Below are positions 1-42,374 of a stretch of 42,374 nucleotides of DNA, in pieces. This stretch comes from Candidatus Zixiibacteriota bacterium (GTDB lineage Bacteria; Zixibacteria; MSB-5A5; GN15; FEB-12). The DNA lies in the NCBI GenBank assembly GCA_028715215.1, contig JAQUSF010000017.1, positions 1-42,374 on the forward strand, given 5' to 3'. Made by a program: the position numbers and the translations under genes. Within the stretch, counting starts at the first letter, position 1; each line of letters begins with the position of its first letter. The notes beneath the pieces are model-generated. The model saw nothing but the letters and a program-made list of their open reading frames with translations. It made no database searches and had not been told where the DNA came from.

Positions 1-669
1 GATCAGGCTGATGGTGACAGTGATGGTATAGGTGATGTCTGTGATAACTGCCCTTCGCTGGCTAACGCCGACCAGGCTGATGGTGACGGTGACGGTATCG
101 GCGATGTCTGTGATAATTGCCCTTCGCTGGCCAACGCTGATCAGGCTGATGGTGACAGTGATGGTATAGGTGATGTCTGTGATAACTGCCCTTCGCTGGC
201 TAACGCCGACCAGGCAGATGGTGACAGTGACGGTATTGGAGATGCCTGCGATAATTGTCCTTCGCTGGCTAATGCTGACCAGGCGGATGGTGACAGTGAC
301 GGTATTGGAGATGCCTGTGACAACTGTCCTTCACTGGCTAACGCCGACCAGGTGGATGGCGATAGTGATGGCATAGGCGATGCCTGTGACAACTGTCCAT
401 CACTGGCCAACGCTGATCAGGCAGATGGTGACAGTGATAGTATTGGTGATGCCTGTGACAACTGTCCATCACTGGCAAACGTCGACCAGGCTGATGGTGA
501 CAGTGATGGTATAGGTGATGTCTGTGATAACTGTTCGTCGCTGGCTAATGCTGACCAGGCGGATGGCGATAGTGATGGCATAGGCGATGCCTGTGACAAC
601 TGTCCATCGCTGGCCAATGCCGACCAGGCTGATAGTGATAATGATGGTATTGGTGATGCCTGTGAAGAA
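1..669 (+). repeat. Tandem 69-bp in-frame repeat (TSP3 calcium-binding type), ten units
   Basis: Units start at 1, 70, 139, 208, 277, 346, 415, 484, 553 and 622 (exact 69-bp period), each encoding 'DQADGDSDGIGDxCDNCPSLANA'; the last unit is diverged. Confidence 0.93.
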
Positions 670-1776
670 ACCGGCAACTCCATTTATGGCTATGTGACTG
701 ATTCCTTGGGAGCTGTTGAAGGTGTTTTCATTGACCTCCTCGATTCCCTGGGGAAAGTAATTGACTCGGCCTCAACGGACGGTACCGGTCGTTATGAATT
801 TACCGGGCTGGTAGCAGGTGCCTACTATATTTATATATGGCTTCCGTTTGGTTATTCTGTTGCTCAGGATACCATACCGGTTACATTTAATGCCCAGGAT
901 GTCCGGGTGGATATTTATCTTGATGAAGCTCAGGGCAACAGACACTGGCGGGGCCGTGGTTATTGGTGGCATCAGATTCGCTGTCTTCTTACTGGACGCG
1001 GACGTGTACATGAATCATATGAAGTGATGTGTATTTACCTGGAAAGAATCAGGCTTTATTTTAACAGCCACCCGTGGTATCCTGTCAGAAGTGTTATAAT
1101 CAGGGCTGATGCCGGTTGTGAACAACGGCTGAGAGATTTGTACGACATTCTGAAACCGCGTTGGCGCTCGCGGTTCTTCTATCGCGCGCAGGCTGATTTT
1201 GTTGTCCTGCTGCTGAATCTGGTATCCGGTTATATTAGGCCGGGAACTGATATTGGCCTTGCCCGCCCGATGGGTGTTCCCGGTAATAACGGCTTCATCG
1301 CTTCGGGTGCTTCTCCGGTCACGGTTGCTCAGGCGGTGGTTTACAGTGACCGCCTGTTAACCGATAACGACCCGGCCAACGATGAAACAGTGTATCTGAT
1401 AGACAGCCTGATTAATACCGGCGAACCGGTACCGGCGGGCCTGGTTGACCCGGCGACTCCTCATGTCGATTTCTTCAGTCCGCTGGCGGTGGAGGAGGAA
1501 GTTCTGGTGCCGGAAGATTACGTGCTGGAGCAGAATTATCCGAACCCGTTCAATCCGCGGACTAATATTGACTTTGCCATACCTCGCAGCGGCCGGGTCA
1601 GCCTGCGGATATACAACGCCGTGGGACAGCTAATCGACGTTCTGGTCGATGAGTATATTGAAAGCGGTTATCATACTTATAGCTGGGATGCCGCCTCTTA
1701 TGCCAGCGGGGTTTATTTTTACCGTCTTGAGGTCGAGGACCTGGTTGAAACCAAAAAAATGCTGTTGTTAAAATAA
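1..1776 (+). CDS. Secreted TSP type-3 repeat protein with carboxypeptidase-regulatory-like domain and C-terminal sorting-type domain; 5' end truncated by window
   Basis: Frame 1 is open from base 1 (upstream of the listed 352 start): DQADGDSDGIGDVCDNCPSLANA repeats, then 'SIYGYVTDSLGAVEGVFIDLLDSLG..TDGTGRYEFTGLVAGAYYI', then C-terminal 'NYPNPFNPRTNIDFAIPRSGRVSLRIYNAVGQLIDVLVD..GVYFYRLEV..KKMLLLK'. Confidence 0.85.
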   Translation, partial: DQADGDSDGIGDVCDNCPSLANADQADGDGDGIGDVCDNCPSLANADQADGDSDGIGDVCDNCPSLANADQADGDSDGIGDACDNCPSLANADQADGDSDGIGDACDNCPSLANADQVDGDSDGIGDACDNCPSLANADQADGDSDSIGDACDNCPSLANVDQADGDSDGIGDVCDNCSSLANADQADGDSDGIGDACDNCPSLANADQADSDNDGIGDACEETGNSIYGYVTDSLGAVEGVFIDLLDSLGKVIDSASTDGTGRYEFTGLVAGAYYIYIWLPFGYSVAQDTIPVTFNAQDVRVDIYLDEAQGNRHWRGRGYWWHQIRCLLTGRGRVHESYEVMCIYLERIRLYFNSHPWYPVRSVIIRADAGCEQRLRDLYDILKPRWRSRFFYRAQADFVVLLLNLVSGYIRPGTDIGLARPMGVPGNNGFIASGASPVTVAQAVVYSDRLLTDNDPANDETVYLIDSLINTGEPVPAGLVDPATPHVDFFSPLAVEEEVLVPEDYVLEQNYPNPFNPRTNIDFAIPRSGRVSLRIYNAVGQLIDVLVDEYIESGYHTYSWDAASYASGVYFYRLEVEDLVETKKMLLLK

Positions 1777-1820
1777 CTTGAATATCGGGGGTGTAATTCG
1801 GTGTCAAACGACCTCAGGAA

Positions 1821-1857
1821 AAAGGCACAGCCCGAAAGGGTTGTGCCTTTTTTTATA
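1821..1857 (+). terminator. Rho-independent terminator
   Basis: AAAGGCACAGCCC-GAAA-GGGTTGTGCCTTT stem with tetraloop, followed by T-run; 45 bp after the stop at 1776. Confidence 0.88.
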
Positions 1858-1886
1858 GCCGCATTATCTTCGAACGCTCTATTTCA

Positions 1887-2039
1887 TCAGACTTCGAAAA
1901 AGGTATGACTGACCCATACCAGGATGCCTATCAGGACAATACCCAGGACGATACTCCAGGTTATCAGTTTCTTTTCAATCGGCAGCAGCGGTTCAACCGC
2001 CATCTTCTGTAATTCTTCATGTATTTTTGGTTCTTCCAT
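1887..2039 (-). CDS. Small single-TM protein (50 aa), probably co-transcribed with the YeiH-like gene
   Basis: Not in ORF track (below size cutoff). Reads MEEPKIHEELQKMAVEPLLPIEKKLITWSIVLGIVLIGILVWVSHTFFEV*; AGGAG just upstream of ATG; starts 10 bp after the stop of the 2050..3507 gene. Confidence 0.65.
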   Translation of the reverse strand: MEEPKIHEELQKMAVEPLLPIEKKLITWSIVLGIVLIGILVWVSHTFFEV

Positions 2040-2049
2040 TATTGGCTCC

Positions 2050-3507
2050 TTATAAAACCGGCGGTTTGACGCCGTTAAAAAATAACCAGGATATCAGCAA
2101 GCCTATCCAGATTATGAATCCGAATAAGCAGATAACATAAACCAGGGCCAGCCGGCCGATACCTTCCTGCCAGAGTTTACGGAAATTAGACACCACGCCG
2201 ATTGTGAAGAATGTCATGACGAAGAAAATACTGCGAAAGACATTACCCTGTCCCATCGCGGTCTTAGCCTGACTTACCCAGTTCGGTAGAAGAATGCCAA
2301 TGAGGATAATGACAAAGAACGTGAACATGTAACCGAGGATGAATTTGGGGAACCGGTCCCACATCTGGCGGGCTTTGATTTTTTCGCCGGGAAGGCGTTG
2401 AATTTTAGCCGACCAGATCCAGGCCAGGATGAATGCCCAGACAGCGATAAAGACGTCAATGAATACTTTCACGGTCGTAGTCGTGGCCATGATCCAGCCC
2501 TGCTGGTATTGAATGCCCTGTTCGGCCAGGGCTTTTGTGAGGATCAGTGATTCCGTGATTGCCCCGCTGGCGACTGCAGCACCGTCGGTTTTGACAGCCA
2601 GGCCCATCCAGGCACCGGCCACCAGGGGCTCGTTGTACAAAAAATTCTGAGCGATAAAGGGAAGGAGTATCAGCTCAACCACGGCGAAAATGACTACCAG
2701 GGAGGAAACCATAATAGGGACTACCGGCCGGGCTTTAATTGCCGAACCGGTAGCAATGGCGGCGGAAACACCGCAAATGGAAATCCCGCTGGCCAGCGGA
2801 ACCGCCCATTCCCGGCTGAATTTAAAATATTTCCGGGCGATAAAATATACCAGCGCCCAGTAAATAAGGTAGGCTTCCACGATGGCGCACAAGCCGCGAA
2901 ACATCACTGACGTAGCCAGGCCCAGCTGTTCCGCGGCGGTGATACCGAGGAAACCGCCCAGGATAACAATAGCCGTTTTTATATATAGTTCCGGGCGGAT
3001 AGCTTCGCCCATCACCCGGGAAAATCCGGGCGCAAAATTACCGATGAATAAGCCCGCCAGAAGAGCGATTATATAACCGGCTTCAAGAGTCAAATTTAAC
3101 GACCAGGATATCCCGTAATTATCCAACTGGTTGGGAGTGGCCGCGATGTAAGCCCAGCCGCCGATTATCCAGCAGATATAACTTATGAAAAATACCAGGG
3201 TGAATCCGAGTACGAATTTTTTCAAATTGGCTTTGAGCCAGTATGCCCCGACCATGAAAATAACCAGAAGAAAAAGATAGGTGATGAGCAGGGAAAGTAA
3301 TCCCGGAAGATTGGCATAGTTGCCGGAGGTGGGTTTAAGGGCCATTGCCAGATTAGTCCATACTTTGGTCGTTATTACCCAGCCTAAAATATCCCAATTT
3401 ATAAAAGCAGTTAAAGACAAAAGGAAGATGAATAAACCGATCACGACCGCCAGCCAGTCTTCACTGATTTTTGCTTCTCCTGTTTTTAAGGAAACTTTTG
3501 TGTCCAA
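2050..3507 (-). CDS. YeiH/UPF0324-like putative sulfate exporter family membrane protein
   Basis: 485-aa polytopic protein; 'AGLFIGNF', 'ELYIKTAIVILGGFLGI', 'ISICGVSAAIATGSAIKARP' match the YeiH family pattern; good RBS (AGGAGGGC) upstream. Confidence 0.78.
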   Translation of the reverse strand: MDTKVSLKTGEAKISEDWLAVVIGLFIFLLSLTAFINWDILGWVITTKVWTNLAMALKPTSGNYANLPGLLSLLITYLFLLVIFMVGAYWLKANLKKFVLGFTLVFFISYICWIIGGWAYIAATPNQLDNYGISWSLNLTLEAGYIIALLAGLFIGNFAPGFSRVMGEAIRPELYIKTAIVILGGFLGITAAEQLGLATSVMFRGLCAIVEAYLIYWALVYFIARKYFKFSREWAVPLASGISICGVSAAIATGSAIKARPVVPIMVSSLVVIFAVVELILLPFIAQNFLYNEPLVAGAWMGLAVKTDGAAVASGAITESLILTKALAEQGIQYQQGWIMATTTTVKVFIDVFIAVWAFILAWIWSAKIQRLPGEKIKARQMWDRFPKFILGYMFTFFVIILIGILLPNWVSQAKTAMGQGNVFRSIFFVMTFFTIGVVSNFRKLWQEGIGRLALVYVICLFGFIIWIGLLISWLFFNGVKPPVL

Positions 3508-3579
3508 TTATGCCCTCCTTTAACTTGCCCTCAATGGTTTTTATTCTAATTTGTTAATAGTATGGCATTTCTTTAAAAA

Positions 3580-3597
3580 TAGTGAATTTATTCACTA
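3580..3597. promoter_or_regulatory. Candidate Crp/Fnr-family operator (palindrome)
   Basis: TAGTGAAT-TT-ATTCACTA, 8-bp perfect arms; core GTGA-N6-TCAC with Crp-like half-site spacing; about 80 bp upstream of the YeiH-like start at 3507. Confidence 0.45.
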
Positions 3598-3764
3598 AGA
3601 TTACAGCTCGTTATTTTATTAGTCAAGATTTATAATTGTAAAATAATCAGGTCGGGAAGTACCCGGTTTAGTCGGTCATGAATTAATTTCTTTTAAGCAA
3701 ATTTAATAAACCCGGGAGAATTTTAGTAATATCCGCCAGACAAGGAGCCTTCTCGAAGACAGGT

Positions 3765-4466
3765 TTATTCTTCGACCAGGATGTAACCTTCACTGCGTAC
3801 GGATTTGATCAATTGAGGATTTATACTGTTATCCTGAAGTTTTCTTTTGAGGCGCGATATCCGGTTATCGATACAGCGGTCAAGGCCGTCGTACTCGGTT
3901 TTTAACAGTACCTGGTAAAGGGACTCCCGGGAAACTATGCGGTTTTTGTTTGAAGCCAGAAGCCATAGTAAATCAAACTCGGAAGCGGTCAGATTTATTT
4001 CCCGGTTATCGATCGAGACCACCCGTTTGGTTTTATCGAGCAGGATATTTCCGATTTGCAGGTTAGGCTTTTGGTTATCGGGCGGAATAGCGACTTTGGA
4101 AACATTGGTTTTCATCGAGAAGTGTTTTATCCGGTCAGTCATGATTTGTCCGGTTACCGGAGCCGTTAGGAAATCGTCTGCCCCGCAATCCAGAAGGGCT
4201 TTTTTATATTCGGTATTGTTGTGGGGAGCGATGACAAGAATCGAACCTTCAAAATATCGGCGAATTTTCGAGCATAGTGAAAGCGTCTTTAAAGAAGAGC
4301 CGTCAGTGTTGACTATTAAAACCTGTGGTTTTTCAGTCATTAAAAGGGGCAATATTTTATGGTGTGAGAGCTCCATTGTTGTTTTGATTTCACACTCGTC
4401 CAACCAGTCACCCTCGATATCCGGCAATGAGGGGTCGGTCTTAAGAATTAAGAGTTTAGGTTTCAT
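3765..4466 (-). CDS. OmpR/PhoB-type winged-helix regulator with degenerate receiver domain
   Basis: C-terminal 'IGNILLDKTKRVVSIDNREINLTASEFDLLWLLASNKNRIVSRESLYQVLL..DRCIDNRISRLKRKLQD..LIKSVRSEGYIL' is a Trans_reg_C domain. Start placed at ATG 4466 (MKPKLLILKTD), not the listed 4619. Confidence 0.85.
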   Translation of the reverse strand: MKPKLLILKTDPSLPDIEGDWLDECEIKTTMELSHHKILPLLMTEKPQVLIVNTDGSSLKTLSLCSKIRRYFEGSILVIAPHNNTEYKKALLDCGADDFLTAPVTGQIMTDRIKHFSMKTNVSKVAIPPDNQKPNLQIGNILLDKTKRVVSIDNREINLTASEFDLLWLLASNKNRIVSRESLYQVLLKTEYDGLDRCIDNRISRLKRKLQDNSINPQLIKSVRSEGYILVEE

Positions 4467-4817
4467 ACTTTTCAATAATCCCTGACCTTGGCATATTTTT
4501 CCTAATAAGACAGGCAGCCTGTAAAAAAAGATTAATAGGCGGATAAAAAAAGTGGATTCCGCCAGGTCGAACAGACCTTTGCCATATTGAATAATTGTGA
4601 CAAACAATTTCTTCCGCATCGGCGGTAAAGTGTCACAGGACAGGTTTATATTATCCTGAATTAAACTAATCTATTTACTTTCTGCTGGTTCGGACTGGAA
4701 AACAAAATGCGGGAAACGAACCGCGGTTTTTATAAATCTTGACTTTTCTGATTCCGTATTGTTTGATTTCCTGACTATTAAGGTTTGGAAACCCCGGGAA
4801 GAACGGTTATAGAGGTT

Positions 4818-6032
4818 ATGAATTCAATTGTGCTGGTTGTTTTTATAGTTGTTTATCTGGGGATGATACTGGGACGCCTTCCCTGGCTGGCACTGGACCG
4901 AACCGGGGTAGCTCTTCTGGGCGCTATCCTTCTGATAGTTACCGGGGTGGTGAGCGACCAGCAGCTAATCTCTGCGGTGGATGTACCCACGATTGTTCTC
5001 CTTTTTGGCTTGATGGTTCTTTCCGGGCAGTTTCGTCTGAGTGGCTTTTATTCCAAGCTTGTTCGTCAAATTGGCTGGCTGGATATAACTCCCGGCCAGT
5101 TACTGGCTTTGTTTATTGCCGTGGTTGGGGTGCTTTCGGCGGTTCTGGCTAACGATATTGTCTGTCTGGCCATGACACCGGTGATAATCGAAGTCTGTAT
5201 CAAGCGGCGGCTCGACCCCAAGCCTTTTTTGCTGGCGTTGGCCTGTGCCGCTAATGTCGGCTCGGCAGCCACTCTCATCGGCAACCCGCAGAATATTCTC
5301 ATCGGCCAGGTTCTGAACCTGTCCTTCAGCGGGTATATGCTCGATGCCGTCTTACCCTCGGCGGTCGGCCTGGTCATCACCGGGGCAGTAATTGCCCGCC
5401 TGACAGAGGGAAAATGGAAACGGGAGACAAAAATGCCCCGGATTCAGGCTCCCGCTTTTAACCGGTGGCAGACTTACAAGGGGATGTTTCTGCTGGTCGG
5501 CATCCTGGTCATTTTTTTGGCTAACATCTGGCCTCGTGATATAGTCGCCCTGGCGGTTGCGGCGGTATTGCTCTGTTCCCGAAAAATGCGTTCCCGCGAC
5601 ATGCTGGGTCTTATCGACTGGCAGTTATTAGTGCTGTTTATTTCGCTTTTTGTCGTCAATTATGCCGTTAATGAAACCGGCTATCTGCAGAAATTACAGG
5701 CCGACCTGAGCGGAATGGGGGTGGATATCGGCCTTCCGGCCCCGCTTTTTATAGTATCCGTTTTCTTAAGCAACCTGGTATCGAACGTCCCGGCGGTGAT
5801 GCTGTTGTTGAAGGCTTCGAATCATCCCGCCGCCGGTTCCATACTGGCGCTATCATCTACTTTGGCGGGCAATCTGCTGGTGGTCGGCTCCATCGCCAAT
5901 ATTATCGTCATTGACCAGGCTGCCCGGCTGGGTATCAGGATATCCTGGCGGGAACATGCCCGTATCGGAGTTCCCGTCACTCTTCTGACTCTGGGAGTGG
6001 CCGCTCTCTGGCTGTGGTTTAGGTCATTTTAA
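4818..6032 (+). CDS. SLC13/ArsB-NhaD-type (IT superfamily) ion/anion transporter
   Basis: 'VLANDIVCLAMTPVIIEVC', 'ANVGSAATLIGNPQNILIGQ', 'LSNLVSNVPAVMLLL', 'LSSTLAGNLLVVGSIANIIVID' are hallmark motifs. ATG at 4818 preferred over the TTG at 4785. Confidence 0.85.
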   Translation: MNSIVLVVFIVVYLGMILGRLPWLALDRTGVALLGAILLIVTGVVSDQQLISAVDVPTIVLLFGLMVLSGQFRLSGFYSKLVRQIGWLDITPGQLLALFIAVVGVLSAVLANDIVCLAMTPVIIEVCIKRRLDPKPFLLALACAANVGSAATLIGNPQNILIGQVLNLSFSGYMLDAVLPSAVGLVITGAVIARLTEGKWKRETKMPRIQAPAFNRWQTYKGMFLLVGILVIFLANIWPRDIVALAVAAVLLCSRKMRSRDMLGLIDWQLLVLFISLFVVNYAVNETGYLQKLQADLSGMGVDIGLPAPLFIVSVFLSNLVSNVPAVMLLLKASNHPAAGSILALSSTLAGNLLVVGSIANIIVIDQAARLGIRISWREHARIGVPVTLLTLGVAALWLWFRSF

Positions 6033-6192
6033 AATAAATCGTTTTAAAGGAGCACTTTTTTTTACAACTTTGGGGAAATTATACGAATTCCACTTATATA
6101 TTCCGTTTAAATACCAGAAGGTGCTTTAAAGCTGGAATCGGCAATTACCAGCCGTAATTAAAAAAAGCTGACCCGGAAAGGAGAAATTTAAT

Positions 6193-6540
6193 ATGGCCAG
6201 ACCATTTGATTTTGACGAGAACATTAAACAAAAAGCTTTTTTCCGTCAATGGAATAAATGCGCCCATTGTGGTCGAAGTCTTATTGATGTTTATGATCAT
6301 GCTCATCATATAGTGCCGAATCAACTGGGAAAGCCAGGCAATCCCGACGACTGCTGGATGTGTGGTTCCGATAACTGTGTTGTGTTGTGTGACACTTGTC
6401 ATAATCGTATTCATGAAAATGGTAATTTTCGCTCCGGGGCAGTGGCTTCTCCCGACGATTTTCCTTATTCTCACGGTCGTCAAAAAGTGGAACATCAAGT
6501 CTGGGTGTCAAGGATGAGAGCTCGCTTTTGGAAAAAGTGA
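6193..6540 (+). CDS. Small HNH endonuclease-like protein
   Basis: CAHCG..YDHAHHIVP..DNCVVLCDTCHNRIH: zinc-knuckle Cys pairs plus HH and N-x3-H; RBS GGAGAAA upstream. Confidence 0.78.
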   Translation: MARPFDFDENIKQKAFFRQWNKCAHCGRSLIDVYDHAHHIVPNQLGKPGNPDDCWMCGSDNCVVLCDTCHNRIHENGNFRSGAVASPDDFPYSHGRQKVEHQVWVSRMRARFWKK

Positions 6541-6626
6541 CTTTGCTGGCATTTCTTAATGCTGCTGTTATTATTCTTCTTATGACGATTATAGAATTGT
6601 CAAGAGATATAGCCAGGGTAAATTAG
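6537..6626 (+). CDS. Candidate 29-aa hydrophobic peptide overlapping the HNH stop codon
   Basis: GTGA overlap; reads (V/M)TLLAFLNAAVIILLMTIIELSRDIARVN*. Not in ORF track; short, so could be chance. Confidence 0.3.
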   Translation: MTLLAFLNAAVIILLMTIIELSRDIARVN

Positions 6627-6672
6627 GAGTTGAGGCGCTCATGTTTTTCATCTCGTCCAGTAAAACAAGCCA

Positions 6673-7899
6673 CTATTTCAACTGGTTCAGGATCTCGGCA
6701 TTTATCCAGTAGTATTTAGGATTGGCGGTAATATATATGGTGCCTACAGCTCTTATGAAAAACAGATGTAAACCATCCGGAGATATGGATGGGAATCGTT
6801 CAAAATGCTTGGTATTTATGGCAATTCCGAGATTAATCGGCTCTCCCCAGGTACTGTCTGGTTTAAGGTAACTTATATAAAGGTCGGAATTACCTACATA
6901 ACCGGGAACTGACATTGATTGGAAAAGAATGTATTTTTCATCAGGGTCAACGCAGGCATCCATCAAATCCGGTGTTATATTGATCATGCCCGGTATTATT
7001 TCCGGTTCGGAATATTCGCCATTGACATATTTACAACAATAAATTCTGGGATAAAAGCCTCCCCGCTGGACTGCCGAAAAGTACAGGTTGCCATTTCGGC
7101 TTACGGACGGATTCATGACATACCAGAGGGTATCTAAAGTCACTTCGATTGGTATGGGGTCTGACCAGCCGGAATCGGTCCGTACTACGTACCAGACGCC
7201 TTCAGGATTCCCCGGATACCCCGGGGTTGGTCTGATGGATGTAAAAAAAATTTTGGTCCCATCACAGGAAAACGATGGTCCATGGTCATCGCCATCGGGT
7301 AAGGCGAACGAGGCTATTTCAGGAGTTGTGAAATTTACACCGTTAAAATAGGTGAAATAAATAGTTTCCCAGGGGCCACCATTGACTATACCCGACCAAA
7401 AAATTTCAGAACAGTCGGGGGAAATTGCCAACTGGCCATGAGGTACTTTATTTAAAGATAGTATTTCCTCATAAAAAATCCTGGCGGTCAAACCCGGTGA
7501 CCGCTGTCCGAAACAACATTTGTCAATGATAGATGAACAGTCGCCTGGTTCTTTATGGGAAAGGTACAAATGATCGATTATCGCGGTAATGTCGCTGATA
7601 TCAGGGTAATCGCCGCTGCCGTTAACATCAGCCTCCTCAAGGCAGCAAAGCTCCTCATGGCTGATATATAAATTATCAATTAAACGGGTAATATCAGATA
7701 TATCCGGTTCCTCGATTTCGGAACAGTCAACATTGCCTGCTTTATCGAGACAGCAACAGCTGCTGCCAGTATTTATAGAGATTGTTTTGAAATCTGATTT
7801 TTCGCGTGCAGATGATGAGGATAATAAAAGAAGAAGGATAACCATAACTCCAATTGTTTTATAAAACATCGTTAGATTCCTTTTTTTTCGTTTATACAA
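6673..7899 (-). CDS. Secreted protein with N-terminal dockerin-like double module and PD40/WD40-like beta-propeller
   Basis: Signal peptide-like N-terminus; 'GNVDCSEIEEPDISDITRLIDNLYISHEELCCLEEADVNGSGDYPDISDITAIIDHLYLSH'; propeller blades 'LAISPDCSEIFWSG', 'PSFSCDGTKIFFTS', 'FPSISPDGLHLFFI'. Confidence 0.8.
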   Translation of the reverse strand: MYKRKKRNLTMFYKTIGVMVILLLLLSSSSAREKSDFKTISINTGSSCCCLDKAGNVDCSEIEEPDISDITRLIDNLYISHEELCCLEEADVNGSGDYPDISDITAIIDHLYLSHKEPGDCSSIIDKCCFGQRSPGLTARIFYEEILSLNKVPHGQLAISPDCSEIFWSGIVNGGPWETIYFTYFNGVNFTTPEIASFALPDGDDHGPSFSCDGTKIFFTSIRPTPGYPGNPEGVWYVVRTDSGWSDPIPIEVTLDTLWYVMNPSVSRNGNLYFSAVQRGGFYPRIYCCKYVNGEYSEPEIIPGMINITPDLMDACVDPDEKYILFQSMSVPGYVGNSDLYISYLKPDSTWGEPINLGIAINTKHFERFPSISPDGLHLFFIRAVGTIYITANPKYYWINAEILNQLK

Positions 7900-8087
7900 G
7901 TTTTTGCCCTACATTATAAGTGCTTAAAAGGATGATTTTCTTGCATTTTTTTTTCTATAGGTGCTTTTTTTTGAGAGTTGCAATCGGGAAAGGTAATAGT
8001 GTCACCAGAAGCTTTTCATAGGTGAGTTTAAAAGAATTTGCCAATTAACTCCCTTTTATAAACTGTTAATTCATCTAAACATAAGCC

Positions 8088-8429
8088 TTGAAATTTTTTG
8101 GAAAATTGGTTTATATTCCCTTTGCCACCCTTGTTTTACCTCGTGATTGGTGGCAGTGGGCAACCGGTTTAACCGGTGATGAACCGGGGGTCATTAAAGA
8201 CAGCGTTCTCTCCTGGGGGAAGTATGTTAACATCGGGAACGCTCCCGCTCTTTATGACATGACTTTTGGCAGGGTTCGGATAAAAACCCCCACCGTAACA
8301 TATGTGGACTGGCCTGACCCGACTCTGGCAACAGCCAAATTACTGGGTAATGTTCCTTTCTGTGATAATTACATGGTTATCGTGGACTGTATCAGGGGAA
8401 AATTTGGCGTTAGCCAGGCATTGAAATAA
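8088..8429 (+). CDS. Hypothetical protein (113 aa, TTG start)
   Basis: ORF with plausible composition, no recognised domain. Confidence 0.35.
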   Translation: MKFFGKLVYIPFATLVLPRDWWQWATGLTGDEPGVIKDSVLSWGKYVNIGNAPALYDMTFGRVRIKTPTVTYVDWPDPTLATAKLLGNVPFCDNYMVIVDCIRGKFGVSQALK

Positions 8430-8576
8430 CGAGCAAGGTTATATTTGATCAATCAATTATTTTCAGTAATAAATTATGAAGTGAGAAGAATAAGTTTATT
8501 ACACTATTTCAGAGTCATCCAACTTATCACTTGAATTTCTGAATTAAATTGATTTATATACCTTCAGGATATTTTT

Positions 8577-9452
8577 ATGCCTAAACAGATATTGGTCAAA
8601 GCCGAAGAAATAAAACAGGTTATCTCGCTTGCGCCGGGAAGACAGTTGACTCTTACCCGGCCTCTGGTGATGGGAATTTTAAATGTTACTCCGGATTCCT
8701 TCTCCGATGGCGGTAAATATACCTCAACCGATAAGGCGGTAAAACGGGCGCTTGAAATGGAAACCGAGGGGGCGGATATAATCGATATTGGTGGTGAATC
8801 GAGCCGCCCGGGTTCCGAGCCGGTCAGTGAAAAACAAGAACTGGAGCGGCTTATTCCGGTCATGAAAATCCTTAAAAAACATCTTAAAATCCCGATCTCG
8901 GTGGACACCTATAAGGCAAATGTGGCGAAAGCTTCGCTTGAGGAGGGAGCTGAAATAATTAACGATATTTCAGCCCTGCGCTTTGACCAGCAGATGGCGC
9001 CCCTGGCGGCGGAGAAAAAAGTCCCGGTGATTCTTATGCATATGCTGGGAACACCCCGGGATATGCAGAAAAATCCGTCTTATCGGGATTGTGTGGCTGA
9101 AATCAGCCTTTTTTTTACTGAACGGGTGGCTTTTGCCGTAAAAATGGGGATAGATAAATCTAAAATTATACTCGACCCGGGAATCGGTTTTGGCAAGCGC
9201 CTGGTGGATAATATTGAAATTATAGCGAATTTTAAAGAATTCAAAAAGTTATCCCGACCCTTGATGGTCGGGGTCTCGCGCAAGTCTTTTATCGGCATGC
9301 TTAACCCTGACGGCAGCTTTCCCGACCGTCGCCTTGGGGGGTCCATTGCCGCGGCGGTGGCGGCTGTGCTCAATGGTGCCGATATAATCAGGGTACACGA
9401 TGTTGCCGAGACTGTCGAGGCGCTGAAAGTAATTCAGGCGGTGAAGGAATAG
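8577..9452 (+). CDS. folP: Dihydropteroate synthase
   Basis: 'PLVMGILNVTPDSFSDGGKY', 'GADIIDIGGESSRPGSEPVS', 'INDISALRFD', 'ILDPGIGFGKR', 'GVSRKSFIG', 'IIRVHDVAE'. Confidence 0.97.
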   Translation: MPKQILVKAEEIKQVISLAPGRQLTLTRPLVMGILNVTPDSFSDGGKYTSTDKAVKRALEMETEGADIIDIGGESSRPGSEPVSEKQELERLIPVMKILKKHLKIPISVDTYKANVAKASLEEGAEIINDISALRFDQQMAPLAAEKKVPVILMHMLGTPRDMQKNPSYRDCVAEISLFFTERVAFAVKMGIDKSKIILDPGIGFGKRLVDNIEIIANFKEFKKLSRPLMVGVSRKSFIGMLNPDGSFPDRRLGGSIAAAVAAVLNGADIIRVHDVAETVEALKVIQAVKE

Positions 9453-9454
9453 CC

Positions 9455-10216
9455 ATGACCTTTATTAAATACGGCTTTATCCAGGTGGGTCTTAAAGATA
9501 TTATCGATATCGTGATAGTCTCATTCATTATTTTCCAGATTCTGAAACTCACCAAGGGCACCCGTTCGGCGCAGATTATTATCGGAATGACTTTGATTAT
9601 GATTGTGGCGTTTTTTTCCTACTGGTTTCAGCTGGAAGGTCTGACATGGTTGTTTTCCAATTTAGCCACGGTTGGTTTTATAGTGCTGGTAATCGTTTTC
9701 CAGCCGGAATTACGCGGCGCTCTGGCGCATATCGGGCAGACGAAATTGTTTCGGATGTTCGTAACGCTGGAGCAGAAGAAAACCCTTGAGGAGGTTTCCC
9801 GGGCGGCGGTCAGGCTGGCCGAGCTTAACTATGGCGGGCTTATCGTAATAGAACGCCGAACCGGCCTTCGCAATTTCGCCGAAACCGGTAAAATGCTCAA
9901 TTCCGAGCTCTCCTCGGAGCTTCTGATAACCCTCTTCACGCCTTATACGCCGCTTCACGATGGCGCGGTAATTGTTTCCGGGGAATTTGTTATTGCCGCC
10001 GCGGCCTCACTGCCGTTGACGGATAATCTTCGCTACCGCAAGTTGTTCGGTATGCGTCATAAAGCAGCTATTGGCGTTTCCGAAGTATCCGACGCCGTGG
10101 TGGTGGTGGTCTCCGAAGAAACCAGCAACCTGTCGATTGCCTTTAACGGCATCCTCGACACTAATATCAAAAAATCCGAATTCAAAGACCGGCTGGCCAA
10201 GTATCTGAAAAAATAG
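9455..10216 (+). CDS. cdaA: Diadenylate cyclase (CdaA/DacA type)
   Basis: N-terminal TM helices, 'FQPELRGALAHIGQTKLF', 'LHDGAVIV', 'LRYRKLFGMRHKAAIGVSEVSDAVVVVVSEE'; adjacent to folP. Confidence 0.95.
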   Translation: MTFIKYGFIQVGLKDIIDIVIVSFIIFQILKLTKGTRSAQIIIGMTLIMIVAFFSYWFQLEGLTWLFSNLATVGFIVLVIVFQPELRGALAHIGQTKLFRMFVTLEQKKTLEEVSRAAVRLAELNYGGLIVIERRTGLRNFAETGKMLNSELSSELLITLFTPYTPLHDGAVIVSGEFVIAAAASLPLTDNLRYRKLFGMRHKAAIGVSEVSDAVVVVVSEETSNLSIAFNGILDTNIKKSEFKDRLAKYLKK

Positions 10217-10229
10217 CCTTTTTATCCGG

Positions 10230-10261
10230 TTTGACATTTCCGATAAATATATTTACCTTTG
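10230..10261 (+). promoter_or_regulatory. Candidate promoter for lepA
   Basis: TTTGACA-N17-TACCTTTG: TTGACA-like -35 and a -10 region matching the Bacteroidota-type TAnnTTTG; 60 bp upstream of lepA ATG. Confidence 0.5.
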
Positions 10262-10321
10262 CCCGCCGACAGTGTATATCTGTCGTTAAAATTTAAACGG
10301 ATACGGGGTTTATTTATACCG

Positions 10322-12124
10322 ATGCATGACCTTTCAAAAATACGGAATTTTTCCATTATTGCCCATATCGACCATGGTAAATCCACCCTCGCTGACCGGC
10401 TTTTGCAGAATACCCGGACCCTTTCGGAAAGGCAGATGCATGACCAGGTGCTCGACTCGATGGACCTGGAGCAGGAGCGGGGGATAACCATCAAGGCTCA
10501 CGCCATAAGGATGAACTACCGGGCTAACGACGGCCGGGAATATACATTCAATCTGATTGACACTCCCGGTCATGTCGATTTCACGTACGAAGTCAGCCGT
10601 TCGCTGGCAGCCTGCGAGGGAGCAATCCTGGTGGTCGATGCCGCCCAGGGTATTGAAGCCCAGACCCTGTCGAACCTTTATCTGGCTATTGATAATAATC
10701 TTGAAATTATACCGGTGGTCAATAAAATCGACCTTCCGGCCGCCAATCCCAACCAGGTGGCCAAAGAAATAGTCGATTTACTGGGGTGCAGACCGGAGGA
10801 TATTATCCCGGTGTCAGCCAAGCTGGGGATAGGTATTGACGAAGTGCTGGAGGCGATTATTAAAGTTGTACCGCCCCCCAAAGGCGATCCCGGGGCGCCG
10901 CTTCAGGCGATGGTCTTCGACTCGGTGTTTGACAGTTACCGTGGCGCCATGCCGCTTATCCGGATGGTCAACGGCCGGATTAGAAAAAACGATAAGATTC
11001 GTTTTTTTTCTCATAACAAGGTTTTCGAAGTCGACGAGGTGGGTATATTAAGGCTGGCACCGGTTCCGGTAGAGGAGCTGGCCGCCGGTGATGTCGGCTA
11101 TGTGTTTGCGTCGATACGCGAGGTGACCGATACTAAAATCGGCGACACGATTACGACCGCGGTGAACCCGGCTGAAAAACCGCTGAGCGGATTTGTCAAT
11201 GTCAAGCCGATGGTTTTCTCCGGCCTGTATCCCTCGGTGGCTGAGGATTTCACGGCTTTGCGCGAAGCCCTCGAAAAAATCAAACTGAACGATTCCTCGT
11301 TGTGGTTTGTGCCGGAGTCTTCCAAAGCGCTGGGATTCGGTTTCCGGGTCGGGTTCCTGGGGCTGTTGCACATGGAGATAGTCACCGAGCGTCTTTCGCG
11401 CGAATACGGCCAGACTATCATCAACACCGTTCCCAACGTTGAATACCATGTTTACACCACCCGGCATGACATGGTGGTGGTGGACAACCCGGCCAATATG
11501 CCGCCGCCAGCGGAGGTGGATTATATCGAGGAACCGTATGTCGATTCCCAGATAATTGCGCCGGCCGAATACATCGGGGCCATTATGCGCCTGGCCACCG
11601 ACCGCCGCGGAGAATACAAGACGACCGAGTACCTGTCGGTCAGCCGGGTGAGCCTCTCGTTCGCCTTCCCGCTTTCGGAAATAATCTTTGATTTTTACGA
11701 TAAACTCAAATCATTCACCCGCGGTTATGCCTCGTTCGATTACGGCGTACCGTACTATAAACGTTCCAACCTGGTCAAACTGGATATTTTAATCAACGGT
11801 GAGGCGGTGGACGCCCTGTCGGTCGTTATTCACCGCGAAAAAGCATATAACTGGGGCGTGAATCTCAACGAGAAACTTCGCACCCTGATACCCCGGCAGA
11901 TGTTCGAGGTGGTCATCCAGGCGGCGATCGGCAACAAGATTATCAGCCGGGCGACCGTGCGTCCTCTGCGCAAGAACGTAACGGCCAAATGTTACGGGGG
12001 CGATATCACCCGCAAACGCAAACTTCTGGAGCGGCAGAAGGAGGGCAAGAGGCGGATGAAAAGCATTGGCCGGGTGGAAATCCCCCAGGAAGCCTTTCTA
12101 GCGGCTTTACAGATCGAGCGGTAA
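10322..12124 (+). CDS. lepA: Elongation factor 4 (LepA)
   Basis: '[22 protein letters not shown]', '[16 protein letters not shown]', '[33 protein letters not shown]', C-terminal '[33 protein letters not shown]'. Start at 10322. Confidence 0.98.
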
Positions 12125-12213
12125 GTTGTTAATTTCCAATTAATAGTTAGAATGTGATATAAATGTGCTTGTTAATTATTGCACCGGTTTTGAATAATTA
12201 ATATATTAAAATT

Positions 12214-13161
12214 ATGGTTATCTCAATGAAAAATAAAATAACTACTAAAAATAATTTGGCGAAACCATTCCTGAAATGGGCTGGCGGTAAAACACAACTA
12301 TTGGAGCAATTCGAGAATTTTTATCCACATGAATTGAAAAATGGAAAAATAAAAAATTATTTTGAGCCGTTTGTTGGTAGCGGGGCAGTATTTTTTGAAA
12401 TAATTCAAAGGTACAACGGCATTGAGAAAGTTTATTTAAATGATATTAATAAAGAATTAATTATCGTTTACAAGGTCATTCAAAAAAATGTTTATGAACT
12501 AATAGAGTATTTGGGAAAATTATCTAAAAATTATTTTAGTTTTAATGAACAGAAAAGGCATGAGTTTTACTACTATTCAAGAGAAGCCTATAACAAACAA
12601 AATTATAATAAAAGAAAATACTGCGACGATTGGATTGCAAGAGCATCACAAACGATTTTTCTAAATAAAACCTGTTTTAATGGTTTGTATAGGATAAATG
12701 GAGGAGGTAAATTTAATGTCCCCTCTGGCAGATATAAAAATCCAAAAATAGTTGATAAAGAAAATTTGCTGTTGGTATCTAACCTTTTACAAAATGTTAC
12801 TATAGAAGCCAAAGATTTCGAATCAATTCGAAAAAAAGTCACGCCCGACTCTTTTGTATATTTTGACCCACCTTATAGACCTATAAGTGAAACAGCATGC
12901 TTTACTTCTTATACTAAGACAAACTTCGGTGAAAATGACCAAAAAAGATTGGCTAATTTATTCAAGGAGCTGGATAATATAGGTGCTAAATTAATGCTTA
13001 GCAATTCAGATCCACAAAATCATAACAAAAATGATAATTTTTTTGAGGAGCACTATAAAGGTTTTAACATTAAGAGAGTAACTGCCAACCGGATGATAAA
13101 CTGTGATGCGACTAAACGAGGGAAGATTAAAGAAATAATAATAACAAATTATGAGGTATAA
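12214..13161 (+). CDS. Dam-type (alpha class, GATC-like) DNA adenine-N6 methyltransferase
   Basis: 'AKPFLKWAGGKTQLLEQF', 'NYFEPFVGSGAVFFEI', 'FVYFDPPYRPIS', 'FNGLYRINGGGKFNVPSG': DpnM/Dam family. Confidence 0.93.
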   Translation: MVISMKNKITTKNNLAKPFLKWAGGKTQLLEQFENFYPHELKNGKIKNYFEPFVGSGAVFFEIIQRYNGIEKVYLNDINKELIIVYKVIQKNVYELIEYLGKLSKNYFSFNEQKRHEFYYYSREAYNKQNYNKRKYCDDWIARASQTIFLNKTCFNGLYRINGGGKFNVPSGRYKNPKIVDKENLLLVSNLLQNVTIEAKDFESIRKKVTPDSFVYFDPPYRPISETACFTSYTKTNFGENDQKRLANLFKELDNIGAKLMLSNSDPQNHNKNDNFFEEHYKGFNIKRVTANRMINCDATKRGKIKEIIITNYEV

Positions 13162-13162
13162 T

Positions 13163-13477
13163 ATGGAGAAATATGTGGGTTACATACCAGTAAAAAAATT
13201 TCATGTTGACTCATATGAACATCAACCGTTATGTAATTCTTTTTATGTTATAAAAAAATATCCTATTAAACAAATAAAGATTAACAAAAAATATTTTGCA
13301 TTTCAAAATGAAGTTGATGAAGAAGAAGTGATTTATATGTTATTTAACTTTGATAGAAAAGCTTGGGAACCGATTATGATAAACGAAAAGGGATATCTTC
13401 TAGATGGTCAACATAGATTAAAGTTGGCAGAAAAGTTGGGATTGAATTATATTGATGTAGTTATTAGAAGATTTTAA
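13163..13477 (+). CDS. ParB/Srx-like domain small protein
   Basis: 'WEPIMINEKGYLLDGQHRLKLAEKLGLNYIDVVI' resembles the ParB-like nuclease core (xDGxHRxxAAxxLG). Confidence 0.55.
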   Translation: MEKYVGYIPVKKFHVDSYEHQPLCNSFYVIKKYPIKQIKINKKYFAFQNEVDEEEVIYMLFNFDRKAWEPIMINEKGYLLDGQHRLKLAEKLGLNYIDVVIRRF

Positions 13478-13517
13478 AACAAGAGTATATACTTAATGTT
13501 TAGGGAGGAATATTACT

Positions 13518-14066
13518 ATGGTAAGAAGAAACTTTTATAAGCATGTGATTGATTTAAAAAAAATTGAAATTAAAAATGATACCAAAGATGAATTTGCTAA
13601 GAAAATAATAGCATTAAAGTATCGAGGGTATGAAGTTGAAGAAATTTCTGATGGAAGAAAAATAGTAATTACAAAACCGGGTGGTAAGAGAGTGCGGGGA
13701 AGTATAAAGAAGGAAGATATTATGGTTTTTATTTATAGCCCATCAGATGATACTTTGTGGCAAATATCACATAAAAATATTTTGGATGAATTAAAAGAAA
13801 AAGGAAAAGTAAATCCAAAAGAAACAATCAAAATATTAGATGTATTTGAAAAAGTCTACAATGGTGAAGAACCTGATAAAGTTCTTTTAGACATTGAATT
13901 TACTAATCCTATTGGTGAATTACCAGAAGCACTTATCAAGGCATATAAATGGATTTGGGGACAAGAAGATGTAAATTATCCACCTCCAAAATATGAAGGA
14001 CGGGCATTGTCGTTTAAGGAGATTGAAAAATTAAGAAATGAACTTAAAGCTAGTTTAGAGGTTTAA
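13518..14066 (+). CDS. Hypothetical protein within R-M operon
   Basis: ATG with RBS (AGGGAGGA) upstream, compact with neighbours, stop abuts the next start. Confidence 0.65.
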   Translation: MVRRNFYKHVIDLKKIEIKNDTKDEFAKKIIALKYRGYEVEEISDGRKIVITKPGGKRVRGSIKKEDIMVFIYSPSDDTLWQISHKNILDELKEKGKVNPKETIKILDVFEKVYNGEEPDKVLLDIEFTNPIGELPEALIKAYKWIWGQEDVNYPPPKYEGRALSFKEIEKLRNELKASLEV

Positions 14067-14678
14067 TTGAATAGGGACGAAGCAAAAAGAAAAATTTCTG
14101 AATTGATTGGTAAAGATTTGCGTGTTTTGGCGGAAACATATGGAGTTACTGTATTCAAAGATAATAAAAAGAATAAGGGATGGGCTGGTCATGTAATAGA
14201 AAGGCATCTTAATCTTCCAATTAACTCAGCGCAAGCACCTAATTTTGGTTCATGGGAACTAAAAACAATTTCTTTGAAGTATTTGAAGAACCGAGAATTA
14301 ACAGTAAAAGAAACTATGGCTATAACAATGATTGATCCAGTTAATATTGAAAGAACGGATTTTTTGAATAGTCACTTAAAAAATAAACTCAATAAAATAC
14401 TCATTGCTGCTAGAATATGGACAAGTAAAAATGAAGATTCTTCTATTTTATATGCTGTGACGGAATTCGATTTGACGGACAGAATCATATATAACCAGAT
14501 TGAAGAAGATTATAATTTGGTAAGACAAACGCTTTTATCAAAAGGTTTTGAAGCATTAACTGGAAGGATGGGCATTTACATTCAACCAAGGACTAAAGGA
14601 GCTGGTCATGGGAGTACATCACGAGCTTTTTATGCAAGAGTCCCATTTTTAAAAAAGGTAATATTCCCAAATTTATAG
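14067..14678 (+). CDS. MutH/Sau3AI-family restriction endonuclease (predicted GATC)
   Basis: 'KGWAGHVIERHLNLPINSAQAPNFGSWELKTISLK', 'HLKNKLNKILIAARI', 'LTGRMGIYIQPRTKG...RAFYAR' parallel the MutH layout (ELK core, HxxxKLxxxL, HGEYLQIRPKA). TTG start. Confidence 0.8.
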   Translation: MNRDEAKRKISELIGKDLRVLAETYGVTVFKDNKKNKGWAGHVIERHLNLPINSAQAPNFGSWELKTISLKYLKNRELTVKETMAITMIDPVNIERTDFLNSHLKNKLNKILIAARIWTSKNEDSSILYAVTEFDLTDRIIYNQIEEDYNLVRQTLLSKGFEALTGRMGIYIQPRTKGAGHGSTSRAFYARVPFLKKVIFPNL

Positions 14679-14694
14679 TTAACATTTTTATGAT

Positions 14695-15477
14695 ATGAAT
14701 AAAATACCTCTTGATTTTCATCCTGAAAATACAACCTGCTGGTCGTTTCCAGAGCGGGGTAGTTGGGCGACACATAACCCGAAATACAGGGGTAATTTTG
14801 CCCCTCAGATACCTCGCAATATTATCTTAAATTATTCTGATGAAGGCGATACTGTCTTAGACCCGATGGTTGGTTCTGGTACGACGTTAATTGAATGTAA
14901 ATTATTACATCGTGATGGAATTGGATTTGATATAAATCCTTCTGCTGTCAAATTAACAAAAGATGCTTTAGAATTTGAATTTGAAACAAAATCTAAACAA
15001 TATGTATCTGTTGGAGATGTTAGAACTTTAAAAGATATTAAAGATAATTCCATAGATTTAATATGTACTCATCCGCCATATTTAAATTTGGTTACTTATT
15101 CTAATGGAAAAATTGAAAAAGATTTGTCTAATATTTCAAGTCCCGCTAAATTCTGTGACGAATTCAGACCTGGTATTGAGGAAATGCACAGAGTTCTTAA
15201 ACCTGATCGGTATTGTGCCATTTTAATTGGTGATACCAGAAAAGGGCAACATTATGTCCCTCTGGCCTACTTTGTTCTTCAGGAGTTTTTAAAAGTTGGT
15301 TTTGCTCTAAAAGAAGATATAATAAAAGCACAACATAATTGTACTTACTCAAAGCATTGGACCGCGAGTGCAAAAAAATATAAATTTTACCTTATTATGC
15401 ATGAACATCTTTTTGTTTTCCGAAAGCCTAGAGCTGGCGAAGACCTGGCCCGGATTCGCTGGAGTGTAATAAGATAA
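14695..15477 (+). CDS. Second DNA methyltransferase (N4/N6, THPPY motif)
   Basis: 'CWSFPERGSWATHNPKYRGNFAPQIPRNIILNYSDEGDTVLDPMVGSGTTLIEC' (motifs X-I) then 'DLICTHPPYLNLVTYS' (motif IV). Confidence 0.85.
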   Translation: MNKIPLDFHPENTTCWSFPERGSWATHNPKYRGNFAPQIPRNIILNYSDEGDTVLDPMVGSGTTLIECKLLHRDGIGFDINPSAVKLTKDALEFEFETKSKQYVSVGDVRTLKDIKDNSIDLICTHPPYLNLVTYSNGKIEKDLSNISSPAKFCDEFRPGIEEMHRVLKPDRYCAILIGDTRKGQHYVPLAYFVLQEFLKVGFALKEDIIKAQHNCTYSKHWTASAKKYKFYLIMHEHLFVFRKPRAGEDLARIRWSVIR

Positions 15478-15504
15478 AAAATCACTGAAATAACGGATTT
15501 TTTA
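15475..15504 (+). terminator. A/T-rich hairpin at end of R-M operon
   Basis: TAAAAAATC-12nt-GATTTTTTA, perfect 9-bp arms; left arm begins with the stop codon of the 14695 gene. Confidence 0.5.
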
Positions 15505-15607
15505 CCTCCTCTAAGCACTTGGCAGACAACCCGTTTTTACGTATATTTCTGTAAACTAACCCCCCTTTTCTCTAAAGAAATATGGGGATAAACCGATAAT
15601 TTCACGT

Positions 15608-16333
15608 ATGGATAGCGATTTCCTGATACAGGAACATAAACAGCTCGAGACTCAAAAAGAGGCTCGTAAATTCCTCAACCGTAAAGAACGCAAACCCCTC
15701 TGGCGGGAATATCTCGACACCGCCATTATCGCCCTGGTGGCGGCTTTGCTTTTACGCATTTTCGTCGTCTCCGCCTACCGGGTGAGTTCGGCTTCGATGG
15801 AGGACACCCTGTTCGAGGGCGACTATATCTTCGTCAACAAGCTGGCGTTCAAGTACGGTACCGACCCTAAAGTAGGCGACATTATCGTTTTCAAGTATCC
15901 CAATAATCCCAACAAGGATTATATCAAGCGGATAATGGCCGGTCCGGGACAGGTGGTCCAGATAGCCGACAAGGTTCTGTTTGTCGATGGCGAGGTCGCT
16001 CCGATTCCATTAAACACCAAGAACATCGACCAGCGGATTATCCCCGCCGACCTTTCGTTCCGGGATAATTTCGGGCCCTTCACCGTACCTTCGGGGGAAT
16101 ATTTCGTCATGGGCGACAACCGCGACGACAGCCGTGACAGCCGCTTCTGGGGTACTGTCCCGCTGGAAAATATCAAGGGTAAAGCTGTTTTCGTTTACTG
16201 GTCATGGGAGCCGGACCCCGACGCTCCGGGCTGGGGCTTTCCATACATACACAATGTCTTCCAGTGGATAGGCCACGGGTTGTATAACTTCCCGACTCAT
16301 ATCCGCTGGTCAAGACTTGGTACCGCGTTATAA
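15608..16333 (+). CDS. lepB: Signal peptidase I
   Basis: '[20 protein letters not shown]', '[11 protein letters not shown]', '[21 protein letters not shown]'. Confidence 0.96.
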
Positions 16334-17472
16334 TGGCTTTTGGTCTTTACGTTCATTTTCCTTTCTGTAAAAACCGCTGTTCCTATTGCGATTTTTATAA
16401 AGAATTGCACAGTCCCGAGCTGGAAAAGGAATTTTATACCGCTCTGAAAATCGAAACAGAGCTGGTTGCCCGTAACCAGGCGGTGATTGACAATGAAATC
16501 GGCACCATCTTCATTGGCGGCGGTACGCCCACCCTGACCAGTATTAAAAGGTTGACCGACTGGCTGAAACTTCTTAAAAAACATTTCTCGCTGGCGCCGG
16601 ATATCGAGTTTTCCATCGAAAACAATCCCGAATTTGTGACGCCGGAGAAGCTTCAGGCTTTCAAAGACCTCGGTGTCACAAGGCCCGTTTACGGGGTGCA
16701 GTCCTTTAATGAAAAACTACTCAAGCTGCTTGACCGCAAGCATCAACCTTTCGCCGTTCACAAGGCGATATACCTTACCAATGTTATTGGTTTTAACAAT
16801 TTCGGTGTGGACCTGATATTCGGCCTGCCGGGACAGACTACCCGAATGCTTTCGGATGATATTGATCAGCTGGTTGACCTGGAACCGCCGCATATTTCGT
16901 TTTACCAGTTGACGGTTGAGCCGGGAACGATTCTGGCTGATAAAGTAACTTCCGGCAAGCTTAAGATGCCCGACCAGGAACTAAGCCTGGCGTTGTATAA
17001 GGGCGGCTGTCGTCAGCTGACCGACAGCGGTTATAAGCGATACGAGGTGTCCTCATTCGCTAAAGAAGGCTTTGAATGCCGGCATAATATGGGCTATTGG
17101 GAAGGCGGTGATTATATCGGCCTGGGACCCTCGGCGCACTCCTTTATACAGGGACAAAGATATGCCAATATTGCCGATATTCATATATATATTCAAAGCC
17201 TTAAACGGAAACAGCGTCCCCTGGTCAAAGAACGGATTTCTCACAGTGACCGCATGATGGAAGCCATCATGCTTGGCTTGCGGACTTCGCGGGGTATCGA
17301 CCGGCATCAGTTTGCTTCGCGTTTCGGGGTTTCGCTGGAGCAGAAACTGGACAAGGAGCAGTATCTTATTTTCCTGGAGTCGGGTCATCTGGTTTCCGAC
17401 CCCGATTCCCTCCGGCTGTCTGATGAAGGCATATTTTTAGCCGATGAAATTACCCGGCGGTTGATAAAGTAG
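16333..17472 (+). CDS. hemW: Radical SAM HemW family (coproporphyrinogen III oxidase-like)
   Basis: 'GLYVHFPFCKNRCSYCDF', 'IFIGGGTPTL', 'GVQSFNEKLLKLLDR', 'FGVDLIFGLPGQT', 'GLGPSAHSF'. Confidence 0.93.
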   Translation: MAFGLYVHFPFCKNRCSYCDFYKELHSPELEKEFYTALKIETELVARNQAVIDNEIGTIFIGGGTPTLTSIKRLTDWLKLLKKHFSLAPDIEFSIENNPEFVTPEKLQAFKDLGVTRPVYGVQSFNEKLLKLLDRKHQPFAVHKAIYLTNVIGFNNFGVDLIFGLPGQTTRMLSDDIDQLVDLEPPHISFYQLTVEPGTILADKVTSGKLKMPDQELSLALYKGGCRQLTDSGYKRYEVSSFAKEGFECRHNMGYWEGGDYIGLGPSAHSFIQGQRYANIADIHIYIQSLKRKQRPLVKERISHSDRMMEAIMLGLRTSRGIDRHQFASRFGVSLEQKLDKEQYLIFLESGHLVSDPDSLRLSDEGIFLADEITRRLIK

Positions 17473-17556
17473 GCTATTATCAGAGCCGGTTGAAATCTGC
17501 CGCGCACAATATTTTTTCACCTTAAATGTGTCGGGTTTCTTATACGGCTTTTGTTA

Positions 17557-17585
17557 TTGACAGATACCTGTTCATTTTATATAAT
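17557..17585 (+). promoter_or_regulatory. Consensus sigma70-type promoter
   Basis: TTGACA (17557-17562), 17-bp spacer, TATAAT (17580-17585); about 70 bp upstream of ATG 17656 with RBS AAGGAGTG. Confidence 0.72.
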
Positions 17586-17655
17586 AAAGTACAATCGTTC
17601 ATCTTTATTTTACATCTCGAAAGCATACACATACAAACAATTCAAGGAGTGATGT

Positions 17656-20600
17656 ATGTTAAAGAAATTCGTTTCTTTACTAATCCTCACCTTATTTATG
17701 TTTTCTTTCATGGCCGTTACTGCCGGAGCGAAATCCAGGATTAAGGACGAACGCTCCGAAAAGCGGTCGCATTACGGCTTCATGTACGGTAAGAAGTTAA
17801 TGCCCATCCCCAGACAAAGTTCACCGGTTATGGTAAAGGATGATTATCGAGTCTCACTTGGCACTTCCGGTGACGGCAATTCCCCCGGCGCAATAGTTGC
17901 TCATACCTTGTACGAGATGCAACAGCCTTCATCGATGGGCCGCCAGATTGACTGGCGTAATCCCAATCCGCAAATTCATATGGCCTATACCCAGATGTTT
18001 GCGGTGGGTGGTCCCCGCTATGCGTCGTACAATGTTTATGACCCCGTTTCGGGTACCTGGCCTTTGACAGCCGATGTTGGCTGCCCTGTTGCGCCTTGGG
18101 GTTTAGGGATGGCAGGCGGTGCCAGTCTTGATGTAAGGCCTGATGGCGGGTCGGTTGTTGCCTGTCACTATCGGACAACCGAAGGTGAACTTGACGATTA
18201 TAACACGACGGTCTATATTGACCAAACCGCGGGCTCAGGTTTGTACTGCGGTTTTGGCAGTGGCAGTTCGGCTCCCAATGACTCGGCTTCCGCCGCCATG
18301 GAACCACCACCGGAATACATCTGGCCGAAACTTGAATACCATATAAACGGCTCTGACACCGTCATCTATGCCCTTTCATGGGAAATGGTGGAATATAATC
18401 TGGGGACACTGGTTCTTTTCAGAAATGTTGGTTCCAATTTACAGGGTTCGTGGGAGACCCATATTATTGATACAATTTTCTATCCTAATCATGCTATTGC
18501 CAGTTCCCGCGTTTCCACAAAAGTAGCCTGTTGCTGGCTGGAAGAAGCGGCTGAAGGTGTAGAGGGTAATAACGATGTCTGGTACTTGGTATCATACGAT
18601 ATGGGTGCCACCTGGAATCCATATTACAAAGTGAATGTCACTAATTACAACCCGTACGAACCGGGTTTTAGAGCCTGGATTGAGCTGTCCTGTTTATATG
18701 ATTCTAAAGACGATTTACACATTGTATGGAACGCCAGTGTATATAATGGGGATGGAACTGAAGCGGATTCAAGAAGTTGCCGACTATTTCACTGGACGGA
18801 GAATACCGATCTTATTAGCACCATTCACGATGCCACCTGGGATCCGATGTTAAATTGTGGTATGGGCGGGCCAAATGTTTTAAATATTGGTCATATAAGT
18901 ATTTCCGTATGCGACTCACTAGGGCTTGATGATCGATTATATGTTATCTGGTCTCAATGGGGCGATCCTGAAAAGGGTGATTCTACTGATTGCGCTGACC
19001 CCATTTTTGTAGGATTTGAGAAAGGTGCCAATGCTGATATTTATATGTCACAATCTAATTTGGATGGTCTTGCTTGGGAAGTCCCTTATAACCTGACCAA
19101 AACCAAAACACCAGGTTGTGACACGACAACAGGTAACGAGTGTGATAATGAAACCTGGTCGAGCATGTCACGTTATTGTATGGATAATAGAGACTGGTCC
19201 GGTTTGGACTGGTCAAGTGCCAGCGAGGCTTTAACTGTAAATCCACGACCCGATCAACCTGAAAAATGGCTTTTTCTAGATGTCTTTTATGTTAACGATG
19301 TTGCTCCCGGTTTATCCGAGCTTGTAGATTCCCGTTCTGAAAACGCAGTTAATTATAATGTTCCCTTAAAGTGGTTCCGATTACCATATGTTTATCGTAA
19401 AGTAGAGAGTAGAATGCATTTATCTCCACGTAAATTAAATTATCCATCCTATATTCGACATGGTGAACAAACTAAGTATTATGTAACTATAGAAAATATT
19501 GGTGATTCTGATTTAGTACTATCAGATATATATATTGAGAAGGTAACATATGAGGATGTTGATTGGCTGGGAATAGATCAAATAAATATGACCATATCTT
19601 GGGGTCCGCCTGATAATATTGATACATTAATCGTTACAGTAAATAAAGATGGTATAATTTATTCACCAGGGACTATTGTCAACCTTGTGGGCCGGGTTGC
19701 TCTTAAAAGAGTAATAGGGGACTATGGGTCATATGATACTACTTATCTGCCTGTAGATATCATGGTTGCTGATACTGTAGTTGATATTATATGGGATACT
19801 ATTTCTACCCTCAAAACGGATTTAGTTGTATCCAGCAACGGTAACATGGGTAAAAGCAATGATGGTTTTGTTAATATGGACTTTGCGAATAATTATTATT
19901 CCTTTGAATGTGACGATTCTTCCAATTATAATAATCGGTCATTAGACACAATCCCCGGGAATGCGGCGGTATATCTATATAGTGCCTCACCGGTTATATT
20001 ATCAGCTCAGATAGAAGGTCCTGATACTCATGTAACAGCCAGCTGGGCGATCTTTAACGAAGAACTGGAATCTCCCAACACATTCAAACCCGTTACCGGT
20101 GAAACACCAAGCGGGGTAAAATTATCTAAACCTGATGATTATTTTTTTCATCATGACTCACTTACCGGTCATTTAAGTTATGAAGCTTTTCATACCGGTT
20201 CTTTTGTTACGGTGGACTCTCACCTGGTGGTGGAGAAAACCTACTACGCTCCGATAGGAGAAACTTATAGCCAGCTTTATTCTTCCATTGTGTCCTTGAT
20301 GCGTATTTTTTCCTATGATGGACAGGCTCATAGTGGTTTAATAATTGGCGAAGCATTTGATTGGGATATACCATCCGACTCGGGTGTTTATAACTTTTCT
20401 GGAGTCATACCAAACTTAGACTTGATTTATATGCAAGGCGGTAATTGGACTGAACCACATGGTGACTCATTGCAATGTGTAAATAATTGTACTCGCACGG
20501 CGGGAGCGATTAGGGTTGGTTACTACACTCAAGCTGAATATAATGCAAATCCTGTCATGGCACATACCGAGCCCATCTGGGGAGGTTATGCAGAACTTAA

Positions 20601-21201
20601 TGAAACCTATGTCTATCCAAGGAAAGTACAAAGTGATTTTGAAGGTGACTATTATTACAAAAAAGAGGGCTTTTTACCCATTGAATTATACAGAAACATG
20701 GTGAATAATTCCGGTCTGAATGCACAACCTTCTTCAGTTATAAAAGACCAGCACATTGTATTAACCTATTTTAACAATTATACTCTCAAGGCTACTGATA
20801 GCTTATTAATCTGGACACTAATGGTGTCAAAACCCCCGATAATGAAGGATATTATTTATTCGACTGAAATTTATGATTCACTATTCTATGAAATCAATCG
20901 TGGTCGATCCTGGTTGATAGCTTCTTTGAGTTCATTGAAGACGAATTTCAAGAGTCACTACTGTATAGGCATGACGGGCAACGCTGATTGCTCGGCTTCC
21001 GAAGACCCGGATATTTCGGATATTACCCGTTTGATTTCGTTCCTGTATCTGCAGGGTGCCGAACTTTGCTGTGTGGCGGAAGCCGACGTTGACAATTCGG
21101 GCGGTAGCGTCCCAACGGTGGGTGATGTCGATATTTCCGACATTACCTATCTGATTGCGCACCTGTATCTTGACCATCGCGCTCTCAAACCCTGCCCGTA
21201 A
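17656..21201 (+). CDS. Large secreted protein with C-terminal dockerin-like double module
   Basis: Signal peptide 'MLKKFVSLLILTLFMFSFMAVTAGA'; C-terminal 'GNADCSASEDPDISDITRLISFLYLQGAELCCVAEADVDNSGG..GDVDISDITYLIAHLYLDH'. Confidence 0.85.
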   Translation: MLKKFVSLLILTLFMFSFMAVTAGAKSRIKDERSEKRSHYGFMYGKKLMPIPRQSSPVMVKDDYRVSLGTSGDGNSPGAIVAHTLYEMQQPSSMGRQIDWRNPNPQIHMAYTQMFAVGGPRYASYNVYDPVSGTWPLTADVGCPVAPWGLGMAGGASLDVRPDGGSVVACHYRTTEGELDDYNTTVYIDQTAGSGLYCGFGSGSSAPNDSASAAMEPPPEYIWPKLEYHINGSDTVIYALSWEMVEYNLGTLVLFRNVGSNLQGSWETHIIDTIFYPNHAIASSRVSTKVACCWLEEAAEGVEGNNDVWYLVSYDMGATWNPYYKVNVTNYNPYEPGFRAWIELSCLYDSKDDLHIVWNASVYNGDGTEADSRSCRLFHWTENTDLISTIHDATWDPMLNCGMGGPNVLNIGHISISVCDSLGLDDRLYVIWSQWGDPEKGDSTDCADPIFVGFEKGANADIYMSQSNLDGLAWEVPYNLTKTKTPGCDTTTGNECDNETWSSMSRYCMDNRDWSGLDWSSASEALTVNPRPDQPEKWLFLDVFYVNDVAPGLSELVDSRSENAVNYNVPLKWFRLPYVYRKVESRMHLSPRKLNYPSYIRHGEQTKYYVTIENIGDSDLVLSDIYIEKVTYEDVDWLGIDQINMTISWGPPDNIDTLIVTVNKDGIIYSPGTIVNLVGRVALKRVIGDYGSYDTTYLPVDIMVADTVVDIIWDTISTLKTDLVVSSNGNMGKSNDGFVNMDFANNYYSFECDDSSNYNNRSLDTIPGNAAVYLYSASPVILSAQIEGPDTHVTASWAIFNEELESPNTFKPVTGETPSGVKLSKPDDYFFHHDSLTGHLSYEAFHTGSFVTVDSHLVVEKTYYAPIGETYSQLYSSIVSLMRIFSYDGQAHSGLIIGEAFDWDIPSDSGVYNFSGVIPNLDLIYMQGGNWTEPHGDSLQCVNNCTRTAGAIRVGYYTQAEYNANPVMAHTEPIWGGYAELNETYVYPRKVQSDFEGDYYYKKEGFLPIELYRNMVNNSGLNAQPSSVIKDQHIVLTYFNNYTLKATDSLLIWTLMVSKPPIMKDIIYSTEIYDSLFYEINRGRSWLIASLSSLKTNFKSHYCIGMTGNADCSASEDPDISDITRLISFLYLQGAELCCVAEADVDNSGGSVPTVGDVDISDITYLIAHLYLDHRALKPCP

Positions 21202-21258
21202 GATGAAAAAAAGGAAGGAATAGCTCAGTTAAACCGGTTTAATTAATCGTCAAGAAAT

Positions 21259-21295
21259 GGGAGCAATACAATTTATGAGTATTGCTCCTTTTTTA
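21259..21295 (+). terminator. Rho-independent terminator
   Basis: GGAGCAATAC-9nt-GTATTGCTCC followed by T6. Confidence 0.9.
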
Positions 21296-21566
21296 AAGTT
21301 ATTAAGCTGGACTTTTTAATAGTCAGGATTTGGCTTTTTTCATAACATGGCCACTACCCGACCTTAAAAGTCATACGAGTTTATCTCATAAACAGTATAT
21401 ACTTAAGCAGAATCAAAAATTAAAAAAATAACTTTTTCAAAATAATTTACGTAATGGATAGAGACCGGTTTGAAGGGTGGTCTGAAAGATTAAAAATCCG
21501 GCTATATACTGCGGATTATTTTGAATAAATTACCACTTGCGGGGTAACAGGTAAAAAGGAGATAAT

Positions 21567-21956
21567 ATGTCTGGTGCAATTGTTCCATTAATCGCCGCAG
21601 CCGTCAAAAAGCGGCGGGAACGCGAGGAAGAAGATATGAGCCGTTACAGCAATGCTGATCTTGAGGGCTGGGAATTTAAAATTGTCCACTCTGCTTTTGG
21701 CAAGTTTAGTAATCCCGGAGCCATCCGGGAACTCTGTGAACAGGAAGCCAAAGCCGGGTGGGAAATGCTGGAAAAATTCGATAATTACCGGATTCGTTTT
21801 AAACGGCGGATTGAGAAACGCTCGATGGATCAGTTTCTTGAAAATGACCCATACCGCATCGAAACCAGAACGGCCGGTGTTTCGGTCATGCTGATATTGG
21901 GTGTGACCTTATTAATTGCCGGGATATTAATTACTTTAATTCTGGCAAATCATTAA
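21567..21956 (+). CDS. Small protein with C-terminal TM helix, conserved-hypothetical type
   Basis: 'WEFKIVHSAFGKFSNPGAIRELCEQEAKAGWEMLEKFDNYRIRFKR' then a TM segment; RBS AAAAGGAG. Confidence 0.75.
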   Translation: MSGAIVPLIAAAVKKRREREEEDMSRYSNADLEGWEFKIVHSAFGKFSNPGAIRELCEQEAKAGWEMLEKFDNYRIRFKRRIEKRSMDQFLENDPYRIETRTAGVSVMLILGVTLLIAGILITLILANH

Positions 21957-21968
21957 GAGAATTGTTTT

Positions 21969-22370
21969 ATGCCGTTTTGTCCCAGATGCCGGTACGAATA
22001 TAAGCCGGGCGTAACTGTGTGCCCCGACTGCAATGAAAAGCTGGTCGATGCCCTGCCGGAAGAGGAAACTAAAGATGAGATAACGGAACACGATGACTGG
22101 ATAGAGCTGGCGCTGCTGACTTCTTTGCCTTCGGTGGAGATGCTTCTTGAAGTGTTGCGCGAGAAGAATATCCCGGCGGTTATTCAATCCGACACCGGGT
22201 ATTTCGGGACGACCGGCCAGATGGGACCTTCCTCATACCAGCCGGCTGGGGGAAAGTACTCGCTTTACGTGCCGGAGGCATTTGTCATCGATACCGACCG
22301 TGAAGCCGGACTCCTTCTGGGCAAGGAATGGGATGATGCGAAGCTTTATGATATTGAGGCGGAGGAGTAG
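21969..22370 (+). CDS. Zinc-ribbon protein with DUF2007-like signal-transducing domain
   Basis: 'CPRCRYEYKPGVTVCPDC' plus 'WIELALLTSLPSVEMLLEVLREKNIPAVIQSD..LYVPEAFVIDTDREAGLLL'. Confidence 0.75.
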   Translation: MPFCPRCRYEYKPGVTVCPDCNEKLVDALPEEETKDEITEHDDWIELALLTSLPSVEMLLEVLREKNIPAVIQSDTGYFGTTGQMGPSSYQPAGGKYSLYVPEAFVIDTDREAGLLLGKEWDDAKLYDIEAEE

Positions 22371-22419
22371 CGTGTATTGTACTCGGTCTTAAGGTTTGAT
22401 AACTGAAAAAGGGAAAGCG

Positions 22420-22614
22420 ATGTTGAGTTTTATTTTATGGTTGATATTGCTGGCGCTGTGCTGGCCGCTGGCGCTTGTAGCTGTTATTCTTTTTCCGCTG
22501 GTCTGGCTTCTGGTGTTGCCTTTTCGCATTCTGGGAATGGCGGTAGAGGGGATACTGGAATTTTTAAGAGCCCTAATCATGCTGCCGTCGCGGGTGCTCG
22601 GAGGAAGAAGGTGA
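22420..22614 (+). CDS. Small membrane protein
   Basis: MLSFILWLILLALCWPLALVAVILFPLVWLLVLPFRILGMAVEG...; ATG at 22420 (GGGAAAGCG upstream) preferred over TTG 22396. Confidence 0.6.
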   Translation: MLSFILWLILLALCWPLALVAVILFPLVWLLVLPFRILGMAVEGILEFLRALIMLPSRVLGGRR

Positions 22615-22713
22615 CGTATTTGAATTTTTTATATTCAATCGTATTCCCCGGGTGGTAAAGGATATTTTATTTCACGCTTGCCTTGGTCAGTAAATTAATG
22701 TAGTCATACAACC

Positions 22714-23391
22714 GTGGGAAACCAGTCTTTTTTAAAAAACTGCTTTTTGTGTCATGGGCTGGATAAAAGTGAACTTGATACCCTGGCCCGTATCGCCATC
22801 GTCAGGAAGGTTGCATCCGGCGAGGTGCTTTTTTTAGAAGGCGACCCGGCGGCGGGCTTTTTTGTCCTATTGTCCGGCCGGGTGCGCATATATAAAGCCT
22901 CGCCCGAGGGCAAAGAGTTCACCCTGCACCATATTAGCCCGGGGCAGATGTTTGCCGAAGCGGTTCTTTTCCGAGGCAATACTTATCCAGCCAATGCCGC
23001 CGCCGTAGAAAATTCTCTGGTGGCATTCATTCCCAAAGACAAATTTATTTCCCTAATAACCACCTCGCCCCAGATATCCATGAAAATGCTCAGCTCCCTG
23101 TCCGGATTTATCCGCCAGTTCAACCAGCAGGTCGAGGACCTTTCCCTGAAGGAGGTTTCCGCCCGGCTGGCGTCGTATTTTTTGAAAAAAGCGGCCGGCA
23201 GCGGCAGTAATGTCTTTATACTGGATATCAGCAAGTCGGAGCTGGCGCGGATGCTGGGCACCATCAGCGCGACGCTGTCCCGCAACCTTAAGAAAATGAA
23301 AGAGTTAGGGATTGTCCGGGTTGACGGCCAGACCATCACTATACTTGATATGGACCGCCTGGCGACTCTCGCCGGGGACAATAAAATTTAA
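22714..23391 (+). CDS. Crp/Fnr-family transcriptional regulator
   Basis: cNMP-binding-like 'VASGEVLFLEGDPAAGFFVLLSGRVRIYKASPEGKEFTLHHISPGQMFAE' and HTH 'SKSELARMLGTISATLSRNLKKMKELGIV'; GTG start. Confidence 0.93.
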   Translation: MGNQSFLKNCFLCHGLDKSELDTLARIAIVRKVASGEVLFLEGDPAAGFFVLLSGRVRIYKASPEGKEFTLHHISPGQMFAEAVLFRGNTYPANAAAVENSLVAFIPKDKFISLITTSPQISMKMLSSLSGFIRQFNQQVEDLSLKEVSARLASYFLKKAAGSGSNVFILDISKSELARMLGTISATLSRNLKKMKELGIVRVDGQTITILDMDRLATLAGDNKI

Positions 23392-23397
23392 CCCCTT

Positions 23398-23411
23398 TTG
23401 ACTTAAATCAA
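23398..23411. promoter_or_regulatory. FNR/HcpR-type binding box
   Basis: TTGACTTAAATCAA = TTGAC-N4-ATCAA; lies between the Crp/Fnr gene and the downstream cluster, about 70 bp from ATG 23473. Confidence 0.7.
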
Positions 23412-23472
23412 AGACTAATTTAGTCCAATTTCCGATCTTTCTGACGTAATTATTTCTATGCAAGGAGATAAA

Positions 23473-24255
23473 ATGGCAGTCAGAAAGATTGTGAAGATAG
23501 ACGAAGAAAAATGTGACGGTTGCGGATTGTGCGTTCCGGCTTGCGCCGAGGGAGCGATACAGATAATCGAAGGTAAGGCAAAGATTGTCAATGAAAGGTA
23601 CTGTGATGGTCTGGGCGCCTGTCTCGGTGAATGTCCCCGGGGGGCGATTACGGTTGAAGAACGGGAAGCGATGGCTTATAACCAGGCCGCGGTCGAAAAA
23701 CACCTGGCTCTTTTGAAACGGAAACCTGTTCCTCTTCAAACTATTTCTGCCGGTTGCCCCGGTTCAACGGCACGTCAATTCAAGGCTTCGTCGACGGCGG
23801 CAGCAGAAAAATCATCTCCGGCAAGTGTCACCCGGTTGAGTCACTGGCCGGTTCAGTTAAGGCTTGTCCCGCCACAGGCTCCTTTTTTGAAAAAGGCCGA
23901 CATCCTGATCTGCGCTGACTGCGTACCTTTTGCCGTTCCCGATTTTCATGAACGGTATCTTGCCGGGCGGGCAGTGCTGGTTGGTTGTCCCAAGCTCGAC
24001 GATTTAAATTACTATTACGAAAAGCTGAAAGCTCTTTTTGCCGAGGCATCGCCAGGAAAAATAACGGTTTTGAAAATGGAAGTCCCCTGTTGCTCCGGTA
24101 TCGCCCAGGCGGTAATAAAGGCGCGTCATGAGGTCTGTGAACAGGTACCGGTGGACATATACACTATCGGGATTCAGGGCGGTTACCGCCGTGAATCCCT
24201 TTCTTCTAAACTCTCTATCAAGGAATTTAGTATCGATGACGGAAAGCGTTTATAA
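23473..24255 (+). CDS. 4Fe-4S ferredoxin-domain protein (FrdX-like)
   Basis: 'CDGCGLCVPACAEGAI', 'YCDGLGACLGECPRGAI', C-terminal 'CADCVPFAVPDFHERYLAGRAVLVGCPKLDD...MEVPCCSGI'. RBS AAGGAG places start at 23473. Confidence 0.88.
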   Translation: MAVRKIVKIDEEKCDGCGLCVPACAEGAIQIIEGKAKIVNERYCDGLGACLGECPRGAITVEEREAMAYNQAAVEKHLALLKRKPVPLQTISAGCPGSTARQFKASSTAAAEKSSPASVTRLSHWPVQLRLVPPQAPFLKKADILICADCVPFAVPDFHERYLAGRAVLVGCPKLDDLNYYYEKLKALFAEASPGKITVLKMEVPCCSGIAQAVIKARHEVCEQVPVDIYTIGIQGGYRRESLSSKLSIKEFSIDDGKRL

Positions 24256-25399
24256 CAAGCGTGAATCGCGACCCGGAACTCGAAAAATCGATAGAACCAG
24301 GCTGAAACGAAATCATGATAAACCGGGTCAGCGCTACCGTTTTCTTATCCAGAGTGCCTTCAGCCTTTTATGCCTCTGGCTCGGAGTGGAATTTTATTTT
24401 TTTATCAGGTATCTTGAAACGAACGGCGCCTCCGGCTGGACCTACCGGCCGCCGGGAGTGGAAGGTTTTCTGCCCATAAGTTCCCTGATGAGCCTGTATC
24501 ATTTTTTTATCAGCGGTGAAATTCACCCGGCTCATCCGGCCGGGCTGGTTATTCTAGTAGCCATATTGCTTGTCTCGCTGTTATTCGGCAAGGCTTTTTG
24601 TTCCTGGTTATGTCCGGTGGGTTTTATCTCGGAGTTACTCGGCCATATCAGCCGGGTGGTGTTCAAACGGAACCTTAAACTGCCGGGGATCTTGGACTAT
24701 CCGTTGCGCGGTATTAAATACCTGCTTTTGGGCTTTTTTATCTATTCGATTTTCTTTTTAATGACGCCACCGGCTCTGGAGGCTTTTCTGGGAAGTCCCT
24801 ACAACCTCGTTGCCGACATCAAAATGTATTATTTCTTTGCGGAAATATCACAAACGGCGCTACTGGTAATCGGAGGTTTATTGTTACTTTCTTTAATATT
24901 CAGGAATTTCTGGTGTCGGTATCTGTGTCCATATGGAGCCCTGCTGGGGATATTGGCGCTTTTAAGCCCGAACAGGATAAAAAGAAATGCCCCCAACTGC
25001 ATCGACTGTGGCCGGTGTGCGCGCGTCTGCCCGTCGTTTATTAAAGTCGATAAGGTCAAAACGGTCATATCCGATGAATGTACGACCTGCCTGCAATGCG
25101 TCGAGGTGTGCCCGGTCAAAGAAACGCTTGAATACCAGTCGCTTCTGACCCGTCGCCCTTTCCCGGTTAAAAAGGTTGCCCTGGGCGTCGTTTTGCTTTT
25201 TATTGTTATAACGGGTATGGGGATGGTGACCGGTCTCTGGCGGAATAATATCACGACCGATGAATATCTCCATCACCAGAAATATTTAAAAAGTTACAGC
25301 CATCCCACCGGTACAGGGGAAATAATGGATTATAATCAACGGGCAGGTTCGGGGGAGGCGAAATCGAAGCCCTGGGAGAAGGAGACAGATAATGAGTGA
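24236..25399 (+). CDS. NapH/NosR-type polyferredoxin membrane protein
   Basis: TM helices with 'FCSWLCPVGFISELLG', 'FWCRYLCPYGALLG' and two 4Fe-4S motifs 'CIDCGRCARVCP', 'CTTCLQCVEVCP'. Start at 24236 overlaps the previous CDS. Confidence 0.87.
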   Translation: MTESVYNKRESRPGTRKIDRTRLKRNHDKPGQRYRFLIQSAFSLLCLWLGVEFYFFIRYLETNGASGWTYRPPGVEGFLPISSLMSLYHFFISGEIHPAHPAGLVILVAILLVSLLFGKAFCSWLCPVGFISELLGHISRVVFKRNLKLPGILDYPLRGIKYLLLGFFIYSIFFLMTPPALEAFLGSPYNLVADIKMYYFFAEISQTALLVIGGLLLLSLIFRNFWCRYLCPYGALLGILALLSPNRIKRNAPNCIDCGRCARVCPSFIKVDKVKTVISDECTTCLQCVEVCPVKETLEYQSLLTRRPFPVKKVALGVVLLFIVITGMGMVTGLWRNNITTDEYLHHQKYLKSYSHPTGTGEIMDYNQRAGSGEAKSKPWEKETDNE

Positions 25400-26636
25400 A
25401 CTTATCGATAACGTGCGGAGACGTCGGGACCTCCTGAAACACCTGATTTTACAGTTGCATAAGGGGGAAGCTCCGCAGGCGGTCAAGACCCAGTTGATCA
25501 GGCTGCTGGGGTCGGTGCCGTATGGCGAGGTGGTCCAGGTAGAGCAGGAACTGATCTCCGAAGGATTGCCGGAAGAAGAAGTGCTTCGTCTGTGCGATAT
25601 CCATTCCGCCGCCATGAAAGGTCAAATCAGCCAGGAAGGCGCTAAAGTGGCTCCTCCCGGCCACCCGGTTCATACCTTTAGAAAAGAGAACCAGGCTCTC
25701 ACCTGGGAAATCGAAGCCCTGAAAAAGATATTCGAATCCCTCGAAAAGCAGACCGACATCGGTGACATCAATGATTTGATACAACAGCTCCGGTTGCATT
25801 TTAATGCTTTAAGGGATGTCGAGAAACATTATCAGCGCAAAGAAAACCTTCTTTTTCCATATCTTGAGAAGCATGGTATAACGGGGCCGCCCAAGGTCAT
25901 GTGGGGTAAACACGACGAGGTCCGGGAATTATTAAAAGCCGCCGGGGAAGCTTTGCTCAATATCAACCGGCTGGACAGAGAAGAATTCAAATCGGTGACA
26001 GCGTTATTGCTGAAACCGGCGGTCGAGGCGGTTGAAGAAATGATTTTCAAGGAAGAAGAGATTCTTTTTCCGATGTCGCTGGATACTCTCGAAGAAAGGG
26101 AGTGGTACAGCATTTACCGGCAGAGTCTGGAAATAGGTTTCTGTCTTTATGACCCCGTAGATGAATGGCGACCCGAAACAGGGATTGATGAAGAACCGGA
26201 AACCGGGGATGCCCGGGTGCAGTTGCCCTCCGGCAGCTTCACCCCGGAGGAGCTGAATGCCATATTAAATACCATTCCCTTCGATTTGACATTCGTTGAC
26301 CGGGATGATACGGTACGTTATTTTACCCAGGGACGGGAACGCATTTTTGCCCGCAACCGGGCTATCCTGGGGCGCAAGGTCCAGCTCTGTCATCCCCCAG
26401 CCAGTGTCCATGTTGTTCAGAAGATAATCGATGATTTTCGTACCGGTCGCCAGGACCGGGCGCCGTTCTGGATAAATCTGAAAGGACATTTTATTCATAT
26501 AGAATATTTTGCCTTGCGCGACAGCGAGGGACGCTATCTGGGAACGCTCGAGGTCAGCCAGGATTTGACCGGGAAAAGGAGTCTTGAGGGTGAGCAGCGC
26601 CTGCTGGCTTACGGGACGAAAAAATCCGAAGGATAA
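25392..26636 (+). CDS. DUF438 / hemerythrin-like / PAS domain protein
   Basis: N-terminal DUF438-like helix bundle; 'HYQRKENLLFPYLEKHGITGPPKVMWGKHDEVRELL..KEEEILFPM'; PAS 'LNTIPFDLTFVDRDDTVRYFTQG..RAILGRKVQLCHPPASVHVVQKII'. Confidence 0.87.
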   Translation: MSELIDNVRRRRDLLKHLILQLHKGEAPQAVKTQLIRLLGSVPYGEVVQVEQELISEGLPEEEVLRLCDIHSAAMKGQISQEGAKVAPPGHPVHTFRKENQALTWEIEALKKIFESLEKQTDIGDINDLIQQLRLHFNALRDVEKHYQRKENLLFPYLEKHGITGPPKVMWGKHDEVRELLKAAGEALLNINRLDREEFKSVTALLLKPAVEAVEEMIFKEEEILFPMSLDTLEEREWYSIYRQSLEIGFCLYDPVDEWRPETGIDEEPETGDARVQLPSGSFTPEELNAILNTIPFDLTFVDRDDTVRYFTQGRERIFARNRAILGRKVQLCHPPASVHVVQKIIDDFRTGRQDRAPFWINLKGHFIHIEYFALRDSEGRYLGTLEVSQDLTGKRSLEGEQRLLAYGTKKSEG

Positions 26637-26647
26637 AGGTTCAGGAT

Positions 26648-27160
26648 ATGATAATAACTCCGGAAACCCGTATCGGCGCCCTGCTGGATAATTACCCGCA
26701 ACTCGAGGAAGTACTAATCAAGGCGGCTCCGCCTTTTGCGAAACTTCGCAATCCCGTCCTCAGGAAAACTATCGCCCGGGTCACGACTCTTCGCCAGGCG
26801 GCCCTGGTCGGCGGCATAAGCCTGGCTGAGCTTATAAACACCCTGCGACGGGCGGCCGGTGAAGCAGGCATGGATACAGTATTTGAAGATACGCCCGTGC
26901 TTTACGGTAACACCCCGGTATGGTTAAAGAAAGAGCGGGTTGTTCGAAGTTTCGACGCCCGGCCGATGATTCAAAACGGGGAACAGCCCCTGGGACCGGT
27001 GATGCGGCAGCTTAACGACCTGAAGCCCGGTGAAATTTTAGAGCTGATAACACCGTTTGTCCCGGCTCCGCTTATTGACAAAGCCCGCCAAAAAGGTTTT
27101 GATATATGGTATAAGGAGGAAAAACCGCATCTTTTTAAAACCTATTTTTGTCGGCCATAA
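26648..27160 (+). CDS. DUF1858 + DUF2249 domain protein
   Basis: 'ITPETRIGALLDNYPQLEEVLIKAAPPFAKLRNPVLRKTIARVTTLRQAALVGGISLAELINTLR' and 'SFDARPMIQNGEQPLGPVMRQLNDLKPGEILELITPFVPAPLID'. Confidence 0.85.
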   Translation: MIITPETRIGALLDNYPQLEEVLIKAAPPFAKLRNPVLRKTIARVTTLRQAALVGGISLAELINTLRRAAGEAGMDTVFEDTPVLYGNTPVWLKKERVVRSFDARPMIQNGEQPLGPVMRQLNDLKPGEILELITPFVPAPLIDKARQKGFDIWYKEEKPHLFKTYFCRP

Positions 27161-27244
27161 TTTTTCATGGTTGCTGTCGAATTATTGTAGTTTTTTCACT
27201 AAAAAATCGCATAGTCTTTAAAAAAATATAAGAGGAGAACGAAG

Positions 27245-28576
27245 ATGAATAACAAGGTGCGTTATATCGGCTGGTTGTTTACACTTATTATTTCTTTTTG
27301 TTCTAATATTTTTGGTGATGATTTAATTGCCGGGAAATGTCTGACCTGTCATAAGGAAATGTCGCCGGGACTTTATCAGCAATGGTACAATTCGGCTCAT
27401 GCCGCAATGGATATCAGCTGTATCGATTGCCACCAGGCTCAAAAGGGCGAGGCTGACGCCTTCATGCATGAGGGGGCTCTTATCGCCACCCTGGTAACGC
27501 CTCAAGACTGCGGGCAATGTCACAGCGATGAAGCCGAACAGGTCCAGATGTCCTACCATGCTACGGCCGGGGAAATCCTGGAATCTCAGGATGCCTATCT
27601 GGCGCATGTAGCCGGGGGCGAACCGGCGGCGATTCAGGGATGTGAAAGTTGTCACGGCGCCAAAGTTAAAATTGACCCCTCCTCACCCAATAAACTTTCG
27701 CCTAAAAGCTGGCCAAACTCCGGTATCGGGCGCATCAATCCCGACGGTTCCAAGGGTTCCTGTAACGCCTGTCATACCCGGCACACTTTTTCGGTAGCCC
27801 AGGCGCGCCAGCCCGAAGCCTGTTCGAAATGTCACCTCGGTCCGGACCATCCCCAGCGCGAAGTATATGAAGAATCCAAACACGGCAATGCCTACTACAC
27901 TCATATCAAAGATATGAACCTGGAAGCCGACCGCTGGATTGCGGGCATGGACTATTTCGAAGCGCCCACCTGCACCTCCTGTCATATGTCCGCCACCGTT
28001 TCATTGCCGGTGACCCACGATGTCGGGCAACGCCTGAGCTGGACCCTGCGACCGCCGATTTCGGTACATAAGGATAACTGGCAGCAGAAACGCGCGAATA
28101 TGCTGACTGTCTGCTCCGGCTGCCATAGTGCTTCTTTTGCAAACGGTCATTATTACCAGTTTGATGCCGTGGTGGAACTCTATAATGAAAAATTCGCCAA
28201 ACCCGCCACTGAAATCATGAACCTGGTCATCAAGAACAACCTCCTGGAAAACCCGGCATCATTCAGTAACGAAATCGAATGGGTTTACTGGGAATTGTGG
28301 CATCATGAGGGTCGGCGGATGCGGCACGGAGCCTCCATGATGGGTCCCGATTACACCTGGTGGCACGGCGCTTACGACGTCGCCCATAATTTTTATTTCA
28401 AGTTTATTCCCGAAGCCCAAAAATATGGTAATGCCGAAGTCAACACCTATATTGACAACCTGATAAAGAATGACCCGATGCATTCCTGGCTGGTTACCGC
28501 CACCGAGAATCTGAAAAAAGATATCCGTTCGGGAGAGATGCAGAAAATTTATCGTAAGATGTTCGAGCAGAGATAA
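27245..28576 (+). CDS. Octaheme c-type cytochrome, hydroxylamine oxidoreductase (HAO) family
   Basis: Eight CxxCH motifs (CLTCH, CIDCH, CGQCH, CESCH, CNACH, CSKCH, CTSCH, CSGCH), signal peptide, and HAO-like 'YWELWHHEGRRMRHGASMMGPDYTWWHGAYDVAHNFY'. Confidence 0.9.
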   Translation: MNNKVRYIGWLFTLIISFCSNIFGDDLIAGKCLTCHKEMSPGLYQQWYNSAHAAMDISCIDCHQAQKGEADAFMHEGALIATLVTPQDCGQCHSDEAEQVQMSYHATAGEILESQDAYLAHVAGGEPAAIQGCESCHGAKVKIDPSSPNKLSPKSWPNSGIGRINPDGSKGSCNACHTRHTFSVAQARQPEACSKCHLGPDHPQREVYEESKHGNAYYTHIKDMNLEADRWIAGMDYFEAPTCTSCHMSATVSLPVTHDVGQRLSWTLRPPISVHKDNWQQKRANMLTVCSGCHSASFANGHYYQFDAVVELYNEKFAKPATEIMNLVIKNNLLENPASFSNEIEWVYWELWHHEGRRMRHGASMMGPDYTWWHGAYDVAHNFYFKFIPEAQKYGNAEVNTYIDNLIKNDPMHSWLVTATENLKKDIRSGEMQKIYRKMFEQR

Positions 28577-28587
28577 AAAAAACAGGC

Positions 28588-30081
28588 ATGTTTAACAAGT
28601 ATCTGTCATTCATCCGCCGGGTCTCGGTAACGGGTCTCGGCAAGGGGGGAGTAATTCTTACCACCTCCTCGTTCATCACCCTGGTGATACTGGAACTGGC
28701 CAGGATGCTGGGACTGGTTACCAATGCCTATGTCGGGCTGGTGACGTATCTGCTGTTTCCGTTCCTGTTTGTCGTGGGTTTGCTCTTAATTCCCCTGGGC
28801 TGGTACCAGCTCCGGAAGAAAACCGGTCTTTCAACTCGCCGGCTCCTGGAAGAAAAATTCGGTCCTGACGAAACCCGGGGTTCCTTAACCGGTTCCCGTC
28901 TTTTCAGGTTTATTACTTTGCTCACGGTCATCAATGTTTTTTTCCTGGTGGCAATCAGCACCCAAATGCTCGGATTTATGGATAGTGCGTATTTTTGCGG
29001 CACGGCCTGTCATTCGGTGATGAATCCGGAGTGGGTAACCTACCAACAGTCACCCCACGCCCGGGTCAGATGCGTACAATGCCATGTCGGCGAGGGCGCG
29101 GAAGCTTTGATAGACAGCAAACTTAATGGTCTCTGGCAGATTATCTCTGTAACTTTTAATCTTTATGAAAGACCGATACCCACCCCCGTCAGGCAGCTTC
29201 GCCCGGCCCGTGAAACCTGCGAAAAATGTCACTGGCCGGAAAAATTTTACGGCAGTCGCCTGATGACCCGTTATAACTATCAGAGCGATGAAGAATCGTC
29301 TCTCTTATATACGACACTGAATTTGAAAATTGACGCCGGTAAAGCCGGCGCGAAAGCCGGTATCCACTGGCATATCGGTCAGGAGAACGAGGTTCGCTAT
29401 ACCTCGGTGGGTGACCGGCGGGAGATGATGCTCCGGGTCGAAGCTCGTCGTCCCGATGGCCGTTATCATCGCTATTATAACCGGAACGCAACAGCTCACA
29501 GCGCCGAAGATGTTGTGGAACGGTCGATGGATTGCGTGGACTGTCATAACCGGGCTACCCACATATACGAAGAACCGGAACGGGCTGTTGATGACCGTAT
29601 TAAAAGGGGTCTTTTAGATTTGAGCTTGCCCTATTTGAAAAGGGAAGCCCTGGCGGCGATTACCCGCAATTATACCGACAGCACCGAGGCTTACGACGGC
29701 ATTGCACAATCTCTCCGTAATTTCTATATGCGTAACTACCCCGAACTGGAACGGGAAAAAACGACGATTATTGATTCGGCCGTAATGGTTCTGCGGGACA
29801 TTTACAGTCGCAATATTCATAGGTCTATGAATATCGGGTGGGATACTTACGCCAGCCATATTGGTCACAAGGGTAATACCGGTTGTTTCCGCTGTCACAA
29901 TCCGGCTCTGGTTGATTCCGCCGGCGCGGCAATATCTTATGATTGCACCCTTTGCCACTCAATTCTGGCCGACAACCATAAAGAGCCGTTCCAGTTTCTC
30001 GAGCCGGCTGAAACCGGGGACAGGGATTATCAGAGGCACCGTTACCTGAAAGATGAATTTTTGAATTCTTTTAAAAAGTAA
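28588..30081 (+). CDS. NapC/NirT/NrfH-like membrane-anchored multiheme cytochrome c
   Basis: N-terminal TM helices; 'YFCGTACHSVMNPEWVTYQQSPHARVRCVQCHVGEGA', CEKCH, CVDCH, CFRCH, CTLCH (five CxxCH plus one CxxxCH). Confidence 0.88.
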   Translation: MFNKYLSFIRRVSVTGLGKGGVILTTSSFITLVILELARMLGLVTNAYVGLVTYLLFPFLFVVGLLLIPLGWYQLRKKTGLSTRRLLEEKFGPDETRGSLTGSRLFRFITLLTVINVFFLVAISTQMLGFMDSAYFCGTACHSVMNPEWVTYQQSPHARVRCVQCHVGEGAEALIDSKLNGLWQIISVTFNLYERPIPTPVRQLRPARETCEKCHWPEKFYGSRLMTRYNYQSDEESSLLYTTLNLKIDAGKAGAKAGIHWHIGQENEVRYTSVGDRREMMLRVEARRPDGRYHRYYNRNATAHSAEDVVERSMDCVDCHNRATHIYEEPERAVDDRIKRGLLDLSLPYLKREALAAITRNYTDSTEAYDGIAQSLRNFYMRNYPELEREKTTIIDSAVMVLRDIYSRNIHRSMNIGWDTYASHIGHKGNTGCFRCHNPALVDSAGAAISYDCTLCHSILADNHKEPFQFLEPAETGDRDYQRHRYLKDEFLNSFKK

Positions 30082-30235
30082 ATGAAGGGCTCTGAAATAT
30101 GACAGTTTTTATCGTTTTTAACCGGTCGTTTTGCAGTTTTTCCTTTTGGTTTTTGGAACTCAGGCGGATTCTTTAAAATATCGGTTGACAGTTCGAGCCG
30201 GATAATATTAACTTCTCACTTTAAAATGTTAATGG

Positions 30236-30258
30236 GCGGCACTTGATGGCCGCTTTTT
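30236..30258 (+). terminator. Hairpin plus T5 just upstream of SPFH gene (terminator or attenuator)
   Basis: GCGGC-ACTTGATG-GCCGC-TTTTT. Confidence 0.55.
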
Positions 30259-30284
30259 ACTTTTTTCTGAAGGAGTGTGTAATC

Positions 30285-31697
30285 GTGAGTCCCCTCGTCT
30301 ATATTTTTATTGCCGTTGTAGTCATTGTCGCGGCGGGTTTGTTCGTGTATTTCAAGAACTACCGTAAAGTCGGTCCCAATGAAGTCCTGATTATCTCCGG
30401 CGGCAAGAAACGTATGATAACCTTGCCTGACGGAACGCAGAAAGAAGTCGGTTATCGTATTCGTATCGGCGGCGGCACGTTTGTGAAACCGTTTATCGAG
30501 CAGGCCCAGGTTCTGCCCCTGGAAATTATCCCCATGAATTTTCAAATTGACGACGCTATTTCGACCAATGGTATTCGGTGTACGGTACGCGGCACGGCGG
30601 AAGTGAAAATTGCCGGTGATGATGCCTCGATTCATCTTGCTTCCGAGCAGTTTCTGGGTAAACCGCTGACGGATATTCGTGATGTGGCTCTGAGAACACT
30701 GGAAGGTTCTTCGCGGGCTTTGATTGGCACGATGAATCTGGAACTGATGAATAAAAACCGCAAGGAATTTGTGGCGAAGGTTTTTGACGATGTCAACACT
30801 TATTTTTCCAATATGGGACTCAGGTTGCTTTCTTATAACCTGAAAGAGATTACTGACCCTTCCGGTTACCTCGAAGCCCTGGGGAAACCGCGCATTGTCC
30901 AGGCCCGGCGGGATGCCGAGGTGGCCGAAGCTGAAGCCGCCCGTGATGCCATTATTAAGTCGGCGGATGCTAAAAAGGAAGGGGATATAGCCAAGATTCA
31001 TGCGGAGACCGAAGTTGCCCGGGTGAATCAGGATTTTGAACTGAAAAAAGCCGAGCTGGCGGCGACTCTTAACCGTAAAAAAGCCGATGCTGATTTCTCT
31101 TATGAACTGGAACGCCATAAACTTAATCAGGAACTGAAAAAAGAAGAAGGCAAAGTCAAATTAATCGAAAAAGATGCCGCGGTCGAACTGGAAAAGAAAG
31201 AAATCCTGCGGGTGGAGCAGGAATTGGAAGCCAGAGTACGTAAACCCGCCGTAGCCGAGCAGTTCCGCCTGGAAGCCGAGGCTCGCGGTATGGCTGAAGC
31301 CAAGCGCATCCAGGGTGAGGTTGAAGCTCAACTGGTCAAAGAGGTCGGAGCGGCGGAAGCTGAAATCATGCGTAAAAAAGCTGAATCATGGAATGCCTAT
31401 TCCCAGCCGGCACTGCTTCAGATGATGTATGAAAAACTGCCGGAACTGGCCCGGGAGATGGCGGCACCGGTTTCCAAAATCGATAAAATCGTCATGGTTT
31501 CCAACGATGGTAAACTGGGGACATCCAAAATTACCGGCGAGATGGCGGCCATGATGAGTCAGTTGCCTGAGGTGATTAAATCTCTGACCGGCTGCGACCT
31601 CGAGGAATGGCTCAAGAATTTAGTCAGTAAAAACAAAGGCGACAAGCCGGAAATATCATCAAAGCCGGGCAAGGTCGGCGGTTCGGACAAGGAATAG
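30285..31697 (+). CDS. Flotillin-like SPFH domain membrane protein
   Basis: N-terminal TM, 'YRKVGPNEVLIISGGKK', long EA-rich coiled coil; GTG start at 30285 with AAGGAG upstream. Confidence 0.88.
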   Translation: MSPLVYIFIAVVVIVAAGLFVYFKNYRKVGPNEVLIISGGKKRMITLPDGTQKEVGYRIRIGGGTFVKPFIEQAQVLPLEIIPMNFQIDDAISTNGIRCTVRGTAEVKIAGDDASIHLASEQFLGKPLTDIRDVALRTLEGSSRALIGTMNLELMNKNRKEFVAKVFDDVNTYFSNMGLRLLSYNLKEITDPSGYLEALGKPRIVQARRDAEVAEAEAARDAIIKSADAKKEGDIAKIHAETEVARVNQDFELKKAELAATLNRKKADADFSYELERHKLNQELKKEEGKVKLIEKDAAVELEKKEILRVEQELEARVRKPAVAEQFRLEAEARGMAEAKRIQGEVEAQLVKEVGAAEAEIMRKKAESWNAYSQPALLQMMYEKLPELAREMAAPVSKIDKIVMVSNDGKLGTSKITGEMAAMMSQLPEVIKSLTGCDLEEWLKNLVSKNKGDKPEISSKPGKVGGSDKE

Positions 31698-31703
31698 TTA
31701 GCT

Positions 31704-34049
31704 ATGATTTCCAACAGGATTGGCCGCCTGGAGCTCTCACCGACCTTGCGCATAACCGCCAAGGCCAAAGCCATGAAAGCCGAGGGGATTGATGTTATCG
31801 ATTTCTCGGTCGGGGAACCGGATTTTCCCACCCCTCATGATATCAAAGAAGCGGCCAAGAAAGCCCTCGACGATAATTTTACCGGCTATACGGCTAACGA
31901 CGGTATTCCGGAATTAAAAGATGCCATCCACCTTCGCTTCAAGGAAGACCATGGCCTGCAGTATTCCCGTAATGAAATAATCGTCTCCAGCGGGGCGAAG
32001 CAATGTTTGTATAACCTTTTCGTTTCCATTCTCAACCGCGACGAGGAAGTAATAATCCCGGCGCCGTACTGGGTATCCTATCCCCAGCAGGTTTTGCTGG
32101 TCAAGGGTAAGCCGGTTATCGTCCCCACCCGCGAGGAGAACGGGTTCCGCCTTACACCGGCGGAATTAAAAGCCCATATAAATTTCAATACCAAGGCGCT
32201 GGTTATCAACAATCCCTCCAATCCCACCGGCAGTGCCTACACCCGTGACCAGCTTCAGGAATTGTGCGAGCTGGCCGTTAATGAAGGGCTGTTGATTGTT
32301 GCCGACGAAATATATGAAAAAATTATCTATGGCGATTACCGCTTTACATCGGTGGCGTCTCTCAGCGATAAAATAAAACAGCGGACGGTCATAATAAATG
32401 GTGTTTCCAAAGCTTATTCCATGACCGGCTGGCGGATTGGTTATGCGGCGGGTCCCCGGGAACTGATTTCCGCCATGAATATCGTTCAGTCACATACGAC
32501 CTCTAACGCCAACTCCATTGCCCAGAAAGCCGCCGCGGAAGCCCTGAGCGGTCACCGGGATGAAATCAACCGCATGGTCGCCGAGTTCCAGGCCCGGCGT
32601 AACTACATGCTCAGCAAACTTCGGCGCATCCCCGGTATTTCCTGTTATGAACCGCAGGGGGCGTTTTATCTTTTCCCCAACGCCGCCAATTATTACAATA
32701 CCGAATACGCCGGGATGAAAATCCGGAACTCGTACGGTTTGTCTTATTATCTACTCAAGGAAGCGGCGGTGGCGGTCGTGCCGGGCAGTGCTTTTGGCGC
32801 CGAAGAAAACATTCGCCTTTCGTATTCAACCTCGATGGAAAAGATAGAGACCGGCACCGACCGCATTATCGAAGCGATGGCCCGTTTGAAGGAATCGCCG
32901 AAATACAAGCGCATCGCCTTGCAGAATTTCATGACACATCCCCGTGGTACGACCGAGGCCAACACCGCCATTTCGGTCGAGGAGCGCGATGCCCTGGTGC
33001 AGGAAGCAGAAGCGGCGTTGCCCTTCGACCAGTATTTCGAATGGAATGCCAATATCAACGGTATCATCATCCAGTTACGCACCAACGTGCCGCACCTTTA
33101 TGATTTCTGGGTGGAAAACTGGTATCCGGCGCAACTCGAATCCGACCTTGAACCGCACGGTATCATTTATGCCGTCGACGGCGTTCCCGGGCGTAAACCG
33201 TATGCCTATTACAACCCGGATATGAAAACGGCGATTCTTTTCAATACGACCTATTACGGCCAGGTTCGGAACTGGGCGCTGGGGATGGTAGCCCATATCA
33301 GTGAACGTCTTCTTGATGTTCACGGTTTGCGTGCCGCCTGTCTTGACTACAACGGCAAGGGTCTGGCGTTGATTGGACCCAAAGGGTTGAAACGGGGCTC
33401 CATATTCTTCCGCCTTCTGGAAAACGAAAAAGCCCGTTTCCTCAGCAATGACTGGGTTTTTGTCCGTTACCGCGGTCAGGAAGCGGTAGCCGATGCCCCC
33501 GAAAGAAAATTCTACATCAAAACCGACATTACCCGGCAGTTGCCCCGCTATGAGCGGATATTTGACCGCAGTAAATGTGAAAATGTCGTTACCTCGCGTT
33601 CTGACTGGACTAATATGAAGGAGCTCGAGGATGAATGTCCGCTCGATTTGGGCGAACCTTATTGTTACTGGGGGTCCAGTGAATCCCGGGCGCTGGTTGA
33701 CCCGGCCTGGATTGGCGGACCACAGCGTTGTATCAAACGGACCCGGTTGAAAACCGTGGTTTTCTTGACCTGTGAACCCAACGCCCCGGTAGTGGAAAAA
33801 ATGAAAGATAACGAGGCATTGGATTTTGTCACCGCCGGCAAATACCGGGTACCGGACGGTGTGGGTATGGGACCTTTTAAAACCCAGCCTTTCTTTAATC
33901 CTTATATGCTGGTCTCAAGCGTTGACCAGGAAGATTTACAACGGCGGAATTTCCACCAGCTTTTCCGGGTTGCCGCCGCTTATAAGGTTAATATTGCCCC
34001 CGTACCGCCGGAGGTGCTTAAAACCCGTATTCTTGAATTGATAGGGTAG
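31704..34049 (+). CDS. Fusion: aspartate-type aminotransferase (residues ~1-400) + degenerate PEPCK-fold domain (~410-781)
   Basis: AAT: 'IDFSVGEPDFPTP', 'INNPSNPTG', 'INGVSKAYSMTGWRIGY'. C-terminal: 'FNTTYYGQVRNWALGMVAHI..GLALIGPKGLKRGSIFF..SNDWVFVR..RKFYIKTD', parallel to the PEPCK-like protein at 34487. No internal stop. Confidence 0.82.
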   Translation: MISNRIGRLELSPTLRITAKAKAMKAEGIDVIDFSVGEPDFPTPHDIKEAAKKALDDNFTGYTANDGIPELKDAIHLRFKEDHGLQYSRNEIIVSSGAKQCLYNLFVSILNRDEEVIIPAPYWVSYPQQVLLVKGKPVIVPTREENGFRLTPAELKAHINFNTKALVINNPSNPTGSAYTRDQLQELCELAVNEGLLIVADEIYEKIIYGDYRFTSVASLSDKIKQRTVIINGVSKAYSMTGWRIGYAAGPRELISAMNIVQSHTTSNANSIAQKAAAEALSGHRDEINRMVAEFQARRNYMLSKLRRIPGISCYEPQGAFYLFPNAANYYNTEYAGMKIRNSYGLSYYLLKEAAVAVVPGSAFGAEENIRLSYSTSMEKIETGTDRIIEAMARLKESPKYKRIALQNFMTHPRGTTEANTAISVEERDALVQEAEAALPFDQYFEWNANINGIIIQLRTNVPHLYDFWVENWYPAQLESDLEPHGIIYAVDGVPGRKPYAYYNPDMKTAILFNTTYYGQVRNWALGMVAHISERLLDVHGLRAACLDYNGKGLALIGPKGLKRGSIFFRLLENEKARFLSNDWVFVRYRGQEAVADAPERKFYIKTDITRQLPRYERIFDRSKCENVVTSRSDWTNMKELEDECPLDLGEPYCYWGSSESRALVDPAWIGGPQRCIKRTRLKTVVFLTCEPNAPVVEKMKDNEALDFVTAGKYRVPDGVGMGPFKTQPFFNPYMLVSSVDQEDLQRRNFHQLFRVAAAYKVNIAPVPPEVLKTRILELIG

Positions 34050-34057
34050 GAGAGATT

Positions 34058-34480
34058 ATGGCCAATACTCTTGGAATAATAAAACCGGATGGTGTTCGAC
34101 GCAAACTGGTCGGGAAAATTATCAGCCGTATTGAGACTGCCGGCTTGATTATTCGTGGTCTGAGAGTCCTGAAACTCTCCCGTTCCGAAGCCGAGAAATT
34201 CTACGCCGTACACGAAGGTAAACCGTTTTTTAATTCCCTGGTGGATTTTATGACCTCCGGACCCATAGTGGTCATGGTCATCGGCGGGCATGGGGCTGTC
34301 GAACGCTGGCGCGATTTGATGGGTGCTACTGACCCGGCCAAGTCCCGCTACAATACCCTCCGGCGGGAATTCGGTACCTCGGTGGAAAAAAATGTCGTCC
34401 ACGGTTCGGACGCCGAGGATACGGCCAAAGTTGAAATTTCTTTTTTCTTTAAAGAGAAGGATATTCTGCCCAAGGAATGA
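34058..34480 (+). CDS. ndk: Nucleoside diphosphate kinase
   Basis: 'LGIIKPDGVRRKLVGKIISRIE', 'GPIVVMVIGG', 'NVVHGSDAEDTAKVEISFFF'. Confidence 0.97.
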   Translation: MANTLGIIKPDGVRRKLVGKIISRIETAGLIIRGLRVLKLSRSEAEKFYAVHEGKPFFNSLVDFMTSGPIVVMVIGGHGAVERWRDLMGATDPAKSRYNTLRREFGTSVEKNVVHGSDAEDTAKVEISFFFKEKDILPKE

Positions 34481-34486
34481 AGTGAC

Positions 34487-36334
34487 ATGTCGGACGCCCT
34501 GTATGATACCCAGTTATATGCCCGGTTCTACCGGGATTTGCAAAGACGCCTGAACGGCCCCAATATAAAGGATGTTTCGCTGGAAGAACTTCGCGAACCC
34601 TCCTGTCAGACGGGAACGCAGACCAGATTCGGTTCCTGGGGCTGGCGGTCGGCGGTATCCAGCCGTATCGCCGAAAAAACCTGTAATCTTGGTTCTGAAG
34701 CGGTGCGGGAATTCAACCTGACCGATGTCAAAAAGGCCATTATTGCCAAAGCCCCTGAGGAACTCGACAAGGTTCTGCATCTTATGGAAACTCTGCCGAT
34801 CGTTCGCCTGCGGCGGCAGATGGGTGATAATCCCGAGTATAATCCCAAGTGTAACCTTTACATATCGGTGGCGGATTTAAAAAATTACCGCCTGGCTTAC
34901 ATGTGGGGGCATACGATGGGACCGGTTACCAAAGCTCCCGGACCGGAGTTCATTCTAATTCATATTCCCGAGGAACATCAAATCCGTCAACAGGCTCTTA
35001 TCCTGCCCGATTATAATGTGACCATCGTGCTGGGGTCGGACTATATGGGCGAAGACAAGAAGGGTTTTCTGCGTAACGGCATGCACGCTGCGGGAGCTCT
35101 TAATATGCTGGGTCTGCATGCCGGTACCAAAGTGGTTATTATTCGCGATGTCAAAACCGGCAAGCTTAAAAAATACGGCGTTTTCCTGTTCGGACTTTCA
35201 GCGACCGGCAAAAGTACCTGGTCGTGTCATCAACTGGGCCTGGACTGGTCGAAAGGCGAACGAACTCTCGTCTGCCAGGATGATATCTGCTTTTTGAAAA
35301 GCGACGGCTCCGCGTACGGTTCGGAACAGAATTATTTTGTCAAGACCGATGTGGACAGTAAGCTCCAGGAAGCGATGTACAACGCCCTGATACACAAGAG
35401 CGCTCTTTACGAAAACGTCATGATAAATGCCAATGGTCAGCCGGATTTTCTCGACGAGAATCTGTGCGGCAACGGCCGGGCTATCATCATGCGCAAGCAG
35501 TTGAAAATAAAACGGGGCCGCTGGCCGATGGCCATGAAAAATATCTGGTATCCCTCGATTAATCTGCCACCGGCGGATGACCTTGACGGCCTGGTGTTTG
35601 CCTTTATCACCCGGCGTAACACCATCATGACTTTTTCCCAGCAGTTGACGCCCATTCAGGGAGTGCTGGCTTATCTCTGGGGGGAATCGAGTCACAGTTA
35701 CGCCTCCAATCCCGCTAAAGCCGGGGAGTCGGTTCGCACGGTCGGTACGGATCCGTTTATTGTCGGTTCCCGGGGGGCCAAGGTCAATCATTTTTACCGG
35801 ATTGTTATGGACCTGGCGGCTAATTACCCGGACAAAATACATTTCTTCCAGTACAACACCGGCGGGATGGGGGAAATTATCGAAAACCGCGACGGAGTTA
35901 AAAAAATTATTCGCAAAACCGAACGGGTACCTATTGCCACCATGGCGGCGATTCAAAGAGGCGACCTGCGCGGCACCAATAAATACCAGCAGAGTATTTT
36001 CGGTACGGAAACTATTTATCATGCCGAAGGCGCCGACCTCAGTGAATACCGTCCGGAAAAATATTATTCCCAGGAAGAAATCAACAGATATCTGCGCGAC
36101 CTGGTCGACGGACGCCGTAAATTTACCGAAAAAGTAGCTGAGGAAGGCCTCATGCCGGAGATTTTAAAAGCGGCCGAGGATTCCTATCGTATTGCCGGGG
36201 AAAAAGAATCCCGGGTTTTTATTCCCTCGAAAAAAACCGAGCCGCCGCCCCCCAGGGAAAAACCCGTGACTCGTTTGACCGACTGGAAACCCAATCCCCG
36301 TCTGAACCGTGACCGCGGTTGGCGTTATGGTTGA
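34487..36334 (+). CDS. ATP-dependent phosphoenolpyruvate carboxykinase-like protein (divergent)
   Basis: 'LGSDYMGEDKKGFLRN' (cf. GTxYxGEIKK), P-loop 'FGLSATGKSTWS', 'CQDDICFLKSDGSAYGSEQNYFVKTD'. Confidence 0.78.
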   Translation: MSDALYDTQLYARFYRDLQRRLNGPNIKDVSLEELREPSCQTGTQTRFGSWGWRSAVSSRIAEKTCNLGSEAVREFNLTDVKKAIIAKAPEELDKVLHLMETLPIVRLRRQMGDNPEYNPKCNLYISVADLKNYRLAYMWGHTMGPVTKAPGPEFILIHIPEEHQIRQQALILPDYNVTIVLGSDYMGEDKKGFLRNGMHAAGALNMLGLHAGTKVVIIRDVKTGKLKKYGVFLFGLSATGKSTWSCHQLGLDWSKGERTLVCQDDICFLKSDGSAYGSEQNYFVKTDVDSKLQEAMYNALIHKSALYENVMINANGQPDFLDENLCGNGRAIIMRKQLKIKRGRWPMAMKNIWYPSINLPPADDLDGLVFAFITRRNTIMTFSQQLTPIQGVLAYLWGESSHSYASNPAKAGESVRTVGTDPFIVGSRGAKVNHFYRIVMDLAANYPDKIHFFQYNTGGMGEIIENRDGVKKIIRKTERVPIATMAAIQRGDLRGTNKYQQSIFGTETIYHAEGADLSEYRPEKYYSQEEINRYLRDLVDGRRKFTEKVAEEGLMPEILKAAEDSYRIAGEKESRVFIPSKKTEPPPPREKPVTRLTDWKPNPRLNRDRGWRYG

Positions 36335-36362
36335 TTAAAAATAGAAACATGATTTTTTAATC
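36333..36362 (+). terminator. A/T-rich hairpin overlapping stop codon of PEPCK-like gene
   Basis: GATTAAAAA-12nt-TTTTTAATC, 9-bp arms. Confidence 0.35.
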
Positions 36363-36596
36363 CTAAAAGGTGGGAAATTTACTGATACTTTTCGATGATT
36401 ACTTGTTTAATATTTGTCTGCTTTTATCAAAAAAGGTTTTGATTTTTATTGAGTCAAAGTAAGGTACGAGGGAAAAGGAATTTTTATTGCTCAAAACTCC
36501 TTTCGTATGTTTATTATTACTTATAAATAAATATATTTTAAAAGATTTCAGAAAACTTGCTTTTATCGTTGTCGATAAGTTTGAAAGGTTGATGTT

Positions 36597-37865
36597 ATGT
36601 CACATTTTGGGAAAATAAGCCTGCTTGTAATAAGCATTGTGTTTATCTCGGTCATGTCACCGGTCGCGGACGACAGCGAGACTTATTTTGATTTTCTAAA
36701 AGCCACCTATAACCGGCATGACAGGCAACTGAATGATTTTCTGAAGGCTGAGTTTGAGCTTTTTATCGCATTCTACCCGGAAAGCGAGTTTGTTCCGGAA
36801 GCTTCGTATCTTTTGGCTCAGACCTTTCTGGAGCGAAAGGCTGAACACGAAGGTTTTGCCCTTTTGATGAAAGCTCTCTATTTGTACCCCGACAATCCGG
36901 TGAGAACCTCGGTGGTGGCTGAAGCCCAGCGTATTGTGGCTACCAATTCATCTTACAAGCGGCAACAGGGTGAGCTTCGGAAGATAATCGATGGTGAGTT
37001 CCCGGGAGGCGAGATGGCGGAGAGATTTTACCGTTATCTGAAGTTCCTGAGGGAACTCGATGACCGTAAACTGTACGGCTGGACGCTGGGTGAGTATTAC
37101 GAATTCATCGAGCGCTTCAGGGATGACAGCCGGGTGGAACAGATACATCGCTGGCTGGGTGATATTTATGCTTCGATGGGTGAAGCCCAGGCGGCGGTAG
37201 CCGCATATCAGAAATATGAGAAACTTTTTCCTGTCAATAAGAACCTGCCCTACGTGATTATTAATCGCGCTAATGTTCTAAATGAAGACCTTAAGGATTA
37301 CGCCCTGGCCAACTCCCTTTTGACTCAGGTGATTGAAAACTACCCGGAGACCAAGTATGCCAGTACGGCCATGTTCTCCCGGGCGAAAATAAAGGCGGAA
37401 CGGTTTCGCGACTACGACGGCGCCATTGCCGATTACCGGCAATTGATTAAACAAGACCCCCAGCATGAAAAAGCGGTTGAAGCGCTGTTCGAAATAGCTT
37501 CCATAAACGTAAATCGTCTTCGAGCGTTGCGGTCGGCGATTGACACTTATAACGAAGTGGTTCAGAAATATCCGGAAAGCCCGCGCGGGGTCGAGGCGCT
37601 GAAAGAATCGGCCGCTCTTTACCAGAAAATGAAAGACCCTTATTCCGCCGCCAAACAATATGCCCGGATTGCCGAATTATACCCGGACCATGCCGAAGCC
37701 CCCGCCATGCTTTTCGAGGCTGGCGAACAGGCTCTGGGGAAAATTAAGGATTTTCAACTGGCCAGAGAATATTATAATTTGCTGATTGAAAAGTATCCTG
37801 GAAATGTTTATGCCGATAAAGCACAACAGCGAATTATCCGGATTAATGAAAAGCAGGGGCCATAA
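36597..37865 (+). CDS. Secreted TPR-repeat protein (YbgF/BamD-like)
   Basis: Signal peptide followed by repeated TPR units ('YPESEFVPEASYLLAQTFLER', 'YPETKYASTAMFSRAKI', 'YPESPRGVEALKESAALY', 'YPDHAEAPAMLFEAGE'). Confidence 0.83.
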   Translation: MSHFGKISLLVISIVFISVMSPVADDSETYFDFLKATYNRHDRQLNDFLKAEFELFIAFYPESEFVPEASYLLAQTFLERKAEHEGFALLMKALYLYPDNPVRTSVVAEAQRIVATNSSYKRQQGELRKIIDGEFPGGEMAERFYRYLKFLRELDDRKLYGWTLGEYYEFIERFRDDSRVEQIHRWLGDIYASMGEAQAAVAAYQKYEKLFPVNKNLPYVIINRANVLNEDLKDYALANSLLTQVIENYPETKYASTAMFSRAKIKAERFRDYDGAIADYRQLIKQDPQHEKAVEALFEIASINVNRLRALRSAIDTYNEVVQKYPESPRGVEALKESAALYQKMKDPYSAAKQYARIAELYPDHAEAPAMLFEAGEQALGKIKDFQLAREYYNLLIEKYPGNVYADKAQQRIIRINEKQGP

Positions 37866-37886
37866 AACGAGAGAAATCCGATTATT

Positions 37887-38882
37887 CTATTCAAGAAACC
37901 CTTTTTCGCGCAGCCAGTCGTCGTTATAAAATTTACTGATATATTTCAAGCCGCTGTCGGGCAGAATAACCAGCACTGTCTTACCGGGGTTTAGGTTTTC
38001 GGCATGTTTCAATGCGGCTTCAAGCGCCGCGCCCGATGAACCGCCTGCAAAAATACCCTCGGTGCGGGCCAGCTTGCGGGCGTTCATGAAACTCTCCCGA
38101 TCCGTAACCCGGTATATTTTATCTATCACCGAAATATCTATCGAGTCACAGAGCATGTCCTCACCGATGCCTTCAACCAGGTAGGGCTGAGCTTGCCCCA
38201 GGGAACGGTCTTTATGGTATTGGTAGAATATCGAGCCGACCGGGTCGGCGGCAATAACTTCGATATCCGGTTTCTTCTCTTTCAAAAATTTGCCCGTTCC
38301 GGAAAGGGTGCCGCCGGTACCGATACCGCCGACTAAAACATCGAACCGCCCACCCGTTTGCTCCCAGATTTCCGGGCCGGTGGTGCGGTAATGTGCTTCG
38401 ATATTATTTCTGTTAAAAAATTGTCCCAGTAAATAGGCGTTGGGAATTTCGCGTTGAAGGCGCAGGCTGATTTGATAATAATGTTCCGGGGTGCCGGGCG
38501 GGGCATCGGACGGACAGATATGTACTTCGGCGCCAAAAGCCCTGAGAGTATCGATTTTTTCTTTGGACATTTTATCGGGGATGATTATAACCGCTTTGTA
38601 TCCGTGAGCCGCGGCATACATGGCTACGGCCGCCCCGGTGTTGCCCGAAGTAGCTTCGATAATCGTCCCGCCGCTTGTCAGCTCCCCGGTTTTGACGGCT
38701 TCGTTCAAAACAAAGGTCGCCATCCGGTCTTTGATTGAACCCGTAGGATTGAAAAATTCCAGTTTGACCAGGATGGTCGCTTTGATGCCCCTTTCAGCCG
38801 GAAGCTTACGAAGTTTTACCAGTGGTGTCCGGCCCGAGGTTTCGGTAATATTGTCAAAAAAAGCTATTCTTTTGTCCGTCAT
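37887..38882 (-). CDS. PLP-dependent cysteine synthase / cystathionine beta-synthase family
   Basis: 'RTPLVKLRKL', 'FFNPTGSIKDRMA', 'EATSGNTGAAVAMYAA', 'GGIGTGGTLSGTGKFLKE', 'EGIFAGGSSGAALEAAL'. Confidence 0.93.
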   Translation of the reverse strand: MTDKRIAFFDNITETSGRTPLVKLRKLPAERGIKATILVKLEFFNPTGSIKDRMATFVLNEAVKTGELTSGGTIIEATSGNTGAAVAMYAAAHGYKAVIIIPDKMSKEKIDTLRAFGAEVHICPSDAPPGTPEHYYQISLRLQREIPNAYLLGQFFNRNNIEAHYRTTGPEIWEQTGGRFDVLVGGIGTGGTLSGTGKFLKEKKPDIEVIAADPVGSIFYQYHKDRSLGQAQPYLVEGIGEDMLCDSIDISVIDKIYRVTDRESFMNARKLARTEGIFAGGSSGAALEAALKHAENLNPGKTVLVILPDSGLKYISKFYNDDWLREKGFLE

Positions 38883-39016
38883 GGAGGTGTTTTACTCTTT
38901 CTTGTCTTGTCCTTGTTAAAAAAAAATGTTATGTATTAACAGTAAATTTAAGAAGAAGTTCAAATAAAAAAAATGACTGCTTTCAAGTAACGAAATTCAA
39001 GTTTTATCCGTTAATT

Positions 39017-40120
39017 TTAAATGTCAATTATCCGATTGTTTTTCTGAACTCTTTCATTAAGGTAAAATGATAAACCGGCGGTAAAATTAAATTTATGACC
39101 GGAGTTTTCCTCGAGGAAACTGAGATGGTGGTGAGTATAACTTATTTCGAGGTAAGTTTTAAAGATGTTATTGATAATGGTTTTATGTTTAAACAGGCCG
39201 AAAAAAGTACTGCTTTCTTCTCGGTTGGCTGATACCCCTAAAGTGTATTCCAGCTTAATGCCCGACAACAAACCGACATCGTAAATATCCGGATAACGGT
39301 AATTTTTAACCTGTAAATTACTCCACCTTATGCCAAGCATCGGCATTATCGAGAATCGGTTGTTTTCCTTAAAACAGTAATAAACTGCAAAACAGGGACT
39401 TAATATGGAATAACCATCGTTGCCGGTAACATAGGCATAATCAATTTTGACAGCTTCGTTTTCTTTTTTGAACTCGTCTGTTAATTTCCCGGAATGGTAT
39501 TTGAAAGAAAAGTTAAACAGCATTTTTCGGACTTTCAGCCCCATACCAATTTCCACAGCACCATGAGCGCCCATTGCTTTATCAATATCCCTGGTAAAAA
39601 AACCCCGCCCCAATCCCGCATTCATGGTAAGCTCAAACGTACTGACGGAGAAATAGTTATTGATTCTTGTCCTTAGCAAGCGGGTGTGGGAGGAGTGTGA
39701 ATATTTGCGATAAAGACTGTTTTCGGCGTAAAACAAATTTTTATCCGTGACTTTTTCCTTGATGACTAACAACAGCCAGTTGAAATAAGCCTGGAGATAC
39801 AGGCGGTCTCGTTCGTCGGAAACCGCCGACAGGGAATCGGCGATTATATTTTTTCTTTCGGCGGCTGATTTACGCGTCTCGCCATCCGGGGTATCGGTGA
39901 ATAAAAGGTGGCAATTGTCAATTTCCCGAAGGGGTTTTAAACCATGATAAAAAAGGACGGAATCGAATTGATAATTAACGAAAAGAGACAGGTCCTGTTG
40001 TAATGACCAGTCGTTAGGGGAAACGGGGTTGTCGGCACAAAGGGAACAGGCGTTAAAACCAGTCAACGTGTAAATCAGGATGGATAATAAGCGCCAACGC
40101 AATAAAAAGCCCTCCACCAA
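39017..40120 (-). CDS. Hypothetical secreted/outer-membrane beta-barrel-like protein
   Basis: Signal-peptide-like N-terminus, alternating amphipathic strands in C-terminal half ('FNFSFKYHSG', 'RFSIMPMLGIRWSN', 'TYLEISYTHHHLSF', 'FNFTAGLSFYLNE'). Confidence 0.55.
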   Translation of the reverse strand: MVEGFLLRWRLLSILIYTLTGFNACSLCADNPVSPNDWSLQQDLSLFVNYQFDSVLFYHGLKPLREIDNCHLLFTDTPDGETRKSAAERKNIIADSLSAVSDERDRLYLQAYFNWLLLVIKEKVTDKNLFYAENSLYRKYSHSSHTRLLRTRINNYFSVSTFELTMNAGLGRGFFTRDIDKAMGAHGAVEIGMGLKVRKMLFNFSFKYHSGKLTDEFKKENEAVKIDYAYVTGNDGYSILSPCFAVYYCFKENNRFSIMPMLGIRWSNLQVKNYRYPDIYDVGLLSGIKLEYTLGVSANREESSTFFGLFKHKTIINNIFKTYLEISYTHHHLSFLEENSGHKFNFTAGLSFYLNERVQKNNRIIDI

Positions 40121-40174
40121 ATAAATGCAGAATTAAGCTGTTATATAGATTCAATTGAATGAAAAAACAACAAA

Positions 40175-40936
40175 TTATTTTCTTTTAATCAGCACCAGGG
40201 GGCGTTTGACATCACTGTGGCCTTCGATGGGCTGGTTTAAATCCCAGTCGTGCCACCAGCCGACGAAATCGAAATCGGTGCGGCTTTCCAGGAAAAGAAG
40301 AAATTCCTGCGGGAAAATAGCTCGATTGCGTTCAATCATTTCAAACCGCTTGTGACGGCCGTGGTCGTCGATATTGACTGTCCAAACTTCTTCGTACATC
40401 TGCCGGGCGGAATCAATCAGACGGGTGTTGAAGCGGGATTCGACCATAATGCCGTTTTTTTCCATGACGATGTCGTTCCGGGCACGGGGCACCATCGGGT
40501 CATTGAACTGAATGCACCAGTCAAGAAAATACAGGCCCCCGGGATTGAGAATGCGGGCAATGGCGTTAAAATGGCGGGTCATGTCTTCAAGGCTGTTCAA
40601 ATAGAGGGAACCAAGCATGACAAAAGCAAAATCGACCTTCTTCGGATAAGTGAAATTGACCATATCGCCTTCGATAAACTCCGCCGGGGGAACCAGCGAC
40701 CGCCACTTGAAGGCGGCATAATCGAGCATATTACGGTTGATATCCAGGCCGACATAACGGTAACCGTGTTTAACCAGTTCGCCGGCGTGCGGGGCATGAC
40801 CGCAGGCCACTTCGAAAATCGATTTGACGGGGATATCGGAGAATTTTTCAAGGCAGGTTATTATAAATCCCGCTTCCTCTTCGATATTTCTGAAAGAAAA
40901 GGCGATTTCGTAATATTCGGGATAATCGTACAGCAT
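40175..40936 (-). CDS. Class I SAM-dependent methyltransferase
   Basis: 'IFEVACGHAPHAGELVKHGYRYVGLDINRNMLDYA', 'VDFAFVMLGSLYL', 'GGLYFLDWCI'. Confidence 0.87.
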   Translation of the reverse strand: MLYDYPEYYEIAFSFRNIEEEAGFIITCLEKFSDIPVKSIFEVACGHAPHAGELVKHGYRYVGLDINRNMLDYAAFKWRSLVPPAEFIEGDMVNFTYPKKVDFAFVMLGSLYLNSLEDMTRHFNAIARILNPGGLYFLDWCIQFNDPMVPRARNDIVMEKNGIMVESRFNTRLIDSARQMYEEVWTVNIDDHGRHKRFEMIERNRAIFPQEFLLFLESRTDFDFVGWWHDWDLNQPIEGHSDVKRPLVLIKRK

Positions 40937-41278
40937 GGTTCAACCCTTAATAATATATTATTAACGGCCGGAACGCCTTTTTCCATAAGACCCGAACACT
41001 CCGGTGGAGTCGGGGATATTTAAAATTGTATAAAAATTGACTCCCTGCCGGCAGAGACATTAATTGTCATGAATATATTATCGAACCGCGTCGATAATTC
41101 TTAACCGGGGTGGTTTCCAACCGGCTGATAACCCGCAAGGTTTTGCCTCGTAGAGACCCGGTTTTTGAAATATATTTATTGCAATAATTTAGTTTAAATC
41201 TTAGCTTGGTTTATTTATATTTCAGTTGCAATTTGAAACAGTAAGACAACGATAACCGTATGCAAATAAAGGCTGGTT

Positions 41279-41842
41279 TTGCAGGACGATGAAGGCATAT
41301 TGATAGCCGGAGCCCTCGACGGTGACCAGAAAGCTTATACGCAACTGGTTACGAAACACCGGATAGCGGTCTTTCATATTATAAATAAAATCGTCAAAAA
41401 TGACGATGTCGCCCGGGATCTGGTTCAGGAAACGTTTATGAAGGCTTTTAACTCGCTGGCTACCTACCGTTCCGAGTATCGGTTTTCCACCTGGTTGTAT
41501 AAAATTGCAGCCAATGCCTCGATTGATTTTCTTCGAAAAAAGCGGATCCAGGCATTATCCCTTGACCAGCCGGTGGAAACCAGGGATGGTACGGTGGAGC
41601 TGGAAGTGGCTGATTATTCCTACAATCCCGAGCGGGACCTGGAACACAAGGAACAGCGTTTCAGTATCGAAGCCGCTATCGCTTCCCTTCCGACCAAATA
41701 TCGCGAAGTCATCGTTTATCGTCATAAAGAGGATAAATCTTACGAAGAAATAGCCGATTTACTGGGTATACCGGTGGGTACGGTAAAAGCCCGAATTTTT
41801 CGAGCCCGGGAGCTTCTTAAAAAGAAACTTAAAAATATTTGA
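41279..41842 (+). CDS. ECF-subfamily RNA polymerase sigma factor
   Basis: 'DVARDLVQETFMKAFNSLATYRSEYRFSTWLYKIAANASIDFLRKKR' and 'LPTKYREVIVYRHKEDKSYEEIADLLGIPVGTVKARIFRARELLKKKL'; TTG start. Confidence 0.95.
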   Translation: MQDDEGILIAGALDGDQKAYTQLVTKHRIAVFHIINKIVKNDDVARDLVQETFMKAFNSLATYRSEYRFSTWLYKIAANASIDFLRKKRIQALSLDQPVETRDGTVELEVADYSYNPERDLEHKEQRFSIEAAIASLPTKYREVIVYRHKEDKSYEEIADLLGIPVGTVKARIFRARELLKKKLKNI

Positions 41843-41870
41843 GCGCCGGGCGGTTGGTTGGAGTCTTGAC

Positions 41871-42374
41871 ATGTTAAGATTGCTGATAGAAAAAACATTG
41901 ATTTTATGCCTTTTTTTCCTTTTGGCGGTTTCTGGTTCCGCTAAGGAATACCGCTTTGATTTTCAAAGAATTATCGAGGTCGGCGACCGGCTGGAACTGG
42001 AGTTGAATTATGTTAACGGAAAAGTGGACATAATAGGCAGTGACACCAATCGCCTGATTATTGAGGCGGTAAAGAAAGTCCAAGCTACGGATATGGATGA
42101 AGCGGCTCAGGTGGCGGACCATATTGAACTGAAAATAAAACAAACGGGCGACCGGGTGACCGTTAATACCAACTACCTTCGCATGACCGACCGCAGCCCG
42201 TCGTTCTGGAAAAAAATCCTGGGAGCCGGCGGTTCCAATTCTTATGGCAGTGTCGATTTTGTCATCACCGTTCCGCATAATTGCCGGGTCTCGGTCAGTA
42301 ATACCTCCGGGAAGGTTAAAGCCGGCTATCTCCGGGGGGATATCAGTATTCACAGCTCGGCTGCGGATATAGAA
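41871..42374 (+). CDS. Secreted DUF4097-like adhesin/beta-solenoid protein, 3' truncated by window
   Basis: Not in ORF track. ATG 41871 reads MLRLLIEKTLILCLFFLLAVSGSAKEYRFDFQRIIEVGDRLELELNYVNGKVDIIGSDTN...VDFVITVPHNCRVSVSNTSGKVKAGYLRGDISIHSSAADIE to the window edge; immediately follows the ECF sigma gene. Confidence 0.82.
   Translation, partial: MLRLLIEKTLILCLFFLLAVSGSAKEYRFDFQRIIEVGDRLELELNYVNGKVDIIGSDTNRLIIEAVKKVQATDMDEAAQVADHIELKIKQTGDRVTVNTNYLRMTDRSPSFWKKILGAGGSNSYGSVDFVITVPHNCRVSVSNTSGKVKAGYLRGDISIHSSAADIE

Follow-up and report, generated by a model that had tools for sequence, protein, structure and literature searches.

HPr kinase and PEPCK have been grouped in a single kinase family (PMC1079889), and PEPCK has been described as able to act as a protein kinase (PMC9138534). 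Class Ib aspartate aminotransferases (AATs) are known from several structures, such as PDB 6f77, 1bjw/1bkg and the Arabidopsis aspartate/prephenate aminotransferase 5wmh, and these solved relatives have lengths of about 370–475 aa. Both folds are thus already known. In the open-access literature, judged by titles and abstracts, no description was found of an AAT/PEPCK fusion or of a pseudo-PEPCK, nor any paper on Zixibacteria with an aminotransferase and a PEPCK, in agreement with the preliminary description of this locus, which had known of no such fusion. By the same titles and abstracts, the papers found likewise describe no association of the fusion with two further genes, encoding an SPFH protein and a PEPCK paralogue. 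What would be new here is the fusion itself, the pseudo-PEPCK state and the link between the three genes.

Architecture and spread of the fusion

The window, meaning the whole stretch of 42,374 nucleotides analysed, comes from a Candidatus Zixiibacteriota bacterium (contig JAQUSF010000017.1). At positions 31704–34049 (+) it contains an ORF with an ATG start that encodes 781 aa without an internal stop, confirming the single uninterrupted frame reported in the preliminary description. Residues 1–396 (31704..32891, +) constitute an AAT domain of PLP fold-type I, class Ib-like. PF00155 (Aminotran_1_2) was found to match residues 30–388 over model positions 2–361 of 361 (E 1.7e-78), and the NCBIfam aspartate transaminase model NF004769 to match the N-terminal part with an E of 3.4e-131 (438 bits). 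The best solved relative of this half is aspartate aminotransferase A (PDB 6f77, E 4e-107). The active-site lysine, K236, sits in SKAYSMTGWRIGY and is invariant in an alignment of 37 fused homologues, as are D201, Y204, N173, R244 and R371. The aminotransferase is thus complete and has its catalytic lysine, as had been claimed, and judged from the aligned residues its active site is intact. From its homology to 6f77, the protein is predicted to be a working aspartate aminotransferase; this prediction is part of the best overall explanation given below. The host has a second AAT-like enzyme, unfused, of 393 aa and 38% identical, which is encoded beside a transketolase-like gene (L115:1325-2506, G000:C84).

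The AAT domain is followed by an interdomain linker at about residues 397–414 (32892..32945, +), which is poorly ordered: pLDDT falls under 50 at residues 400–413 when the whole protein is modelled. With a pTM of 0.50, this model does not predict how the two domains are placed relative to each other. A search of genome contigs yielded 78 loci and, after removal of near-copies, 42 fused proteins, that of the window included. The search for the fusion in other genomes, which had been proposed as a check, thus found it in several phyla, with at least 40 distinct fused homologues in MAGs of Zixibacteria, Calditrichota, Ignavibacteria/Bacteroidetes and Aminicenantes. Wherever the contig permits, these four groups have the AAT and the domain behind it in a single frame of about 780 aa, and two loci (L045 and L106) have shorter frames that look like local frameshifts. 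In a set of 99 relatives of the host, each of the 27 AATs listed with an identity of 63% or more over most of the AAT has a frame that continues into the domain and is short only at contig ends; identity then drops to 46% in the next AATs, whose frames measure about 400 aa. Since all close relatives are in frame with the domain, this AAT clade is fused wherever seen.

The window belongs to a fragmented metagenome assembly of 167 contigs, a point in favour of an assembly error or a read-through that joined two independent genes. However, tens of genomes that were assembled independently have the same fusion boundary, among them the chromosome-level CP070756, CP070674, CP070766 and CP070777, and no close AAT relative was found unfused. 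Assembly error was rejected on these grounds, and an artefact of either kind is considered extremely improbable. Homologues consistently split into two genes had been named as the finding that would speak against the fusion; the close homologues are instead consistently fused.

The PEPCK-fold domain and its lost catalytic residues

Residues from about 415 to 781 (32946..34046, +) form a catalytically degenerate domain of PEPCK/HprK fold, assigned by AlphaFold, Foldseek, an HprK profile match and hhalign. The domain alone gave no sequence match in Pfam, NCBIfam, PHROGs or PDB sequences. At the gathering score of PF01293 the window domain is without a match, and the neighbouring protein encoded at 34487–36334 passes with 81.8 bits. 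No HprK model of Pfam or NCBIfam reached its cut-off with the window domain; for one fused homologue the best hpr-ser score was 23.2 bits against a cut-off of 240, and for one standalone homologue the best Pfam score was 20 against a cut-off of 33.3. The AlphaFold model of the domain, built with 57 homologues, has a pLDDT of 91.2 and a pTM of 0.89. The best 50 Foldseek matches listed from the PDB were all ATP- or GTP-PEPCKs (E 1.9e-17 to 2.8e-13), E. coli, Thermus and rat PEPCK among them, with TM values by query of 0.62–0.75 and nearly the whole domain covered. According to this model the C-terminal half has the PEPCK fold, and the proposed structure check thus returned no fold unlike PEPCK.

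In a comparison by hhalign, the profile of the domain family was found to match the neighbouring PEPCK-like paralogue with a probability of 96% (E 1.6e-9, 238 columns), whereas a two-sequence BLAST gave only an E of 0.002. The paired motifs are YYGQVRN/DYMGEDKKG, IGPKGLKRGS/FGLSATGKS, SNDWVFVR/QDDICFLK and FYIKTD/FVKTD. These are identical to the pairs from which a parallel with the neighbouring protein had been drawn by eye, so that the parallel is not due to chance. Near the P-loop the family profile also matches HPr kinases, at best with an E of 0.003, and the ENV motif, a helix aligned with SPEQ, and NTG are kept as PEPCK-like C-terminal elements.

Outside the fusion, 18 standalone homologues of 357–442 aa were found in Deltaproteobacteria/Nitrospirae MAGs, Acetothermia and Planctomycetota, and constitute a family not named in the current Pfam and NCBIfam libraries. 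All 18 contain an intact Walker A, APTG[TA]GK[ST]T, then SDD, ADD or GDD, plus IHG[SA]. The members tested match the PEPCK subfamily model NF006821 (about 5e-11 to 3e-13) and, weakly, HprK models, and in the tree a single branch with a support of 100/100 separates fused from standalone proteins. The intact Walker A, SDD and His, together with the NF006821 match and the HprK profile match, argue for ancestry from an active kinase-type domain. The fused domain would descend from a PEPCK/HprK-type P-loop kinase domain, with the phosphotransfer chemistry lost in the fused lineage; this descent belongs to the same overall explanation, and the evolutionary steps that lead from an active, kinase-type domain to an inactive state have clear intermediates.

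In Deltaproteobacteria, the standalone gene is often located in a conserved row of Ppx/GppA, guaB, guaA, LOG family, kinase and S49 peptidase (L105:922-8042; L083, L086, L089), which suggests either a connection with guanine nucleotide metabolism or mere housekeeping synteny. In one Zixibacteria-class genome that lacks the fusion (G088:C23, L146:1420-3144), a standalone protein of 574 aa is encoded, with an intact Walker A (APTGTGKST), HSIHGA, SDD and large insertions.

The most conserved block by per-column conservation in the 37 fused proteins, residues 444–492 (YFEWNANINGIIIQLRTNVPHLYDFWVENWYP...EPHGIIYAVD; 33033..33179, +), lies in the N-terminal part of the PEPCK-fold domain and is largely common to the standalone homologues in the alignment. 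The catalytic motifs were located from alignments, with the E. coli numbering of K212, K213, Y207, K254, D269 and R65 taken from PDB mutant titles; H232 and R333 likewise follow the numbering of E. coli PEPCK. TTYYGQVRNW (33246..33275, +) is the equivalent of the PEPCK Y207..K212-K213 motif. Its Y518 and R522 are invariant in fused proteins, and the position of R522 is Lys in standalone proteins. Finer mapping indicated that the Lys replaced by R522 is the equivalent of K212, not K213; the position of K213, a Mn ligand, is not conserved as Lys even in standalone proteins and is N523 in the window. The catalytic His (H232 of PEPCK, HG motif of HprK) is replaced by an invariant Arg, R543 (33330..33332, +), and both this Arg and R522 are found in 37/37 full-length fused proteins. 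SND at residues 581–583 (33444..33452, +) is the equivalent of the standalone SDD and of PEPCK D268-D269, with the second acid kept. Thus, the Mn-ligand positions K213, H232 and D269 are N523, R543 and D583 in the window, the Asp alone being kept.

The Walker A of the window protein, GPKGLKRGS at residues 558–566 (33375..33401, +), is degenerate relative to the standalone APTGTGKST and does not fit the P-loop pattern GxxxxGK[ST]. With His replaced by Arg and Walker A broken, the window protein has neither the catalytic HG nor the Walker A of HPr kinase/phosphorylase. The P-loop is broken in 48 of 54 fused-side domain sequences, taking GPKGTKKTE-like forms in most phyla and GPKGLKRGS-like forms in Zixibacteria. 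The reading that all fused domains are without Walker A was rejected, since the remaining six keep one that looks complete and may thus bind nucleotide. The preliminary description had taken the change of GKS to RGS as a sign of a non-catalytic or repurposed PEPCK domain. Structure and homologues support this view with a refinement: the loss exceeds the P-loop, extending to His and the Lys-212 equivalent, yet some fused proteins, a minority, have kept Walker A intact.

An atypical active kinase, which would bind nucleotide via the remodelled P-loop and phosphorylate a metabolite or a protein, which might be the AAT attached to it, would be in keeping with the complete Walker A of these six domains, with the Walker Lys and Thr kept in most non-Zixibacteria fused proteins (GPKGTKKTE; Lys in 27/37), with the one carboxylate of the DD pair that is kept, and with the protein-kinase precedent of PEPCK. 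However, no fused protein has kept the catalytic His, which is Arg even where Walker A is intact; in place of the second P-loop Gly most have Lys, Arg, His, Ser or Asn; and Zixibacteria have neither the Walker Lys nor the Thr. An active kinase is accordingly regarded as unlikely.

Selection was estimated against the nearest homologue, L031. The dN/dS was 0.067/1.13 (~0.06) for the AAT and 0.084/1.01 (~0.08) for the domain, which is thus under purifying selection. In the 37 fused proteins Y518, R522, R543, E626 and N627 are invariant and position 583 has an acid, Asp or Glu, throughout, whereas the P-loop is variable at positions 560, 563, 565 and 566. Such an invariant pocket with a variable P-loop fits a binding function that would do without metal or ATP chemistry. 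A variable Cys-rich insertion, possibly a metal site, follows KCENV (window 33570-33680; equivalents in L101 and L103). Many fused proteins have several Cys there, as do the standalone proteins of Acetothermia/Planctomycetota, and the insertion is deleted in Deltaproteobacteria.

Partner genes and proposed role

In the tight operon that contains the fusion, an SPFH/flotillin-family gene (30243..31697, +; PF01145 4.5e-19, PF15975 4.2e-11) lies directly upstream of the fusion across a gap of 6 bases and precedes it in dozens of loci across phyla. Downstream, a nucleoside diphosphate kinase (NDK) gene (34058..34480, +; PF00334 2.4e-53) stands between the fusion and the paralogue, a position directly behind the fusion that it has only in Zixibacteria-type loci. 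The divergent PEPCK paralogue itself (34487..36334, +; 615 aa; PF01293 5.8e-23) contains all the main catalytic motifs, DYMGEDKKG, LHAGTK, GLSATGKST, QDD, ENV and NGR, whose residues are invariant in 15 sequences, and scores under the PEPCK subfamily cut-off. It was rejected as the main PEPCK of the cell, because a canonical PEPCK is encoded elsewhere in the host genome (G000:C129, E 2.3e-225). The neighbouring PEPCK-like protein of the preliminary description is therefore better described as a paralogue that co-occurs with the fusion than as an ordinary PEPCK. Directly upstream of the operon, window 27245-30081 encodes two multihaem c-type cytochromes (Multi-haem_cyto; NrfH-like, 497 aa), and downstream of the paralogue a TPR protein of YbgF/BamD type is encoded at 36597-37865. 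A defence-system library gave no match to the three operon proteins, and a promoter and terminator scan gave counts only slightly above those of shuffled sequence.

Among the 99 host relatives, 28 have the fusion and 71 are without it. The paralogue was found in 27/28 genomes with the fusion, in some of them on a different contig, and in 0/71 genomes without it (Fisher p 2e-23, shared ancestry ignored). The SPFH gene was found in 27/28 vs 2/71, with p-values that likewise ignore phylogeny; the sole fusion genome without it (G012) is a fragmented assembly in which the fusion is cut at a contig end. This strong co-occurrence makes the catalytically complete paralogue a direct candidate partner. 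In a second sample, of 24 fusion genomes examined by locus (22 outside Zixibacteria), the paralogue is present in 13/24 and absent in 11/24, mostly in one Aminicenantes/Saccharicenans clade. It is thus not an obligatory partner. At one locus (L042:about 3300-5154, G043:C252) the paralogue is split into two overlapping frames, a probable frameshift in the gene or the assembly.

The co-occurrence and operon structure, the PEPCK fold of both partners, and the position of the most conserved domain block outside the catalytic motifs would all be accounted for if the domain were a scaffold only, a ligand-free pseudo-subunit that pairs PEPCK-fold to PEPCK-fold with the active paralogue, with SPFH, or with both, so that oxaloacetate from the AAT passes to the paralogue. 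This reading is considered doubtful, since the 11 sampled fusion genomes without the paralogue still keep the domain, and the conserved block is common to standalone homologues whose genomes are also without the paralogue.

The most likely reading, held at about even confidence, is an AAT with a PEPCK-derived domain that does not transfer phosphate and serves in ligand sensing and assembly. Since several phyla have kept the fusion along with two partner genes, the domain is probably a sensor or docking module that is part of the enzyme, and not a sequencing accident. We infer that an anionic metabolite of the oxaloacetate/PEP node would bind in the rewired pocket (Tyr518, Arg522, Arg543, the acid at 583 and Glu626-Asn627) with neither metal nor ATP hydrolysis, and that the ligand-bound domain would tune the transaminase by allostery. 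Alternatively, the domain may dock the AAT to the presumably active PEPCK paralogue and to the SPFH membrane protein. The conserved fusion joins two central-metabolism folds with one common metabolite and might couple the oxaloacetate node, as the preliminary description had suggested. More tentatively, the SPFH scaffold, the pseudo-PEPCK transaminase and the active paralogue might form one complex, in which the pseudoenzyme would sense oxaloacetate, or channel it, between aspartate and PEP. If such a complex exists, it would represent an undescribed metabolic module in several uncultured phyla and a PEPCK pseudoenzyme turned into an allosteric subunit of another enzyme.

Comparison with known systems

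What distinguishes the fused protein from its relatives? Residues 1–396 match class Ib AATs over their full length, including the catalytic Lys and the substrate-binding Arg, but the fused clade adds a PEPCK-fold domain of 385 aa in all close relatives. The added domain resembles ATP-PEPCK (PF01293; E. coli PckA, Thermus PckA) in overall fold over most of its length, with TM values by query of about 0.64–0.75, and in the motif order Y-G-x-x-R/K, P-loop, acid, ENV, SPEQ-like helix and NTG. It differs in being about 370 aa rather than about 530 aa, in falling under the Pfam gathering score, and in its broken P-loop, with K212 replaced by Arg, K213 mostly by Ser or Asn and H232 by Arg, and with the R333 position variable. 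The likeness to HPr kinase/phosphorylase (PF07475, TIGR00679) and to HprK-related kinases A/B (TIGR04352, TIGR04355) is a local profile match around HG...GxxxxGKS...DD; scores are far under the cut-offs, about 60 residues match, and the domain has longer PEPCK-like N- and C-terminal parts. The closest homologues outside the fusion belong to the unnamed standalone kinase family, with 37–40% identity over the full length for most members and 32–38% for two deep ones. Unlike the fused domain, these proteins keep Walker A, SDD and His, are without an AAT, and occur in genomes in which the paralogue was found in 0/14 tested.
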